DNA of 64,000 nt from Polyangium fumosum (GTDB lineage: Bacteria > Myxococcota_A > Polyangia > Polyangiales > Polyangiaceae), in contig NZ_SSMQ01000068.1 of NCBI RefSeq assembly GCF_005144585.1, positions 1 to 64,000 of the forward strand, in the 5' to 3' direction. The first letter of the stretch is position 1, and each line of letters begins with the position of its first letter. The notes beneath the pieces were generated by a model. That model saw only the letters and a list, made by a program, of their open reading frames with translations. It did not search any database and had not been told where the DNA came from. This document shows positions 1 through 64,000 of the stretch, in pieces. Made by a program: the position numbers and the translations under genes.

Positions 1-108
1 CGCATGCCCGAACTCCTCCTGTGCCCACGCTTCCGCCGACGAGGCCACCTCTGCATCCAACATCTCCCTCGCTAAATGTCGTCAGAGGGGGGGAATGTAC
101 CGATCGGA
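1..108. other. Window edge, no supported gene
   Basis: The first 108 bases hold only short open frames on either strand. None has a recognisable product, ribosome binding site or convincing C-terminal tail, so I cannot say whether a gene ends just outside the window. The dispersed repeat begins right after. Confidence 0.4.
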
Positions 109-126
109 GATGGAACCAATGCTCAG

Positions 127-434
127 GGCACAGCCTGGACCGAGGGTTGAAAAACTGCGCCCCGCGCAGTTTTTCAAACGGGCCTACGAAGAACCCAGGT
201 TGCCAGCAGAACCCGCAGCGCGGCTGTCTCGGTGGGCAACGTCGCTACTGGTCTTGACCGGGCCTGTTCGATGAGCTGCGCCCCGCGCAGATCATCGAGC
301 TTGGGTCCAGCCCCTGGCTGGTCCAGGTGCAGGGGCGGACAGCCCCTGCTGGGGCCTGGGGCAAAGCCCCAGCGAAGCGACTTCATGATGAGACCAATGC
401 TCAGCCCCTGGTCGGGTCCGGGGTGAAACCCCGG
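127..434 (+). repeat. Dispersed hairpin repeat, copy 1 (left end truncated, right end doubled)
   Basis: This is one of four copies in the window of an intergenic repeat. Internal hairpin 1 has perfect arms at 147-160 and 164-177 (TTGAAAAACTGCGC and its complement) around a CCC loop. Hairpin 2 has arms at 268-281 and 285-298 with one mismatch and a CCC loop. The right end (about 299-371) is a GC-rich inverted repeat ending in TGGGGCAAAGCCCCA. A second right-end variant (about 404-434, ending CCGGGGTGAAACCCCGG) follows. The left GC-rich end seen in copies 2 and 4 is missing. A 16/18 direct repeat (109-126 and 387-404) brackets the core. It lies upstream of the desaturase gene. Function is inferred (terminator, REP-like or MITE-like); the structure is seen directly. 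Confidence 0.85.
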
Positions 435-561
435 CGCTGCGCCCGAAAGAGGGGACTCGTGCGGGCCTGCCCGCATTTTCGACGCCCTGGACGGTCCAAA
501 ATGCGCTACACAGTGTCGAACTTTCGACACGTGGGCTGGGCTGCCCGCCGGGTGACTTTTC

Positions 562-1497
562 ATGCTTCGTTACCGAGCGGACCTCCGAACGTTGTGCTTC
601 GTGGCGATCTACTTCGCGCTGGTCGCCGTGCAGTGGGTCTACGCGCCGAGCGCGCTCTGGCTCGCGATCCCGCTGCTCGCGGTGACGTGTGTGTTCTCGT
701 TCCTCGGCGCCGTGGCCACGCACAACACCGTACATTCCCCCGTGTTCAAGAAGCGCTGGGTGAACCGCGCCTTCCAGGTCGTGCTCACGTTGACCTACGG
801 CCATCCCGTCAGCGCCTTCGTGCCGGGCCACAACCTGAGCCACCACAAGCACACGCAGACGCGGCGCGACGTGATGCGCACGACGAAGGTGCGGTATCGC
901 TGGAACCTGCTGAACGGCCTGCTCTTCATGCCGACCGTGGGCAGGGACGTCTTCCTCGCCGACATGCGGTACTTCAAGGCGATGTACCGCCAGAACCCGC
1001 CTTGGTTCCGGCAGATGATCCTCGAAGCGACGGTCTTCCTCGGCACGATGGGCGTCCTCCTCGCGCTCGATTGGAAGAAATTCCTGATCTACGTGATCAT
1101 CCCGCACCAGTATGCGGCCTGGGGCATCATCTCGATGAATTACCTCCAGCACGACGGATGTGATCAGGAGAGCGAATACAACCATTCGCGGAATTTCCTC
1201 GGCAAGTTCGTCAATTTCATGGCCTACAACAACGGCTACCACACGATCCACCACATGGAGCCGGGCCTGCACTGGAGCCTCTTGCCCGCGGAGCACGCGA
1301 AGCGGGTCGCGCCGTTCATCCACCCGGAGCTCGATCAGCCCTCGATGCTCGGGTATCTCTTCCGCACCTTCCTCTGGCCCGCCAAGCGCCGCATGTACGA
1401 TGGGAGGCCCGTCGAGATTCCGGCCGAGGGCCCCGACGAGGAGTGGATCCCGCCGCCGCGCGAGGTCCGACACGACCTCGGCGCGATCGCCATGTAG
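562..1497 (+). CDS. Membrane fatty-acid desaturase family protein
   Basis: This 311-residue polytopic membrane protein carries the three histidine boxes of the di-iron fatty-acid desaturase/hydroxylase superfamily: HNTVH (54-58), HNLSHHKH (90-97) and YHTIHH (226-231). Hydrophobic segments lie at about 9-50, 153-170 and 175-193. By family it would introduce a double bond or hydroxyl into an acyl chain or related lipid in the cytoplasmic membrane, using O2 and an electron donor; the substrate cannot be read from the sequence. The first ATG after the repeat was chosen; a weak GGTGA lies about 6 nt upstream. The C-terminus ends in a charged, proline-rich tail. The next gene follows after about 30 nt on the same strand. 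An unrelated oxygenase of the same superfamily is the main alternative. Confidence 0.85.
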   Translation: MLRYRADLRTLCFVAIYFALVAVQWVYAPSALWLAIPLLAVTCVFSFLGAVATHNTVHSPVFKKRWVNRAFQVVLTLTYGHPVSAFVPGHNLSHHKHTQTRRDVMRTTKVRYRWNLLNGLLFMPTVGRDVFLADMRYFKAMYRQNPPWFRQMILEATVFLGTMGVLLALDWKKFLIYVIIPHQYAAWGIISMNYLQHDGCDQESEYNHSRNFLGKFVNFMAYNNGYHTIHHMEPGLHWSLLPAEHAKRVAPFIHPELDQPSMLGYLFRTFLWPAKRRMYDGRPVEIPAEGPDEEWIPPPREVRHDLGAIAM

Positions 1498-1528
1498 CGT
1501 CCCGAGCCCGCCCGGGTAGCATGGCGAC

Positions 1529-3994
1529 ATGCGCCCTCTTTGCCTCGCTTTTCTTCCCGCCCTCACGATCCCGTTCCTGACCATTGGCTGCGGTAGCTCC
1601 CCGCTCGAGGAGGCCACGCGCGGTTATGACGTCGATCGATACGAGCTCGACGGCGTGTTCGATTGGAATACGCGCAAGCTCGACGCGACCGTCTCCGTGA
1701 CGCTCACGCTCACGGAGGATACGCCTGCGATCGCCCTCGACAGCCGCGTCGCCGTGAAGGCCGTTCGTATCGCCGGCGTGGAGGATCTCGATTACGAGGT
1801 CGACGCGCAGAGCGGCGTGCTCGCCATCTCGCTGGAGGACGCGCCCAGCGCCAGCAAGGGACGAACGGTCGAGATCGAGATCGATTACGAGGCCGGCACG
1901 AGCGACAACCTGTATGCCATCTCCACGCGGCTCGGGGATCCCGTCGTCGGCCGAGCCGTCTTCACGGACTCCGAGCCGCTCGGCACGTCGTGGTGGATGC
2001 CCTGCACGAACGATCCGAGCGACCGCGCGACGTTCTCCGTCGCCTTGAAGGTCCCGGCCCAAGAGCAGCTCATCGCCAATGGCCGGCTCGTGCTCGATGC
2101 CGAGGAGGGGACGGGCGCGCACCGCGTGAAATACGAGACCTCCTGGACGCTGCCGACCTATCAAATGGCGTTCGCCGTGAGCCAGTTCGAGGTGGCCAAG
2201 TCCCAGACGAAGACCGGCTTGCCCGTCGAGGTCTGGCACCGCCGCGGGCTCCCCGGCAGCCACGCCGACATGGCGAAGGCGCTCGCTGGCATGATCGATC
2301 GGCTCGAGCCGCTCGTCGGGCCCTATCCGTTCGAGCGATACGCCCTCGTGCTCGTGCCCTCGTTCCCCGGCGGAGGCATGGAGAACGCGGGCATCTCGTT
2401 CCAGCGCGAGACGATCAGCACGGAGCCCGCGATCGCCGGTGATTTTTACCTCGCCGCGCACGAACTCGCGCATCAATGGTTCGGCGACCTCGTCACGATC
2501 GAGACCTGGGACGACGTCTGGATCAAGGAGGGAATGGCGAACCAGCTCGAATACGAGGCCGGGCGCGCGTTCACGGACGCGAGCGCGGAGGGGTCGCTGC
2601 ACGGGGATCAATTCTACCCCGAGGACGGGGTGCCCATCCGCGATCCCTCCCTCGCGCCGGCCGACAAATACACGTCGGGCCCCTACGGCCGCGCGGCCTG
2701 GCTGCACGCGCAGATCCGGGGGTTGGCGGGGGACGAGGTGTATTTCGAGACGCTGCGAAAGGTCCTCGACGCGCACAGGTTCGGCACGATCGGGACCGAC
2801 GCGTTCGTCGACGCATTTGCCGAGGCGCTCGGGCCCGAGGCGACGGCACGGGTGCGGCGCGCGATCGACGCGAGAGCGATGCCGCGGATCGAGCTTCAAG
2901 CGGAGCCCAACGCCGCCTTCGCGATCGGGCTCGACGATCCCGACGGGGCGCTCGTCGCGCCGCTCGTGGTGCGCTGGTATGGCGCGGAGGGATCGGCCGA
3001 GGAAGTCTCGCTGCTCGGCGGCGCGCGGGCCGTGATTCCGGCCGCGGCGACGGACGTCTTGCTCGTCGTGGATCCGGACGACGTGCACCCGGATTTCGAG
3101 GTCACGGGGGATGATGTGAACACGGCCGCATGGCTCTCGGCGCGCGTGCCGCTCTCGGCGAACGGAAAAACCGTGCTCGCGGGGCTCGGCGGGGCGGCGC
3201 AGATGAATGCGCTCCGCGTGGCTGGCGCGTCGGGCGCGGCGATGATCACGCCCGCCGAGATCACGGGGCTCCTCGGCGAACTCGACGCGGACGGGGCGAA
3301 GGCGCTCGCATTGCAGCTCGGCTGCGGGCTCGCGGCGAGCACGGAGGATCCAGCGGAGCGAGAGGCCTGGGCGGTGGCCCTCGCGCCGCTCGTCGAAGCG
3401 GGCCCGCCCTCGTTCGGGCTCGGGTGGATCGGCACGGGGCTCGGCGCGTGCAGCGACGTCGTGCCGGTGGATGAGCTCTTCAGCGCGGAATGGGTGAAGC
3501 TCGAAGCGGGCCTCCCGGCCGCGGACGTAGCCTTCACGCGGCTCCAGTACCTCGCGTCGTTGCGGCTCCAAGACGATCACGAGCTCGCCACGTTCGGCGT
3601 GGTGGCCACGAAGGCGCCCTCGCTCCGGGCGCGTCGCATCGCCCTCGATCACCTGGCGCGGCGCGCGCGCGACGTGACCTCGGCCTCGTGGGTGACGTTT
3701 TACCTCGACCTGCTCCGCGCGACGCGGACCGCGGAGACCTTGTCGTCGGCGATGAACGGGGCCTCGTGGGCGGTCTTCAACACGGCCACGGGCATCAGCG
3801 ACTTCGTGGTCGTGCTGCGCGACCTCCTGCACGACGAAGCGACGCGGCCGGTGCACGCGCGGGCGATCTGCATCGGGGTGCGGATGCTCGCCGACGATCC
3901 GGCCGCGACGACCGCGTTCCTCGGCGATCTTGCGGATGCGCCGCTCTCGGAGCCGGCGCGGGCGCTCCTGAAAACGCCGGACGCGTGCTTCTGA
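1529..3994 (+). CDS. M1-family zinc aminopeptidase-like lipoprotein
   Basis: The 821-residue product starts with a signal peptide ending in a likely lipobox (TIGC, Cys about 21), so it should be an exported lipoprotein. It has the M1 (gluzincin) signature: the substrate-binding GGGMENAG (GAMEN-like) motif, then HELAHQWFGD with zinc ligands H311 and H315 and catalytic E312. The third ligand E334 (in WIKEGMAN) lies 18 residues further on, exactly the family spacing. The C-terminal half is an alanine-rich helical ERAP-like region. By family it removes N-terminal amino acids from peptides; the exported location suggests nutrient peptide processing, fitting a predatory or scavenging lifestyle (inference). 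It converges with the next gene with no spacer. Confidence 0.9.
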   Translation: MRPLCLAFLPALTIPFLTIGCGSSPLEEATRGYDVDRYELDGVFDWNTRKLDATVSVTLTLTEDTPAIALDSRVAVKAVRIAGVEDLDYEVDAQSGVLAISLEDAPSASKGRTVEIEIDYEAGTSDNLYAISTRLGDPVVGRAVFTDSEPLGTSWWMPCTNDPSDRATFSVALKVPAQEQLIANGRLVLDAEEGTGAHRVKYETSWTLPTYQMAFAVSQFEVAKSQTKTGLPVEVWHRRGLPGSHADMAKALAGMIDRLEPLVGPYPFERYALVLVPSFPGGGMENAGISFQRETISTEPAIAGDFYLAAHELAHQWFGDLVTIETWDDVWIKEGMANQLEYEAGRAFTDASAEGSLHGDQFYPEDGVPIRDPSLAPADKYTSGPYGRAAWLHAQIRGLAGDEVYFETLRKVLDAHRFGTIGTDAFVDAFAEALGPEATARVRRAIDARAMPRIELQAEPNAAFAIGLDDPDGALVAPLVVRWYGAEGSAEEVSLLGGARAVIPAAATDVLLVVDPDDVHPDFEVTGDDVNTAAWLSARVPLSANGKTVLAGLGGAAQMNALRVAGASGAAMITPAEITGLLGELDADGAKALALQLGCGLAASTEDPAEREAWAVALAPLVEAGPPSFGLGWIGTGLGACSDVVPVDELFSAEWVKLEAGLPAADVAFTRLQYLASLRLQDDHELATFGVVATKAPSLRARRIALDHLARRARDVTSASWVTFYLDLLRATRTAETLSSAMNGASWAVFNTATGISDFVVVLRDLLHDEATRPVHARAICIGVRMLADDPAATTAFLGDLADAPLSEPARALLKTPDACF

Positions 3995-4738
3995 TCAGAT
4001 CTCGAAACGCTCGCCCTCGTGCGTGCACACGATGGGCGAGTGTTCCGGATCGTGAAAATCCGGGTAATGAATGAGCCGCATGCGGCGCTTCACGTCCTCC
4101 GGCAGCCCCACGAGCGAGGCGAGCGGCGTGTGGACGCCGAGGTTCGTCTCGTGGAAAAAGAGGTCCGCCTCGGCGAGCCAGTCGATCAGCGTGGGATCAA
4201 ACGCAGTGTCGGCGCTGTACCCGAAGCGAGCCCCGCCCGCGGAAAATCGAAGCGCCGACGTGGGAATGTGGTGGATCGTCGGCCGCCATTCGAGGTCGAG
4301 ATCCCCGATGGAGTTCGTCCCGGCGCCGAGCGGCGACACGTCCGCGTAATCGTCCAGGGTGAGCGACGTGCGGGTTCCGTCGGGCGACATGAGGGTATCC
4401 ATTCCGCCCCGGAGACGCGTCTCCCAGAGCCCCGCGAGCACCTCGGGCGCCGCGTGCAGCGCGACGCGTTTCCCCGTGACGAACCGCCGAAAAAAGAGGA
4501 GCTGCTCGAGCCCCCCCACGTGATCGCCGTGCAGGTGCGTGATGACCACGTGATCGATGTCGGCGAGCCCGATCGGAGGGCCCCCGCGCGCGCCGAGATC
4601 GCCGAGCGCCCGCCCGAGCGCGGGCGGCGCGTCGACGAGGATCCGCGTCGCGCCGGCCTCGACGAGGAAGCTTGCATTGAAATGACGCGTGGTGAAAGCA
4701 TCCCCCACGCCGACGACACGCACGACGAGCGAGCTCAC
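3995..4738 (-). CDS. MBL-fold metallo-hydrolase (RNase Z/arylsulfatase-like)
   Basis: This 247-residue protein has the metallo-beta-lactamase fold signature THLHGDHVGG, preceded by LVDAPPALG and followed by further metal ligands in YSADTAFD and in FFHETN. It looks cytoplasmic, since no signal peptide is visible. The order and spacing resemble RNase Z-like and related MBL hydrolases of unknown substrate, but the long tRNA-binding exosite arm of true RNase Z is not obvious, so the substrate is left open. The stop codon directly abuts the stop of the M1 peptidase gene on the other strand. Confidence 0.8.
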   Translation of the reverse strand: MSSLVVRVVGVGDAFTTRHFNASFLVEAGATRILVDAPPALGRALGDLGARGGPPIGLADIDHVVITHLHGDHVGGLEQLLFFRRFVTGKRVALHAAPEVLAGLWETRLRGGMDTLMSPDGTRTSLTLDDYADVSPLGAGTNSIGDLDLEWRPTIHHIPTSALRFSAGGARFGYSADTAFDPTLIDWLAEADLFFHETNLGVHTPLASLVGLPEDVKRRMRLIHYPDFHDPEHSPIVCTHEGERFEI

Positions 4739-4897
4739 GACAGCCTCCCGTCGTGCGGCGTCGTTCCTTGGTTTCCGGGCTGAGACATGGCCATGGCGCG
4801 CCCCGATGGTGCCCCATCACGGCGAGCCGAGCCAGCGGCCTCTACCCGTCTCGCGCGAGGGGAGCGACGGGCGCCGCTCCCCCGCGAGCGATTGCGG

Positions 4898-5389
4898 TCA
4901 ATGGGTGCCGCGCGCCTCACCACCCTTGCGCCCAATCTGCGCCATGTGGGCCCGATCGCTCGACACGGCCTCGCCGCCCTTGCGGCCGATCTGCGCCATG
5001 TGCTCGCGGTCCTGGCTCACGCGTTCGCCGCCCTTGCGGCCGATCTCGGCCATGTGCTTGCGGTTCTGGCTGACGACCTCGCCGCCCTTCTTGCCCGCCT
5101 GGCGCGCCTCGTCGGGCGTGAATTCGTGGGCCGTGCCCTTTTCGTGCGCGGCTTTGCCACCCTTGCTCGCGATGGCGCGCTGCTTGTCGCGCTCCATGGC
5201 CGCGAAGCCTCGCTGTGAGGCGGGCTTGCGATCGGTCGCCGGCCCGAGGTCGCTCGAAGAGACCGGCCCCTCGTGCTCCTCCGCCTGCTCGGCGGCTTCT
5301 GCCGCGCGAACCTGCGACGTCTCCGCCTGCTGCATGTCCTCGGCCTCGCCGCTGTTCCTCGCGGTCTCGTGCTGGTCCTTCTCGATCAT
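4898..5389 (-). CDS. KGG-repeat general stress protein
   Basis: The product is a 163-residue hydrophilic protein with several copies of the KGG motif (YciG/Con-10 type), for example IASKGGKAAHEKG, AGKKGGEVVSQNR, IGRKGGERVSQDR, IGRKGGEAVSSDR and IGRKGGEARGTH. The last three form a near-perfect tandem repeat of about 19 residues. Such proteins are induced by stress or stationary phase and during sporulation in other organisms; the molecular role is unknown. I chose the ATG at 5389 because AAGGAGG lies 7 nt upstream; the open frame extends 30 codons further without a better signal. The N-terminal third is acidic and glutamine-rich and probably disordered. Confidence 0.8.
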   Translation of the reverse strand: MIEKDQHETARNSGEAEDMQQAETSQVRAAEAAEQAEEHEGPVSSSDLGPATDRKPASQRGFAAMERDKQRAIASKGGKAAHEKGTAHEFTPDEARQAGKKGGEVVSQNRKHMAEIGRKGGERVSQDREHMAQIGRKGGEAVSSDRAHMAQIGRKGGEARGTH

Positions 5390-6045
5390 GTGCCCCTCCT
5401 TGTGACGCCCCGCTCGATGCTCCAGCCGGGCGCCGTGTTGCTTCGCGGATTGCTGTTGGGCCGCGCGAAATGACGTCAAGCTGCGCTCGGTAGCGCGTGT
5501 TCCTGATGCCGTGAGAAATGGTCGCGGAGCGAGCGATCTCGTGCACGCCGGCCCGAACCGTTCGCATGCTCGTGTTTTGCCCCGACGAACGGGGGCGCTC
5601 GAGCATGGGAGAATCGGGCCGGACAGACGACTTCATCGGGTTTGGCAGAGCCTCATTCTCGATGCTGCAAAGCGCGCGATCGCTCGCTCGCTTTCGGCGA
5701 GCGGACGAACACGGCGCCTCATGGAAAGGTCTGTCCCGTCCTTGCCCGAGCGAGCGCGCGATGGCGTGCGGGCAAGGAGGTGCACACCCCTCCGGCGCAT
5801 ACGCTCGCCAATCAAAGAAGAGACCACGCGGCTTCGCCACGATGGACGCTCCTCGGAATCGAGCGGGCGCGACGGCAATCTTCGATGCACGAGCCCGCCC
5901 ATCGGCTTGCAAAAGCACGAGGGAAGCGGCCGCCCTCGACCGTGGGGTTTTTCGCAACAGATCAAGTGCGTTACGCCAAACCCCTCCTGCATTGCGCCAG
6001 AGAGGCCGGGTTTTTCGGCGATCCCACGTAAGGCGAGGGCCTTAC
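5390..6045. other. Spacer with no supported gene
   Basis: This 650-bp stretch has open frames on both strands but none with a recognisable domain, consistent composition or ribosome binding site. It contains the promoter region for the KGG gene and the sequence downstream of the transposase fragment. It may be decayed mobile-element DNA, but I see no terminal repeats. Confidence 0.4.
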
Positions 6046-6699
6046 CTACACGAGCGGGCGAAGGCGAAGCTTTGTGGGCCAAAGCGAGGGTGTGGATGTC
6101 CGCGGGGCGCCGTCGGCCGTCGAGGACTGCCCCTCGCGGCTGGAATCGCTCCGTCGGCGGCGCGAAGATGTGGACCCGGGGGCGCCGATGTCGGTCCCGG
6201 GAGGAGGCGCAGGCCCCCCGGCGCTCCGCGGGTACCCGGTACGCGCGGGCGGGCGGCGTGGGCCTTGGGGGCCCACGGCGACGCAGAAACGGCGCAGGAC
6301 GCGGTCGACGGTGGAGCGGCTGAGCCCGGTGGCCCTGGCGAGGGTGCGTCGGGACCAGCCGCGAGCGCCCTCGGGCGTAGGTTCGAGCGCGCGGCGGAGG
6401 AGCTCGTCGACACGTGCGTCCGAGATGCGTCGGGGGGCGCCGCGCCGGGGGCGGTCTTCCAGGCCCGGGAGCCGGTCGCGGACGAACCTGTCGCGCCAGC
6501 GCGTGACGACCCGCCGCCCGACGCCGACGTGCGTCGCGACGTACGCGACGTCATGGCCCGCGGCGCAAGCGAGCACGATCTTCGCACGCACCGCCTGCGT
6601 GTGTTCGTGCGTGTCCTTCTCGGTCGGGGCCCGGGCGCGCGTTTCGAGCACCAAACGTTCGTCGGGGGTCAATCCCATCGGCGGGTTCGCTCGTCCCAT
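6046..6699 (-). pseudogene. IS630-type transposase N-terminal fragment
   Basis: About 140 N-terminal residues look like the helix-turn-helix half of IS630/Tc1-family transposases. There is a LTPDERLVLETRAR start, then a HTH region (VAYVATHVGVGRRVVTRWRDRF), a linker GLEDRPRRGAPRRI and a second HTH ending STVDRVLRRF. After this the frame turns into low-complexity Arg/Ser/Pro sequence, and no DDE catalytic domain (usual length over 340 residues) is found in any frame downstream. This is read as a truncated or frameshifted relic. No terminal inverted repeats or target duplications were recognised. A stand-alone regulatory HTH protein is a less likely alternative. Confidence 0.6.
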
Positions 6700-6786
6700 C
6701 GATGGTGAACATGTGCCCAGCCCCCGCCCGTTCTCACTCTTTGTGCAGGCGGCCGAGCGGGGCCCCGGCGAGGCCGGCGGGCGAGG

Positions 6787-7839
6787 TCAGAAGGTGCCGC
6801 GCAGGCCGACGCTGCCGAGGCCGATCAAGGGCTCGATGCTCGCCTTCGTGGGCGAGGCGGGCTTGGCCTTGGGCGCCGTCAAGAGGAGGACGACCCCTGC
6901 CGTGAGGCCGACGCCGCCCACGACGAACAGGGCGGTCGAGATCGCCGCCTTCGTGTCGATGCTGTCGCGGTAGTTCTTGTATCTGACAGGCGACTCGGGG
7001 GTGTCGTCGGTCTCGCTCTTGTTCGTGCAGGGGTTGTCGCCGTTCACCTCACGCTCGCAGAACGCTTTCATTTCGCTGCGCGTGGTGTAGGCGCTGATCA
7101 GCGCGCCGCCGCCGCCGATCGCGGCCGCGCCGCCGACGCCGAGGCTGATGTAGCCGAGGAGCCGCTGCGTGGCGCCGGGGGGCTTGGGCGGCGTGTCGGG
7201 GCTCCCGCCGGGGGGCGTGACGAGGTCGCCGCCGACGGGCTCGGTGCCGCTCTTCGGCTTGAGCTCCAGCACGGCGCGGGCGGCCTGCTTCTCGTCGATC
7301 TTGAGGTCGAGGGCGGCCGCGGACGCCGGCGTGTCGGCCTCGACGCGGTGCACGCCGGGGTTCAGCGGCGTCTTCACGCCGATGAGCGCGCGCGGAAATA
7401 CCTTGCCGTCGAGCATGACGGTCGCGATCTCTGCGCCGGCGCCCTGCACGGTGAGCTCGATCGTGGGGATGCGCGGCGAGAGCGCGGCGAGCTCCTTGGT
7501 GGCCGTCTCCTGCGCGTCGCGGAAGGCCTCGGGCGCCTTGTCGTCGAGCTGCAGGATCGTGATCGAGCGGTACCGCTCCGCGGCCTCGACGAGGCGGCCG
7601 AGCTTCTCCAGCGTGCGCGCCGCGAGGAGTTTTACGGTGGGCGCGTTGACGAGCGCGTCGGCGCGGTCGAACTTCACGAGCGCGTCGGCGTATTTGCCCT
7701 GCTCGTAGAGGGCGTAGCCCTCGTCCGCGAGCGCGCGGGCGGCGATACGCACTTGATCGTCGATCGGCTGCGCCCACGCCGGCGAGGCGCAGAGAGCTGC
7801 GCCTACGAGCAGCGAGCCGATCCACTTCGACAACCGCAT
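6787..7839 (-). CDS. TPR/PEGA-like periplasmic protein
   Basis: The product of about 350 residues has an N-terminal signal peptide (ending near PAWAQP) and a TPR-like helical region (ADEGYALYEQGKYADALVKF). A PEGA-like beta segment follows (VMLDGKVFP...NPGVHRVEA), then a Pro/Gly-rich linker and two C-terminal hydrophobic stretches separated by a Cys-containing loop. This architecture is common in myxobacteria beside Ser/Thr kinases and is thought to be envelope-associated; no catalytic role is known. It lies 52 nt downstream of the kinase gene in the same direction, so the two are probably co-transcribed. I prefer the ATG at 7839 over the GTG at 7851, because GAGGG is well placed for the ATG. 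It is a paralogue of the gene at 24846. Confidence 0.75.
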   Translation of the reverse strand: MRLSKWIGSLLVGAALCASPAWAQPIDDQVRIAARALADEGYALYEQGKYADALVKFDRADALVNAPTVKLLAARTLEKLGRLVEAAERYRSITILQLDDKAPEAFRDAQETATKELAALSPRIPTIELTVQGAGAEIATVMLDGKVFPRALIGVKTPLNPGVHRVEADTPASAAALDLKIDEKQAARAVLELKPKSGTEPVGGDLVTPPGGSPDTPPKPPGATQRLLGYISLGVGGAAAIGGGGALISAYTTRSEMKAFCEREVNGDNPCTNKSETDDTPESPVRYKNYRDSIDTKAAISTALFVVGGVGLTAGVVLLLTAPKAKPASPTKASIEPLIGLGSVGLRGTF

Positions 7840-7891
7840 CGTTTCCCTCACGCTCCTTCGATCCGTCCGCGAACGGAAGTGCCCGTCGCCG

Positions 7892-9343
7892 TCAGATCCC
7901 CCAGTTGGGCTTCTTGGTCGTACCGGACTTCTTGGTCGTCGTCCCGCCCTTGTTGATCGGGTACCGCGTGGTCGTCGACGGCGCCGCGCTGGGCGTCGGC
8001 GCGGTGCTCGGGGTCGCCGCGGCAGGCTCGCTCGTGGGCGACACGGCAGACGAAGGTGACGGCAAAGGTGCAGGCTCAGGGGCCGCCGAAGCCGTCGTCG
8101 GCGCGGCGACCGACTCCGCTGGCGGAGGCGCCGCGGGGGACGCGGAGGGCGGCGAGGCCGACGGGTCTGTCGCGTCCGTCGTCGCGAACGGGCCTTTCGT
8201 CGAGAGGAGCACGCCCACGGTCGCAGCGCCGATCACGAGGGCCGCGATCGCACCCACGATCACGGCGGGGCGCGTCTTCTTTTGCGCGGGCTGGGCCGGC
8301 GCGACGGCCGAGACGAGCCCGCGGTGGGTCATCGTCGTCGGATCGGGCGTGCTCGTTTTGGCGAACGCCGACGGCTCGGGGCCCGGGGCCGAGACGCGCG
8401 CATGCGGCATCACGATGTTCGGCAGCGAGGGATGCGTCTGGCTGAGCTTCCAGACGCCCGATTGATCCGGGCAGAGGATCCAGCGCAGCGACTCGGCGAG
8501 CTCCTTCGCGGTCTGGAAGCGCTCGTTCGGCTCGCGCGAGCAGGCCTTGGCGAACCAATGGTCGAAGCCATCGGGGACGGGCGCGACGGCGGAGGGCACG
8601 GGCAAGGGGCGCGCGCAGATCTGCACGATGAGATCGCCGAGGGCCTCGCTGTCGAAGGGGCGGATGCCGGTCACGCACTCGTAGGCGATGACGCCGAGCG
8701 CCCAGAGATCGGCGCGTTGATCGATCGTCTTGTTCCCGAGCGCTTGCTCCGGGCTCATGTAGCAAGGCGTGCCGACGACCGAGCCGGTGCGCGTGGAGAC
8801 GCCGCCCTGGCTGCCGAGCACGCCGCCGCCGATGGCCTTCGCGATGCCGAAGTCGAGGACCTTCGCGATCTCGTCCTCGTCGTTGCGCACGAGGAAGACG
8901 TTGCTCGGCTTGAGATCGCGGTGGACGATGCCGGCCTCGTGCGCCTTGCCCACGGCGCGCGCGATGTGCGTGATGATCGTGGTGGTCACCAGCGGCGGGA
9001 GCACCCGCACGCGCTCGATGCGCTGCTCGAGCGTCTCGCCCTCGAGCATCTCCATCGCGATGTAGGGAAGGGCTCCGTCGTAGCCGTGATCCTGGATCTG
9101 CACGACGTGCGGCGTGCGCAGCGCGGCAGCGGCCTTCGCCTCGCGGAAGAAGCGCTGGACGATCTCGCTGTTCTCGTTCGCACCGTTCGATCCGAGGAGA
9201 TCGACGTCGATGAGCTTGATGGCGACGGGCGCGCCGAGCGTCACGTGCTCCGCGCGCCACACTTCGCCCATCGCTCCTTTTCCGAGGAGGCCGATCAGGC
9301 GATATTTCCCGGCAATCACGGCTCCGGGGCCCAAGCTACTCAT
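7892..9343 (-). CDS. Transmembrane Ser/Thr protein kinase
   Basis: This 483-residue kinase has the full set of catalytic motifs: glycine loop GKGAMGEV (21-28), VAIK with K43, HRDLKPSN with catalytic D143, DFG at 164-166, activation segment GTPCYMSPEQ and DLWALG. A single membrane segment lies at about 359-381, followed by an outside Pro/Ala/Ser-rich tail of roughly 100 residues with no clear fold. It should be a bacterial PknB-type receptor-like kinase phosphorylating cytoplasmic targets. The TPR/PEGA-like gene immediately downstream is a plausible functional partner (inference from context). The upstream 170 bp spacer holds its promoter, but no clear motif was found. Confidence 0.9.
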   Translation of the reverse strand: MSSLGPGAVIAGKYRLIGLLGKGAMGEVWRAEHVTLGAPVAIKLIDVDLLGSNGANENSEIVQRFFREAKAAAALRTPHVVQIQDHGYDGALPYIAMEMLEGETLEQRIERVRVLPPLVTTTIITHIARAVGKAHEAGIVHRDLKPSNVFLVRNDEDEIAKVLDFGIAKAIGGGVLGSQGGVSTRTGSVVGTPCYMSPEQALGNKTIDQRADLWALGVIAYECVTGIRPFDSEALGDLIVQICARPLPVPSAVAPVPDGFDHWFAKACSREPNERFQTAKELAESLRWILCPDQSGVWKLSQTHPSLPNIVMPHARVSAPGPEPSAFAKTSTPDPTTMTHRGLVSAVAPAQPAQKKTRPAVIVGAIAALVIGAATVGVLLSTKGPFATTDATDPSASPPSASPAAPPPAESVAAPTTASAAPEPAPLPSPSSAVSPTSEPAAATPSTAPTPSAAPSTTTRYPINKGGTTTKKSGTTKKPNWGI

Positions 9344-9515
9344 GCTCGTCCCAGCTTACTCCAAGTCGTACCGAGCGTGGAAGGATCGTGCGCGCAGGAA
9401 AGTTACGATGCGGCGTGCGTGGGGCCGTCATGTGACCGTCACGAGCCCGTGCATTCACACGCGTGACTTAGAGCCATGGCCGCGGAATGGGGCCTTTCTG
9501 CGAGCTACTTCACCG

Positions 9516-10604
9516 TCAACCCGATTGCTTCGCGAAATCCTTCATGAAGCGAACGAGCGCCTCGACAGACGCGAGCTCCACGGCGTTGTAGAGCGAGACC
9601 CGGATGCCGCCGGTGACGCGATGGCCGGCGAGCCCGACCATACCTTGTTTCGCGGCCTCGGCGACGAACCGCTTCTCGAGCTCCTCGGTGGGGAGGCGGA
9701 AGACGACGTTCATCACGCTGCGGCTCTCGCGCTCGACCGGCGCGCGGTAAAACCCGGAGAGCTCGTCGAGCGTGCCGTAGAGCAAGCCCGCCTTCGCCCT
9801 GTTTTTCCGCTCGATCTCGGGCAAACCACCGAGCTCCTTGGCGACCGCGAGGACATTTCGCATGAGGTAAATCGCGAACGTCGGCGGCGTGTTGTAGAGC
9901 GAGTTGTTCTCGGCGTGTGTCCGGTACTGGAAGATCTTGGGGATGTCCTTGCGGCTGTTCTCGACGAGATCTTTGCGCGCGACGACGACCGTGACGCCCG
10001 AGGGGCCGATGTTCTTCTGCGCGCCGGCGTAAATCAGCGCGTACCGGCGGACGTCGATGGGGCGCCAGAGGAAATCGCTCGACATGTCCGCGACGAGGGG
10101 GACGTCGCCCGCGACCGGGACGTCGTGCCACTGCGTGCCGAAGAGCGTGTTGTTCGTGGTGATGTGCACGTACGCCGCGCTCGGATCGAGCGAGAGCTCG
10201 TTCTGCCGCGGGATCCGGGTGTACCGCTTGCCCTCGGCCGTCGTCGCAGCCACGCGGACCGTGCCGATCCGCCCCGCCTCTTCGTACGCCTTCTCGGACC
10301 AGCCGCCCGTGAGGACGTAATCGGCGCTTTTCCCGGGAGGCAGGAGGTTCAGCGGGACCATCGCGAACTGGTGGCTCGCGCCGCCCTGGAGGAAGAGTAC
10401 GTGGTAGTCGTCGGGGATCGCGAGCAGCTCGCGGAAGAGCGAGAGGGCCTCGTCGTGCACGCCCTCGAACGCCTTGCCCCGGTGGCTGTGCTCGATGATC
10501 GACATGCCCGTGCCCTCGAAATCGAGCAGCTCGCGCTGGGCACGCTCGAGCGCGGCGAGGGGGAGCGCGGCAGGTCCGGCGTTGAAGTTGTGCACGCGAG
10601 CCAT
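9516..10604 (-). CDS. serC: Phosphoserine aminotransferase
   Basis: This 362-residue protein is the usual length for SerC and opens with the family signature [11 protein letters not shown]. It contains [10 protein letters not shown] (PLP phosphate region), [12 protein letters not shown] and the PLP-binding lysine K197 in [10 protein letters not shown]. It converts 3-phosphohydroxypyruvate and glutamate to phosphoserine in serine synthesis, and also acts in pyridoxal phosphate synthesis. I chose the ATG at 10604, with GAGGAGA 8 nt upstream; the open frame runs 22 codons further without support. No serA or serB is adjacent. It is transcribed divergently from the PLP enzyme gene at 10722. Confidence 0.95.
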
Positions 10605-10721
10605 CGGTCGGGTCTCCTCTGCGATGCGGGCGCGAACGGCAGCGCGCCTCGTGGCGCGACCGTATAGCACGAGGGCGCCTCCTGGCGGAGCCGCGCGCGT
10701 GGTGCTCTACTCGCACCGGCG

Positions 10722-11837
10722 ATGAAGAACGACGCGGCAGCCAGGACGACCCCGGGCGCGCTCGCGGAGGGCCCCCGCGAGCCGCGCCTCTTCGCCGAGT
10801 ACCCAGCCCTCGCCCGCGTGGTGCCCTGGCTGCCGCTCGCAGCCGCACCCACGCCGGTCGAGCGCTGCACGGCGATCGCCGACTATCTCGGGCGCGACGA
10901 CGTCTGGATGAAGCGCGACGACCTCGTGTCGTCGCTCTTCGGTGGCAACAAGGTCCGGCGCTTCGAGCACATCCTGGCCGACGCGAAGGAGCGCGGCGCG
11001 CGCGAGATCGTCACCGTGGGCGGCCTCGCCTCGACGCAGGTGACTGCGACGATCCTGTTCGGCCGCGCGCTCGGCTTCGACGTGACGAGCGTGCTCTTCG
11101 ACCAGCCCATCACCTCGTTCGCGCGCCGTTCGTTGCTGGTGCAAGCTTCCGCCGGCGGGCGCCTGATCCACGGCGGCGGCTACGCCCGGACGGCGATCGT
11201 CACGGCGCGCGAGCTCGCGAGGGCGCGCAAGGCGTACTTCGTGCCGCCCGGCGCGTCGGGGCCGATGGCGAACCTCGGCTACGTCGGGGCCGCGTTCGAG
11301 CTCGCCGATCAGGTCGCGCGGGGCGAGATGCCACGGCCGGATCTGATCGTCCTGCCCGCAGGGAGCGGCGGTACGGTGGCGGCGCTCTCGCTCGGCATGA
11401 TGCTGCTCGGCTGGCCGACGACGGTGATCGCCGCGCGGATCACCGAGCGCTTCGCCTGCAACCGCGTGACGCTCCGGCTCCTCGTCGAGGCCACGGCGCA
11501 GAAGCTCGCGCGTCACGCGGGATCACGCGTGCTGCGGCGGAACCTGCCGCCGCCGCGCTTCGAGGTCGATCACGGCGTCGCGGGGCGCGGCTACGGGCAT
11601 CCGACGCCCGAGGCGATCGAGGCCGCGCCCGAGGTGACGCGGCTCCTCGGCGTGCCGGGCGAGATCACGTACAGCGGCAAGGCGCTCGTGGGCCTGCGCC
11701 GCGCGTGCGTGGCCCATCCGGGCAAGACGATTCTGCTTTGGAATACGCTCTCGGCCACGTGGCCGGAGCCTTCGATCGGGCCGGAGGTGTTGCCTCCGGC
11801 CTTTCATCGGGTGTTCGAAGGGGACGTCCCGATCTAG
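10722..11837 (+). CDS. PLP-dependent ACC deaminase/D-cysteine desulfhydrase family enzyme
   Basis: This 371-residue fold-type II PLP enzyme has WMKRDDL followed by FGGNKVRR, where K77 should form the Schiff base. VTVGGLASTQVT and the glycine-rich PAGSGGTVAALSLG phosphate-binding loop follow. The arrangement is that of the 1-aminocyclopropane-1-carboxylate deaminase/D-cysteine desulfhydrase family; the exact substrate (ACC, D-cysteine, L-cysteate) cannot be decided by eye. It would release ammonia plus a keto acid, or pyruvate and sulfide. Its TAG overlaps the stop of the convergent lipoprotein gene through the palindrome CTAG. Confidence 0.85.
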   Translation: MKNDAAARTTPGALAEGPREPRLFAEYPALARVVPWLPLAAAPTPVERCTAIADYLGRDDVWMKRDDLVSSLFGGNKVRRFEHILADAKERGAREIVTVGGLASTQVTATILFGRALGFDVTSVLFDQPITSFARRSLLVQASAGGRLIHGGGYARTAIVTARELARARKAYFVPPGASGPMANLGYVGAAFELADQVARGEMPRPDLIVLPAGSGGTVAALSLGMMLLGWPTTVIAARITERFACNRVTLRLLVEATAQKLARHAGSRVLRRNLPPPRFEVDHGVAGRGYGHPTPEAIEAAPEVTRLLGVPGEITYSGKALVGLRRACVAHPGKTILLWNTLSATWPEPSIGPEVLPPAFHRVFEGDVPI

Positions 11838-13402
11838 GGCGAGACCGGGGGCGGGACGGCGGGGCCGAAGCTCTGCTCGGCGATCTCGTCGTAGGTGAAG
11901 AGCGGAGTCTTGCCGGCCTCGTCCGAGTAGAGCGGCTTGACCACGCAGCCGCGCGCGCCGCACTGGTTGGACTCGCGGAAGGCCACGTCCGCGACCAGCC
12001 AGAAGCGGTTGCCGCCGGGCAGCTTCGCGCCGTCGACCGGGGTGAACGTGATCGGCGACTCGGGATCGTAGTAGCCCTTCGGCCCGAGCTCTGCCGAGAG
12101 CGCGCCGTCGCAGAAGATCTTGACCGTCGGGTGGACGTCGTAGGTCTTGGCGTCATTGCTGTAGTAGTGCACGCCGACGCGGAACCACTGGTTCTTCGGG
12201 GGGAAGTCGACGTTCGCGTTCTCCGGCGCGCAGAACTTGGAGGCGTTCGGGTCCGTGAGAGTCGGATCGCAGTCGATGTTGTCGAGGTCGAGCCGCGGGT
12301 TGTGGCAACCCATGCCGAGGGACTGCCATTTCTGGCCCACGCCGCGCGGCGCGAAGTAGCAGGTGTTTTTCTCGAAGACCGGGTCGAGGTACCAGGACAC
12401 GGGGTCCGGCGGGTTCCCGTTCGCCGGGAACCAGGACGGCGCGTCGGACGAGTTGTCGTCGAAGTAGGAGAAGACGCAGTTCGACCACGTACAGTCCTGC
12501 GGCTCGCCCGAGATGGCCCAGGGCTGCGTGTTGTTCGGCTGGTGCAGGTGCAGATCGAGGTCGACGCCGTCGCCGCCGAGGTCGTGCTCCCACTCGAGCT
12601 CGACGCGCAAGCCCGGCGCGCCGACGAAGAGCGGATACGTGCACGTCGCGGTGCCGCCGCCGGCCACGCCCTTCGTGTACGTCACGGTGTACTCGCCCGA
12701 CTGGAGCGGCTTGAAGTCGTCCGCGGGGGCCGAGCCGTTCACGCCGGGGCAGGGGTTCACGCCGTCGGGGCAGGTGACGGTCCACGTCTCGGAGCCCGGG
12801 AGCGCGTCGGCGCTGAAGTTCCCCGTGCCGTCCTTGAGGTTCACGTCGACGAACGGCGCCGTCGTCATCGGGTGGCACGCGCTCGTGTCGTTCAGGAAGC
12901 ACAGGTCGGTCGCGTGGACACCCCCGTTGCAGGACGACCAGTAGCCGTTCTCGCTGCACTTCATGGTGCCGTCGAAGCAGCCGGGCGTGCCGCGGTAGGA
13001 CGGATCGCCCTTGAAGCAGGGATGCGCCTGGCCCGCGGCGCAGGGGCAATCCTCGTCCGTCTCGCCGTCGCAGTCGTCGTCGGTGCCGAGGTGGTCGGGG
13101 TCGCAGAGCTCCGTGGGGCCGCATTGCGTGCCGCAGGGGTTCATCGGGACGTCGATCGGCGCGTCCGTTCCGCCGTCGTCGTTCGGGATGAAGATCCCGC
13201 CTTCGCCGCCCATCCCGCTCGAGGACGACGTGGGCATGCTGCCGCCGCCGCCGCCATGGGTTTCTCCGCCGGACCCGCCTTCACCGGGCTCGAACTTGTT
13301 GCCGGGGGACGTAGCCGCGCAGCCGGCGGCGATGGCAGCGCCGGTGGTGAGGCCCGCGAGCACATAAAAAAGCGGTTTCAAGGAGCGGCGACGGCGACGC
13401 AT
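11834..13402 (-). CDS. MopE-like metal-binding-motif lipoprotein
   Basis: The 522-residue product starts at ATG 13402 (GGAGGAG just upstream) with a signal peptide ending in a lipobox (AAGC). A Gly/Ser-rich linker follows, then a Cys-rich stretch with GTDDDCDGETDEDCPC, the Asp-rich motif of myxobacterial MopE/putative metal-binding proteins. A larger beta-rich region with DLDLHLHQP and HYYSNDAKTYDVHPTV resembles the extracellular beta-sandwich domains found in secreted myxobacterial lipoproteins. It is probably surface-exposed and of unknown function. It overlaps the upstream convergent gene by 4 nt. Confidence 0.7.
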   Translation of the reverse strand: MRRRRRSLKPLFYVLAGLTTGAAIAAGCAATSPGNKFEPGEGGSGGETHGGGGGSMPTSSSSGMGGEGGIFIPNDDGGTDAPIDVPMNPCGTQCGPTELCDPDHLGTDDDCDGETDEDCPCAAGQAHPCFKGDPSYRGTPGCFDGTMKCSENGYWSSCNGGVHATDLCFLNDTSACHPMTTAPFVDVNLKDGTGNFSADALPGSETWTVTCPDGVNPCPGVNGSAPADDFKPLQSGEYTVTYTKGVAGGGTATCTYPLFVGAPGLRVELEWEHDLGGDGVDLDLHLHQPNNTQPWAISGEPQDCTWSNCVFSYFDDNSSDAPSWFPANGNPPDPVSWYLDPVFEKNTCYFAPRGVGQKWQSLGMGCHNPRLDLDNIDCDPTLTDPNASKFCAPENANVDFPPKNQWFRVGVHYYSNDAKTYDVHPTVKIFCDGALSAELGPKGYYDPESPITFTPVDGAKLPGGNRFWLVADVAFRESNQCGARGCVVKPLYSDEAGKTPLFTYDEIAEQSFGPAVPPPVSP

Positions 13403-13534
13403 GGGACTCCTCCCGCCCCGGGCTGGGGCGTGATGGCTGAAGAAGGAAACGTACGTGCGAGGGAAGAGCGCCGCAGCCGGGATTCCGGGGGCGCGGCACA
13501 AAGCAGTGTAACGCGGCGAGGGCTACGTCGAGGG

Positions 13535-14164
13535 CTATTTGGCGCGCAGGCTCTCGACGAACTTCTCGAACGCGGGCTTCGCAGCGGTGACGGTCTTCTC
13601 GGGGCCCGTGAGCTTGAAGAAGGTCAGCGCTCCATCGGTCTCCACGATCGCGCCGAGCAGCGCCCAGCTCGGCTTCGGCCCGGCCGGCGCAGCGCCCGGC
13701 ATGCCCATGCCGCCCGAGAACGTGCCGTGGATCTCGACGACCGTCACGGAGAGCTCCCCGACCTTGCGATCCTGTCGCGTGGTCGTGTCGTCCTTTCCGC
13801 GCTCGAACTGACCCGACCAGCGCTGCACGTTCTGATCGATCGTGCCGCCGGCCTGCGAGACGCTCATCTCGGCGTCCTCGGAGTCTCCCTCGGCCCGCGG
13901 GATCTTGAAGGTCGCCTTGCGCATCGGGCTCGGGTTCTCGGCCTTCTGCCAGCCCTCGGGGACGTCGTACGCGACGTCGGTCGGGCCTTTCCGCTGCGGC
14001 GCGGCTGCGCCCGGGCTCGCGCTGCCCGCGGGCGCCGCGGGGGCGGGGCGCGCCTTGTCCGGCGCGCCGCTCGGGGGAGGCTCGGGCGTCTTCTCACAGG
14101 CCGAGAGGGCGAGGATCGCGACAGGCGCGAGCAGAGCAGCGAGGAGTCGGTTTCGCGTTGCCAT
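13535..14164 (-). CDS. Small lipoprotein of unknown function
   Basis: This 209-residue protein has a signal peptide with lipobox LSAC, an Ala/Pro-rich linker to about residue 60, and a compact domain (PTDVAYDVPEGWQKAE... to ...FVESLRAK). The pattern of a 'VPEGW' strand followed by a C-terminal helix occurs in many small myxobacterial lipoproteins of unknown role. It begins 5 nt downstream of the acyl-CoA dehydrogenase gene, so the two are probably co-transcribed, though a metabolic link is not evident. I do not recognise a named family. Confidence 0.7.
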   Translation of the reverse strand: MATRNRLLAALLAPVAILALSACEKTPEPPPSGAPDKARPAPAAPAGSASPGAAAPQRKGPTDVAYDVPEGWQKAENPSPMRKATFKIPRAEGDSEDAEMSVSQAGGTIDQNVQRWSGQFERGKDDTTTRQDRKVGELSVTVVEIHGTFSGGMGMPGAAPAGPKPSWALLGAIVETDGALTFFKLTGPEKTVTAAKPAFEKFVESLRAK

Positions 14165-14169
14165 GGTGG

Positions 14170-15321
14170 CTAGTAGCCCTCCGTCTTGCAGATGATCTCG
14201 TTCATGATCTCGCGCGTGCCGCCGCCGATCGGGTAGAGCCGCGCGTCGCGGTAGAGGCGCTCGACGAGCGTCTCGCGCATGTAGCCGTGGCCGCCGAAGA
14301 TCTGCACGGCCTCGTCGCAGACGAACGAGCAAGCGTCCGTCGCGGTGTTCTTCGCCATCGCGGCGAGCCCCGTGACCATGTCGCCGCGCAGGTAGCGCGC
14401 GACGACGTCGTTCATGAGGGCGCGCGCCGCCGCGATCCGCGTCGCCATGTTCGCGAGCTTGTGGCGAAGCACCTGAAAGCCCATGATCGGCTTGCCGAAG
14501 GCGCGCCGCTCGCGCGCGTAGCGCACGGCCTCGTCGTACGCGAGCGAGGCGATCGCCACGCAGTTGCCGGCGAGGAGCAGGCGCTCGACGGCGAAGTTCG
14601 TCATGATCGGGATGAACCCGGCGTTCTCCTCGCCGATGAGGTTGTCCCGCGGAACGCGGCAGCCGTCGAAGACGAGCTCGGCCGTGTCCGAGGCCCACCA
14701 GCCCATCTTCGCGAGCTTCTTGCCCACGGAAAAACCGGGCATCCCGCGCTCGATCACGAGCAGCGAGATCCCGCCGTGCCCTTCGCCGCCCGTGCGCACG
14801 GCGGTCGTCACGAAGTCGGCGCGGCACCCCGAGGTGATGAACGTCTTGGCGCCCGTGACGACGTAATGATCGCCGTCCTTGATCGCGCGCGTCGCGAGCG
14901 AGGCGACGTCGCTGCCGCCGCCGGGCTCGGTGATCGCGAGCGCCGCGATCTTCTCGCCCGCGAGCACGGGCGGGAGGAACCGCTGCTTCTGCGCGTCGGT
15001 GCCGAAGTTCAGGATCGGCGGGAGCGCGATCGCGTGGCTGCCCAGGCCGACGGCGGTGCCCACGGACGTGCCGGCGGTGATCATCTCCTCGGTCGCGGCG
15101 ATCGCGTGCGAGAGATCCCCGCCGGATCCGCCGTAGGCCTCGGGATACCCGATGCCGAGCAAGCCGGCGCGGCTGGCCTTCTCGTAGAGTTCGCGGGGGA
15201 ACTCGTTTGCCTCCTCCCAGGCATGGGCGAAGGGCGCGATCTCGCGGCTCGCGAAGCGGCGGATCTCGTCCCGCAGCCGGGCGTGCTCAGGGGTCTCGTG
15301 GAGCGAGGGCAGGGATGTCAC
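14170..15321 (-). CDS. Acyl-CoA dehydrogenase
   Basis: This 383-residue cytoplasmic FAD enzyme has AITEPGGGSDVASL, TGAKTFITSG, the substrate/FAD segment RRAFGKPIMGFQ, and the C-terminal VQIFGGHGYMRE with LYRDARLY. It catalyses alpha,beta-dehydrogenation of an acyl-CoA, passing electrons to ETF. The usual C-terminal catalytic Glu of MCAD-type enzymes (YEGT) is replaced by IGGGT. E246 in VERLLLAG sits where isovaleryl-CoA and long-chain dehydrogenases carry their base, which suggests a branched-chain or long-chain substrate (inference). The start is GTG at 15321, without a strong ribosome binding site. Confidence 0.9.
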   Translation of the reverse strand: MTSLPSLHETPEHARLRDEIRRFASREIAPFAHAWEEANEFPRELYEKASRAGLLGIGYPEAYGGSGGDLSHAIAATEEMITAGTSVGTAVGLGSHAIALPPILNFGTDAQKQRFLPPVLAGEKIAALAITEPGGGSDVASLATRAIKDGDHYVVTGAKTFITSGCRADFVTTAVRTGGEGHGGISLLVIERGMPGFSVGKKLAKMGWWASDTAELVFDGCRVPRDNLIGEENAGFIPIMTNFAVERLLLAGNCVAIASLAYDEAVRYARERRAFGKPIMGFQVLRHKLANMATRIAAARALMNDVVARYLRGDMVTGLAAMAKNTATDACSFVCDEAVQIFGGHGYMRETLVERLYRDARLYPIGGGTREIMNEIICKTEGY

Positions 15322-15446
15322 GGGGTACCGTCCGTTCCGGTCGACACGAGCGAACTCGTGCCTAGCGCATGCGGAATGTCGCGGGGCGGAGGGCGGGGGT
15401 CGAGGCAGGGAATTTCAGGCTCCGGACCGGGGCCTTGTCAACCGCC

Positions 15447-15647
15447 TCAACCACCTCCACCAGGCGCAGGGGCCGGCGCAGCGGCGGGCTGCCTGGCAGG
15501 CGCCGCCGGAGCAGGCGGGGGCGCGGGAGCCGCCGCGGGTTCAGCCTTGATGGTGATCTCGTCGGGCCGCGTCAGGGACGAACACGCCGTCGCCGAGAGC
15601 GAAAGGATCACGACCCCGAGGGCCGTGATGGATCGTCGGGTGAGCAC
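15447..15647 (-). CDS. Very small Pro/Ala-rich lipoprotein
   Basis: The 66-residue product has an N-terminal Arg-Arg, a hydrophobic core and a plausible lipobox (SATAC, Cys about 22), followed by a 40-residue tail of Ala/Pro and a terminal Gly run. It starts at GTG. The signal-peptide pattern is the only support for it being real, since the tail is low complexity. No function can be assigned. Confidence 0.45.
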   Translation of the reverse strand: MLTRRSITALGVVILSLSATACSSLTRPDEITIKAEPAAAPAPPPAPAAPARQPAAAPAPAPGGGG

Positions 15648-15727
15648 GGGGAGACGTTAGCACCCGACGCGCCTCGGGATCCATCCCCTGCCGCGACGCA
15701 CCCCGCTCGTGCTACCAAGGAGAGCGC

Positions 15728-16939
15728 ATGGATCCCGCCTTTCGCCGCGCCTACAACGCAGCCTTCGGACCCAACACCTACGCGGACTACCTCGATCGCC
15801 TGGAGCGCAGGGTCGGCTCGAAGATCCCCTTCCGCGTGGCCGAGACGCCGCTCTTCTTGCCCGAGGGGCTGCGCGCGTATCTCGCGAAATCCGCGACCGA
15901 GATCGTGCAGCAGATCTCGCGGCCGAACGTGATCGAGACGATGAAGCGCGCGATCCCCGCGCACCTCGACGCGCCGGGGATGGACCCCTTGCCGAACTGC
16001 GTGCAGGTCGACTTCGCGATCGTGCGCGGGCCGAGCGGAGAGCTCGAAGGGCGCGTGGTCGAGCTGCAGGCCTTCCCCTCGCTCTACGCGCTCATGGTGC
16101 TGCAGAGCGAGGTCATGGCCGACGTGATGCGCACGATGCCGGGGCTCGATCGAAAATGGTCGATCTTCTTCGGCGGGCTCGATCGCGACGCGTTCGTCGC
16201 GCGGCTGCGCAAGGCCGTGCTCGCGGACGAGGATCCGGCGAACGTCGTGCTGCTCGACATCGATCCGCCGAACCAGAAGACCTACCCGGACTTCCTCGCG
16301 ACGAAGGAGCTCGTCGGCGTCGACGCCGTCTGCCCGACCGCGCTCGTGCGCGAGGGGCGGAGGCTCTTCCGCAAGGTGAACGGCAAGCTCGTGCAGGTGC
16401 GCCGCATCTACAACCGCGTGGTCTTCGACGAGCTCGAGGCGCGCAAGATCGAGCTCCCGTTCCGCTACACCGAGGAGCTCGACATCACGTGGTGCTCGCA
16501 CCCGAACTGGTACTGGACGTGGTCGAAGTACACGCTGCCGTACATCGATCACCCGGCTGTGCCCCGCGCGCGGTACCTCTCGGAGCTCGAGGAGATCCCG
16601 CACGATCTCGAGCGCTACGTGCTGAAGCCGCTCTTCTCGTTCGCGGGCGCGGGCGTGAAGGTGGATCCGACGAAGGAAGACATCGCGGCGATCCCGGCGT
16701 CGGATCGGCACGGCTGGCTCTTGCAGGAGAAGATCCAGTACGAGCCCGCGCTGCCGATGCCCGACGGCTCGGGTGTGAAGGGCGAGGTGCGGATGATGTT
16801 CCTGCGCGCGCCCGACGAGCCCGCGCCCCAGCTCGTGCTGAACCTCGTGCGGCTCTCGCGCGGCAAGATGCTCGGCGTCGATCAGAACAAAGATCTCACC
16901 TGGGTCGGCGGCACGGTCGGGCTCTGGCCCGTCGACTGA
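15728..16939 (+). CDS. ATP-grasp-like protein of unknown substrate
   Basis: This 403-residue protein has no signal peptide or membrane segment. The C-terminal half has features of an ATP-grasp fold: YVLKPLFSFAGAGVKV (lysine strand plus glycine-rich loop), GWLLQEKIQYEP and GEVRMMFLRAP followed by LNLVRLSRGKMLGVDQN. The N-terminal half holds conserved-looking NCVQVDFAIVRG and VVELQAFPSLYALM. ATP-grasp enzymes ligate a carboxylate to an amine or thiol; the partner is unknown. A glutathionylspermidine-synthase-like ligase is one possibility, but I cannot confirm it. It is convergent with the rhomboid gene, with a 6-nt gap. Confidence 0.6.
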   Translation: MDPAFRRAYNAAFGPNTYADYLDRLERRVGSKIPFRVAETPLFLPEGLRAYLAKSATEIVQQISRPNVIETMKRAIPAHLDAPGMDPLPNCVQVDFAIVRGPSGELEGRVVELQAFPSLYALMVLQSEVMADVMRTMPGLDRKWSIFFGGLDRDAFVARLRKAVLADEDPANVVLLDIDPPNQKTYPDFLATKELVGVDAVCPTALVREGRRLFRKVNGKLVQVRRIYNRVVFDELEARKIELPFRYTEELDITWCSHPNWYWTWSKYTLPYIDHPAVPRARYLSELEEIPHDLERYVLKPLFSFAGAGVKVDPTKEDIAAIPASDRHGWLLQEKIQYEPALPMPDGSGVKGEVRMMFLRAPDEPAPQLVLNLVRLSRGKMLGVDQNKDLTWVGGTVGLWPVD

Positions 16940-16945
16940 TCCGAC

Positions 16946-18007
16946 TCAGAACGGCCAGACGAGCCGGTACGGCAGGGCCAGGCGCCACGCGCCGAGCAGG
17001 AGCGCGATCGTGGCCCCGAGCAGCCCCGCCTGGAGCCACGGCCGCGGCGAAGGCCGGGTCCTGCGTACGACGAGCGCCGCGCCGAGGCCCACCACCACGC
17101 CCGCGACAAACCCGAAGAAATGCGCGCCGAGATCGGATTGCGGGCTCGCGCCGAGCGCGCCGAGGAGCGCGAGTCCGCCGACGATTGGCGCCGCGATCTC
17201 CTGCATCGTGCGCTTGCGCCCCGCCGCGTGATCCCGGTCGAGCGCGAGCTGCGTGGCCGCGAGCAGCCCGATCGCCCCAAAGACCGCCGTCGACGCGCCG
17301 ATCGAGCGATGCACGTCGTGGCCCATCGTGTGATACGCGACCGCGTTCGCGACGTTGCCGAGCGTTCCCGCCGTGAGGATCGCGAGCGCCGCGCCGCCCG
17401 GGCCGAGCCTGCGTTGCACGGCCGACGCGAAGATCGCGCCCGAAATGACGTTGCCGATCACGTGCGACGAGTCCGCGTGCAGCGTGAGCGCCGTCAGCGC
17501 GCGCCAAGGCTCCGCGCCGAGGACGAGGTTGCTCTCGGCGCGGCCGCGCTGGAACCAGAACGAGTTGTGCGCGACGGGACCCGTGACCACGAAAAACAGG
17601 GCGAGCGCGGCAAAGAGGAGCGGCGCGATGATCGAGGGCGCGTGCCGCGGCCGCTCGCGGACCTTTTGCGGCGGCCAATCCCGGTTCTCGGCCTCGTACC
17701 GATCGATCGAGCTCGACGCGTGATCGTAATCCTCGTCCCGCACGACGAGGACCCAGCCCCGGAACGTCCAGCGCATCATGTGCCAGACCGACATCGACTG
17801 CAGGACGAGCGACCAGTCCCGCGCCTTGCGCTCGTGCACCGGGCCGATGGCCGTGAGGCCCGGGAGCGGGTCGACCGGCACGAGCCCCCCTGGCGCCGGG
17901 GGCGACGCGGCTCCCGTGACCCCCGCGAAAGGCGAGGAGAGGGAGGGGAGGGACGAAGCCTGCGCCGGAACAGCTCTCTCGCCTGAATGGTCGTCGTTGT
18001 CGTTCAC
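16946..18007 (-). CDS. Rhomboid-family intramembrane serine protease
   Basis: The core carries the rhomboid signatures: HADSSHVIGN in the second core helix, GASTAVFGAIG with the catalytic Ser, and the catalytic His in LGAHFFGFVAG. Six or seven hydrophobic segments are visible. An N-terminal cytosolic stretch (GWVLVVRDEDY...DRYEAENRDWPP) precedes the first membrane helix. It would cleave transmembrane substrates in or near the bilayer. The start is uncertain: GTG at 18007 allows about 353 residues but leaves only 24 bp to the divergent apaG start, so a later start (for example near MSVWHMM) is possible. Confidence 0.85.
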   Translation of the reverse strand: MNDNDDHSGERAVPAQASSLPSLSSPFAGVTGAASPPAPGGLVPVDPLPGLTAIGPVHERKARDWSLVLQSMSVWHMMRWTFRGWVLVVRDEDYDHASSSIDRYEAENRDWPPQKVRERPRHAPSIIAPLLFAALALFFVVTGPVAHNSFWFQRGRAESNLVLGAEPWRALTALTLHADSSHVIGNVISGAIFASAVQRRLGPGGAALAILTAGTLGNVANAVAYHTMGHDVHRSIGASTAVFGAIGLLAATQLALDRDHAAGRKRTMQEIAAPIVGGLALLGALGASPQSDLGAHFFGFVAGVVVGLGAALVVRRTRPSPRPWLQAGLLGATIALLLGAWRLALPYRLVWPF

Positions 18008-18031
18008 GGTTCGGGGAACGTGCGGACGAGC

Positions 18032-18502
18032 ATGAGAGCTGTCAACACGGCCCGGCTTTCCGTCACCTCCGAAAGTCCCCTTGTGGACGGCGCGGGCGCG
18101 TGGCACGGCAGGAACGTGTCCACCGCCATCACGAACGGAATCCGCGTCTACGTCACGACCGTGTACGTGCCGTCGCAATCCATGCCGAGCGCGAGGCGTT
18201 ACGTATTCGCCTACACGGTGCGCATCTCGAACGAGAGCAGCGAGACCGCGCAGCTCCGCACCCGGCACTGGATCATCACCGACGGAAACGGAAAGGTCGA
18301 AGAAGTCCGAGGCCCCGGCGTCGTCGGCAAGCAGCCGACCCTCCGGCCCGGAGAGCACTTCGAGTACACGAGCGGCTGTGTGCTCGAGACGCCGCGTGGC
18401 TCGATGCGCGGCACCTACCAGATGTACCCCGAGCGCGGCGGGCCCGCGTTCGACGCCGAGATCGCAGAGTTCACGCTCGCGATGCCGTATTCGCTGAACT
18501 GA
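18032..18502 (+). CDS. apaG: ApaG domain protein
   Basis: This 156-residue protein is dominated by an ApaG/DUF525 beta-sandwich: FAYTVRISNESSETAQL, RHWIITDGNGKVEEVRGPGVVG, QPTLRPGEHFEYTSGC and MRGTYQM. Stand-alone ApaG proteins occur widely and related domains are found in F-box proteins; the bacterial function is not settled. The length is slightly above the usual 125 because of an N-terminal extension. It starts 24 bp from the divergent rhomboid frame and ends at a strong bidirectional terminator shared with clpA. Confidence 0.9.
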   Translation: MRAVNTARLSVTSESPLVDGAGAWHGRNVSTAITNGIRVYVTTVYVPSQSMPSARRYVFAYTVRISNESSETAQLRTRHWIITDGNGKVEEVRGPGVVGKQPTLRPGEHFEYTSGCVLETPRGSMRGTYQMYPERGGPAFDAEIAEFTLAMPYSLN

Positions 18503-18547
18503 AACGAACACGGGGGCTCCTCCCGTGGGAAGAGCCCCCGCTTCGTT
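18503..18547. terminator. Bidirectional terminator between apaG and clpA
   Basis: An 8-bp GC stem (GGGGGCTC 18512-18519 with GAGCCCCC 18532-18539) is extended by an outer AACGAA/TTCGTT pair (18503-18508 and 18542-18547). It lies between the convergent stop codons of apaG and clpA, so it should end transcription from both sides. Confidence 0.75.
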
Positions 18548-18565
18548 CGCCCGCGCCGGTTCGCG

Positions 18566-20890
18566 TCAGGCCTGGGCCGTGGCTTCGGTCTCCTTCGGCG
18601 GCTCGGCCTTCTTCTCGTCGGCCGGCGGCTCGTTCGGGAGGAACGAGAACGAGAGCGCGTCGTCCTTCAGGTCGACCACGGCCTTTCCGCCGTGCTCGAG
18701 CTCGCCGAAGAGGATCTCGTCGCCGAGCCGAGGCTTGAGCTCGCGTTCGATGACACGACCGAGCGGGCGCGCGCCAAAGGCCGGATCGTAGCCCTTCTTC
18801 GCGAGGTAATCGCGCGCCGCGTCGGTGACCTGGATGGTCACGCCCTTGTCGCCCACGAGCGCTTCGATCTCGCGGATGAACTTGTCGACGATGCTGCCCA
18901 TGACGCTCGGATCGAGCGGCTTGAACATGATGCGCGCGTCGAGGCGGTTCCTGAACTCCGGGCTGAACACGTTCTTGAAGGCGCGATCGTCGTCGCCCAC
19001 GTTGCCGCGCTCGCCGAAGCCGAGGCGCGTCTGCGTGAGCTCCCGGGCGCCGACGTTGCTCGTCATGATGAGCACGACGTGCCGGAAGGAGCTCTTCTTG
19101 CCGTTGTTGTCCGTGAGCGTGCCGTGGTCCATGACCTGCAGGAGCACCTGGAAGATGTCCGGGTGCGCCTTCTCGATCTCGTCGAGCAGGAGCACGGCGT
19201 GTGGCGTCTTCGCGATCGCCTCGGTGAGCAGGCCGCCGCGATCGAAGCCGACGTAGCCGGGCGGCGCGCCGATGAGGCGCGAGACCGTGTGCCGCTCCTG
19301 GTACTCGCTCATGTCGAAGCGGAGGAACTCGATCCCCATGACCTTCGCGAGCTGCTTGGCGAGCTCGGTCTTGCCGACGCCCGTCGGGCCCGTGAAGAGG
19401 AACGAGCCGATCGGCTTCTCCGGCGAACGCAGGCCCGCGCGCGAGAGCTTGATGGCGCTCGCGAGCTGCGAGACGGCCTCGGCCTGGCCGAAGACCACGC
19501 CTTCGAGCTCCTTCTGCAGATCCTTGAGCTGCGCGCGATCCGAGGTCGAGACCTGGCGCGGCGGGATCTGCGCCATCTTCGCGACGACGATCTCGATGTC
19601 GGAGACGTCGACCGTGTAGCCCTCGCCGTGGGCGAGGCGCGCCGCGGCGCCGGCCTCGTCGAGCAGATCGATCGCCTTGTCGGGCAAGCGCCGATCCCGG
19701 AGGTAGCGGTCGCTGAGCTTCGCGGCCGCTTCGAGCGCGGCGTCCGTGAAGCGGACCTTGTGGAACTCCTCGTAGTGCTTGCGCAGGCCTTCGAGGATCT
19801 GGCGCGTCTCGTCGACCGAGGGCTCGTTGATCTCGATGCGCTGGAAGCGACGCGCGAGGGCGCTGTCGCGCTCGAGGTGCCCGCGGTACTCCTGGAAGGT
19901 CGTCGCGCCGATGCAACGCAGGCGGCCGGAGGCGAGCGCGGGCTTGAGCAGGTTCGAGGCGTCCATCGTGCCTCCGCTCGCGGCGCCGGCGCCGATGATC
20001 GTGTGGATCTCGTCGATGAACAGGATCGCGCCCGGCTGCTTTTCGAGGGCCTTGAGCACGCCCTTCAGCCGGTTCTCGAAGTCGCCGCGGTAACGCGTGC
20101 CGGCGATGAGCGCGCCCATGTCGAGCGCGTAGATCGTCGCGCCCTTGATCGCCTGCGGGACGTCGCCCTTGACGATCTTCATGGCGAGGCCCTCGGCGAT
20201 GGCGGTCTTGCCGACGCCGGCGTCGCCGATGAGCAAAGGGTTGTTCTTGCGGCGGCGCGCGAGGACCTGAATCGTGCGCTCGAGCTCGATCGTCCGGCCG
20301 ACCAGCGGATCGATGCGCCCGCTCTCCGCTTCCTTGTTCAGGTTCACGGTGAACGAGGCGAGCGGATCGCGGCGGCTCTCGCGGCCTTCGCCCTCGGCCT
20401 CGGCGGCGTCCGCGCCCTCGGTCGCGTCCTCCGGGCCGATCTCGTCGTCCTCGCCTTCCTTCGCGATGCCGTGCGACAGGTAGTTCACCACGTCGAGGCG
20501 CTGCAGGTCGGACTCGCGGAGCATCTGCACCGCGGGCGACTCACGCTCGGAGAAGACCGCGACGAGGACGTTCGCGCCCTTGAGCTCCTTCTGGTTCGTG
20601 TTTTGGACGTGCACGGCCGCGCGGCCCACGACGTTCTGAAAGCCGAGCGAGACGACGGGCTCGGACTCGACGTGCTCGGGCAAGGCCTCGATCTCTTCTT
20701 CGAGGAAGCGCACCAGGAGCTTCTTCAGCTTCGATAGATCTCCGCCCGCCTTGCGGATCACGTTTGCCGTCTCCTCGTCGAACGTGAGCGCGTAGAGAAG
20801 GTGCTCGACGGTCACGTACTCGTGCCGTCGGCGGATGGCCTCGTGCGTGGCCAGCTTGAAGGCGATCTCGACCTCGGGGCTGATCTTCAT
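18566..20890 (-). CDS. clpA: ATP-dependent Clp protease ATP-binding subunit ClpA
   Basis: This 774-residue AAA+ unfoldase is of usual ClpA length. It has an N-terminal double Clp-N domain (1-145), an acidic linker (145-175), D1 with Walker A GDAGVGKT (222-229) and Walker B ILFIDEIH, and D2 with Walker A GPTGVGKT (501-508). A RLGFGE element lies where the ClpP-binding loop is expected, and a C-terminal D2-small domain follows. It feeds substrates, including N-degron proteins delivered by ClpS, to ClpP. clpS lies just upstream, 5 nt away, an arrangement typical of clpS-clpA operons. clpP is not in this window. Confidence 0.97.
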
Positions 20891-20895
20891 GGTTC

Positions 20896-21219
20896 CTACT
20901 CGGGTTCGGCCGAAAGCCGGAGGGGCATGCCGTGTTGCCTCGCGAAGCTCTGCACCTGGGTGACCTTCGTCTCGGCGACATCCTTGGTGTAGACGCCCGC
21001 GACGCCGCTGCCCTTGTGGTGCACGCTGAGCATGATGTGTGTCGCTTCCGTGTCGGTCCTGTGAAAGAACTTCACGAGCACGAGAACGACGAACTCCATC
21101 GTCGTGTAGTTGTCGTTGTGGAGGAGGACCTTGTAGCGGCGGACCTTCTCGACCTTGCGCTTCTTCTGGGTCGCGAGATCGCCTTCGTGGTCCTCTCGTT
21201 CACGCGGATCGTTCGCCAT
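20896..21219 (-). CDS. clpS: Clp protease adaptor ClpS
   Basis: This 107-residue adaptor contains the ClpS core: YKVLLHNDNYTTMEFVVLVL (N-degron pocket), the helix with THIMLSVHHKGSGVAGVYTKDVAE, and the C-terminal strand ending MPLRLSAEPE. It binds the ClpA N-domain and presents proteins with destabilising N-terminal residues. Start ATG at 21219; the reading frame is open further upstream but conservation begins only after this Met. The stop lies 5 nt before clpA, so the two are translated as a unit. Confidence 0.95.
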   Translation of the reverse strand: MANDPREREDHEGDLATQKKRKVEKVRRYKVLLHNDNYTTMEFVVLVLVKFFHRTDTEATHIMLSVHHKGSGVAGVYTKDVAETKVTQVQSFARQHGMPLRLSAEPE

Positions 21220-21319
21220 ACGTCTCGGGGGGCCGAACAGACTAGCAAGCCAGGGCCCGGCGCGCCGGTGGTCGCGCGCCGGGAATCGATATGCTCGGGG
21301 CGCAGCGGGCGGAGGGGCC

Positions 21320-23875
21320 CTACTCGGCGGCAGGATCCTCGGGGACGAGGCGGATGGGGCAGGGCTCGATCTGCCAGATTTCATTCGCGTATTCGCGTAC
21401 CGTGCGGTCCGACGAGAAGCTGCCGACCCGCGCGATGTTGAGGGCCGCCTTGCGCGACCAGCCCTCCTCGTCGAGGAACGCCCGCTCGACGACCTTCTGC
21501 GCGTCGGCATACGCGCGGAAATCGCTCATCACGAGGTATCGGTCGCGGCCGAGCAGCTCGTCGACGAGGGGGTGGAAAGCGTCGGGCTCGTCCGGCGAGA
21601 AGAAGCCGGAGCGGATGAAGTCGAGCGCCTCGCGCAGCTCGGGATCGGCCTCGTACACGGCGCGGCCGGGCACGCCCGACGCGAGGCGCGCCTCGACCTC
21701 CTCGGCCGTGAGCCCGAAGAGGAAGAAGTTTTCGGCCCCGACGGCCTCGCGGATCTCGATGTTGGCGCCGTCGTAGGTGCCGATCGTGAGCGCGCCGTTC
21801 ATCGCGAGCTTCATGTTGCCGGTGCCGGAGGCCTCCATGCCGGCCGTCGAGATCTGCTCGGAGAGATCGGCCGCCGGGATGATCTTCTCGGCGAGCGAGA
21901 CGCGGTAGTTCGGCAGGAAGGCGACCTTGAGCTCGGGGACGCGGCTGTCGCCGTTCACGACGGAGGCGATGGCGTGGATGAGCTTGATGATGAGCTTGGC
22001 CTGCCGATACCCGGGCGCCGCCTTGGCGCCGAAGATGAAGAGCCGCGGGTGCACGCGCTCGCCGCGCTTGGCGCGCAGGTAGAGCGTGACGATGTGGAGC
22101 GCGTTCAAGAGCTGGCGCTTGTATTCGTGCAGGCGCTTGATCTGGACGTCGAAGATCGCGCGGACGTCGACGTCGAAGCCGAGATCGCGCTTGACGATGC
22201 GGGCGAGCGCCTCCTTGTTCGCGCGCTTGATTGCGCGGAGCTCCGCGAGGAACGACGGGTCGTCCACGGCGGGCTCGAGCTCGGCGAGGCGCTCGAGCTC
22301 GGTGACGAAGCGCGGGCCGATGCGGGAGGTGATGAGCCGGGAGAGCTTCGGGTTGCAGGCGAAGAGCCAGCGGCGCGGCGTGACGCCGTTCGTCTTGTTG
22401 CTGAAGCGCTCGGGCCAGAACTCGTGGAAGTCGCGGAAGAGCGAGGTGCGCACGAGCTCGCTGTGGAGCTTGGCGACGCCATTGACCGAGTGCGAGCCGA
22501 TGACCGCGAGGTGCGCCATGCGGACCATCCGCTCGGGGCCCTCCTCGAAGATGCTCATGCGCCGGGCGCGGCCTTGATCGTAGGGGAAGGCGACGGTCAC
22601 CGCGCGGAGCAGGCGCCGGTTGATCTCCTGGATGATCTCCAGGTGGCGCGGCAAGATGCGCTCGAAGAGCGCGACGGGCCAGCGCTCGAGCGCCTCGGGC
22701 AGGAGCGTGTGGTTCGTGTAACCGAAGGCCCGCACGGTCTGCGTCCAGGCCTCGTCCCAGGAGAGGGCGTGCTCGTCGACGAGCACGCGCATGAGCTCGG
22801 CGATGGCGATTGCCGGGTGCGTGTCGTTGAGCTGGATCGCGACCTTGTCGCCGAACTTCGAGAAGTCGTCGTGCGTCTTCGTGTAGCGCCAGACGATGTC
22901 GTGGATCGAGCAGGCGACGAAGAAGTACTCCTGCCGGAGCCTGAGCTCCTTGCCCTTGTCGAAGTTGTCGTTCGGGTAGAGGACCTTGGAGATGACCTCG
23001 GAGGCGTTCTTCTGCTGGACCGCGCTCACGTAGTCGCCGGCGTTGAAGAGGCCGAAGTCGAAGTCCTCGTGGGCGCGGGCCGCCCAGAGCCGCAGCGTGT
23101 TCACCGTGCCCGATCCGTGGCCCGCGATGGGCGTGTCGTAAGGGACGCCGAGCACGTGATCGGCCGGGTTCCAGAGGACGCGGTAGCCGCCGCGGCCGTC
23201 TTGGACCATCTCGGTGCGGCCGCCGAAGCCGACGGTGACCGCGTATTCGGGCCGCTCGATTTCCCAGGGATTGCCGAATTTGAGCCACTCGTCGGCGCGC
23301 TCGACCTGCGCGCCGTCGCGGATGATTTGCTCGAAAATGCCGAACTCGTACCGGATGCCGTAGCCCTGGCCAGGCAGCTCCAGCGTGGCCATCGACTCCA
23401 GGATGCAGGCGGCGAGCCGCCCGAGGCCGCCGTTGCCGAGGCCCGCGTCGTGCTCGAGCTCCATCATCTCGTCGAGGTCGATCCCGAGCTCCTTCAGGAC
23501 CGTTCGGTAGGTCTCCTCGACGCCGAGGGCCTGCAGGTTCGACTGGAGCGCGCGGCCGAGGAGGAACTCGGCCGAGAGGTAGTAGGCGCGCTTGACGTCC
23601 TTCTCGTAGTACGTGCGTTGCGTCTGCGACCAGCGCTCCACGAGGCGATCGCGGACGGCGAGCGAGAGCGCGACGAAGCGATCGAAGCTCGTCGCGGCCT
23701 CGAAGTCGCGTGCGCGCGAGAACTGCACGTGGTCGGTGAACGCACGGCGGAGGGCGGCGGGGTGCATGCCCGTCCGGTCGTCTTCGACGCGGACGCGCGA
23801 GGGCACGGGGTCTTGGGCGGAGGTGGCGAAGGCGCCGTCGGGCGGCGGGTGAGGGCCCTGGAAGAAGGAGGTCAT
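21320..23875 (-). CDS. glgP: Glycogen/starch/alpha-glucan phosphorylase
   Basis: This 851-residue protein matches the usual phosphorylase length. Visible family motifs are AYYLSAEFLLGRAL, GLGNGGLGRLAACILES, VKVAIQLNDTHP-type (here DKVAIQLNDTHPA), NVKRLHEYKRQ-type (here VQIKRLHEYKRQLLN) and the PLP-lysine segment EASGTGNMKLAMNGALTIGT. It phosphorolyses alpha-1,4-glucan to glucose-1-phosphate in the cytoplasm. The start ATG at 23875 is the first Met fitting the family N-terminus; the frame remains open upstream only as low-complexity sequence. No other glycogen genes are adjacent. Confidence 0.96.
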   Translation of the reverse strand: MTSFFQGPHPPPDGAFATSAQDPVPSRVRVEDDRTGMHPAALRRAFTDHVQFSRARDFEAATSFDRFVALSLAVRDRLVERWSQTQRTYYEKDVKRAYYLSAEFLLGRALQSNLQALGVEETYRTVLKELGIDLDEMMELEHDAGLGNGGLGRLAACILESMATLELPGQGYGIRYEFGIFEQIIRDGAQVERADEWLKFGNPWEIERPEYAVTVGFGGRTEMVQDGRGGYRVLWNPADHVLGVPYDTPIAGHGSGTVNTLRLWAARAHEDFDFGLFNAGDYVSAVQQKNASEVISKVLYPNDNFDKGKELRLRQEYFFVACSIHDIVWRYTKTHDDFSKFGDKVAIQLNDTHPAIAIAELMRVLVDEHALSWDEAWTQTVRAFGYTNHTLLPEALERWPVALFERILPRHLEIIQEINRRLLRAVTVAFPYDQGRARRMSIFEEGPERMVRMAHLAVIGSHSVNGVAKLHSELVRTSLFRDFHEFWPERFSNKTNGVTPRRWLFACNPKLSRLITSRIGPRFVTELERLAELEPAVDDPSFLAELRAIKRANKEALARIVKRDLGFDVDVRAIFDVQIKRLHEYKRQLLNALHIVTLYLRAKRGERVHPRLFIFGAKAAPGYRQAKLIIKLIHAIASVVNGDSRVPELKVAFLPNYRVSLAEKIIPAADLSEQISTAGMEASGTGNMKLAMNGALTIGTYDGANIEIREAVGAENFFLFGLTAEEVEARLASGVPGRAVYEADPELREALDFIRSGFFSPDEPDAFHPLVDELLGRDRYLVMSDFRAYADAQKVVERAFLDEEGWSRKAALNIARVGSFSSDRTVREYANEIWQIEPCPIRLVPEDPAAE

Positions 23876-23989
23876 CGGGCACGCATCATAGCGGACCCGC
23901 CGGGGCGCGCCGCAGGAGCTTGTCCCTCGGCGGCCGTGCTGTGGTAGACGGACCCACGGCCCGCGCTCTCGCGCGGCGAGAGAGGAACC

Positions 23990-24727
23990 ATGAGCAAGAC
24001 CCGTGGGGCGATGGTGGGTGGGGCGCTGCGAGGCGGGGCGATGATCGCGCTCTTCCTCGGTCTCGGGGCAGTTGGCTGTGGGTTCTTGAAGCAGGAGGAA
24101 CCCGAGAAGAAGGCGTTCGGCGTGGCCTGCACGAAGGACACGGACTGCGCATCGCTTCAGTGCGCGGCGACGGGCAGCATCTGCACGAAGAGCTGCACGT
24201 ACGACAAGGACTGCGGCGATGGGCTCGTTTGTCGCGCCAAGGACACGGGCTCGGGGCTGGAGTGCAGCAAGGCCGCCGGCTCGAAGGTCGGCGCGAGCTG
24301 TACGACCGCGGCGGAGTGCGATCACGGCTTCTGCTTGAAGAAGGCCGATGCGCCGAGCGATCCCGGCTTCTGCTCGGCCACGTGCCAGGGCCCCGGCGAG
24401 TGCCCCGAGGGCTACAAGCTCTGCGACACGCTCACGGCCAGCGACACGACGAAGATGTGCATCCTCGGCGACGATCGGATTCCGATCGGGGAGCGGACGA
24501 AGTTCACGGCGCCCACGACGACCGTGAAGACGACGGCGACGGCCACCGCGACGGCGACGTCGACGGCGAGCGCGGCCCCGACGACCACCGCGACCGCGAC
24601 CGCGAGCGCAACGGCGACGTCGACGGCGAGCGCGGCCCCGACGACCACCGCGACGGCGAGCGCGACGGCGACGACGTCCACGGGGCGGCCGCGCGTCAAG
24701 CTCGACCTCGGCAAGGCGAAGAAGTGA
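23990..24727 (+). CDS. Cys-rich lipoprotein with Thr/Ala repeat tail
   Basis: The 245-residue product has a signal peptide with lipobox (AVGC), then a domain with about 16 cysteines (ACTKDTDCASLQC, CTYDKDCGDGLVC, CTTAAECDHGFC). A tail of about 60 Thr/Ala/Ser residues ends in a basic GRPRVKLDLGKAKK. The Cys pattern resembles small disulfide-rich modules of myxobacterial surface proteins, as in the large repeat protein at 61181. The tail is encoded by an exact 44-bp direct repeat (24551-24594 and 24611-24654), so its length probably varies between strains. The function is unknown. Confidence 0.7.
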   Translation: MSKTRGAMVGGALRGGAMIALFLGLGAVGCGFLKQEEPEKKAFGVACTKDTDCASLQCAATGSICTKSCTYDKDCGDGLVCRAKDTGSGLECSKAAGSKVGASCTTAAECDHGFCLKKADAPSDPGFCSATCQGPGECPEGYKLCDTLTASDTTKMCILGDDRIPIGERTKFTAPTTTVKTTATATATATSTASAAPTTTATATASATATSTASAAPTTTATASATATTSTGRPRVKLDLGKAKK

Positions 24728-24845
24728 CGTTGGCTCTGCGGAGCCCGCGCGGCGTTCGCGCGGGTGTTCCGGCGCGCGCGGGGGTCGGGTAGAATCGAAT
24801 CGCTCGCAGCCTCGAGGGGATCGCGGGCGTCGGGAGCAGAGGTCG

Positions 24846-25892
24846 ATGAACATGTCTCAGCGAAGGGCGCGTCGCGCGGCGCGCGTGGCGTGGATGGCCG
24901 GCGCCGCGGCGATCGCGCTCTTCTCGCAGGGGGACGCCTCTGCACAATCGAAAGAAGAGCTCGACAAGGCGCGCACGCTCTTCCGCGAGGGCATCGCGCT
25001 CAGCGCGGCGAACAACTGCTCCGGCGCGCTCGTGAAGTTCAAGGCCGTCGCCGCCGTGAAGATGACCCCGCAGGTCGCCTTCAACATCGCCGAGTGCGAG
25101 GAGAAGCTCGGCAAGCTGCTCTCGGCGCTCGGCAATTACAGGCTCGCGGCGAGCGCGGCCGCGGGCGATAAGAAGGCCGCGGACGTCGCCACCGCGGCCA
25201 CGCCGAAGATCGCGGCCATCGAGGAGCGCCTGCCGAAGCTCACGATCGCGCGTGGCAAGGGCGCGGAGGCGGCCGTCATCGAGCTCGACGGCACCGAGCT
25301 CGGCGCGACGCAGGTCGGCGTGGAGATGCCCGTCGATCCCGGCCCGCACTACATCGTGGCGAAGCTCGGCAACCGCGAGATCTGGAAGGACTCGATCAAC
25401 GTCCCCGAGCGCGACAAGAAGACCGTGGAGGTCGTGGTCAAGGACGAGCCCGCGACGTCGGACGGCCCGAAAAACGAGGAGAGGCCGCCGCCGCCGCCTC
25501 CGCCGCCGCCGCCTCCGTCGAGCGGGCCCAGCATCCCGGGGATCGTGCTCACGGGCATCGGCGTCGCAGGCATCGGCGCCGGGCTCGCGCTCTTCTTCGG
25601 GCCACGGCAATCGACGATCAACGAGCTCGAGGATCTCTGCGGCGGCGATACGTCGTGCCCGCCGTCGGCGAAGCCGACCGCGGATCAAGGGCGGCTGTTC
25701 ACGGGGATCGCCGAGGCGGCCGTGGGCGTCGGGGCCGCGAGCTTGATCACGGGCGTCATCCTGCTCGCGACGGGGGGCTCGAAAAAGTCGTCGGCGCCAT
25801 CGGCCTCGGCGGAGACCGAGCGAGGCGCGCGGTTCATCGGCGCCGCGCCCGGCGCGAGCCTCGGCGGCGTGAGCCTCGTGGGGAGGTTCTGA
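24846..25892 (+). CDS. TPR/PEGA-like periplasmic protein
   Basis: This 348-residue protein has an N-terminal signal peptide (to about DASAQ), a TPR-like segment with conserved AFNIAECEEKLGKLL, a PEGA-like strand region (VIELDGTELGATQVGVEMPVDPGPH), an 11-residue polyproline linker and two C-terminal hydrophobic segments flanking a Cys pair. It is a paralogue of the protein at 6787 with the same architecture. It overlaps the next gene by one base (TGATG), so the two are translationally coupled. The ATG two codons downstream (24852) has slightly better spacing to GAGG. Confidence 0.75.
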   Translation: MNMSQRRARRAARVAWMAGAAAIALFSQGDASAQSKEELDKARTLFREGIALSAANNCSGALVKFKAVAAVKMTPQVAFNIAECEEKLGKLLSALGNYRLAASAAAGDKKAADVATAATPKIAAIEERLPKLTIARGKGAEAAVIELDGTELGATQVGVEMPVDPGPHYIVAKLGNREIWKDSINVPERDKKTVEVVVKDEPATSDGPKNEERPPPPPPPPPPPSSGPSIPGIVLTGIGVAGIGAGLALFFGPRQSTINELEDLCGGDTSCPPSAKPTADQGRLFTGIAEAAVGVGAASLITGVILLATGGSKKSSAPSASAETERGARFIGAAPGASLGGVSLVGRF

Positions 25893-27067
25893 TGGCGCGT
25901 CGAGCACGTTCGTCCGTGCGCGTGGCTTCGTGGCTCTTGGTCGCGGGGATCGGCGTGGTCGCGATGCCGGCCGCGTGCCTCTATCCGGCTTACACGTTCG
26001 ACGAACCCGAGCCTTCGGGCAGCGGCGGGCAGGGCGGGCAGGGCGGGCAGGGCGGCTCGGGCGGCGACGGCATGGGCGGGCAGGGCGGAGTGCCCGGCAC
26101 CGAGGATTGCCTGAACGGCACCGACGACGACGGCGATACGCTCGTCGACTGCGCGGACGACGATTGCACGCCGGGGTTTTCCTGCGTGCCCGAAGCGCCC
26201 GTCGGTTGGGAGGGGTTCGCCGCGCTTTTCGAGGGCGCAGAGGCGCAGGAGCCGTCGTGTTCGGGCGCGTTCGCTTCGAATACGTACACGGGTAACCACA
26301 CGCTGCTCACGCCGCCGCATACCTGCTCGGCCTGCACGTGTGGATCGCCGACGGGCCAGACCTGCACGTTGCCGACCACGATCACCCTCTCCGACAAACC
26401 CTGCGGCCAGGTGGCGGGGATCTCGAACCCCTTCAACCCTCCGCAGAACTGGACGGGGGCCTGCTCCGCGCAGTCCGGCTACGCGCTCGAGCAGGTCTGC
26501 GGCGGCGCTCCGTGCAATCCCTCGGTGAGCGCGCCGAAGCCCACGATTGTCGGCGGGAGCTGCGATCCCGCGGGTGGCGTCGCGAACAAGCCGCCCGAGA
26601 GCTGGGCGTTCCTCGGCAAGGCGTGCATCAACGCGCCCAAGGGCGGCGGATGCGGCGCGGGCGAGGTTTGCCAGCCGCGCGCGCCGCTGCCGTTCCTGGG
26701 CGAGGTCTGCGTCTTCAAGGGCGGCGACAATAGCTGCCCCGCCGGGCAGTACGCCGACAAGCACCTCTTCTACGAGGACGTCGAGGATTCGCGTGCATGC
26801 ACCACATGCACCTGCGGTTCGCCCACGGGCAGCTCGTGCGACGCCACGATCCAGGTCTCCAGCGACACCGGCTGCAACAGCGAGCTCGCGAGCTTCACGG
26901 CCGGCCAGTGCGCGAACCTGCCGAACAACTTCGCGACGATCCTCGGGCGCAAGGCGGCGATCACGAACCCGCCGAGCGGCGGCGCTTGCGCGGTCTCCGG
27001 CGGCGGACAGGCCACGGGCGCGATCACGCCGGACAACGCGACGACGTTCTGCTGCCGCATCCTCTGA
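25892..27067 (+). CDS. Cys-rich secreted protein, MopE-like motif
   Basis: The 391-residue product has a signal peptide (possible lipobox PAAC), a Gly/Gln linker built of GGQ repeats (encoded by GGGCAG units around 26025-26065), and an Asp-rich NGTDDDGDTLVDCADDDC motif typical of putative metal-binding myxobacterial proteins. A body with two copies of a TCSACTCGSPTGQTC/TCTCGSPTGSSC module follows. GGGAGG lies 5 nt upstream of the ATG, inside the end of the preceding gene, with which it forms an operon. It is likely a surface or matrix protein of unknown role. Confidence 0.7.
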   Translation: MARRARSSVRVASWLLVAGIGVVAMPAACLYPAYTFDEPEPSGSGGQGGQGGQGGSGGDGMGGQGGVPGTEDCLNGTDDDGDTLVDCADDDCTPGFSCVPEAPVGWEGFAALFEGAEAQEPSCSGAFASNTYTGNHTLLTPPHTCSACTCGSPTGQTCTLPTTITLSDKPCGQVAGISNPFNPPQNWTGACSAQSGYALEQVCGGAPCNPSVSAPKPTIVGGSCDPAGGVANKPPESWAFLGKACINAPKGGGCGAGEVCQPRAPLPFLGEVCVFKGGDNSCPAGQYADKHLFYEDVEDSRACTTCTCGSPTGSSCDATIQVSSDTGCNSELASFTAGQCANLPNNFATILGRKAAITNPPSGGACAVSGGGQATGAITPDNATTFCCRIL

Positions 27068-27084
27068 ACGACACGTTCGAACGA

Positions 27085-27130
27085 ACGAAGCCGGATCCTG
27101 CGCTCCTCGCGCCTCGGATCCGGCTTTCGT
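27085..27130. terminator. Bidirectional terminator
   Basis: An 11-bp perfect stem (AAGCCGGATCC 27088-27098 with GGATCCGGCTT 27116-27126) and a short T run follow the secreted-protein gene. It lies between convergent genes and can serve both strands. Confidence 0.75.
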
Positions 27131-27160
27131 ATCTGCGGGGTTCGCCTGGAGGCGAGCCGC

Positions 27161-27844
27161 TTACTTCTTCTTCGGCGCGGGCGCGGGGGCCGTCGCAGGC
27201 GCCGCGGGGGCGGCAGGCTTGCCCGGCTGCGTCGCGGGCGGTTTGCCCCCTGCGTCACCGCCGCCTTGAGCGCTGTTGTACATCTGGATCGCGCGATCCG
27301 TGATCTCCAGATCGGCGCGCATGTAGGGGACGGCGGTCTTCTCCAGGATGATCTCGAAGCCGTCCTGGGCCGCGATCCGGCGCACGATGCCGATGATCTC
27401 CTGGTAGATCGGCGTCGTCATCTCCGTCTCCTTGCGCTGCATCTCGCGCTGGTACTCCATCGCGATCGCCTGGAGCTCGGCCGCCTGCTTCTGCAGGGCC
27501 TCGAAGCGCCGCTGGAGCTGGTCCTGGGACACCTTCTTGTTCTGCGCGTCCTTCTCCAGCGCTTCCTTCTCGGCCTGGAGCTTTTGCTGCTTGGCGTCGA
27601 GCTCGACCTGCCGGCTGTCGAAGAGCTTCTTCAGCGTCGCCTGGACACGCAAGCCCTTCTCGGTCTCCAGCATCGCGCGACGCACGTCGATGACGGCGAT
27701 CTTCGACTGCGCCGCGGCCGTCTCCTCCGCCGCGAAGAACCCGCCCACACCTGCGACGAGCGCGGCCGCGAGCACGGGAGCCCGCAACCCTTGGAGCCAA
27801 GACGAACGCCGAGGACCCACGAAACCAGTACGATCTGCACGCAT
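27161..27844 (-). CDS. OmpH/Skp-family periplasmic chaperone
   Basis: This 227-residue protein has a signal peptide (to about TAAAQ), then the OmpH/Skp start SKIAVIDVRRAMLETEKG. A long charged coiled-coil follows (about residues 65-150, rich in Glu/Lys/Gln), with the closing YQEIIGIVRRIAAQDGFEIILEK strand and helix. Skp trimers hold unfolded outer-membrane proteins in the periplasm. Unusual here is the C-terminal 40-residue Pro/Ala/Gly tail ending in KKK. The bamA/lpxD genes that often neighbour skp are absent. It follows the large kinase gene by about 100 nt on the same strand. Confidence 0.85.
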   Translation of the reverse strand: MRADRTGFVGPRRSSWLQGLRAPVLAAALVAGVGGFFAAEETAAAQSKIAVIDVRRAMLETEKGLRVQATLKKLFDSRQVELDAKQQKLQAEKEALEKDAQNKKVSQDQLQRRFEALQKQAAELQAIAMEYQREMQRKETEMTTPIYQEIIGIVRRIAAQDGFEIILEKTAVPYMRADLEITDRAIQMYNSAQGGGDAGGKPPATQPGKPAAPAAPATAPAPAPKKK

Positions 27845-27946
27845 CACCCCGGGGGACTAACCCCGAAGCCGGGTCGACGCAACGATTTCTTGCGTGCTAC
27901 CGAACGAACCTTCCGCGTTCGAGCGGAGAAGCGCGTCGCGCGCCGA

Positions 27947-30900
27947 TCAGGTGCCCGCCTGAAAATACCGGCCCAGCCGGTGGTAGGCATACTGGACGAT
28001 CCGATAGACCTCTTCGTTGCGACGAACGAAGGCCTCGCGATGATGAGGCATGCGGATCGTGTGGACGCGCTCCGTGAGGGCCGTGAAGGCCGCGTCGAGG
28101 ACGGCGTTCGCCTCTTCGTCTTCGCCGACCGAGAGCAGGGCTTCGATGAGCGTGACGCGGATGCCTTCTTCCCACTCCTCGACGGGCGCCGAGGCGAGGC
28201 GCGCGTTCGCGTCGCGAGCGGTCTCGACCGCGGCGTCGACGGCGCGCCGGGCGAGCTGGACGCGGGAGAGCGCGAAGAGCGCGAGGACCTGGAGGGCCGG
28301 CTGCGCGCGTGTCTCCTCGATGGCCCAGCGGGCGAGGCTCAGCGCGGTGGCGAGGTCGCCGGGGGCGCCGCGCCAGACGAGGAAGATCGTCTCGTAGATG
28401 CGCGTGTTCACCCGCAGGCGCGCGGCGTTCGTCTCGTCGGCGATGCGGGCGGCCTGGCGCTGGTGGTCGATGCCGAGATCGAGGTTGCCGAGGCGCGCGT
28501 AGCTCATGCCGAGGTTGTGCAGCGCGAAGGCTTCCAGGATGCGCATGCGGCGCGCGCGGGCGTCGAAGAGCGCGCGCTCCAGCATCGACTGCGCCTCCTC
28601 GAACATGCCGAGGTGGTTCAGCGCGGAGCCCACGTTCAGGCGTCCGCGCGTGGCGAAGGCGATGTCGCTGATGCTCTCGGCGACCTCGATGAGCGACGCG
28701 CCCGTGGTGACGACCTCGGAGGGGTCGTTCATGTGGGCGATCGCGAAGAGCCGCGCGTCGAGGGCGCGCACGAGCGCTTCGCTGGCCCCGGAGGCGCGGG
28801 CCGCTTCGACGGCGTCGTTCGCCACGCGCATCGCCTCGCCGGGCTGCAGGCGATCGACGAGGCCGCGGACGCGCACCGCGAGCAGGCTCGCGCGGATCGG
28901 CGGCGAGAGCGTGTTCGCGTAGGGCGGCGTCAGGGCCCTCGCCGCGCGATCGTCTCCCTCGGCGGCGCGGCCCGACTCGATGAGCGCGGCCGCTGCGAGC
29001 CGCTGCGCCTCGCCCCACATGTCCGAGCCGGCGCGCGCGAGCTGCGCCGCTTCTTCGGCCGCGGCGATCCCGTCGAGCAGCCGGCCCATGAAGATCGAGA
29101 ACTGCGCCCGCGCGACGAGAAGCTGCACGCGCACCTCGCCGGCCGCCCCGCAGGCGAGGCCGCGGTTCGCGAGCTCGAGGGCCGTCTCGAGCTGCGCGCC
29201 GTTCGTGTAGGCCTGCTTCGTGGCCCGCGCGTAAAGCCGCGCCGCGCGCTCGTGCGCGCCGCCTGCGTCTGCGTGCCGTGCGATGAGGCCCGCGTCGACG
29301 TCGCCCACGGATTCGAGCCAGTTGCCCGCGGCGAGGTGCAGCGCGGCGCGATCCTCGTCGAGGATCGCCTCGTACGCGGCGTCCCGCACGAGCGCCTGGC
29401 GGAAGATCCACTCGTCCTCCCCGGCGATACGCGACTCCGGCTGCCGGGCCACGATCTCCGCGGCGAAGAGCTCCGAGAGCTCCAGGCCCACGCTCCGGCC
29501 GATGAGCGCGGTCACGCCGCCGGTCCAGAACGACTGGCCGAAGACGGAGGCCGCGCGCAGGACCTCGCGGACCTTGGAGGACATACGATCGAGGCGGAGC
29601 TGCACCACGGCCTGCACCGTGAGCGGCAGCTCGTTCCGGCCCTCGGCGGCGCAGCGGACGAGCTCCTCCAAGAAAAGCGCGTTGCCATCGGCGCGTTTCA
29701 CGAGGTTCGTCCGTGTGGCCGCGTCCATGCCCGGCAGGGCCGCGGAGACCAGGCGATCGGCGGCGAGCGGGGAGAGCGGCGCGAGCGAGAGGCGCGTGAT
29801 GGCGCGGCGCTCCCAGAGCCCGCCGAGCCGCGAGGCGAGCTCCGTGCGGCCGAAGGCGAACACGGCGAAACGCAGGTCCGCGCAGCCGAGCAGCCAGTCG
29901 ACCATTTCGAGCGTCGTGTCGTCGGCCCAGTGCACGTCTTCGAGCACGAGCACCTGCGGCGCGCGATCCGCCTCGGCGCGGATGTACGCTTCGAGCGACA
30001 TGCGCAGGCGCGCCTGCATCAGCTCGGCGCTCGCGCGCGCGGCCCGCAGCGGCTCGTCGTCCTGATCGGGGAACGTCACGCCGACGAGCTCCCCCAAGAA
30101 CCCCGCGACGAAGCGTTGTCCCGGCGGCAGGCGCGAGGCCACGTGCCGGCGCACCTTCAGCACCTGATCGGCCGGCGCCTCGCCGTCCTGCAGGCCCATC
30201 ACGGCGCGGAGCGCGCGGCCGAGCGCGGACAGGCTCGACGTCTGGCTGAGCGAGTCGCCGCGGCAGATGAGCAGCTCCGGGCGCACCGGCGCGACCTCCA
30301 GCCGCTGCACGAGCTCGCTCCGCACGCGGCTCTTGCCGATGCCCACGGCGCCGAGGACGAGCGCGCCCCGCGGCGTCGCGTCCTCCAGGAGCTCGCCGTA
30401 AATGCCTTGCAGGAGCGCGATCTCCTTCTCGCGGCCCACGGTCGGCGTGGGACGGCCGAGGAGTTGCCGCGCGACGAACCCGCTCGTGTCCTCGCGCAGC
30501 AGCACGCCCCCGCGCGCGTCGGCTTGCAGGACGAACCGACCTTCGAGCGCGCTCGCGGCGTGCGTGTCGACGCGGACCGTGCCCGGGCTCGCGAGCTCGA
30601 TCTGGCCCACGGCGCGCTCGAGCGCCTGGCCCGCGAGGTTCGCCCGGCCGCGGATCGCCAGGCCGATCGCCACGGCGGCGCGCGCCGTCGGCAGCGCTTG
30701 CGTCACGACGAGCGCGGCGCGGGCGGCGCGCATCACCTCGTCCCCGCGCGAGTGCTCCACGCCGAGCACGGCCACCATCTGCTGATCGAGCAGCGGTTCG
30801 AGGCGCGTGTCGTCGCCGAGCACGGCGCGCAGCTTCCGATCGGCCTCGGCGTCGAGGCGCGCGCCGGCGAGCTCGAAGAGCACGGAGGCGACCACGCGGC

Positions 30901-31855
30901 GCTCGGCGGATCCGGGGCGCGAGGCGGGCACGGGCGGCGCGCCTGCGTCGGTGATGGTGATCGGCTTCTGACCGGGCAGGGAGCGGACCGCCGAGGCGCT
31001 GCTGCGATCGGTCGCGGGTGGATCGTTGTTGAGCTGGCCGACGCGGGCGAGGGCGCGGGCGAGCTCGCCGCTGTTCTCGAAGCGACCCTCGCGGTTTCGC
31101 GCGACCGAGCGCAGGATCACGTCGGCGAGCGCCTCGGGCACGTCGAAGCGGATGCTCTGCGGGTTCGGCGGATCTTCCAGCACGAGGCGGCCGAGCAGCG
31201 CGATCACGTGCTCCGTCTCGAAGACGTTCCGTCCCGTCACGAGGCGGAACAGCACCGCGCCGAGCGAGTACACGTCGGCGCGCTCGTCGATCGGCTCGCC
31301 GCGGGCCTGCTCGGGGGCCATGAAATGCGGCGTCCCGATGATCGTCCCGCGTTCGGTCTGGTACTCGTCGGGGACGGGCGGCTTCACCACGCCGAAATCG
31401 ATCAGCTTGATGGCCGTGCCCTTGCCGCGGACGAGGAAGATGTTCGAGAGCTTCAGGTCGCGATGAACCACGTTCCGCGCGTGGATCGCGGCCATCGCCG
31501 CCGACGATCGCCGGACGACCTCCACCGCGTCGCGCATGCCGAGCGGCGCGCGCCGCTGCCGCTGGCCAAGATCCTCGCCGTCGAGCCATTCCATCGCGAA
31601 GAACAGCCGCCCGTCGTTCCACGTCCCGTGCGTGATGTACTGGACGATGTTCGGGTGGCGCAGGTCCGCGAGAATGGCGATCTCGCGCATGAACCGCACG
31701 CGCTCCTGCGGCGTCGCGCTGTCGCGCAGGAGCTTCAGCGCGACCTCCTGTCCTGTGAGCTGGTCGGTCGCCTTGTAAATGTCCCCCATGCCGCCGCTGC
31801 CTGCGCGACCTTCGATGAGGAACCGGTCCGACGCCTGACTGAACTCCGGGACCAC
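27947..31855 (-). CDS. Ser/Thr kinase fused to cyclase-like, AAA ATPase and TPR domains
   Basis: The 1302-residue protein reads in order: a kinase domain (about 10-275) with GSGGMGDIY, VALK (K41), HRDLKLSN (D133), DFG (153-155) and GTPHFMAPEQ; a region at 318-445 resembling a class III nucleotide cyclase (RRVVASVLFEL...LDQQMVAVLGVEHSRGDEVMRAARAAL...ASPGTVRV) without obvious metal-binding Asp residues; an AAA/STAND ATPase with Walker A GAVGIGKS (502-509) preceded by TVGREKEI and Walker B VLVLEDVHWAD; then about 500 residues of TPR-like helices. No membrane helix is seen. It is probably a large cytoplasmic signalling hub whose ATPase/TPR half senses a ligand or partner (inference). The start is GTG. 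Confidence 0.88.
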   Translation of the reverse strand: MVPEFSQASDRFLIEGRAGSGGMGDIYKATDQLTGQEVALKLLRDSATPQERVRFMREIAILADLRHPNIVQYITHGTWNDGRLFFAMEWLDGEDLGQRQRRAPLGMRDAVEVVRRSSAAMAAIHARNVVHRDLKLSNIFLVRGKGTAIKLIDFGVVKPPVPDEYQTERGTIIGTPHFMAPEQARGEPIDERADVYSLGAVLFRLVTGRNVFETEHVIALLGRLVLEDPPNPQSIRFDVPEALADVILRSVARNREGRFENSGELARALARVGQLNNDPPATDRSSASAVRSLPGQKPITITDAGAPPVPASRPGSAERRVVASVLFELAGARLDAEADRKLRAVLGDDTRLEPLLDQQMVAVLGVEHSRGDEVMRAARAALVVTQALPTARAAVAIGLAIRGRANLAGQALERAVGQIELASPGTVRVDTHAASALEGRFVLQADARGGVLLREDTSGFVARQLLGRPTPTVGREKEIALLQGIYGELLEDATPRGALVLGAVGIGKSRVRSELVQRLEVAPVRPELLICRGDSLSQTSSLSALGRALRAVMGLQDGEAPADQVLKVRRHVASRLPPGQRFVAGFLGELVGVTFPDQDDEPLRAARASAELMQARLRMSLEAYIRAEADRAPQVLVLEDVHWADDTTLEMVDWLLGCADLRFAVFAFGRTELASRLGGLWERRAITRLSLAPLSPLAADRLVSAALPGMDAATRTNLVKRADGNALFLEELVRCAAEGRNELPLTVQAVVQLRLDRMSSKVREVLRAASVFGQSFWTGGVTALIGRSVGLELSELFAAEIVARQPESRIAGEDEWIFRQALVRDAAYEAILDEDRAALHLAAGNWLESVGDVDAGLIARHADAGGAHERAARLYARATKQAYTNGAQLETALELANRGLACGAAGEVRVQLLVARAQFSIFMGRLLDGIAAAEEAAQLARAGSDMWGEAQRLAAAALIESGRAAEGDDRAARALTPPYANTLSPPIRASLLAVRVRGLVDRLQPGEAMRVANDAVEAARASGASEALVRALDARLFAIAHMNDPSEVVTTGASLIEVAESISDIAFATRGRLNVGSALNHLGMFEEAQSMLERALFDARARRMRILEAFALHNLGMSYARLGNLDLGIDHQRQAARIADETNAARLRVNTRIYETIFLVWRGAPGDLATALSLARWAIEETRAQPALQVLALFALSRVQLARRAVDAAVETARDANARLASAPVEEWEEGIRVTLIEALLSVGEDEEANAVLDAAFTALTERVHTIRMPHHREAFVRRNEEVYRIVQYAYHRLGRYFQAGT

Positions 31856-31999
31856 TGCGCGTACAGGCTACGCGAGGTCCCGCGCGCCTGGGTAGATTTC
31901 CGATCGGAAAGGACGGGGAAAGGCCCCACCCCGAAAAATTTCGTCCGCGCGCGCGCGCGCCTTCCCGCCTCCGCCGCCTCGTGTCATGGCGACGCCCGC

Positions 32000-33169
32000 A
32001 TGGCCGAGCCGCTCAAGCTCTTCTTCGACGAACGCCTCGTGCGCCGCATCGCGGCCTCGATCCGGGGCGCCTGGCCCGACTTTCCAGCGCGAACGTTCAT
32101 CGCCGAGGCCAAGACCGGGCTCGACGACAAGGAGCTCAAGGAGCGCGGGCGCCACATCGCCGCGGCGCTCGGGCGCGCCTTGCCGGCCGACTTCGAGCGC
32201 GCCGTGGACATCCTCCTCCGCTCGCTCGAGACGCCTGCGTCCCGCGACGAGGGCGCGATGTCGAGCTTCTTCTACCTCCCGCACCTGACCTTCGTGGCGG
32301 AGCGAGGGCTCGAACACTTCGAGGCCTCGATGCGCGCCCAGCACGCGCTCACCCAGGTGTTCACGGCCGAGTTCTCGATCCGACCCTTCCTCCTCCGCGA
32401 CCCGGAGCGGTCGCTCGCGCGGCTCCGGGTCTGGGCTTCCGATCCGAGCGCCCACGTGCGCCGCCTCGTCTCCGAGGGCACGCGCCCGCGGCTTCCGTGG
32501 GCCGAGCGATTGCCCGCGTTCATCGCGGATCCCACGCCCATCCTCGAGCTGCTCGAGATCTTGAAGGACGATCCCGAGCCGTACGTTCGCAACAGCGTCG
32601 CGAACAACCTCAACGACATTGCCAAGGATCATCCGGATCGGGTCGTCGCCTTGTGCCGCCACTGGCTCGAGGGCGCGGGGCCGGGTCGCGCGTGGATCGT
32701 CCGGCACGCGCTTCGCTGGCTCGTCAAGCGCGGGCATCCGGGGGCGCTCGCGCTCCTCGGCGCCTCGGCCGCGCCGGAAATCGCAATCGAGCGGGCGAGC
32801 GTCACGCCGAAGAAGGTCCCCCTCGGCGAGGAGGCGCGATTCTCTTGCGAAATCGTCTCACGCTCGCGCGCGGGCGCGTCGCAGCGGCTCGTCGTCGACG
32901 CGGTGATTCATTATCCCGGCGCGACCGGAAAACTCCGCCCCAAGGTCTTCAAGGTGCGCACGCTCGAACTCTCGCCGTCGGGGCGGGAGACGATTCAGGG
33001 CCGGGTCTCGCTCGTCGATTTGACGACGCGCCGCCATTACCCGGGCGAGCACCGGATCGACCTCCGGATCAACGGCGAGGATTTCGAGCTTGGCCAGTTC
33101 GAGGCGATTGCGTCGCGCGTTGGCGGAACATCGCCATCCGCATCTTCCAGGCAACGCCGCACGCGGTAG
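32000..33169 (+). CDS. alkC: AlkC-type DNA alkylation repair glycosylase with Ig-like tail
   Basis: This 389-residue protein is built of HEAT-like helices with the AlkC hallmark segment YVRNSVANNLNDIAKDHP followed by WIVRHALRWLVKRGHPGAL. The N-terminal part is MAEPLKLFFDERLVRRIA. The C-terminal 110 residues (ERASVTPKKVPLGEEARF... to ...INGEDFELGQFE) are beta-rich and match the Ig-like extension of the longer AlkC subgroup. The family excises alkylated purines such as 3-methyladenine or 3-methylcytosine without base flipping. The ATG at 32000 begins the conserved sequence. It is divergent from the large kinase gene. Confidence 0.8.
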   Translation: MAEPLKLFFDERLVRRIAASIRGAWPDFPARTFIAEAKTGLDDKELKERGRHIAAALGRALPADFERAVDILLRSLETPASRDEGAMSSFFYLPHLTFVAERGLEHFEASMRAQHALTQVFTAEFSIRPFLLRDPERSLARLRVWASDPSAHVRRLVSEGTRPRLPWAERLPAFIADPTPILELLEILKDDPEPYVRNSVANNLNDIAKDHPDRVVALCRHWLEGAGPGRAWIVRHALRWLVKRGHPGALALLGASAAPEIAIERASVTPKKVPLGEEARFSCEIVSRSRAGASQRLVVDAVIHYPGATGKLRPKVFKVRTLELSPSGRETIQGRVSLVDLTTRRHYPGEHRIDLRINGEDFELGQFEAIASRVGGTSPSASSRQRRTR

Positions 33170-33376
33170 CAAGGGCCGAACGGCCATTTCGTGCAAGAAT
33201 CGTCGCGTGCGACGATTCAAGGGTGGATCGAAATGGATCCACAGGGGACGACGAGCTTCCCCAGCGTCACGGCCCTGGCAAGGGTGAACACGTCCAGGTC
33301 GGCGAGCCTGTTTCGGACGTGGGCGTGGGGGATGTCCCTGTGGCAGTTTCGCAGCAAGGGTGGTATCTTCGCCACG

Positions 33377-33895
33377 ATGTCGTTCATCCTCAAGTCCACA
33401 CCACCGCCGGCGCCGCCGAGCAGCGGCCGCGCCTCGGTGGTTCCTCCTCCGGGAGGCCTGCCGGCGCCGCGTGACACGGGCCGGCTCGCCTCGCTTTCGG
33501 GAGGCCAGGGCGTACTCGAGGGGGGGGTGCTCGACGTATCGCGCTGGCCGCTCGTCGTCCTGGTCAATCATCCGCGCGCGAACGAGGCGCAAACCGAGCA
33601 GTTTGTCAAAAATCTGGCGCTCGTCCTCCGGAGCCGTGGAGGCAGGTTCGCCCTCTTGCACGATTATCGCGGGACGAAAGAACTCTCGCCCAAGCAACGC
33701 AAGACGATGGCGGATCACCTCGCGCAGAACGTAGAGATTTATCGTCGCTGTTCGGCGTGCGCGTTCGTCGTCGACGCGGCTTTTCCCAAAGGCGCGCTCA
33801 CCGCGATTTTCTGGATGTCGACGCCGCCTTATCCCTACCGCATGTTCCCCGACGTCGAGTCGGCCGAGCGCTGGGCCCTCGGCAGCCTCGGCTGA
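33377..33895 (+). CDS. STAS/SpoIIAA-like small protein
   Basis: The 172-residue product starts with a Pro/Ser-rich, likely disordered 45 residues. A compact alpha/beta domain follows (WPLVVLVNHPRANEAQTEQFVKNLALVL... to ...MFPDVESAERWALGSL). Strand-helix order and the AFVVDAAFPKGALTAIFWMS segment resemble SpoIIAA-like/STAS proteins of myxobacteria, which are of unknown role. The frame is open further upstream, but the residues before MSFILKS are not protein-like. It precedes the coupled unit at 33939 by 43 nt. Confidence 0.55.
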   Translation: MSFILKSTPPPAPPSSGRASVVPPPGGLPAPRDTGRLASLSGGQGVLEGGVLDVSRWPLVVLVNHPRANEAQTEQFVKNLALVLRSRGGRFALLHDYRGTKELSPKQRKTMADHLAQNVEIYRRCSACAFVVDAAFPKGALTAIFWMSTPPYPYRMFPDVESAERWALGSLG

Positions 33896-33938
33896 CGAAC
33901 CCCGGCGCCCCGTTTGCGCCGTCAAACGGGAGGCGCGG

Positions 33939-35165
33939 ATGCGGCGGGCTGCTTTCCCGTTGTCCTCGCGCCGAGGTCGTGCGAGCGTCCCGGGCATGGG
34001 CCTCCCCTCGCACTGGTGGAAGGATCGAAAGCCTTTCCTCGACGCGCTTTTCGCAGACACCGCGGGGGATTCGGGGCAGCCCGGGAAAACGGGCTGGGTG
34101 TGGCTGAGCGAGCACGAGAGCCGCGAGGCGTCCGCGCGGATCCACAGCGCGGAGGCGCAGGACGACGCGCCGCTCGGGGCGTGGATCCCCGCGGAAGCGC
34201 ACGAGGCTTGCCTCGGTATGCTCGAAGGCGTGGTCCCGCTCGCGACGCGTGGTGATCTGCGGGCCGACCGCTGGATGCGGAAGATCCACAATCCGACGTT
34301 GTTCGCCGACCCTGCGCGGCCGGATCAGCTCTGGATCGCGCTGCACGAGACCACGCCGCCGCCGCTCTGGATCCCCGCGGGGACGACGGCGGCGTCGCTC
34401 GCCGCGGCCTTTGCGCCGTACGCCTGGCCCGAGACGCAGGATCCATTGCCGGCGGTGGTCGGTTTGCCCCGGAGCGTCCGGATCTTCCTCGGCACCGAGA
34501 CCGAAATGGGCGCCGATTTCGAGACCATCGTGCGGTTCTTCCAGGGCCTGCCCGGCACCGACAGCCTGCCCTGGGGCACGCGGTTCGCCGAGGATCCGTG
34601 GCCGGATCACCCCACGGGAATCGCGCTCGTCGGGGCCGGCTATCGAATGCCCGAGAACATGGCGCAAGCCGACGGGGCCGTGCCGAGCATCACGCTGCGC
34701 TCACGCCGCCTCGGCGCCACGGTCACCATCTCTTCGATGAACAAGTTCTGCGTGCTCGAGGTCCGGTATGCCCCCGTCGCGCACGAGAGCATCCTGCCGC
34801 TGCTCACGCAGCTCTTGCCGGGGTTGCCCAAGGGTTTGCCCTCGGACATGCCCGTCGACGCGCTCGCGGTCGTGGCGCGGTTTCGTGGATATCAGGCGGA
34901 CGAACTCCTCGAAATGGTCCGCAATCCCGAGGAGACGCCGTCGCTCGGTTATCACGGGATGGCGTGCCTCGCGACGATGGGCGACGACGGCGCCGCCGTG
35001 CGGACCCTGCTCGCTGAAATCGGAGGCCGCGAGGATCCCCGGCAGCGGGGCCTCGGCTATCAGCTCGCTTCCTTCGCGCGGCACAAGCGATTTCTTCACG
35101 AGGCGCTCCTTCGCGAGACGGAGGCCGGGAACATCGAGGATTTGCGGCGCGCCCTCCGACCCTGA
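33939..35165 (+). CDS. Conserved-looking protein of unknown function
   Basis: This 408-residue protein has no signal peptide or membrane segment. The N-terminal half is Trp-rich (WWKDRKPFLDALF, WVWLSEHESREA). The last 100 residues (LPSDMPVDALAVVARFRGYQADELLEMV...) look like alpha-helical HEAT-type repeats. GGGAGG lies 5 nt upstream of the ATG at 33939; an internal Met at 33996 is a possible alternative. It precedes the 1015-residue gene by 15 nt and is surely co-transcribed with it. I do not recognise the family. Confidence 0.6.
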   Translation: MRRAAFPLSSRRGRASVPGMGLPSHWWKDRKPFLDALFADTAGDSGQPGKTGWVWLSEHESREASARIHSAEAQDDAPLGAWIPAEAHEACLGMLEGVVPLATRGDLRADRWMRKIHNPTLFADPARPDQLWIALHETTPPPLWIPAGTTAASLAAAFAPYAWPETQDPLPAVVGLPRSVRIFLGTETEMGADFETIVRFFQGLPGTDSLPWGTRFAEDPWPDHPTGIALVGAGYRMPENMAQADGAVPSITLRSRRLGATVTISSMNKFCVLEVRYAPVAHESILPLLTQLLPGLPKGLPSDMPVDALAVVARFRGYQADELLEMVRNPEETPSLGYHGMACLATMGDDGAAVRTLLAEIGGREDPRQRGLGYQLASFARHKRFLHEALLRETEAGNIEDLRRALRP

Positions 35166-35180
35166 CCTTCGAGGAACATC

Positions 35181-38100
35181 GTGAGCGAACAAGTCGTGTA
35201 TTTCCTTCGCGAAGCCGTCTCGCTGCGCTCGATCTTCGAGGGCATGGAGCTGGAGGGTTTTCAGGTCGTGCGGCGCGCGCCGCGCAGGGCCGATGCGCCG
35301 CCCTTCTGGAGCGTCGACATGGGCGAAGGGCGGCACATGGTGCTCGTCGATTCTCCCCTGTTCGGCGTCCGCTACATCGAATGGCGGAGCGGCAAGCCGA
35401 TGCCCGCCTGGCTCGAATCGTCGGTCGTGCGTCGCTCGGTGGACGAACTCGCGACGCGGGCGGAGGAGGCGAAGGCGCCCGAGGAAAAGCTCTCCACGCT
35501 TTGCGAGGCCGTCGCGGTGACGGCGCCGACGCTGCCCGATCGAATTCGCAGCGTGCTCGCGGCGAGGCTACGTGACGGAGAGGAGCCCGTCCGCTGGATG
35601 GCGCACAAGGCCGTCATGGCGCTGTCGGACGCGTCGCTGGAGCAGACGCTCGGCGAGATGCTCGCGGGCGGGCCCGTGCCCGAGGACATGGGGGCATGGG
35701 CGCGTGAGCTCCATGCGCTCGCCGAAAAGGCCGTGCGCGGCGATTTCGTCGAGGATCTCGACACGCAGAACGAGGATTACCTGCGCGACGCGATCCGGCG
35801 TGATCTGACGGAGAAAAAATGGCGCCGCGTGGAGGTCGCCGCGGCGCGTCTCCTGTGGAGGGAGATGCCGCTCTACGAGCTCGAAGCGGCGGCCGCGTGG
35901 GCGCAGGCCATGGCGGCGACCGGGCGCGTCTGGAAGGCGTACTTCGCGGCGCTGCTCGTCTCGGAAATCGATCGTTCTCGCGGGGAAGAAGGCCTCGCGG
36001 CCGTCGTGCGGGCCGAGATCGAGCCGACGCTGGCCTCGCGCGAGGATCTGCCGACCCGGGAGGACCTGCACCCGATCCTCTGGATCGTACGGGACCGATT
36101 GAACGACGACTACACGGCGGCGTGTGATCGCGCGATCGACGCGATGGACGCGCACGTAAAGAACCTCGAGGCCGAGCGTATCCTCTTCCGGGCGATCTCG
36201 CAGCGCAATAACCCCGAAGGGCTGCCGCTCGCGAAAAAGCTCCGGGATCTCTTGCCGGGTGCGATCACGCCGCTCGCGCTCCTCGCGTATCTGCATACAT
36301 CGGACGATACGGGGGACGAGGCGCTCGCGGACGCCGAGGCGCTCGCAGCAGCCATGGCCCAGCGCGAGCTTGCGGCAAAAGGGAAGGCCGATCCGCCTTC
36401 GGCCGAGATCGCCTCCTTCGACGCGTGGGCCGAGGGGATCCTCGCGTACCAGGCGCGGAGGCCGAAGGATCTCATCCGCGAGCACATCCGGATCTTGCAG
36501 AAGCGCGGCGACAACGAGGGCGCCCTGCGCGCCGCCGAGCGCGCGCTCGCCGCCGAGGATTCGGCCCTCGCCTGGATGGACAAGGGCTTCATCCTCACGT
36601 CGATGAAGCGCCATGCGGACGCGATTGCGGCGTACACCGAGGCGATCGCGCGCGTAGACAAGGACGGCAAGGTGCTGCTCGGCGGCAGCTACGACGTCCT
36701 CTGGTTCAACCGGGCCTGCGAGCGCGCGATCACGGGCGATCCCGAGGGCGCGCTGCGGGATCTCGCCCTCGTCGTCGCAAAAGACAAGGAATGGATCGAC
36801 AAGGCGCGGGCCGACGATTATTTCGATTCGGTCCGCGAGGATCCGCGCTTCGAGGGGATCCTCGCGGGGACGTACGAGTTTCCGCCGGAGAGCGCGCCCT
36901 TCGATTGGAAGACGCTCGCCGACCACGCGAAGGGGCTCTCGTTCCTCGGGCGGTACGAGGAGGCGATCACGGCCGGGCGCGAGGCGCTGCGCAAGGCGGA
37001 AAAGGCGCTCGGGCCCGAGGATCCGGGCCTCGCGACGTGCCTCGAAAACCTCGGGTTCGCCGCGACCTGGGGCGGTGATCCGCAGGAGGGCGTGGCCGCG
37101 CTCCGTCGGGCCGTCGCGATTCGCGAGCGAATCGACGCCGGCTCGCGCGAGGCTGGGGAGGCCTATCACCACCTCGGCAGCGCGCTCGGGATGACCGGGG
37201 ATGCCGAGGGCACCGAGGTTCATTATGGGAAAGCGCTCGCGCTCCGGGAGAAACACGACGGGGTCGAGAGCGCGATGGCGGCGAAGAGCTGGGGCGACAT
37301 GGCGGGCCTCTCGCTCGGCGCGGGCCGGAGGGACGAGGGGATCGAGCGGCTCCACCGCGCGCGGTCCATCCTCGAAAAGGTGATCGCCGGGTTCGAGGGC
37401 GAGGGGCGGGCGGCGGACGACGATTCGCTCGTCGAGGCGCGCGTCGATCTGCTCACGACGTGCACGAATCTGCTCGTCACGCGCGCGCAGGGCGGCGAGC
37501 ACGAGGCTGCGATCGAGGCGGCGCGGGGCGCGGTCGCGCAGGCAGAGCACCTGGGTACGCGCATCCATCCGAGGCTCCGCACCTCCATCGCGCAGACCTT
37601 GCAAGTGCTTACGGAGAGGGGGGTCGAAGGGGCGCTCGATACCCTCGCGGCGTTGGCCGACGCGGTCATGCCCAAGGAGCCGGCGGAGGTCGTCGAATCA
37701 CGCTTCCGCTGGTCGCGCATTCGTCTCGGGCTGCAAGCGCTGCGCGACGCGGGCTTCGGGGACGACGTGATCCTCGCGCGCCTCAAGGACGCGCTGCGGG
37801 GCGAGCCGCCGCCGCCCGCGGTGGCGCGCGTCGCAGGCGCGACCGAGGCGCTCTCCGGGTTTGTCCAGGAGATCTCCACGACCCAGGGCACGAACATCGT
37901 CGTCACACTCGTGGCGCTGCAAACGGCGGAGGCCGGCGGCCGCACGCTCGACGAGACGCTGCACGACCTGCAAGAGCTCGCCATCTCCTCCGTCGCGGCT
38001 TCGGTCGAGAGCAAAGAGACAAAAACCGAACAGGGCAAGGCCTCGCAGGCGAAGAGCGACGAGCCGCCGCCCTGGGAGCGTGATCCGTTCGGCAATCCGT

Positions 38101-38228
38101 ACCTTGACAGCGAGATGAATCGGCGTCTCGGTTACGAGGACGGCGGAGACGAAGACGACGAAGACGCGGACGGGTACGAGGACGAAGACGCGGACGGCGA
38201 CGACGAGGGCGACGACGAGGACGGTTGA
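35181..38228 (+). CDS. Large TPR protein with acidic tail, unknown function
   Basis: The 1015-residue cytoplasmic protein starts at GTG with GAGGAA 5 nt upstream. After a globular N-terminus (to about 100), long helical arrays follow. TPR-type units are clear in the middle (AIAAYTEAIARVDKDGK, YEEAITAGREALRKAEKALG, YHHLGSALGMTGDAEGTEVH), as in kinesin-light-chain-like repeats. The C-terminus ends in about 35 residues that are nearly all Asp/Glu/Gly. No enzyme motif was found. The stop abuts the start of the membrane gene at 38229. It probably acts as a protein-interaction scaffold. Confidence 0.65.
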   Translation: MSEQVVYFLREAVSLRSIFEGMELEGFQVVRRAPRRADAPPFWSVDMGEGRHMVLVDSPLFGVRYIEWRSGKPMPAWLESSVVRRSVDELATRAEEAKAPEEKLSTLCEAVAVTAPTLPDRIRSVLAARLRDGEEPVRWMAHKAVMALSDASLEQTLGEMLAGGPVPEDMGAWARELHALAEKAVRGDFVEDLDTQNEDYLRDAIRRDLTEKKWRRVEVAAARLLWREMPLYELEAAAAWAQAMAATGRVWKAYFAALLVSEIDRSRGEEGLAAVVRAEIEPTLASREDLPTREDLHPILWIVRDRLNDDYTAACDRAIDAMDAHVKNLEAERILFRAISQRNNPEGLPLAKKLRDLLPGAITPLALLAYLHTSDDTGDEALADAEALAAAMAQRELAAKGKADPPSAEIASFDAWAEGILAYQARRPKDLIREHIRILQKRGDNEGALRAAERALAAEDSALAWMDKGFILTSMKRHADAIAAYTEAIARVDKDGKVLLGGSYDVLWFNRACERAITGDPEGALRDLALVVAKDKEWIDKARADDYFDSVREDPRFEGILAGTYEFPPESAPFDWKTLADHAKGLSFLGRYEEAITAGREALRKAEKALGPEDPGLATCLENLGFAATWGGDPQEGVAALRRAVAIRERIDAGSREAGEAYHHLGSALGMTGDAEGTEVHYGKALALREKHDGVESAMAAKSWGDMAGLSLGAGRRDEGIERLHRARSILEKVIAGFEGEGRAADDDSLVEARVDLLTTCTNLLVTRAQGGEHEAAIEAARGAVAQAEHLGTRIHPRLRTSIAQTLQVLTERGVEGALDTLAALADAVMPKEPAEVVESRFRWSRIRLGLQALRDAGFGDDVILARLKDALRGEPPPPAVARVAGATEALSGFVQEISTTQGTNIVVTLVALQTAEAGGRTLDETLHDLQELAISSVAASVESKETKTEQGKASQAKSDEPPPWERDPFGNPYLDSEMNRRLGYEDGGDEDDEDADGYEDEDADGDDEGDDEDG

Positions 38229-38861
38229 ATGAGCGAGGGCCCGGGGAACGACGTACTCGCGACGCGCCGGCCGTACCTGGCCGCGGCTTTCGTGGTGATC
38301 ATGGGCGCCCGCATCCTCGGGACGGCGCTGTCGCCGGTGCTCTTCGCGCACGCGCCCCTCGCGCTCCTCGCGCTCTCCCCGGTCCCCGCGAACCTCGTCC
38401 TCGTCGCGGGGGTCTCCTCGCCGGTCGCGTACTGGGCCGTCGCATGGCCCATCTGCGTCGGGCAATGCCTGCTCGCGTACCTGTTCGGTCGCTCCGAGGG
38501 GACCCACGCCCTGCGCTGGCTCGTCGCGCGGGGGGTGGCCTCCGAGGGGCGCGTCGAGCGTCTCATGAAGCCGATGCGGATGAGCGCACCCCTGCTCGTG
38601 ATGGCCGTCCCGGGCCCCATCGCCAGCACCCTCGCGGGCGCGTTCGCCGCCCCTGCGCGCCTGCTCGTGCCTGCGATCGTCGTGGCGCAGACCCTCTGGA
38701 TCGGCCTCTGCCGCTTCTTCGGCGAGGCGCTCCTCGGCTGGATCGCGGTGCTGCGGGCAGAGGTCGTCAAGCACGCCTTGCCCTTGACGCTCGTCACCGT
38801 CGTGATCGTGGCGTTCGTTCATTTCCGGAAGAAATGGGCGAAGAGCGCCGAGCGTCCGTGA
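38229..38861 (+). CDS. DedA/VTT-like membrane protein
   Basis: This 210-residue protein has about five hydrophobic segments and a layout reminiscent of DedA/SNARE-associated (VTT) proteins: ALSPVPANLVLVAGVSSP, then GQCLLAYLFGRSEG and MAVPGPIASTLAGAFAAP. That family includes lipid-scrambling and membrane-homeostasis proteins. The ATG directly follows the stop of the TPR gene, so translation is coupled. The similarity is judged by eye and may be superficial. Confidence 0.6.
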   Translation: MSEGPGNDVLATRRPYLAAAFVVIMGARILGTALSPVLFAHAPLALLALSPVPANLVLVAGVSSPVAYWAVAWPICVGQCLLAYLFGRSEGTHALRWLVARGVASEGRVERLMKPMRMSAPLLVMAVPGPIASTLAGAFAAPARLLVPAIVVAQTLWIGLCRFFGEALLGWIAVLRAEVVKHALPLTLVTVVIVAFVHFRKKWAKSAERP

Positions 38862-38943
38862 CTTGGGCTTGACGAAGCGGCCCGGTTCGCCCGACGCTGG
38901 GAGACTGCCGCGCTATCCCGCGCGCGCCTCAGGCGAGAGATCG

Positions 38944-39798
38944 ATGGGACGAACCATTCGCGGACAAAAGGGGTTTTCTTACACGCACGTCGAGGGCGAG
39001 CAGCCGGTGAACCTGCTCTCCCTCGCGGCCGTCTCCGGGGCGGGCATGTCGCTCGTCGTGCCCGAGATGGTCGGGCGCGCCGGCGGGGACGACACGCCCG
39101 TCTCGTGGAGCTGCCTCGCGCTCGGGCGCGCGCTCGTCGAGCGCGGCAAGGCGAGCCGGCAAGGTGAGCTCGCGGCGCTCCTGCGCAAGCTCGACGGCGA
39201 CTGGATCCGCGTCGACGATCCGCACCACGTCCCGCTCGAATTCGTTCAGGATGCCATGGCCGAGAACGTGGTCGCGATCGTCGAGCGTATCGACGCAGAG
39301 TCCGAGCGGCCGCTCCGGGAGCTCACGCTCGCAGGCAAGTCCGGCCATCACCTGCCGCGGGCCGACTGGCCCAAGATGCTCGCGTTCGTCAACGACGCGC
39401 TCCCGCCCCCGAAGCGGCTCGACATGGGCATGCTGCGGGGGGCGGCGGGGCAGGGCCCGGACGCGCTCGCGCTGCAAGGGGCATCGCTCCGCGGCCATGG
39501 CGATGGGCTCCCGTTCCTGGGCCTCTTGGTCCTCTGCCACGCGGTGGAGCACGATCTCGAGGGCCTGCTCGTGCACGAGGACGAACCCGAGGTCCACGCC
39601 GACGGGTTCTGGGATCTCGCGCTCGCCTGGCACGACTGGCTCGGGGATCCGGCCGGAGGGATGGAGCCCAGCGTCCTTTTCGCGCGCGCGCTCGTCGCCC
39701 ATTTCGCGCGCCGCAAGATCGAGGCGCGCCGCCTGCTCCTGGCCTGCGCGGATGCAGGGGAGCGGCGCGCGACGAGGTATCTCGCGCTCCTGCGGTGA
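38944..39798 (+). CDS. Protein of unknown function
   Basis: The 284-residue cytoplasmic protein starts MGRTIRGQKGFSYTHVEGEQ and is rich in Asp/His (VDDPHHVPLEF, HEDEPEVHADGFWDLALAWHDW). No known motif is recognised. It lies 82 nt downstream of the DedA-like gene on the same strand and ends at the second copy of the dispersed repeat, which probably terminates its transcript. Its composition matches its neighbours. Confidence 0.5.
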   Translation: MGRTIRGQKGFSYTHVEGEQPVNLLSLAAVSGAGMSLVVPEMVGRAGGDDTPVSWSCLALGRALVERGKASRQGELAALLRKLDGDWIRVDDPHHVPLEFVQDAMAENVVAIVERIDAESERPLRELTLAGKSGHHLPRADWPKMLAFVNDALPPPKRLDMGMLRGAAGQGPDALALQGASLRGHGDGLPFLGLLVLCHAVEHDLEGLLVHEDEPEVHADGFWDLALAWHDWLGDPAGGMEPSVLFARALVAHFARRKIEARRLLLACADAGERRATRYLALLR

Positions 39799-39803
39799 GC
39801 CGC

Positions 39804-40107
39804 CGCGCCGGGGCGCTGCCCCGGACCCCGCGGGGGCTGTCCGCCCCTCGACCCGGACCAGGCACGGCCTGGACCGGGGTTTGAACAACTGCGCTTCGCG
39901 CAGTTGTTCAAACGGGCCGACGAAGAAGCCGGGGTGCCAGCCGAACCCGCAGCGCGGCTGTTTTGGTTGACAACGTCGCTGCCGATCTTGACCGGGCCTG
40001 TTCGATGAGCTGCGCGGAGCGCAGTTCATCGAGCTTGGGTCCAGCCCCTGGCTGGTCCAGGTGCAGGGGCGGACAGCCCCTGCTGGGGTCTGGGGCAAAG
40101 CCCCAGC
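39804..40107 (+). repeat. Dispersed hairpin repeat, copy 2 (full length, reference copy)
   Basis: This copy shows the whole layout. The left GC-rich end (about 39806-39875, starting GCCGGGGCGCTGCCCCGG) and the right end (about 40037-40107, ending TGGGGCAAAGCCCCAGC) are imperfect inverted repeats of about 70 bp. Hairpin 1 is at 39881-39894/39898-39911 (loop TTC). Its arms carry TTGAACAACTGCGC instead of TTGAAAAACTGCGC, with the matching change in the other arm. Hairpin 2 is at 40002-40015/40019-40032 (loop GGA, one G-T pair). A core of about 90 bp separates the hairpins. It lies between co-directional genes. Confidence 0.9.
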
Positions 40108-40210
40108 GATCCGCCCGACGCGCTCGCCCGGCCGCGCACCGAAATCGTCCTGCGTGGCATCGGACTCCGTGCGAGCCGTGATCTTCCTCCATCCGATCGA
40201 CGCCGCGCGA

Positions 40211-41371
40211 ATGCGAGCGTTCTTGCTCGTCCTCGCGATCCTCGTCCTCGGGCCTGCTTGCTCGCGCGAGCGGAAAGGGCCCGCTGAACCGCCGAGACCG
40301 CCGGTCCGCGTGGCATTTTCGGACGTGGCGAACGTGCCTATCGAGCTCTCTGCCATTGGCACGGTCGAACCTTCGGCGCGCGTCTCGTTGCGGCCGCGGG
40401 TGACTGGGCTCGTCACGGCCGTGAAATTCCAGGAGGGCGCGGATGTGGCCGAGGGGGACGTGCTCTTCGTCCTCGACAAGCGGCCGTTCGAGGTCGCCTT
40501 GCGCGAGGCGGAGGCGAACTTGCAGCGGAGCCGGACGCAAGCGGCGAATGCGGCGGCGCAGGCGGATCGATACGAAGAGCTCGCGAGAGAGGGCGTGGCG
40601 AGCCGGCAGGACGCCGAGCTCCGGCGCGCCGAGGCGCGGGCCGCGGCAGCGGCGGTCGACGCGTTTCGCGCGGCCATGGTCGCGCGGCGGCTCGATCTCG
40701 AATACACGACGATTCGTGCCCCCATGGCCGGGCGGACCGGGAGCATCCTCGTGCGCGAGGGCAATCTCGTGCGGGCCAATGAGACGGTGCTCGTCGAGAT
40801 TGTCCGCCTCGCGCCGGCGTTCGTCTCGTTCGCCATTCCCGAGGCGAGCGTGCCGACCTTGCAGCAGGCGATGGCGAATTCCTCCGGGCCGCTGCCCGTC
40901 TCCGCCGCGGCGGCGCCGTCGGGCGACGCGGGGGCCCCGAACCCTGGCGAAGAGGGGACGCTCTCGTTCATCGACAGCACGATCGATCGCGCGACCGGGA
41001 CCTTGCGCCTGCGCGCGACCTTCGAAAATACTTCACGCACCCTCTGGCCGGGGCAATTCGTGCAGGCGACCGTGCGGCTCGGCGTGCGCGAGGGCGCGGT
41101 GGTGATCCCGTCCGAGGCCCTGCAAACCGGGCCGGCGGGTACGTTTGTTTTCGTCGTCGGCGCGGATGAGGCCGCGCAGATGAGGCCCGTGCAGGTGGGG
41201 GAACGCGTGGCCGGCGGGCGGATCCTCGTGCAATCGGGGCTCACGGGCGGCGAGCGCGTCGTCACCGATGGGCAATTGCGCATTCAGCCGGGCGCGAAGG
41301 TGACGATCGTGGGCGAAGGCCCGGGGAGCGCAGCGGGCGCGGCGCCGGCGCCGGGCGTGGAGGCGCGATGA
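40211..41371 (+). CDS. RND efflux periplasmic adaptor (membrane fusion) lipoprotein
   Basis: This 386-residue adaptor has a signal peptide with lipobox LGPAC and a biotinyl-lipoyl-like strand pair (VSLRPRVTGLVTAVKFQEGADVAEGDVLFVLD). An alpha-hairpin follows (AEANLQRSRTQAANAAAQ...ELRRAEARAAAAAV), then the second lipoyl half (TIRAPMAGRTGSILVREGNLV), beta-barrel and membrane-proximal domains. It bridges the inner-membrane pump with an outer-membrane channel. The start ATG at 40211 gives the signal peptide; sequence upstream belongs to the repeat. It overlaps the pump gene by 4 nt (ATGA). No outer-membrane channel gene is adjacent. Confidence 0.92.
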   Translation: MRAFLLVLAILVLGPACSRERKGPAEPPRPPVRVAFSDVANVPIELSAIGTVEPSARVSLRPRVTGLVTAVKFQEGADVAEGDVLFVLDKRPFEVALREAEANLQRSRTQAANAAAQADRYEELAREGVASRQDAELRRAEARAAAAAVDAFRAAMVARRLDLEYTTIRAPMAGRTGSILVREGNLVRANETVLVEIVRLAPAFVSFAIPEASVPTLQQAMANSSGPLPVSAAAAPSGDAGAPNPGEEGTLSFIDSTIDRATGTLRLRATFENTSRTLWPGQFVQATVRLGVREGAVVIPSEALQTGPAGTFVFVVGADEAAQMRPVQVGERVAGGRILVQSGLTGGERVVTDGQLRIQPGAKVTIVGEGPGSAAGAAPAPGVEAR

Positions 41372-44300
41372 ACGTCTCCCGGCCTTTTGTCCTGCGGCCC
41401 GTGATGACCACGCTCTCGATGCTGGCCATCGTGATCTTCGGCATCGCGGGTTTTCGCGCGCTCCCGGTCAGTGATCTGCCGAATGTCGATTTTCCGACCA
41501 TCCAGGTGAGCGCGTCGCTCCCGGGCGCGAGCCCGGAGACGATGGCCGCGGCGGTGGCGACCCCGCTCGAACGGCAGTTCTCGACCATCGCGGGCATCGA
41601 CTCGATGACGTCGACGTCGGGCCTCGGCACCACGCAGATCGTCCTCCAGTTCAACCTCTCGCGCGACATCGACGCGGCGGCGCTCGACGTGCAATCGATG
41701 ATCTCCCGCGCGGCGCGGGATCTGCCGCCCAACATGCCGGCGCCGCCGAGCTTTCAAAAGGTCAACCCGGCGGAGCAGCCCATCATGTACCTCGCGCTGC
41801 ACGCCGAGACGTTGCCCCTGTCGGAGGTCTCCGAATATGCCGAGACCACGATCGCGCAGCGCATCTCGATGATCCGCGGCGTCGCGCAGGTCCTCGTCTA
41901 CGGCTCGCAGAAATACGCCGTGCGCATCCGGCTCGACCCGCAGGCGCTCGCCTCGCGCGAGATTGGCATCGACGAGGTCGCCGCCGCCGTCGCGCGGGAG
42001 AACGTGAATTTGCCGACGGGCGTGCTCGAAGGGCCCGCGCGCACGTACGTGGTGCAGGCGAGCGGCGAGCTCTACCGGGCGAGTGCGTTCCGGCCGATCA
42101 TCGTGGCCTATCGCGAGGGCGCGCCCATCCGACTGGAGGAGCTCGGCACGGTCACGGATAGCGTCGAGAACGATCGGGTCGCGAGCCATTACGACGGCAA
42201 GCGGGCGATCGTCCTCGCGATCCAGCGCCAGCCGGGGACGAACACGGTCGCCGTGGTCGACGCCGTGCGCGCGCTCCTGCCCGCGCTCCGCGCCGAGATC
42301 CCGGCCTCGGTCGAGGTCGCGACCCTTTACGATCGGTCGATCTCGATCCGTGAATCGGTCGCCGACGTCGAGCACACGTTGCTCGTCACGATCGGGCTCG
42401 TCGTGCTGGTCATCGGCATCTTCTTGCGCGACCTGCGCTCCACGATCGTCGCGAGCGTGGCGCTCCCCGTCTCGCTCATCGGCACGTTCGCGGGGATGTG
42501 GGCGCTCGACTACAGCCTCGACAACCTCTCGCTCCTCGCGCTCACCCTTTGTGTCGGGTTCGTCGTGGACGACGCGATCGTCGTCCTGGAGAACATCTTC
42601 CGGCACCTCGAAATGGGGAAACCCCCGCTCAAAGCCGCGCTCGACGGCGCGGGGGAGATCGGCTTCACGGTCGTGTCGATGACGACCTCGCTCGTCGCGG
42701 TGTTCGTGCCCGTGCTTTTTCTCGGCGGGATCGTGGGCCGGCTGCTCCGCGAGTTCGCCGTGACCATGAGCATCGCGATCCTCGTCTCGGGCGTGGTCTC
42801 GTTGTTCCTCACGCCCATGCTGGCGAGCCGGTTCTTGCGGTTGAAGAACGCAAGCGCGCCCGAAACGAAAGACGATCCACACGCAGGCCCGTCGGGGCGC
42901 ATGGATCGCGCATACGCGAAAAGCCTCGGCTTCGTGCTGCGGCACCGGTTCGCGACGCTGATGGCCTCGTTCGTGCTCTTCGCGGGGACGATCGTGCTCG
43001 CGGTGATCGTGCCGAAGGGCCTGTTTCCGAGCGAGGACACGGGGCAGATCTTCGCGCTCACGCGCGCCGCGCAGGGGACGTCGTTCGAGGCGATGCGCGG
43101 CTACCAAGCGGCGGCGGCGGCCATCGTGCGCGCGCATCCGGGCGTTTCGTCGGTGATGTCGAGCTACGGCGCCGGAGGGCCGAGCGGAGCGGGCAACACG
43201 GGCCGGCTCTTCATTCGCTTGAAGGATCGCGACGAGCGCGGCGGCAAGAAACCCGAGGCCATCATCGCCGAGCTACGGCCCGAGCTCGCGAAGATCCCGG
43301 GGCTCGAGGTGTTCCTCCAGAACCCGCCGCCCATTCGCCTCGGCGGCCAGCTCACGCGGTCCCTCTATCAATTCACGTTGACGGGCGCGGACGTGGACGA
43401 GCTCTACGACGCGGCGACGGATCTCGAACAGGCGATGCGCGGGATCCCGGGGCTCATCGACGTGACGAGTGATCTCGAACGAAGGACGCCCGAGGCCACA
43501 CTCGTCATCGATCGGGACCGCGCGGCGACGCTCGGCGTGTCGGCGCAGAGCATCGAGGAGGCGCTCTTCTCGGCGTATGCAGGCAGGCAGGTCTCGACGA
43601 TTTACGCGCCGACGAACCAGTATCGCGTGATCCTGGAGCTCGATCGGCGCTTCACGCAGGATCCGAGCGCGCTCGGGCTCCTGTACGTGCGCTCGACCAG
43701 CGGCGAGCTCGTGCCGCTCGCGGCCGTCTCGCGGACGGAGGAGGGCGCAGGCCCGCTCAGCGTCAATCACCTCGGGCAATTGCCTTCGGTGACGATCTCC
43801 TTCAACCTCGCCCCGGGCGCGCCGCTCGGCGAGGCGGTCGCGCGCGTGTCGGCGCTCGCGCGGGAGCGATTGCCGGACACCCTCGGGACGCAGTTCCTCG
43901 GCAGCGCCCAGGTCTTCCGGGAATCGGTCGGCAACCTGGGGATGTTGCTCCTGCTCGCGATTCTGGTGATCTACGTGGTGCTCGGGATCCTCTACGAGAG
44001 CTTCGTCCACCCGATCACGATCCTCTCGGGGTTGCCCTCGGCGGGGTTCGGGGCGCTGCTCGCGCTGCTCGTCCTCGGCCAGGAGCTCAACGTGTATTCG
44101 TTCGTCGGGATCCTCTTGCTCGTGGGGATCGTCAAAAAGAACGCCATCATGATGATCGATTTCGCCCTGGAGGCGGAGCGGCGCGACGGAAAGCCCGCGG
44201 CGGAGGCGATCGTGCTCGGGGCGCGCATTCGTTTCCGGCCGATCATGATGACCACGATGGCGGCGCTCGCAGGCAGCTTGCCAATCGCGCTCGGGTTCGG

Positions 44301-44469
44301 CGCGGGCGCCGAGTCACGGCGGCCGCTCGGCATTGCAGTCGTCGGCGGGCTCGTGGTGTCGCAGCTCCTCACGCTCTACATCACGCCGGTGATTTACACG
44401 TACCTCGACGCGGCCGAGAAGCGAGCACGCGAGGCGCTCGCCGAGCGGCGGGCGCGGCGGCTCGCGTGA
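41368..44469 (+). CDS. RND efflux pump inner-membrane transporter (AcrB/MdtB type)
   Basis: The 1033-residue protein has the usual HAE1-type RND length and layout: RPVMTTLSMLAIVIFG first helix, large periplasmic loops (from about 35 and 560), and the TM4 segment LTLCVGFVVDDAIVVLENIFRHLE, where the adjacent Asp pair sits in the proton pathway. Repeat-half signatures include GIVKKNAIMMIDFALEAER and GARIRFRPIMMTTMAALAGSLPIAL. It exports drugs or other amphiphiles using the proton gradient, together with the adaptor encoded just before it. The substrate is not predictable. Confidence 0.95.
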   Translation: MNVSRPFVLRPVMTTLSMLAIVIFGIAGFRALPVSDLPNVDFPTIQVSASLPGASPETMAAAVATPLERQFSTIAGIDSMTSTSGLGTTQIVLQFNLSRDIDAAALDVQSMISRAARDLPPNMPAPPSFQKVNPAEQPIMYLALHAETLPLSEVSEYAETTIAQRISMIRGVAQVLVYGSQKYAVRIRLDPQALASREIGIDEVAAAVARENVNLPTGVLEGPARTYVVQASGELYRASAFRPIIVAYREGAPIRLEELGTVTDSVENDRVASHYDGKRAIVLAIQRQPGTNTVAVVDAVRALLPALRAEIPASVEVATLYDRSISIRESVADVEHTLLVTIGLVVLVIGIFLRDLRSTIVASVALPVSLIGTFAGMWALDYSLDNLSLLALTLCVGFVVDDAIVVLENIFRHLEMGKPPLKAALDGAGEIGFTVVSMTTSLVAVFVPVLFLGGIVGRLLREFAVTMSIAILVSGVVSLFLTPMLASRFLRLKNASAPETKDDPHAGPSGRMDRAYAKSLGFVLRHRFATLMASFVLFAGTIVLAVIVPKGLFPSEDTGQIFALTRAAQGTSFEAMRGYQAAAAAIVRAHPGVSSVMSSYGAGGPSGAGNTGRLFIRLKDRDERGGKKPEAIIAELRPELAKIPGLEVFLQNPPPIRLGGQLTRSLYQFTLTGADVDELYDAATDLEQAMRGIPGLIDVTSDLERRTPEATLVIDRDRAATLGVSAQSIEEALFSAYAGRQVSTIYAPTNQYRVILELDRRFTQDPSALGLLYVRSTSGELVPLAAVSRTEEGAGPLSVNHLGQLPSVTISFNLAPGAPLGEAVARVSALARERLPDTLGTQFLGSAQVFRESVGNLGMLLLLAILVIYVVLGILYESFVHPITILSGLPSAGFGALLALLVLGQELNVYSFVGILLLVGIVKKNAIMMIDFALEAERRDGKPAAEAIVLGARIRFRPIMMTTMAALAGSLPIALGFGAGAESRRPLGIAVVGGLVVSQLLTLYITPVIYTYLDAAEKRAREALAERRARRLA

Positions 44470-44478
44470 GGCCGATTC

Positions 44479-44627
44479 GCTGGGGCGTTGCCCCAGGCCC
44501 CAGCAGGGGCTGTCCGCCCCTGCACCCGGACCAGCCAGGGGCTGGACCCAAGCTCGATGAACTGCGCAATGCGCAGTTCATCGAACAGGCCCGGTCAAGA
44601 CCGGCAGCGGCGTTGCCCACCAAGGCC
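44479..44627 (-). repeat. Dispersed hairpin repeat, copy 3 (half element, inverted)
   Basis: This copy contains only the right half in reverse orientation: the GC-rich end (44479-44550, starting GCTGGGGCGTTGCCCC), then hairpin 2 with perfect 14-bp arms at 44554-44567/44571-44584 and an AAT loop, then about 40 bp of the core. Hairpin 1 and the left end are absent. It fills the space between the convergent pump and C39/HExxH genes, where a bidirectional terminator would be expected. Confidence 0.85.
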
Positions 44628-44647
44628 GTCGCGCTTCCGCGCCCGCC

Positions 44648-46129
44648 TCACGGGAACGAGAGACCGAGCACGTAGGTCTCCCAGCGCTTCTTGAAGGCCG
44701 CCATGTCCTCCTCGCCGAGCACGCGGCGGAGGGTGTCGTAGCCCGTCGGGTCCTTCTCGCGGTTCGCGTGGAACTCGTGGTAATACCGGACGAGCAGGCC
44801 CTTCTCCTGGAGGTAATACAAGAGGTAACGCGAGGCGGCGTAATGAACGCCGTAATCACCCTCGTAAAACGCCTCGTCGTTCATCCCGGTGAGCGCGCGG
44901 AACGAGGGGACGCGGTTCTCCGCGATCGCTGATTGCAGGCCGCGCAGGCGCCAGTTCGTGTAGCCGTGGATCCGGCCGTCCTCCTCGCCGCTCTGCTCGT
45001 AGAGCGAGCCGAGGCCCTCGTTGAACCAGGGCGGGCAATCGGAAAAATTCGCCTCGACGAACGGGTGCACGATCTCGTGCACGAGCGTGCCGCCGCCGGT
45101 CGCGATGTTCATGACGAGCGCGCCATGCTTCGAGGTGTAATACCCGTACGGCGTGGTCGGCCTCTCGCCGAAGAGCGTGATCGCGTTCCGCTCGTAGCTC
45201 GGTCGGTCCTTGAAGAGCCAGACGACGAGGATCCGCGACGGGTCCTTGGCGAAATAGTCTTTCTTGAGTTTTTCGGTCGCCCAGCGGACGGTGCCCTCGG
45301 CGCCCTTGCGCACACGGGCCTCGGGGCCGTCGCCGACGACGACGAACGGAGGCTCGACGAGGACGGTGAAGTCGCCACGCAGGCGCGCGGTCTTCGCCTT
45401 GACCTCCATCACCTTTTGCGCGTAATCGGCCGGGGAGAACCCGGGCTTGCTTGGCGTCGCCTTGGCGAGCTCGAGATCCCGCGGGGCGAGGCGCAGCCGG
45501 ATCGCGGTCCACGCGTCCTTGCTGGATTTGAGCGGCCAGAGCGAGAGGAAGCGCGCCCGCGACATGCGGAGGTAGCCGCCCGCGTCCTTGGCGGGCTCGT
45601 GATAGATGATCTCGTCCCGCGAAGCGTCGTAGCCGACGACGAGGCGGAAATGCTCCGTGGTCGTGGGGCTCTCGTCGTAATGCATGCAGACGATCGAGGG
45701 GATGCCCTTCTGCAGATCGGCATGGAGCGCGGCGAGCTCGGCCCCGAGCGCCTCGTCGGCCTTCACGACGTCGATGCGGTACCAGACGGGTCCCGGGTCG
45801 AAGCCGACGGCCTCGACGGCCCGCTTGAGCTCGGCGGTGTACGCGCCGCGGCCGAGCGCCGGATCGAGGCCGGTCCTCGCGAAGATCTCGTCCTGATCGA
45901 GCGGGCGGCCGAGCCGCGCGAGCGCCATGGCGACACAAGCCTCGCCGCAAAAATCGGGCTTTTGTCGTACGTGCGGGATGCCTTCGAGGAGGACACTCGC
46001 GAGGTCTACACGAGCGAGGCCAAGCGGAGCCGGAGAGGCGACCTGCTCGGGCGGCGGAGGCGAGGAGCTGCGGCTACAGGCGAGGAGGAGGAGCGGGGCG
46101 AGGACGGCGAGGAGGCGAGCAGAGGGCAT
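44648..46129 (-). CDS. Lipoprotein with C39-like and HExxH metallopeptidase domains
   Basis: The 493-residue lipoprotein (lipobox LLAC, start ATG 46129) has two protease-like halves. The N-terminal half resembles papain-fold peptidase C39: VRQKPDFCGEACVAM with Q56 and C61, then EHFRLVVGYD with H160 and IIYHEP. The C-terminal half is a gluzincin-like domain: TLVHEIVHPFVE (H351, E352, H355), followed by WFNEGLGSLYEQ, where E371 would be the third zinc ligand. Both sets of active residues appear intact. The location should be periplasmic or outer-membrane-anchored. The VOC gene lies 52 nt upstream in the same direction. The substrate is unknown. Confidence 0.8.
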   Translation of the reverse strand: MPSARLLAVLAPLLLLACSRSSSPPPPEQVASPAPLGLARVDLASVLLEGIPHVRQKPDFCGEACVAMALARLGRPLDQDEIFARTGLDPALGRGAYTAELKRAVEAVGFDPGPVWYRIDVVKADEALGAELAALHADLQKGIPSIVCMHYDESPTTTEHFRLVVGYDASRDEIIYHEPAKDAGGYLRMSRARFLSLWPLKSSKDAWTAIRLRLAPRDLELAKATPSKPGFSPADYAQKVMEVKAKTARLRGDFTVLVEPPFVVVGDGPEARVRKGAEGTVRWATEKLKKDYFAKDPSRILVVWLFKDRPSYERNAITLFGERPTTPYGYYTSKHGALVMNIATGGGTLVHEIVHPFVEANFSDCPPWFNEGLGSLYEQSGEEDGRIHGYTNWRLRGLQSAIAENRVPSFRALTGMNDEAFYEGDYGVHYAASRYLLYYLQEKGLLVRYYHEFHANREKDPTGYDTLRRVLGEEDMAAFKKRWETYVLGLSFP

Positions 46130-46181
46130 CGAGGGACTCCGAACGTGCTTGGACGCGCAAAGTTCCCAAGGCTTGGATCGT

Positions 46182-46631
46182 TCAGCGAGGGAATTCGCTC
46201 GAAACCGTGGCGCCTGGGACCTCTTCCGTGATGCCATTCAGCGCGGTGGACGGGTCGCTGCCGTAAGGGCGGGTGAAGGCCTCCAGGCCATGCCCCGAGG
46301 GATCGAAGAAGTACACGCCTCGGCCGCCGTCATTGCGGTTGATCCGGCCCGGCTGCCGGCCATGCGGATCTGCCCAGATGGGAACCTTTTGCTGCACGAG
46401 GCGGGCGAGGATCGCGTCGAACTCTTCCTCGGAGACGAGGAAGGCATAGTGCTGGATCGCGATGTTGCTACCGCCGGTCATGAAATCCAGCGTGACGCCA
46501 TTGGCGGTGACGACAGGCAAGAACGGCCCGAACGGTTTGGCCACCACGAGGCCAAGGATGTCGGCCAGGAAATGAGCAGATTTCTCGCGGTCGCGCGAGA
46601 GAACGATGGTGTGGTTGAGTTGGACGGCCAT
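46182..46631 (-). CDS. VOC-family (glyoxalase/dioxygenase-fold) protein
   Basis: This 149-residue protein has the paired beta-alpha-beta-beta-beta layout of the vicinal oxygen chelate fold: LNHTIVLSRDREKSAHFLADILGL, VTLDFMTGG, QHYAFLVSEEEFDAILARL, GVYFFDPSGHGLEAFTRPYG. Metal ligands are probably H7, H61 and the Glu in LEAF. Members include glyoxalases, dioxygenases and resistance proteins; the substrate is not evident. GGAGG lies 9 nt upstream of the ATG. Confidence 0.85.
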   Translation of the reverse strand: MAVQLNHTIVLSRDREKSAHFLADILGLVVAKPFGPFLPVVTANGVTLDFMTGGSNIAIQHYAFLVSEEEFDAILARLVQQKVPIWADPHGRQPGRINRNDGGRGVYFFDPSGHGLEAFTRPYGSDPSTALNGITEEVPGATVSSEFPR

Positions 46632-46689
46632 GGGTGTTGCCTCCCCTCGGAGGCATCGTGACGCACAAATGGGCCGATTGGCAAGCCGG

Positions 46690-47475
46690 TCAGGGGGTCT
46701 CTGGGGGGGCCGCAGGTGCGGGCGGGGTCGCGTCCGAGGGGAGGTCCTCCGTTTCGGGCAGGCCGGCGCGACGGCGGGCGGTGGGCTTGACGCGGTCGGC
46801 GAGGGCCTGGCGATCGGCGAGGACGAAGAGCAGGGAGGCGAGATCCGCGATGGCGGGATAACGACGGCCCCAGGTCTCGAGCTCGGTGTTTTTCTTGTCG
46901 AGCGTGGCCTGTGCTTCGCGTCTTTCGCGCTCGACGTCGCCGAGGGCGCTTTGCATGGCGTCGGCTGCGGCTTTTAGATCGTCGGCGGTGAGCAGGGGAT
47001 CGATGGTGAGGCCCTTCATCTTGGGTTTTTCGATGAGGGGGCGCGTGCGGAGGAGTTTTTCGACGCTGCCGGCGGTGTGGATGAGGCTTTGGTTGTCGTC
47101 GGGCAGGGCTACGGCGAGGCCGTAGGCGGCGGCGACGGAGACGTCGTAGTTGTTGGTGAAGGCTGTGCGCAGCGCGAAGAGCTGGCCTCGGAGGTCGGCG
47201 ATGGTTTGTTCGCGCCTCTTGCGATAGCCGTCGTCGTCGGCGAGCTCGTTGGTATGGACTTGATCGGCCTCGACGAGGCTCGTGGTGATGCGACCGAGCA
47301 GTTGGCCGAGGGCCGTGACGACGTGACCCATGGTCATGCCGGGGGGCACGCCGTTTGGGAAGAGCAGCGCGTCGAGGGCGGGCGCCACGCTCGGGCCATG
47401 TATCTGGATGGCTGCGACGACCGTGTTGGTGATCGCGACGCGGTCCGCGACCATGCGGGAGACCTTGACTGTCAT
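46690..47475 (-). CDS. Unknown helical protein
   Basis: The 261-residue product starts at ATG 47475 with GGAGGC 7 nt upstream. It is mostly helical, with a coiled-coil-like stretch (DVERERREAQATLDKKNTELETWGRR) and a Pro/Ala-rich tail (SDATPPAPAAPPETP). No signal peptide, membrane segment or enzyme motif is seen, and I do not recognise the family. It lies next to an unusual polypurine spacer and may belong to the same accessory block as the two genes at 47981-49725. Confidence 0.6.
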   Translation of the reverse strand: MTVKVSRMVADRVAITNTVVAAIQIHGPSVAPALDALLFPNGVPPGMTMGHVVTALGQLLGRITTSLVEADQVHTNELADDDGYRKRREQTIADLRGQLFALRTAFTNNYDVSVAAAYGLAVALPDDNQSLIHTAGSVEKLLRTRPLIEKPKMKGLTIDPLLTADDLKAAADAMQSALGDVERERREAQATLDKKNTELETWGRRYPAIADLASLLFVLADRQALADRVKPTARRRAGLPETEDLPSDATPPAPAAPPETP

Positions 47476-47980
47476 GGGGGGAGCCTCCGAGGTGGACGGA
47501 TACGCTACCTTTGTGTCGGGAGGAATCCAAGAAAGAGGGTCGTAAAGATCACGCAAGGAGACGGCGAGGCGGGAGGTTCGTGGTGAAAGAATGTGACCCG
47601 GGGTACGGCGGTGGGTGCGTTGGAGCGGCGATGCGAGGGGGGTGGGGGGCGCGGGGAGGCGAGGTTCAGGCGGGGAAGAGCGCGGGGAGGTGGTGGGGCG
47701 CGAGGTTCGCGGGCGGGGGGACGGGGAAGGGGCGGTGAGGCGAGGGCGGGCGTGGTGAAGAGGGGAGCCGGGCGCGGCGACGAGGGAGGGGGCGTGGGGA
47801 AGAAGGGCCGGCGGCAGGGGACAGGGGGGAGGCGGCGCGTGAAGGGGAGAGCGGGACGTGGGGAAACGTGATGGAGGATGGATGAGCCCATGAAAAAGGA
47901 CGTTCGGCGGCGGCATCTCGGCTGGGCTCAGGTGGGGCGCGGCAGGTCGCTGCGGGGGAATGCCTACGAAGCGACCAGGA
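47476..47980. other. Polypurine, G-run-rich spacer
   Basis: About 300 bp (roughly 47590-47880) of the plus strand is almost pure G/A with some C, with G runs of 4-7 such as GGGGGGTGGGGGGCGCGGGG. Open frames here translate only as Gly/Arg or Pro/Ser/Ala-rich low-complexity sequence and are not credible genes. The strand asymmetry and G runs would favour G-quadruplex or R-loop formation. Confidence 0.6.
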
Positions 47981-49357
47981 TCACAGCGTCCACTGCGTCG
48001 TCGACAGGGCGACCGTTGGAGCGAAAGACCAGGCGAGCAAGCCGCCCCCTTCGGTGTTGGGAGGCGGCGAGGCGAACGTGTGGATGGTGAACGGGAGACC
48101 CACGCGGAGCTGGAGCTTCTCGGCGGCGCGGACGTCGATGAAGCCGCCGATCGTCAACGTCCGCGCCGTCATCGCCCCGTCGTAATACGGCACTGGATCG
48201 TTGCAGCCTGCGTCCTCCAGGCAGCGCTGCATGGCGAACATGCCTCCGAACGCGATGCCGCGCTGGAAGCCGCTCACGTCGATGTCGCCGATGCCGTAGT
48301 TGTGCGCCGTCTCGAGGAGGAAACCGATGCGGCGCTGCGGGGCGTCGATCTTGGGGGTCGCTCGTTTCGCCCCGTACGAGACCGTGGCGCTCACGCGTGA
48401 GCTGCGGCTGGGGAACCAGATCAGCGAACCGGCCCCGCCAAACCCCGCGATCCCGTGCTTTACCGGCTCCGCTGCCGGCTCGCCTTCCTTGGGGCTCACC
48501 TTGGGCCCTTCGATGTACGGGAAGAAGTCGACGCTCCCCTCGACGCGAATGGCCCAGCCGTTGGAGTAGGCTGCCGTCATACGTTCGAGGGCGTAGGCCT
48601 TGTAGATGCATTCGCCCCGCGCTCCCTCCAGTGTTGATCCGGTGGTTTCGTAGAGCTTCTTGGCAGCAGCTTCGGCTTCTTTTATCTGCTGCTCCTTGCC
48701 CGATTGCGGGGTAACCTTCGTGTTTTGCCAGGTGACGTACAGCTCGCGAACGTATCGGTCCACGTCCTTGTTTACAAGGGTCGGGACGGTCATACCCTCG
48801 AGGTTCAATTTCGTCAGCGCGACTCTGAGTTCGTCGGCCGCCTTCCTTACCCTTGTTTCAGCATCGGATGTCAGGGTGTTCTTGCACTTGTCCTTGATCC
48901 TGGCCACCACACTCCCGCCGAGCTGCTTTCGCAGCCGGTCGGTGACCCTGTTGTACCCCGTCGATACGGATACCCCCCAGGGCTTGCCGAAGTCGGACTG
49001 GCCGCGAATTTCGACCCGCGTGTCCGCGACCACCGGAGGCGGCTCGTCCAAGAAGATGAAGGGGGCGAAGACCCCGCGAATGGCAGCGCCTTTCTCGCTC
49101 ACGAGGAGCGACGCCGCGAGGACGTCGAGCGTCGGCGCTGCGACATCCGGCGCGAGGCCCAGCGAGGGAATCGTCGAGACCGGGTCGACGCCTGCCTTGG
49201 TCAGACTGCGCCGGTCGGCGGGTATGCCGAGGAGCACCTCGTCAGGCATCCCCGGGACGATGTCGGGCTCCGGCGCTTCTCCGACATCCGGAGCTTGAGC
49301 GTTCGCAACACCAGTCGAGGCGAGGAGGAGCCCCGCCGCAAAAAGCAGCGCGCGCAT
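47981..49357 (-). CDS. Exported outer-membrane-like protein of unknown function
   Basis: The 458-residue product has a clear signal peptide (to about VANAQA). The middle (about 150-260) is helical and Lys/Glu-rich with two cysteines. The C-terminal 190 residues alternate hydrophobic and polar residues, as in outer-membrane beta-barrels (GWAIRVEGSVDFFPYI, SSRVSATVSYGAKRAT, RVGLPFTIHTFASP). Its ATG overlaps the stop of the upstream small gene by one base (TGATG), so the two are translationally coupled. The middle part is less GC-rich than neighbouring genes. I do not recognise the family. Confidence 0.6.
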   Translation of the reverse strand: MRALLFAAGLLLASTGVANAQAPDVGEAPEPDIVPGMPDEVLLGIPADRRSLTKAGVDPVSTIPSLGLAPDVAAPTLDVLAASLLVSEKGAAIRGVFAPFIFLDEPPPVVADTRVEIRGQSDFGKPWGVSVSTGYNRVTDRLRKQLGGSVVARIKDKCKNTLTSDAETRVRKAADELRVALTKLNLEGMTVPTLVNKDVDRYVRELYVTWQNTKVTPQSGKEQQIKEAEAAAKKLYETTGSTLEGARGECIYKAYALERMTAAYSNGWAIRVEGSVDFFPYIEGPKVSPKEGEPAAEPVKHGIAGFGGAGSLIWFPSRSSRVSATVSYGAKRATPKIDAPQRRIGFLLETAHNYGIGDIDVSGFQRGIAFGGMFAMQRCLEDAGCNDPVPYYDGAMTARTLTIGGFIDVRAAEKLQLRVGLPFTIHTFASPPPNTEGGGLLAWSFAPTVALSTTQWTL

Positions 49358-49725
49358 CAGTCCTTGAGCTCCAGCGGATCGAAGCTGCCTTCCAGCACCG
49401 TGGGCGTCGTGCCCACGATCTTGGTCGCGATGATGCGCCAGCGTTCATCGATATCTTTTGTCTCCGGATCGTTCTTCAGCGCCGAGGAATGGGCATACAA
49501 CGTGAGCTGCGCATTTCCCCCCATCGTCCGCACCCGCACGCGAATGTCCACGAAGCGCGCGACGAGCTCTTCCGGGACCGGAAGCGATCGGGTCTTCGCC
49601 CGGTACTCGCCCACGGATCCTGGTACGTCGCCGAGGTTTGCAGTCGCGCTCTCCACGAAAAATGCAATGTCGCCTTTCGCCTTGATTCCCAAGTGGATCT
49701 GCGGCTTTTCCGATTTGCTGGACAT
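49357..49725 (-). CDS. Small protein of unknown function
   Basis: This 122-residue protein starts at ATG 49725 with AGGAGAG 5 nt upstream. It looks like a compact cytoplasmic beta-rich domain (PQIHLGIKAKGDIAFFVESA, ARFVDIRVRVRTMGGNAQLTLY, ERWRIIATKIVGTTPTVLEG). There is no signal peptide, unlike the exported protein encoded immediately downstream with an overlapping stop/start. A promoter-like region with low GC lies at 49869-49898. No family is recognised. Confidence 0.6.
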   Translation of the reverse strand: MSSKSEKPQIHLGIKAKGDIAFFVESATANLGDVPGSVGEYRAKTRSLPVPEELVARFVDIRVRVRTMGGNAQLTLYAHSSALKNDPETKDIDERWRIIATKIVGTTPTVLEGSFDPLELKD

Positions 49726-49868
49726 GATCCTCTCCTTTTCATGAGGCGGCAGCCATACCCCTCGCCTCAGACCCGCACCGGTCCTCGGTGTCCCATCCAG
49801 AGACAAAAAGCCGCTCAGGATGTGGATGACCCAAAGCGAAGGAAATACGGACTCCGCACAAATAGAAT

Positions 49869-49898
49869 ACGTTACATGAGGCGTGGTCCGGCTTGCAA
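49869..49898 (-). promoter_or_regulatory. Possible sigma-70-like promoter for the 49725 gene
   Basis: Read on the minus strand, TTGCAA (49893-49898) and TAACGT (49869-49874) are separated by 18 nt in an AT-rich patch rare for this window, about 145 nt upstream of the start codon. Sequence match only. Confidence 0.3.
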
Positions 49899-50000
49899 GC
49901 ACAAACTGGTGTTCCTCGACGCGACCCTTGCATACCGATCCGCTATCGAGGTTCTCCTCACATTCCCACCCCGACCAGCGCTCCGCTCCCCGTTCGCCCC

Positions 50001-50105
50001 ATGACCGCCGCGCACGACCTCCTCGACCTTCCCCGGCAGGTCAGCGCTTTCGTCGTCCGCCTCGTCGAGGGCGTCACCCAGCCCGAGGCCCTCCTCGACG
50101 CCTAG
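50001..50105 (+). pseudogene. Remnant resembling BREX-type (PglY/DUF6079) ATPase N-terminus
   Basis: A 34-codon frame encodes MTAAHDLLDLPRQVSAFVVR followed by LVEGVTQPEALLDA and then a stop. From memory, this follows the very N-terminus of large phage-defence ATPases of the PglY/DUF6079 type, which begin with a 'LxxLPxxVxxGDFVxRLxEGVxxPxxTLxDYVVTP' pattern. The stop falls where the DYVVTP segment would begin, and the GD pair is lost. Nothing further of such a gene is visible downstream. It is read as a relic of a lost defence locus; a real micropeptide cannot be excluded. Confidence 0.4.
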
Positions 50106-50163
50106 GCCATCCTTGCCAGAACCATGCGCGTAGACCCACGCAGAACGAGGTAGGGTTTCCCCC

Positions 50164-51657
50164 ATGTCCGGTGCCGAGCTGCCGAGCTCCCTCGAAAAGC
50201 CCAAAGCGCCTCTGCCCACCAACGAAGATCCCCCCGCGGGCGCGCTCGAGCGGGTCGCGGCGCGGTTCACGGCGTGGGCCGAGCGGTGGATCCCCGACGC
50301 GTTCGTGTTCGCGCTCGTGGCCACGTTCCTCGTGGTGATCGCGGCGTGGGTGAGCCTGTCGTCGAAGCAGGGCGCGGCGAGCGCGGCGGCCGAGGTCGCG
50401 GCGATCTGGGGCGGCGGGTTCTGGGAGCTCATCCCGTTCACGTTGCAGATGTCGCTCGTGATCATCACAGGCTACGTCGTCGCGACGACGCGGCCGGTGT
50501 ATCGGCTGATCCGCGCGCTCGCCGCCGTGCCGCGCTCGCCGCGGGTGGCGATCGCGTGGGTGGCGCTGTTCGCCATGCTGTCGTCGTGGTTCAACTGGGG
50601 GTTTTCGCTGATCTTCAGCGCGATGCTCGCGAAGGAGACGGCGCGACGCGTGCGCGGCGTCGATTACCGCGCCGTCGCCGCGAGCGCGTTCCTCGGGCTC
50701 GGGAGCATCTGGGCGCAAGGGCTCAGCGGGAGCGCGGCCCTGCAGATGGCGACGCCGAGCGCGCTGCAACCGGCGACGCGCGCGATCGTGGAGGCCGGTG
50801 GCAAGGTGCCAGGCGGCGTGATCCCGCTGTCCGACACGATCTTCCTGTGGCAGAGCCTCGTGTCCGTCGGGATCGAGATCGTCCTCGTGACGGTGCTCGT
50901 GTACCTGTACGCGCCGTCCGCGGCGCGGGCGCGGAGCGCGGCGGATCTCGGGATCGATATGGGTCGATCTCCGCTCGAAGCGGACCAGCCGCCGCGCAAG
51001 GCGACGCCGGGCGAGTGGCTCGAACATTCGCCCCTCCTGAGCGTGCTCTTCGTGCTTCTTTCGGGCGCGTACCTCGTCGGGTACTTCGCTTCGAGCGGGC
51101 AGGGGCTCAACGCGTTGAACCTCAACACGGTGAACCTGATCTTCCTGACGCTCGGGGTGCTCCTGCACGGGACGCCGGCGCGGCTGATGCGCGCGGTGAA
51201 GGAGGCGACGCCGGGCGTGTGGGGCGTGATCTTGCAGTTTCCGTTCTACGCGGGGATCGCGGCGCTGATCGTCAAGACGCATCTCAACGAGTCGATCGCG
51301 GGCTTTTTCGTGGGGCTCTCGACGCCTCGGACGTACCCGGCGGTCGTGGCGGTGTACTCGGCCGTGCTCGGGGTGTTCGTGCCGAGCGGGGGGTCGAAAT
51401 GGGTGATCGAGGCGCCGTACGTGATGCAGGCGGCGCACGATCTGAAGGTGCATCTCGGCTGGATGGTGGCCGTCTACGATCTCGGCGAGGCGCTGGCGAA
51501 CCTGGTGCAGCCGTTCTGGATGCTGCCCATCCTCGGCCTGTTCGGCCTCAAAGCGCGCGACGTGATGGGCTACACGTTCATCGTATTCCTCGTGCTCTTG
51601 CCCGTCGTGCTTCTGCTCGTGACCGTGCTCGGCGCGACGCTACCGTATCCACTCTGA
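50164..51657 (+). CDS. atoE: AtoE-type short-chain fatty-acid transporter
   Basis: This 497-residue membrane protein has about 12 hydrophobic segments and the AtoE-family features ERWIPDAFVFALVATFLV, FWELIPFTLQMSLVIITGYV, SWFNWGFSLIFSAMLAKE and GVFVPSGGSKWVIEAPYV. The family takes up short-chain fatty acids such as acetoacetate or butyrate. No acetoacetate-degradation genes are adjacent. ATG 50164 begins the family sequence after a short polar N-terminus. Transcription is followed by two tandem terminator-like units. Confidence 0.88.
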   Translation: MSGAELPSSLEKPKAPLPTNEDPPAGALERVAARFTAWAERWIPDAFVFALVATFLVVIAAWVSLSSKQGAASAAAEVAAIWGGGFWELIPFTLQMSLVIITGYVVATTRPVYRLIRALAAVPRSPRVAIAWVALFAMLSSWFNWGFSLIFSAMLAKETARRVRGVDYRAVAASAFLGLGSIWAQGLSGSAALQMATPSALQPATRAIVEAGGKVPGGVIPLSDTIFLWQSLVSVGIEIVLVTVLVYLYAPSAARARSAADLGIDMGRSPLEADQPPRKATPGEWLEHSPLLSVLFVLLSGAYLVGYFASSGQGLNALNLNTVNLIFLTLGVLLHGTPARLMRAVKEATPGVWGVILQFPFYAGIAALIVKTHLNESIAGFFVGLSTPRTYPAVVAVYSAVLGVFVPSGGSKWVIEAPYVMQAAHDLKVHLGWMVAVYDLGEALANLVQPFWMLPILGLFGLKARDVMGYTFIVFLVLLPVVLLLVTVLGATLPYPL

Positions 51658-51830
51658 ACGGCCTTATGCGGCGACGCGCGAATCCGTTCCTCCATGTCGA
51701 CATCCTGCGCCGTGTGACAATGGGCACGTTCTGTGAATGCAGAAGTGATCGCCGTGCATTGCAGAGATGCGATTCGAGGGGGGTAGGGCGCACGTAAGCC
51801 GTGGAAAGATCGAATCGATTCCATTGGCCC

Positions 51831-51901
51831 GCGGGTTGCTCTAGTCCTCTGCGAGCGCCTGCTCCGGTCCCCCCCCACCGTCGAGTAGGCGCTCTTTTTT
51901 G
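51831..51901. terminator. Terminator-like unit 1 of a duplicated element
   Basis: Arms GAGCGCCTGCTC (51853-51864) and GAGTAGGCGCTC (51883-51894) pair with one G-T, followed by six T. A conserved GCGGGTTGCTCTAGTCCTC leads into it. The stem loop has a run of C. It follows the fatty-acid transporter gene. The same 70-bp unit recurs about 220 bp further on, so it may be more than a plain terminator. Confidence 0.65.
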
Positions 51902-52051
51902 TCCATCGCTCGACAATGTGATCAGCATTGCCGATGTGTGGCGGAGGCGAGGTCGTCTCGCACGGATGCAACGCCTTCTTGCAAGGTTGCGATGTTGGAA
52001 GGTCGATCCGGCGTGGATCTTCGCGGAGCAGGGGGCTCCTGAGGTTGGTAC

Positions 52052-52129
52052 GCGGGTTGCTCTAGTCCTCCGCGAGCGCCTGCTCCGGTTCCCCCCCCCC
52101 GCCGTCGAGTAGGCGCTTTTTCTTTTTGT
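52052..52129. terminator. Terminator-like unit 2 of a duplicated element
   Basis: This unit is nearly identical to the one at 51831: leader GCGGGTTGCTCTAGTCCTC, arms 52074-52085 and 52107-52118, then a T-rich tract. It sits just before the stop of the convergent phosphoesterase gene. The 150 bp between the units holds no gene. Confidence 0.65.
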
Positions 52130-52137
52130 TCGTGGGA

Positions 52138-53256
52138 TCAATCGACGCGAACGATGGCCACGTGCTCGATCCTGCCGGGCGGCAGGACGTCGACCGTCAG
52201 GAAATGACGGCCGATGCCATCCATCCGCTCCGGGATCGCGCCGCCGCCGCCCGTGATGTGCGCCGGGATGCCCGCGTTCTCGAAGGCGTAATACGAGTGG
52301 ACGTGCCCGTAAAACGTGAGGTCGACCCCGCCCCGGGCGAGCTGCGCGAGGAGCTTGTCCGCCTCGGCCCGGCTCGCGAACGAGCCATTGCGTGAGCCGA
52401 CCGGATCGATCGGCACGATGTGCATCGTGACGACGTGCAAGCGGTCGCGGCTCCCTTCGAGCCAGCCGTCGAGCCACGTGTAGACGAGCGGATCGAGCGT
52501 GGCGCTCGCCGAGTCGATCATCGAGAAGCGCACGCTCCGGAAATCGAAGGTGTAGTTCCCGCGGCCGAAATACTCGTGGTAGAGGTCGTCCCGCGTGCCG
52601 AGCTCGTGGTTGCCGAGCGTCGCGTAACACGGGAACACGAGCGTCTTCATCTCGCGCTGGAACGTTTCGAGCTGCTCGGGCGTGCCCTGCGCGGTGAGGT
52701 CGCCGCTGATGAGCGCGAAGCGGATGCCAGGCGTCGTGTTCATCTTCGAATAAATGTCCTGGACGTCGCCGATGGCCTCCTGGACGTCGGCGAAGACGGC
52801 AAACCGCCACGGGTCGAGCAAGGCCCGATCGGGCGCGGCGAGCGAGAGCGTGATCTCCTCGTTCGCGGGGAGATCGAGGCGGAAGGTGCGCTCGGTGGGG
52901 AAGGGCGCGGCGACGATTTCGACAGGCAGGGGCGCGCCTGCCTTCGTGGCGGCGACGAGCTCCGCGTCGGGGAGGAGGTTTTCGATGCGAACGTCCCAGG
53001 CGCCCCCCTCGGCGGCGCCCGTGGTCAAACGGAACGAGAGCGTGGGCGCGGAGGCCCAGAGATGAAGCTCGCGCGGGCCGAGGCGGCGAACGGCGGCGAG
53101 GCCCTCGGCGACGTCGACGCGGACGGCGCCCTGCGAGGCGCGGCCGATGTCGAGATCCCGGCGGGCGCGGCCCTCGGCGACATCGAGGCAAGAGGCGAAG
53201 AGCGGCGCGGCGGACGCGACGAGGAGCACGGCGAAAAACGAGGCGATGGGCTTCAC
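52138..53256 (-). CDS. Metallophosphoesterase (calcineurin-like) lipoprotein
   Basis: The 372-residue exported protein has a signal peptide with lipobox-like LFASC. After a beta-rich N-terminal domain (to about 145) comes the calcineurin-like fold: VFADVQE, LISGDLTAQG, ATLGNHELG, VTMHIVP and FYGHVHSYYAF. The first motif is D-x-Q where D-x-H is usual, but the GDL, GNHE and GHVH motifs are intact, so activity is plausible. The start is GTG, overlapping the stop of the upstream outer-membrane-like gene (GTGA). The substrate is unknown. Confidence 0.85.
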   Translation of the reverse strand: MKPIASFFAVLLVASAAPLFASCLDVAEGRARRDLDIGRASQGAVRVDVAEGLAAVRRLGPRELHLWASAPTLSFRLTTGAAEGGAWDVRIENLLPDAELVAATKAGAPLPVEIVAAPFPTERTFRLDLPANEEITLSLAAPDRALLDPWRFAVFADVQEAIGDVQDIYSKMNTTPGIRFALISGDLTAQGTPEQLETFQREMKTLVFPCYATLGNHELGTRDDLYHEYFGRGNYTFDFRSVRFSMIDSASATLDPLVYTWLDGWLEGSRDRLHVVTMHIVPIDPVGSRNGSFASRAEADKLLAQLARGGVDLTFYGHVHSYYAFENAGIPAHITGGGGAIPERMDGIGRHFLTVDVLPPGRIEHVAIVRVD

Positions 53257-54437
53257 GGGTTCCCTCCATACCGAAAAAGGAGCGAGGCGCGGCCGACGAG
53301 CGCCGAGCCGCCCTGCACGTCGAAGAGCGCTCCCCAGCGAGGCGAGAAGAAGAGCCGGGTCTGCGCCCCGAAATGTCCAGCGATGCCGCTGCCGAGGCCA
53401 GGGTTCTTCAGCCCGCCGGCGAAGCCGTCGTGGCGGTGTTCGTAATAGGCCATGGCCTCGCCGCGGGGGTATCCGCTGTGGCCGAGGTACATGCCGAACG
53501 CCATACGTGGGGTGAGGAGATCGTTCGCCTCGACGCCGATGCCGGGGTACCGATGCGCGGCATACGCGAGGCCGAGGCCGAGCTCGGCGAAGGAGCCGCG
53601 CAACGTGGGGCCGATGCGGGCGAGGTCGAGCCGGCCGAGGAGGTTCACCTCGCCCGTCGTCACCGAAAACCCCTCGGTGCCGTAGCTGTGGTTCGTCAGG
53701 GCGACCTCGATGTCGAAGTACGAGCCGTCGCGCGCGCGTTCGCTCGTCGAGGTGCGGGGGCCGAAGAAGCGATACGCGGCGGAGATGCGGGTGCGGGCGT
53801 TCGTGTCGTCGAGCGCGAAGTAGCCGAGGGCCGAGAGGCGGACCGAGCCGGCGCGGAGGTCGGCGCCGGGCGTGAGGAAGGCGTTGTAGGCGAAGTTCGG
53901 GTCATGGACGAACATGACGCCGAGCTGGGTCTCGACCGAGGGCAAAGAGACCGGGGGGCTGCCGGTGCCGCCTTCGGGCGCGAGGACGCCGTAAATGTCG
54001 GCGAGGGCCGAGAGGAAAAAAACCGCGGCGCCGGTGACGGTGCCGAGGATGATCGGGCCGATGAACCTGCGCGTCGCGCCGGTCGCGGCCGCGCCGCCGA
54101 GCCCGGCGACGATGAGCCCCGCCCCGAGGCCCTCGGCGCCGAGGAGCACGAGGCCGGTGCGGGTATGGCCGAGGACGAGGTGCCCCGTGCCATGCACGAG
54201 CGCGCCGGGGACGAAGGAGCCGGCGACGGCGAGGGCTTTGCGGCCGCTGCTTGGAGGCGGATTCGGCGGGGCCTTGGGTTCGCCGGCGGCCTGGGCTTTC
54301 GTGGCGGCCGGCGCGTCGGCGTTCCGCGGGGCCTCGTCGGCAGCGGCAGGGAGCGCGGGAAGGAAGAGGAAGGCGGCGGCTGCGAGGGCCGGTCCGGGTA
54401 TCGAAGGCCGCCTCGAGGAAGCGATGAAGCCTGTCAC
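53253..54437 (-). CDS. Outer-membrane-like protein of unknown function
   Basis: The product of about 394 residues has a signal peptide (to about PAAADE), a Pro/Ala-rich linker, then glycine-rich hydrophobic segments (AVAGSFVPGALVHGTGH, GLGAGLIVAGLGGAAATGA). The C-terminal 250 residues alternate as in a beta-barrel (SVRLSALGYFALDDTNARTR, YFDIEVALTNHSYGTEG), ending RASLLFRYGGNP. It is coupled to the phosphoesterase downstream. The start is GTG at 54437; the frame is open further up but unconvincing. The family is not recognised. Confidence 0.6.
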   Translation of the reverse strand: MTGFIASSRRPSIPGPALAAAAFLFLPALPAAADEAPRNADAPAATKAQAAGEPKAPPNPPPSSGRKALAVAGSFVPGALVHGTGHLVLGHTRTGLVLLGAEGLGAGLIVAGLGGAAATGATRRFIGPIILGTVTGAAVFFLSALADIYGVLAPEGGTGSPPVSLPSVETQLGVMFVHDPNFAYNAFLTPGADLRAGSVRLSALGYFALDDTNARTRISAAYRFFGPRTSTSERARDGSYFDIEVALTNHSYGTEGFSVTTGEVNLLGRLDLARIGPTLRGSFAELGLGLAYAAHRYPGIGVEANDLLTPRMAFGMYLGHSGYPRGEAMAYYEHRHDGFAGGLKNPGLGSGIAGHFGAQTRLFFSPRWGALFDVQGGSALVGRASLLFRYGGNP

Positions 54438-54465
54438 GATCGCAGAGCTTAGCTGAAATTCGAGC

Positions 54466-54495
54466 TTGTCTTTCCAGCCTGAACGGCTGTTTAAT
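54466..54495 (+). promoter_or_regulatory. Possible sigma-70-like promoter for the collagen-like pair
   Basis: TTGTCT (54466-54471) and TTTAAT (54490-54495) are separated by 18 nt, 34 nt upstream of the lipoprotein start in the divergent spacer. Sequence match only. Confidence 0.4.
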
Positions 54496-54528
54496 GCTCT
54501 TCGGAGGCGTACCACCGCGAGGCCATCC

Positions 54529-54885
54529 ATGAACCGGATGAAATACGGGGCTCTGTATCTCTCAGCGCTGCTCCTTTTGGGGATGGCGGCGTGCGGCGGC
54601 GACGGGTCGTCCACCACGCCGACCGGATCCACAGCCGGTACGGGCGGCGGCGGTGGTGGCGGCGGCACGGGCGGCGACGGCGGCACGGGCGGCGACGGAG
54701 GAAGCCCTCCCGTCCCGCCAGGGCCTCCCGGCACGGACACCGTGAGCGCCGGCAACGTGGTGAGGAGCCCGAGCTACAAGATGGTCTTCACGCTCGGGCA
54801 GCCGACGCAGAACCAGACGAAGACGACATCGCCCAGCTATCGGATGCAGGGCGGCCTCATTGGAGCGAACGGGAGCTTGCCATGA
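54529..54885 (+). CDS. Small Gly-rich lipoprotein
   Basis: This 118-residue lipoprotein has lipobox GMAAC, then a linker of about 30 residues mostly Gly/Asp/Thr. A short module follows ([20 protein letters not shown]... ending [16 protein letters not shown]) of a type seen in secreted bacterial proteins. Its stop overlaps the start of the collagen-like gene (ATGA). The pairing suggests it works with, or anchors, the collagen-like protein (inference). Confidence 0.65.
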
Positions 54886-56042
54886 GCAACGGGATGATCA
54901 CGCGCCTGATCTCGGCTTCGGCCGTCGCTTTTGCGCTCTCTGCCGGCGCCGCCGTCGCAGAGGCCGCGGTGCCGCAGACCATCACCCAGCAGGGCCGGCT
55001 CTACGACGAAAAGAATGCCCCGGTGAATGGCACGCTCCAGGTGACGTTCGCGCTCTACGCCGATCCCGCGGCGGCCGATCCGATCTGGACCGAGTCGCAC
55101 GACATCACGTTCGAGGAGGGGTACTTCTCGGCGAACCTCGGGACGGTCACGGCCTTCGACAAGAACGTCTTCGACGGCTCGGTGCGGTATCTCGGCATCA
55201 AGGTCGGTAGCGATCCCGAGATGACGCCGCGATCCCCCGTGCAAAGCGTGCCCTACGCGATGGTCGCGGGGGACGCGATCGGCGACATTCATCCGACGTC
55301 GGTCTGGGTCGGCGACACCCTCGTGATCGACAGCACGGGCAAGTGGGTCGGGGATCCGACGGGGCTCATGGGTCCCATGGGGCCGCAAGGTCCCGTGGGT
55401 CCGACGGGCGCGGCCGGTGCCAAGGGCGCGACGGGCGCGACGGGCGCGACGGGCGCGACCGGTCCGCAGGGTCCGAAGGGCGAGACGGGCGCTACGGGCG
55501 CGAAAGGCGCGACGGGCGCGACGGGCGCGACGGGCGCGACTGGTCCGCAGGGTCCGAAGGGCGAGACGGGCGCGACCGGTCCGCAGGGTCCGAAGGGCGA
55601 GACGGGCGGGATCGGTCCGCAGGGTCCGAAGGGCGAGACGGGCGTCGTATCGGTCCGGAGCCTCGATGCGCCGGGCATTTCCGTGAACGGGAGCTCGCTC
55701 GTGTTCGCGTGGGCGGCGACGCCGGTGAGCGTGAACGTCGTCGCGGCCGGGCAACGGATCACGGGCTCGGCGGTGGCCATCCTCGGGTCGAGCTCGGGGA
55801 CGGCCACGTCGGTCGGCTTTGGCCTCTGTTACCAGGCCTCCGGAGGTCAGATCATCCCGTTCTACCCGACCTCGTACACGACCACGGCGAGCATCTCGGC
55901 GCGCGCTCCGTTCGCCGCCGCCGGCACGGTGTCGGGCCTCGCGGTAGGGACGTACAGCGTCGGGTTCTGCGTGCGGAACGTCTCCGCGATCTCGCTGAAC
56001 TCGAACGACGCGATCAACGGCTGGGTCATGGTGACCAACTGA
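54882..56042 (+). CDS. Exported collagen-like protein
   Basis: The 386-residue product has a signal peptide (to about AEAA), then an N-terminal domain beginning [20 protein letters not shown] and ending [13 protein letters not shown], common at the head of bacterial extracellular fibre proteins. About 32 uninterrupted Gly-X-Y triplets follow ([12 protein letters not shown]), and then a C-terminal beta-rich domain with two cysteines. Such proteins form trimeric triple helices on the cell surface; there is no vertebrate-like hydroxylation. It is translationally coupled to the lipoprotein upstream. The triplet DNA is internally repetitive (55364-55650) and may vary in length. Confidence 0.85.
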
Positions 56043-56064
56043 GCGACGGGCGTCCTCGTTCGTC

Positions 56065-57333
56065 GTGTCCATCCTCTCGATCCTCGTAGACACGGTCACG
56101 CGCGCGGCGCACGCGTTCGCCCTCGCGATCGCGCCGCCGCTCTTCGCGCCCGAGCCCGGCTCCGGTTCGATCGGGGGCGCCCTCGTCGCGGCCGTGGTGC
56201 TCGCGGCCGTGGTGCTCGGCGCGCTTCGCCTCGCCGCCCGCGTCCGCTCGCCCGAAGCGAGGATCGCCGCGGTCGCGCTCGTCCTCTCGGTTGTCGCGTC
56301 CCTCGTCGTCGGCGCGTACTTCCGCGGCCCTCGCGCGCCGCTCGGCCGCGGCGTGCTCTTCGTCGCCGTGCCCCTGTGGGCGGGGCTCGCCGCGTGCGCG
56401 GGGATCGTGGCTCCGCGCAGGAACGCGCGGCTCGTCGCGTCCGCCGTCGTGGCCCTCGGCCTCGTGCTCTTCGGCGCGTCGGCCGAGTGGCTCTTTTCGA
56501 CGCCGCAGATGTGGTGGCAGACCGTGCTCCGCGACGGCGACGCGCGGCGCGCCCTCGACGTGATCACCGAGCCCCAGGCGCGGGCGCGGGATCACGCGGC
56601 TGCGCTCGCCGTCGTCGATCGGTGTCTCACGCTGAAGCCCGCGAGCTGCGCCTGCGCCTCGCGCCGTGCGTTCGTCGTGCTTCACCTCCGGGACATGCCG
56701 CGCGCGCTCGAAGCCGCGCAGGACGCCGCGGGCAGGTGCCCGGCCGATGCGCTCGCGCAGGCCGCGCTCGCCGCCACGCTCGCCACGAACGGCGAGGGGA
56801 AGCGGGCCGAGGAGGTCGCGCGCGCGGCGCTCGTGGACGCGCGCGAGCCGCTGCTCGACTACGGGCTCGCGCTGGCGCTCGATCAGCAAGGTCGGACGGC
56901 GGAGGCGGTCGCGTCCGCTCGGCGGGCGTTCGAGGGAGGGGCCGGTCGTGACGCGGCCGTCCTGCTCGGCGCGCTGCTCATCCGCGAGAACGATCTCGAC
57001 GGCGCGGAGAAGGTCCTCGCGCCGATCCCGAAGGAAGCCCCGAACGACGCGGAGGCGCTCTTCGACCTGGGGATCATCGCGGACAAGAAGAACGATTACA
57101 ACCGTGCCCGGGAGCGTTACCTCGCCGCGCTACGCGCCGATCCGGGCCTGACGGCTGCGCGCCGGAACCTCGCGCTGTTGACGCTGCGGTTTGGGATCTT
57201 CGAGGAAGCGAAGCACCATGCGCGCAAGCTCGTCGAGGCCACGCCTGGGGACGCGCGGAGCGTGGATCTCTTGCACCGCATCGAGCTCGCCGCCCTCGAA
57301 CGAGCCGCGCGGTCTCCCACGCCCGCGCCCTGA
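56065..57333 (+). CDS. Membrane protein with periplasmic TPR repeats
   Basis: This 422-residue protein starts at GTG. Several hydrophobic segments occupy the first 150 residues, followed by about 250 residues of TPR-like helices (AALAVVDRCLTLKPASCAC, ADALAQAALAATLATNG, AEALFDLGIIADKKNDYNRA). It may be an assembly or scaffold protein of the envelope; no enzyme motif is seen. It ends before the fourth repeat copy. The start is uncertain, as no ribosome binding site is visible. Confidence 0.65.
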   Translation: MSILSILVDTVTRAAHAFALAIAPPLFAPEPGSGSIGGALVAAVVLAAVVLGALRLAARVRSPEARIAAVALVLSVVASLVVGAYFRGPRAPLGRGVLFVAVPLWAGLAACAGIVAPRRNARLVASAVVALGLVLFGASAEWLFSTPQMWWQTVLRDGDARRALDVITEPQARARDHAAALAVVDRCLTLKPASCACASRRAFVVLHLRDMPRALEAAQDAAGRCPADALAQAALAATLATNGEGKRAEEVARAALVDAREPLLDYGLALALDQQGRTAEAVASARRAFEGGAGRDAAVLLGALLIRENDLDGAEKVLAPIPKEAPNDAEALFDLGIIADKKNDYNRARERYLAALRADPGLTAARRNLALLTLRFGIFEEAKHHARKLVEATPGDARSVDLLHRIELAALERAARSPTPAP

Positions 57334-57371
57334 GCGGGTGCAGCCGCAACCCGAGCCGATGCACCGGAAGC

Positions 57372-57681
57372 GCCGTGCCGGGGCTCTGCCCCGGACCCCG
57401 CGGGGGGCTGTCCGCCCCCTCGACCCCGGACCAGGCACAGCCTGGACCGAGGGTTGAAAAACTGCGCTCCGCGCAGTTTTTCAAACAGGCCGACGAAGAA
57501 GCCAGGTTGCCAGCAGAACCCGCAGCGCGGCTGTCTTGGTTGGCGACGCCGTTGCCGGTCTTGACCGGGCCTGTTCGATGAACTGCGCGGAGCGCGGTTC
57601 ATCGAGCCTGGGTCCAGCCCCTGGCTGGTCCGGGTCCAGGGGTGGACAACCCCTGGTCGGGGTCCGGGGTAAAACCCCGGT
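57372..57681 (+). repeat. Dispersed hairpin repeat, copy 4 (full length, variant right end)
   Basis: The left GC-rich end starts GCCGGGGCTCTGCCCCGG. Hairpin 1 has perfect arms at 57454-57467/57471-57484 (loop TCC). Hairpin 2 is at 57575-57588/57592-57605 (loop GGA, one mismatch of G-T type). The right end ends CCGGGGTAAAACCCCGG, like the second right end of copy 1. It fills the gap between the convergent TPR and arrestin-like genes. Confidence 0.9.
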
Positions 57682-57687
57682 TCTCCC

Positions 57688-59442
57688 TCAGCGATAGGGC
57701 CCGAGGCTCGTCGCGCCCGCGAGCGCGGCGACCGCGGCGGCGAACGCGTCGGCCGTGGCGAGCATCTCCTCGGGGTCCTGCACGAGCGGCAAACGAACGC
57801 CGAGGCGTGTCTCTTCGAGCAGGGGCTCGCGCCCCGTGGCTTTGGTGAGCGTCGCGCTCCACGAGGCTGGAAGCTCGCGCTCGGGCCGCGGCGACCAGAG
57901 CCGGCTCTCGGCTGGGCGCTCGCCCTCCCAGCGGTGATCGAGCGACAGGGGGATCCCTGCGCGGGAGAAGTTTTCCACCGCGAGATCGCCGACCCGGAGG
58001 CGCGCGCCGCGCTGCGCGGCGAAGTGCTGGAAGGCGGGCAGGGCCGGCGCGAGCGCGGCGGGCGGGGGCAACGTGGCGATCGCGATCGCGAGGCGGTGCG
58101 CGAGCAACTGGGCACGCGCGAGGAAGCGCTCGAGGCCTGCGACCTGGTAGACGCCGCCTTTCTGCACGACCACCGTGTGTTCGTCGTCGAGGGCGGCCTC
58201 GTCGAAGACGTCGAGGGCCTCGTGCACCTCGGCGCTGAGCAGGCGGGCGGCCTGGACGGCCTCGCGCGCCCGCACCGTGAAGCGCTTCGCGAGGCGTTTG
58301 TCCAGGCCGGGCAGCTTTGCGCCGAAATCGGTCCAGCGCCGTTCGGCGAGGCGCAGATCGAGGCCGAGGGCGGGGAACGAGAGCTCGGCGACGACGCACG
58401 GGCCGAGGCCCTCGCGATGCTCTTCGGTCACCTCGATGCGGATGCCTCGTACGTCGAGGACGAGCACGGCCTGCTCGGGATCGAAGTCGACGACCGTGGC
58501 CCCGGCGGCGCGGATGGCCTCGGCGGCTGCGCGCCAGACGGAGAGGTGACGTTGTTTGCCGACGAGCGGCAGGCCTTTTGCGGGCTTGCGTAGGCCTTTC
58601 TGGCGCTCGACGGCGACGGGCACGCGCAGGGAGAGATCACGGCCGAAGGCCACGACGGCGACGACCTCGAGCGCGTAGTCGACGCGGATGAACGGGGAGT
58701 GAAAGGTCGGCACGAGCTCGGCGGGGATGCCGATGCGGAAGGGGATCGAGGTGCCTTCCTCGGGCGTGCCTTCGAAGAGGGTCCACGTGCGTCGGTCGAC
58801 CTCGGCGGGGCCGGCGGTGCTCGTCACGAGCGCGGTCTCGATCGCGCTCGTGGCGAGCTCGATGCGCCGGAGCTTGCGATCGCCGAGGCCCGTCAGCGCG
58901 ATGGCGCCCGTGAGGCTGCCGTGGACGGGGAGGCGTTGATCTTCGAGGGAGAGCTCGATCACGGGGTCTTCGCCGCGGTGTTCGCCGGCCTGGCTCGTGA
59001 ACACGCGCGGCTCGGGGGGCGCGGCCCGCGTGGTCGGCACGCGGATCGGGATGACGTACGTTTCGTGGCGATCGGGCCACCACGGGATGTGCACGTGGAC
59101 GGAGATCTCGTACTCGATCGTGCTGTATCCGCTGCGGTAGGTGGGCGGGAGGCCGTGCGGGAGGGGGAAATCGATCGCCTGGTCCAAGGTCCCCGGCTGG
59201 AGGACGCCTGCGGGAAAACGCTTCCCGAGCCGCACGATCTCGCGGCGATGGTATCTGCGGGTGCGGGTCTTGCCGCTGGAGGACGTGCGTTTGTAGCGCG
59301 ACTCGCGGCCCACGAGCTCGACGTCGATCGCGTCGAAGGGCGTCTCGGTCTTGGATTTCAGGTGGACGTGAACGCGGAGCGTGTCGCCGGCGGTCGGCTC
59401 GGCGGGGTCGAGGTACACGGTGACGTCGGGGCGGCTGCGCAT
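57688..59442 (-). CDS. Arrestin-like domain protein
   Basis: The first 290 residues of this 584-residue protein look like the two beta-sandwich halves of an arrestin fold. They show VTVYLDPAEPTAGDTLRVHV, DFPLPHGLPPTYRSGYSTIE followed by YEISVHVHIPW, GSLTGAIALTGLGDRKLRRI, SIPFRIGIPAELVPTFHSPF and IRVDYALEVVA. The remainder (300-584) is an alpha/beta region of unknown type. No signal peptide is present. Bacterial arrestin-like proteins (Spo0M type and others) are known but poorly understood. The closest functional analogue cannot be named. Confidence 0.7.
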   Translation of the reverse strand: MRSRPDVTVYLDPAEPTAGDTLRVHVHLKSKTETPFDAIDVELVGRESRYKRTSSSGKTRTRRYHRREIVRLGKRFPAGVLQPGTLDQAIDFPLPHGLPPTYRSGYSTIEYEISVHVHIPWWPDRHETYVIPIRVPTTRAAPPEPRVFTSQAGEHRGEDPVIELSLEDQRLPVHGSLTGAIALTGLGDRKLRRIELATSAIETALVTSTAGPAEVDRRTWTLFEGTPEEGTSIPFRIGIPAELVPTFHSPFIRVDYALEVVAVVAFGRDLSLRVPVAVERQKGLRKPAKGLPLVGKQRHLSVWRAAAEAIRAAGATVVDFDPEQAVLVLDVRGIRIEVTEEHREGLGPCVVAELSFPALGLDLRLAERRWTDFGAKLPGLDKRLAKRFTVRAREAVQAARLLSAEVHEALDVFDEAALDDEHTVVVQKGGVYQVAGLERFLARAQLLAHRLAIAIATLPPPAALAPALPAFQHFAAQRGARLRVGDLAVENFSRAGIPLSLDHRWEGERPAESRLWSPRPERELPASWSATLTKATGREPLLEETRLGVRLPLVQDPEEMLATADAFAAAVAALAGATSLGPYR

Positions 59443-59553
59443 CAGGGCGAGCCATCATCCACGAGGAGAGGGCGGGGGCACAAGGTCGAGGGCGCGGGCC
59501 CGGCCACGGAAACGTCCGCGGGCATAACGTGGCGCCCCCCGGCAGCCGACCCG

Positions 59554-61041
59554 TCAGTGCGCGGAATGCCCGGATCCGCCTTGCAAATCGAGCATGCCCA
59601 TCATCCCGGCGTCGGCGTGATCGAGGATGTGGCAATGAAACATCCACATCCCCGGCCGATCGTCGTACCGCACGGCGAAGCGGCCCGTGCCGTCGACGGG
59701 GACGTTGACCGTATCCTTCCACTCCATCGGGTGGATCGGGGCGAGCGACGCGTCGAGTGGTTGGAAGAAAAAGCCGTGCAAATGGAATGGGTGGTCGAAG
59801 TCCATCGTGTTTTTTACGGTCCACACCTGCGTCTCGCCCACCATGGCCGGGACCGGCACGGCTTCCCACGAGGGCACGCCGTTGATGCCCATTACCATCT
59901 TGCCGTCGACCTCGCCTTGCGTGAGGTCGAGCGTGATGGGCGTCGCGCCCGCGAGATCCAGCGGCGTGATCACGCGATCCGTCTTCGGCCGCGGCGTCTC
60001 CGTGACCTCGGCCTCGTCCGTGAGGCGCACCCGGAAGACCTCCTCCTCGGGCCGGTTGAACGTCGTTCCATAGCCGCGATCATAGGGCACCCAGCGCACG
60101 GCGAACGTCGATCCCGGCGCGCCGCGGGGCACGACCAGCACGTCGGCGCGCTCGCCCGGCGCGAGCACGAGGGCCGCGGACTCGACGGGCTTCTCCATGA
60201 AGCCGCCGTCGCTGCCGATACGCGTGAAGGTGTGTTCTTTCATCGCGAGCTGGAAATATCGGCTCTTCGCGGCATTCACGAGCCGCCACCGCTGCCGCCG
60301 GCCCGCGCGCGCCTGGATGACCGGGTTCTTCCGGCCATTGACCAGCAAGAGATCGCCCTCGCGTCCGAAGAGCGTGCCGAAATCGAGGCCCGTCTGCGGA
60401 TCCTGGAGGGAGCCGTCGTCGCGGATCGCCATGTCCGAGAGCACGAGGACGAGCTCGTCGCCGAGATCGGCGGGCTCGGTCGGGTCGTCGACGAGCAGCG
60501 CGCCGTAGAGGCCAAAGCCGAGCTGCGCGGCCGAATGGACGTGCGGGTGGTACCAGAAGAGGCCCGCGTCCGGCAGGACGAAATCGTAGGTGAACGTCTC
60601 GCCCGGCTGGATCGCCGGCTGGCTGTGCTCCGCCGCCCCGTCCATCGCCGCGGGGATTCGTAGCCCGTGCCAGTGGATCGTCGTCGGTTCGGGCAGCGCG
60701 TTGCGGAAATGCACGATGAGCCGATCGCCCACGTTCGCCCGCACGAACGGTCCGGGGATGCTGCCGTCGTAGGTCCACGCGGGCGTCTTCAGGCCGGCGA
60801 CGAGCTCGAGCTCTTCGATGCGAGCTTCGAGGTCCATCTCGAAGGTCTTCGGGTCGGTGTTTCGGTCCGTCGCGGGGCGCATGGCGACCGCGGAATCCCA
60901 GCCTTCGGGCTGCGCACCCGGGTCCGGGCCACCGCAGCCGAGGCCGAGGAGCCCGAGCAGCACGAGCGGCGCTCGGCGGCGCGGGAGATGTGTTTTCCGG
61001 GGCGCGGCGAGAGGGAGCTTCGACATCGCAGGAGCGAGCAT
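59554..61041 (-). CDS. Exported multicopper oxidase
   Basis: This 495-residue enzyme has all four copper-binding motifs: TIHWHGLR, FWYHPHVHS, DHPFHLHGF and MFHCHILDHADAGMM (type 1 site with a Met ligand). A basic RRR followed by a hydrophobic stretch ends in LGLGC, so it may be a lipoprotein. It oxidises cuprous ions, phenols or metals with O2; the family includes CueO/laccase/CotA types. The ATG at 61041 has GAGGGG 7 nt upstream. It is divergent from the Cys-rich protein gene. Confidence 0.93.
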   Translation of the reverse strand: MLAPAMSKLPLAAPRKTHLPRRRAPLVLLGLLGLGCGGPDPGAQPEGWDSAVAMRPATDRNTDPKTFEMDLEARIEELELVAGLKTPAWTYDGSIPGPFVRANVGDRLIVHFRNALPEPTTIHWHGLRIPAAMDGAAEHSQPAIQPGETFTYDFVLPDAGLFWYHPHVHSAAQLGFGLYGALLVDDPTEPADLGDELVLVLSDMAIRDDGSLQDPQTGLDFGTLFGREGDLLLVNGRKNPVIQARAGRRQRWRLVNAAKSRYFQLAMKEHTFTRIGSDGGFMEKPVESAALVLAPGERADVLVVPRGAPGSTFAVRWVPYDRGYGTTFNRPEEEVFRVRLTDEAEVTETPRPKTDRVITPLDLAGATPITLDLTQGEVDGKMVMGINGVPSWEAVPVPAMVGETQVWTVKNTMDFDHPFHLHGFFFQPLDASLAPIHPMEWKDTVNVPVDGTGRFAVRYDDRPGMWMFHCHILDHADAGMMGMLDLQGGSGHSAH

Positions 61042-61180
61042 CCGCCGAGCCCCTCACGAATGCAAGCCGCGGCGCGACGGCGCGTCTTGCGAGCGAAAGG
61101 CATCTGCTCGTAGGATGCCCAGGATGTCGGTCCACGTCTCCGGCTCGGCTGTCGGGCCTCGCCACCTGCGCCGCTCTTCG

Positions 61181-63673
61181 ATGAGCGCGCGCGGGGGACG
61201 GGCGTGGACGTTCGTGTTCGTTTCGCTGTCGATCCTGCTGCTCACGTACGGGTGCGTCTCGCCCGATAGGCCCTACGGCGAGGGCCCTCCGGACGGGGGC
61301 ACGGCGGGGCAAGGCGGCGGCGGGATGGGCGGCGGGGGCGGGCAGGGCGGCGACGCGAACGGCGAGCCGTGCAGCGACAGCCTCGCGTGTGGATCCGGCT
61401 TCTGCGTGGACGGCGTTTGCTGCGACGCCGCGTGCACGGGCACGTGTGTGTCTTGCAAGGCGGCGGATACGGGGCAGTCGAACGGCACGTGCGCGCCCGT
61501 GATCGCGGGCTTCGATCCCGAGAGTGAGTGCGCGGACGAGGGCGCGTCGTCGTGCGGGCACGATGGCTCCTGCGACGGCGAGGGCGCGTGCGCGCTCTAC
61601 AAGGCTGGGACCGAATGCGCGCCGCAGTCCTGCGTCGATCAAACGAAGGTGCTCGCGAAGACCTGCGACGGCGCCGGCACCTGCATGGACACGGGGACGG
61701 TCGATTGCGCGCCGACCGCCTGTGTGAACAACGTGTGCGCGACCGACTGCACGAACGACGACGCCTGTGCGGCCGGGAAATACTGCGATGGGGCCTCGGG
61801 GGAGTGCCTCGACAAGAAGGCCATCGGCGAGGCGTGCCAGGGGAACAAGGCGAACCAGTGCGCGAGCGGCTTCTGCGCGGACGACGTCTGCTGCGACGCG
61901 GCCTGCGAGGGCAACTGCGAGGCGTGCACGGCGGCGCTCACGGGCGGCGCGAACGGCACGTGCGCGGCCATCCTCGAAGGGACCGATCCCCACGGGGATT
62001 GCCTGGATCAGGGCCCGAGCTCGTGCGGGAACGACGGCACGTGTGACGGCAAGGGCGCGTGCCGCAACTACATGGCGGGCACGATTTGCGCGCAGGGCGG
62101 CTGCGCGGGCGGCGTCCAGACGAACCCCGACACCTGCGACGGCATGGGGAGCTGCGTCGACAAGGGCACGGCGAGCTGCGCGCCGTATGCGTGCGCCGGC
62201 GACGTCTGCGCCTCGATGTGCGTGATTGACGTGCAGTGCGCCGCGGGCCAGTACTGCGCCGCGGGCGCGTGTGTGCCGAAGAAGGCGGCGGCCGCGAGCT
62301 GCGGCGGCGCGAACGAGTGCGCGAGCGGCTTCTGCGTCGACGGCGTCTGCTGCAACACGGCCTGCGGCGGCACCTGCCAGGCGTGCTCGACCTTGAAGAA
62401 GGGCTCGGGCGCGAACGGCGTCTGCGGATCCATCGCGCTCGGGAGTGATCCGGACAGCGAGTGCCTCGATCTAGGCGCGCCCTCGTGCGGGACGAACGGC
62501 GTCTGCAATGGCGCGGGCGCTTGCCAGCTCTACGCCGCGGGCACGGTCTGCGTCGCGTCGAGCTGCACGGGATCGACCCAGACGAACGCCGACACCTGCA
62601 ACGGCATGGGCGCGTGCGCCGACGGCGGCACGAAGGCGTGCGCGCCCTACGCTTGCGGCGCGGGGACCTGCAAGCAGACCTGCGTGGCCGACGCCGACTG
62701 CACGTCGGGCAACGCCTGCGTGAACGGCATCTGCGGCACGAAAAAGCCGCTCGGCACGGCCTGCGCGGCGGCGAACGAGTGCCAGAGCAACTTCTGCGTC
62801 GACGGCGTCTGCTGCGACACGACCTGCTCCGGCCTCTGCCAGGCCTGCTCGGCGGCGAAGAAGGGCGGCGGCTCGACGAACGGCACCTGCGGCGTGATCC
62901 TCGTCGGCACCGACCCGGACAACGAGTGCACCGATCAGGGCGTGATGACGTGCGGCACGAACGGCTTCTGCAGCGGCATGGGGAGCTGCCAGCTCTATCC
63001 CGCGGGCGCCGCGTGCGTCGCGGCCTCGTGCTCCGGAGCGACGCTCACGAAGGCCGACACGTGCAACGGCATGGGCGCGTGCATCGACGCCGGCACGCAG
63101 CCCTGCGCCCCCTACACCTGCAGCACGAACGCTTGCAAGGCGACGTGCGCCACGAACGCCGACTGCGCCTCGACGTCCTACTGCGTCGCGCCGGCCTGCG
63201 TCGCGAAGAAGGGGACGGGCGCGGCATGCGCCGCCACGAGCGAATGCGCGAGCGGCTTCTGCGTCGACGGCTACTGCTGCAGCACCGCGTGCTCGGGCCT
63301 CTGCCAGGCTTGCTCGGCGGCGAAGAAGGGCGGCTCGAACGGCGTCTGCGGCAGCATCACGACCGGCACCGACCCGGACAACGAGTGCGCGGCCGCCGCG
63401 GCCTCGACCTGCGGCGCGAACGGCTTCTGCGCCGCCGGCGCTTGCCAGCTCTACGCCTCGGGCACGGTCTGCGTCGCGGCGAGCTGCACGAACGGCGTCG
63501 AGACGAAGGCCGACACGTGCAGCGGCACGGGCACCTGCGCCGACAACGGCACGAAGGCCTGCAGCCCCTACGTCTGCGGCACGACGGCGTGCAAGACGAT
63601 GTGCGCCGTGAACGCGGATTGCGCGGCCGGGTTCACCTGCTCGGGCGGCACGTGCACGGCGGGGGCGCTCTAG
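61181..63673 (+). CDS. Cys-rich lipoprotein with five long repeats
   Basis: The 830-residue product has a signal peptide with lipobox LTYGC, a Gly-rich linker, then five tandem repeats of about 155 residues. Each repeat contains SGFCVDGVCC, a GxCxAC segment, GTDPxxECxDxG and a YxxGTxC strand; the SGFC anchors lie near 61399, 61869, 62330, 62794 and 63256. The cysteine content and spacing indicate disulfide-rich extracellular modules, common in myxobacterial surface proteins of unknown function. It is followed after 9 nt by a Ser/Thr kinase gene. The start could also be about 60 nt upstream, but only this one gives a clean signal peptide. Confidence 0.8.
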   Translation: MSARGGRAWTFVFVSLSILLLTYGCVSPDRPYGEGPPDGGTAGQGGGGMGGGGGQGGDANGEPCSDSLACGSGFCVDGVCCDAACTGTCVSCKAADTGQSNGTCAPVIAGFDPESECADEGASSCGHDGSCDGEGACALYKAGTECAPQSCVDQTKVLAKTCDGAGTCMDTGTVDCAPTACVNNVCATDCTNDDACAAGKYCDGASGECLDKKAIGEACQGNKANQCASGFCADDVCCDAACEGNCEACTAALTGGANGTCAAILEGTDPHGDCLDQGPSSCGNDGTCDGKGACRNYMAGTICAQGGCAGGVQTNPDTCDGMGSCVDKGTASCAPYACAGDVCASMCVIDVQCAAGQYCAAGACVPKKAAAASCGGANECASGFCVDGVCCNTACGGTCQACSTLKKGSGANGVCGSIALGSDPDSECLDLGAPSCGTNGVCNGAGACQLYAAGTVCVASSCTGSTQTNADTCNGMGACADGGTKACAPYACGAGTCKQTCVADADCTSGNACVNGICGTKKPLGTACAAANECQSNFCVDGVCCDTTCSGLCQACSAAKKGGGSTNGTCGVILVGTDPDNECTDQGVMTCGTNGFCSGMGSCQLYPAGAACVAASCSGATLTKADTCNGMGACIDAGTQPCAPYTCSTNACKATCATNADCASTSYCVAPACVAKKGTGAACAATSECASGFCVDGYCCSTACSGLCQACSAAKKGGSNGVCGSITTGTDPDNECAAAAASTCGANGFCAAGACQLYASGTVCVAASCTNGVETKADTCSGTGTCADNGTKACSPYVCGTTACKTMCAVNADCAAGFTCSGGTCTAGAL

Positions 63674-63682
63674 CGGATCCCG

Positions 63683-64000
63683 ATGAAGCTCGAAGAAGGC
63701 GCGATCATCGACGGAAAATACCGCATCGTCCGGTTGCTCGGGCGCGGCGGGATGGGGGTCGTGTACGTCGCCGAGAACCTGCGGGTGAAGCGCCAGGTCG
63801 CGATCAAGGTGCTCTCGCGCGCCGCGACCGAGCTGCACGGCGACGCGCTCGTCCGCTTCGAACGCGAGGCGCAGGCGGCCGGGCAGATCGGCTCCGATCA
63901 CATCGTGGAGGTCCTCGACCTCGGCACGACCGAGCAGGGCGATCGCTTCATGGTGATGGAGCTGCTCGAGGGCGAGACGCTGAAGGAGCGCGCCAAGCGC
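63683..64000 (+). CDS. Ser/Thr protein kinase, N-terminal part (runs off window)
   Basis: The first 106 residues are visible: EEGAIIDGKYRIVRLLGRGG with MGVVY completing the glycine loop, QVAIKVL with K42, the alpha-C region RFEREAQAAGQI and hinge VMELLEGETL. The catalytic loop lies beyond the window. It starts 9 nt after the Cys-rich lipoprotein stop, so the two are probably co-transcribed. Confidence 0.85.
   Translation, partial: MKLEEGAIIDGKYRIVRLLGRGGMGVVYVAENLRVKRQVAIKVLSRAATELHGDALVRFEREAQAAGQIGSDHIVEVLDLGTTEQGDRFMVMELLEGETLKERAKR

Follow-up and report, generated by a model that had tools for sequence, protein, structure and literature searches.

The dispersed repeat found at four places in the window (the whole 64,000-nucleotide stretch of Polyangium fumosum DNA analysed here) is, with a probability that we put at about 0.8, a MITE family of Polyangium. 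It would be mobilised in trans by a Tn5-like IS of the IS4 family that has the same 18-bp ends, and its core is a putative terminator or insulator. The terminal inverted repeats (TIRs) that it has in common with the IS, the target duplications and the empty sites in sister species indicate that the repeat is a MITE. An earlier sequence-only reading overlooked that it is a transposable element. Below, the genome from which the window comes is denoted G000 and the other searched Polyangium genomes G001 to G005.

All four copies that the sequence-only reading had listed are present in the window, one of them an inverted half (Table 1). Over 249 nt, identity to copy 1 is 90% for copy 2 and 86% for copy 3. 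The limits it gave hold for the core; the element itself extends beyond the core to an 18-bp TIR, as on the right of copy 1. Copy 1 had been placed at 127-434; its core lies at 127-373 and is cut at the left by an IS. Copy 1 is apparently itself inserted into another copy of the repeat, whose remnant was recognised by eye. The inverted halves that had been described in each full copy are 76% complementary over 100 nt in copy 2, with 76 nt between them, and the internal stems are real according to the fold of this copy. Elsewhere in the window, at 55330-55653, a 9-bp periodic repeat array lies inside an ORF that has collagen-like motifs (13 protein letters, not shown).

Table 1. Features of the repeat and of the IS in the window
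Feature	Position	Strand	Remarks
IS end (Tn5-like), TIR at 109-126	1-126	-	Inserted in copy 1 stem-loop; the subterminal part of the IS is followed by GGCACAGCC from the repeat stem-loop
Copy 1 core, left end lost to the IS	127-373	+	
18-bp TIR of copy 1	387-404	-	
Terminal hairpin remnant, resembles the end of another repeat copy	405-443	+	By eye
Copy 2, core without recognised TIRs	39804-40107	+	Between two + genes; starts 5 bp past the stop codon ending at 39798
Left terminal hairpin S1L of copy 2, CCGGGGC-GCT-GCCCCGG	39808-39824	+	
Stem-loop S3L of copy 2, GGACCAGGC-ACG-GCCTGGACC	39855-39875	+	One A-A mismatch; favoured IS landing site
Hairpin H1 of copy 2	39880-39912	+	Triloop TTC
Hairpin H2 of copy 2	40001-40033	+	Triloop GGA
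Stem-loop S3R of copy 2	40038-40058	+	One T-T mismatch
Right terminal hairpin S1R of copy 2, CTGGGGC-AAA-GCCCCAG	40090-40106	+	
Half copy	44479-44635	-	Convergent called genes 41368-44469 (+) and 44648-45928 (-) on either side
Copy 3	57374-57680	+	Convergent called genes 56065-57333 (+) and 57688-59442 (-) on either side

Some copies are bounded outside the core by CTGAGCATKGGTCTCATC and its complement, which form the 18-bp TIR. The same ends, one of them with two differences, are found on a 1504-bp IS in G004, where three copies are 3-5 bases apart, and MITE forms with this TIR were also found. The 475-aa protein of the IS contains the Tn5 transposase domains PF14706, PF01609 and PF02281, belongs to NCBIfam NF033590 (IS4 family) and matches the Tn5 transposase 1mus with a phmmer E of 2e-36. 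Judged by these predicted domains, the IS is a Tn5/IS50-like member of the IS4 family. At E 1e-30, transposase matches occur at four places in G004 (100%) and one in G002 (84%) and are partial in G000, G001 and G005; G003, in which the repeat is present, has no match at this threshold. Several G000 contigs begin or stop within the IS, and its copies in this genome have therefore probably collapsed in the assembly. Among 128 copies selected independently of the TIR, a minority of the ends (57/256, at most four edits) carry the TIR that the repeat shares with the autonomous IS, and a further 10 carry its inner part alone. At some TIR-bearing ends (L098 and L102) the TIR itself provides the called stop codon, through its TGA. 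Inserted in a repeat stem-loop is a 2090-bp element (L083:1038-3127) that has these TIRs, is flanked by a 9-bp duplication and carries, in place of the transposase, a 537-aa ORF without a Pfam match.

Target-site duplications flank 13 of 21 TIR pairs, compared with 4 of 420 controls with mismatched flanks (lengths of 8-10 allowed). Twelve are of 9 bp (eight exact, four with one mismatch) and one is of 10 bp. The 21 pairs come from MITEs, from copies of the IS and from a single longer passenger element, two of the pairs (L004) share one end, and they represent the loci examined, not whole genomes. By eye, no target duplication was found at the TIR-less copies at 39804 and 57372. The duplications tend to be palindromic, with a mean score of 7.2 of 15 at their centres and 4.3 at other centres, although palindromy is low (at most 6 of 15) in 6 of the 13 and 12% of the control centres reach 7. 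At one TIR site (L075), which is empty in G004, the sequence of that genome is a clean hairpin, CCTCTCTCCC-GCGA-GGGAGAGGGG. The IS itself lands mostly in the repeat: 22 of 26 IS ends lie inside it and four elsewhere, counted over the loci examined rather than whole genomes, with three IS copies contributing both ends and two of the 22 (L044 and L170) at loci retrieved on account of the repeat. Eighteen of the 22 are in the GGTCCAG..CTGGACC stem-loop, as identified by pattern, and four are, by eye, in other hairpins of the repeat. The IS end that interrupts copy 1 is the example in the window.

The position of the repeat relative to genes was assessed on 138 full copies from six genomes, which remained after 61 partial matches had been excluded from 199 distinct matches. 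For 134 of them both neighbouring genes are available, and these are convergent in 74 cases, tandem in 48 and divergent in 12; the other four copies are at locus edges. The distribution differs (Fisher p 6e-15) from that in a 388-kb sample taken along the G004 chromosome, in which the 285 gene pairs comprise 49 convergent, 188 tandem and 48 divergent. Element-free pairs at the same loci (n=224) are 26 convergent, 144 tandem and 54 divergent. Where a side of the repeat faces a gene 3' end, the distance is at most 60 bp in 170 of 196 cases; for sides facing a 5' end, this holds in 15 of 72. The repeat thus shows, on these gene calls, a strong preference for the first few tens of bases past stop codons, most of all where genes converge. 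Convergent genes in the G004 sample are separated by a median of 16 bp, so many copies occupy very tight spacers. The claim that the repeat is intergenic was borne out as essentially extragenic: overlaps with called genes are at most 60 bp in all 138 full copies, where genes were called by a codon-usage script and not a standard caller, such that an intragenic insertion yields two called genes. One copy (L102) breaks a frame that by eye is open in G004 and G002, yet is called as lying between two genes.

This position raises the question of transcription termination. Hairpins rich in G+C lie directly after genes, and they may help to stop transcription there. The stems of copy 2, the copy searched, are not followed by a U-tract; the single match is at the centre of the element, with 0.3 expected. 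Copy 2 is therefore not a canonical intrinsic terminator, and termination is a likely role that we infer.

Comparison of sister species suggested that the sites change rapidly. At site 39804, the element is absent from G001, G002, G003 and G005, and G004 has other sequence. At site 57372, the spacer is short and empty in G001, G002 and G004, and G000, G003 and G005 carry, near stop codons, subtypes unlike one another. Fourteen further G000 sites, seven with TIRs at both ends (TIR/TIR) and seven TIR-less, were compared with G004 and G002. At the TIR/TIR sites, G004 lacks the core in 7/7, and these empty sites attest to mobility, although three of them (L022, L065 and L100) are not cleanly empty but contain other sequence, which at L065 includes related hairpins. 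G002 has partial cores near two of the seven (L075 and L022). At the TIR-less sites, the core is present in G004 at three of the six with an ortholog and in G002 at 5/7. In the seven scored filled comparisons, the best match of a copy within its own genome (86-97%) exceeds its identity to its G000 counterpart at that site (82-91%), a comparison of the best of several copies with a single copy in which some matches cover half the core. In two of the seven, the orientation is opposite to that of the G000 copy. Gene ends thus look like hot spots with fast turnover, which could proceed by repeated insertion or by conversion.

These data also bear on the idea that the TIR-less core is a mobile unit in its own right, reaching gene 3' ends by an unspecified route, and that the IS captured it secondarily to give the TIR-bearing forms. 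Most ends are without a TIR, and the TIR-less site 57372 is empty in three genomes and differently filled in the other three. TIR-less copies are as close to their nearest same-genome relatives (median identity 92-95%) as TIR/TIR copies are, except in G000, where the TIR/TIR copies are closer (97%). Against this, several TIR-less ends carry, by eye, apparent degenerate remnants of the TIR; TIR-less ends have no conserved terminal motif past the ~12 subterminal bases, and a candidate enzyme was not found. We consider an independent core unlikely as the general explanation, and it is compatible with the TIR-bearing copies being MITEs.

The sequence-only reading had suggested selection on structure, as DNA cruciform or RNA, and a structured or cis-regulatory RNA under selection is one alternative to the MITE. 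The repeat is certainly structured: copy 2 folds with far lower energy than 100 shuffles of it (z -12.6 on the + strand and -14.8 on the - strand). Variation of the triloops, which it had also pointed out, extends to 17 kinds in H1 and 12 in H2 among 137 copies. The double change of A to C and T to G that it had noticed in hairpin 1 of copy 2 is present, and copy 2 is the sole C-G among the 137, with A-T in 68 and G-C in 68. Covariation was analysed in 45 of the 138 full copies (copies longer than 318 nt and 'W' copies were ineligible and L008 was left out), with the structure taken from copy 2, in which two of the 62 pairs never form. The stem cells of the alignment are paired in 92.5% of cases, compared with at most 42.7% for slid partners. 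Eleven of the 62 pairs changed on both sides, compared with 6.1 in shuffles (0/500 reach 11) and at most three for slid partners, and 65 cells show two-sided changes, compared with 20.7 in shuffles (0/500 reach 65); related sequences can beat such shuffles without constraint. Further pair types number 15, which is close to the 13.2 in shuffles and was reached by 64 of 500. Compensatory change is thus confirmed, but selection on structure is not established, since one-sided changes, the expected intermediates, are found in only 10 cells. The covariation fits selection, and it is equally well accounted for by subfamily founders or arm-templated correction. Departures of the G-U and A-C type do not point to a consistent strand (five A-C and no G-U in S1L, 16 G-U and no A-C in H2), which counts against an RNA; this test covered the stems other than S3, which were counted in the covariation analysis only. 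Rfam has no match in the window at the gathering score and nothing credible at relaxed thresholds, and orthologous sites differ in presence or absence of the repeat. Despite its stable fold and covariation, a selected RNA is thus a very unlikely explanation of the repeat.

Full-length copies are present in all six searched Polyangium genomes. In G000, 40 places were scored among 348 candidates, two of them truncated by contig ends. A search of 183 genomes of the order, with four candidates scored per genome, gave full-length matches in the six Polyangium genomes only; one further genome has a 55-bp match (E 1e-8). Of 53 genomes from other genera, each with at most 12 candidates scored, four gave short matches (E 0.001). 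A pattern scan across named genomes matched 17 stretches, every one from Polyangium. In G004, a palindromic stem pattern (at most one mismatch) has 253 forward matches compared with eight in the reversed control. Most of our copies are top BLAST matches to the window copy, a choice that under-represents divergent and truncated ones. On the 13.24-Mb contig G004:C1, 38 of the 39 strict right-half matches are at 2.86-7.92 Mb and one is at 9.18 Mb, and copies therefore cluster in one part of the chromosome. With regard to a replication terminus there, no dnaA was seen by eye among the 10 called genes of the first 12 kb, and the GC skew is irregular across 20 samples. By eye, four long variants in G004 (L038, L040, L041 and L042) have several hundred bases in place of the repeat centre; in three of them this stretch includes tandem repeats, for example CGTACCTCCAAGGCACGGCCT.

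The repeat resembles several known systems. REP, BIME and REPIN elements, associated with RAYT, are likewise inverted pairs of palindromes in extragenic positions. A Y1 (IS200/RAYT-type) transposase gene, the sole match in G000, lies just outside the window (G000:C165:65272-65628). Mobilisation of a REP/BIME-type repeat by a RAYT (Y1/HUH) transposase would agree with the inverted, paired, intergenic palindromic units, their many copies and this gene 1.3 kb past the window. However, the Y1 transposase has no match in G002, G003 and G004, three of the six genomes with the repeat, and the TIRs and target duplications are of the DDE type. RAYT was rejected as the mobiliser on these grounds, and such an origin is extremely unlikely.

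Similarities to described MITEs are closer. QMITE2 of Coxiella burnetii, according to a review, is a short non-coding MITE with TIRs and target duplications, receives insertions of an IS (IS1111), and illustrates that truncated, TIR-less copies of bacterial MITEs resemble REPs (PMC10969869). In Polyangium, the candidate mobilising IS is Tn5-like, and it has the TIRs in common with the element as well as inserting into it. Another IS4-family member, ISRm22 of Sinorhizobium meliloti, has copies in palindromic extragenic repeats, nine according to the text and 10/10 according to the table, and the REPs are frequent between convergent genes; in the sections of that report available to us they are not described as bearing IS ends, unlike the Polyangium repeat (PMC1525189). 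SPRITE of Streptococcus pneumoniae is MITE-like, enriched between convergent genes and near gene 3' ends, and its co-option as a terminator was suggested; it differs in being AT-rich with a uridine-rich tract, and, in the excerpts from its report, its target duplication could not be established and a mobilising IS is not named (PMC3049150). In the open-licence literature, we found no description that combines these features in one element-and-transposase pair.

In the MITE mechanism that we propose, the transposase would favour G+C-rich hairpins, transcription terminators among them. Once inserted, the hairpins of the core could serve as a bidirectional terminator or insulator and be tolerated or kept, while the TIRs would decay. 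Either selection or conversion between arms and copies, or the two together, may maintain pairing in the stems. More tentatively, and with some doubt, the Tn5-like transposase and the MITE could constitute a self-nesting system that repeatedly replaces transcription terminators. A hairpin-seeking transposase would then deliver a set of hairpins that serves at once as a further terminator and as the next landing site, and gene 3' ends would be re-equipped repeatedly. The same gene end carries differing subfamilies in sister species, at times in opposite orientation.

Our analysis provides an account of an abundant structured repeat of Polyangium genomes. It presents a natural case in which hairpin targeting by a transposase, gene termination and the evolution of repeats may be coupled. 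For palindromic repeats, compensatory changes need not imply a functional RNA.
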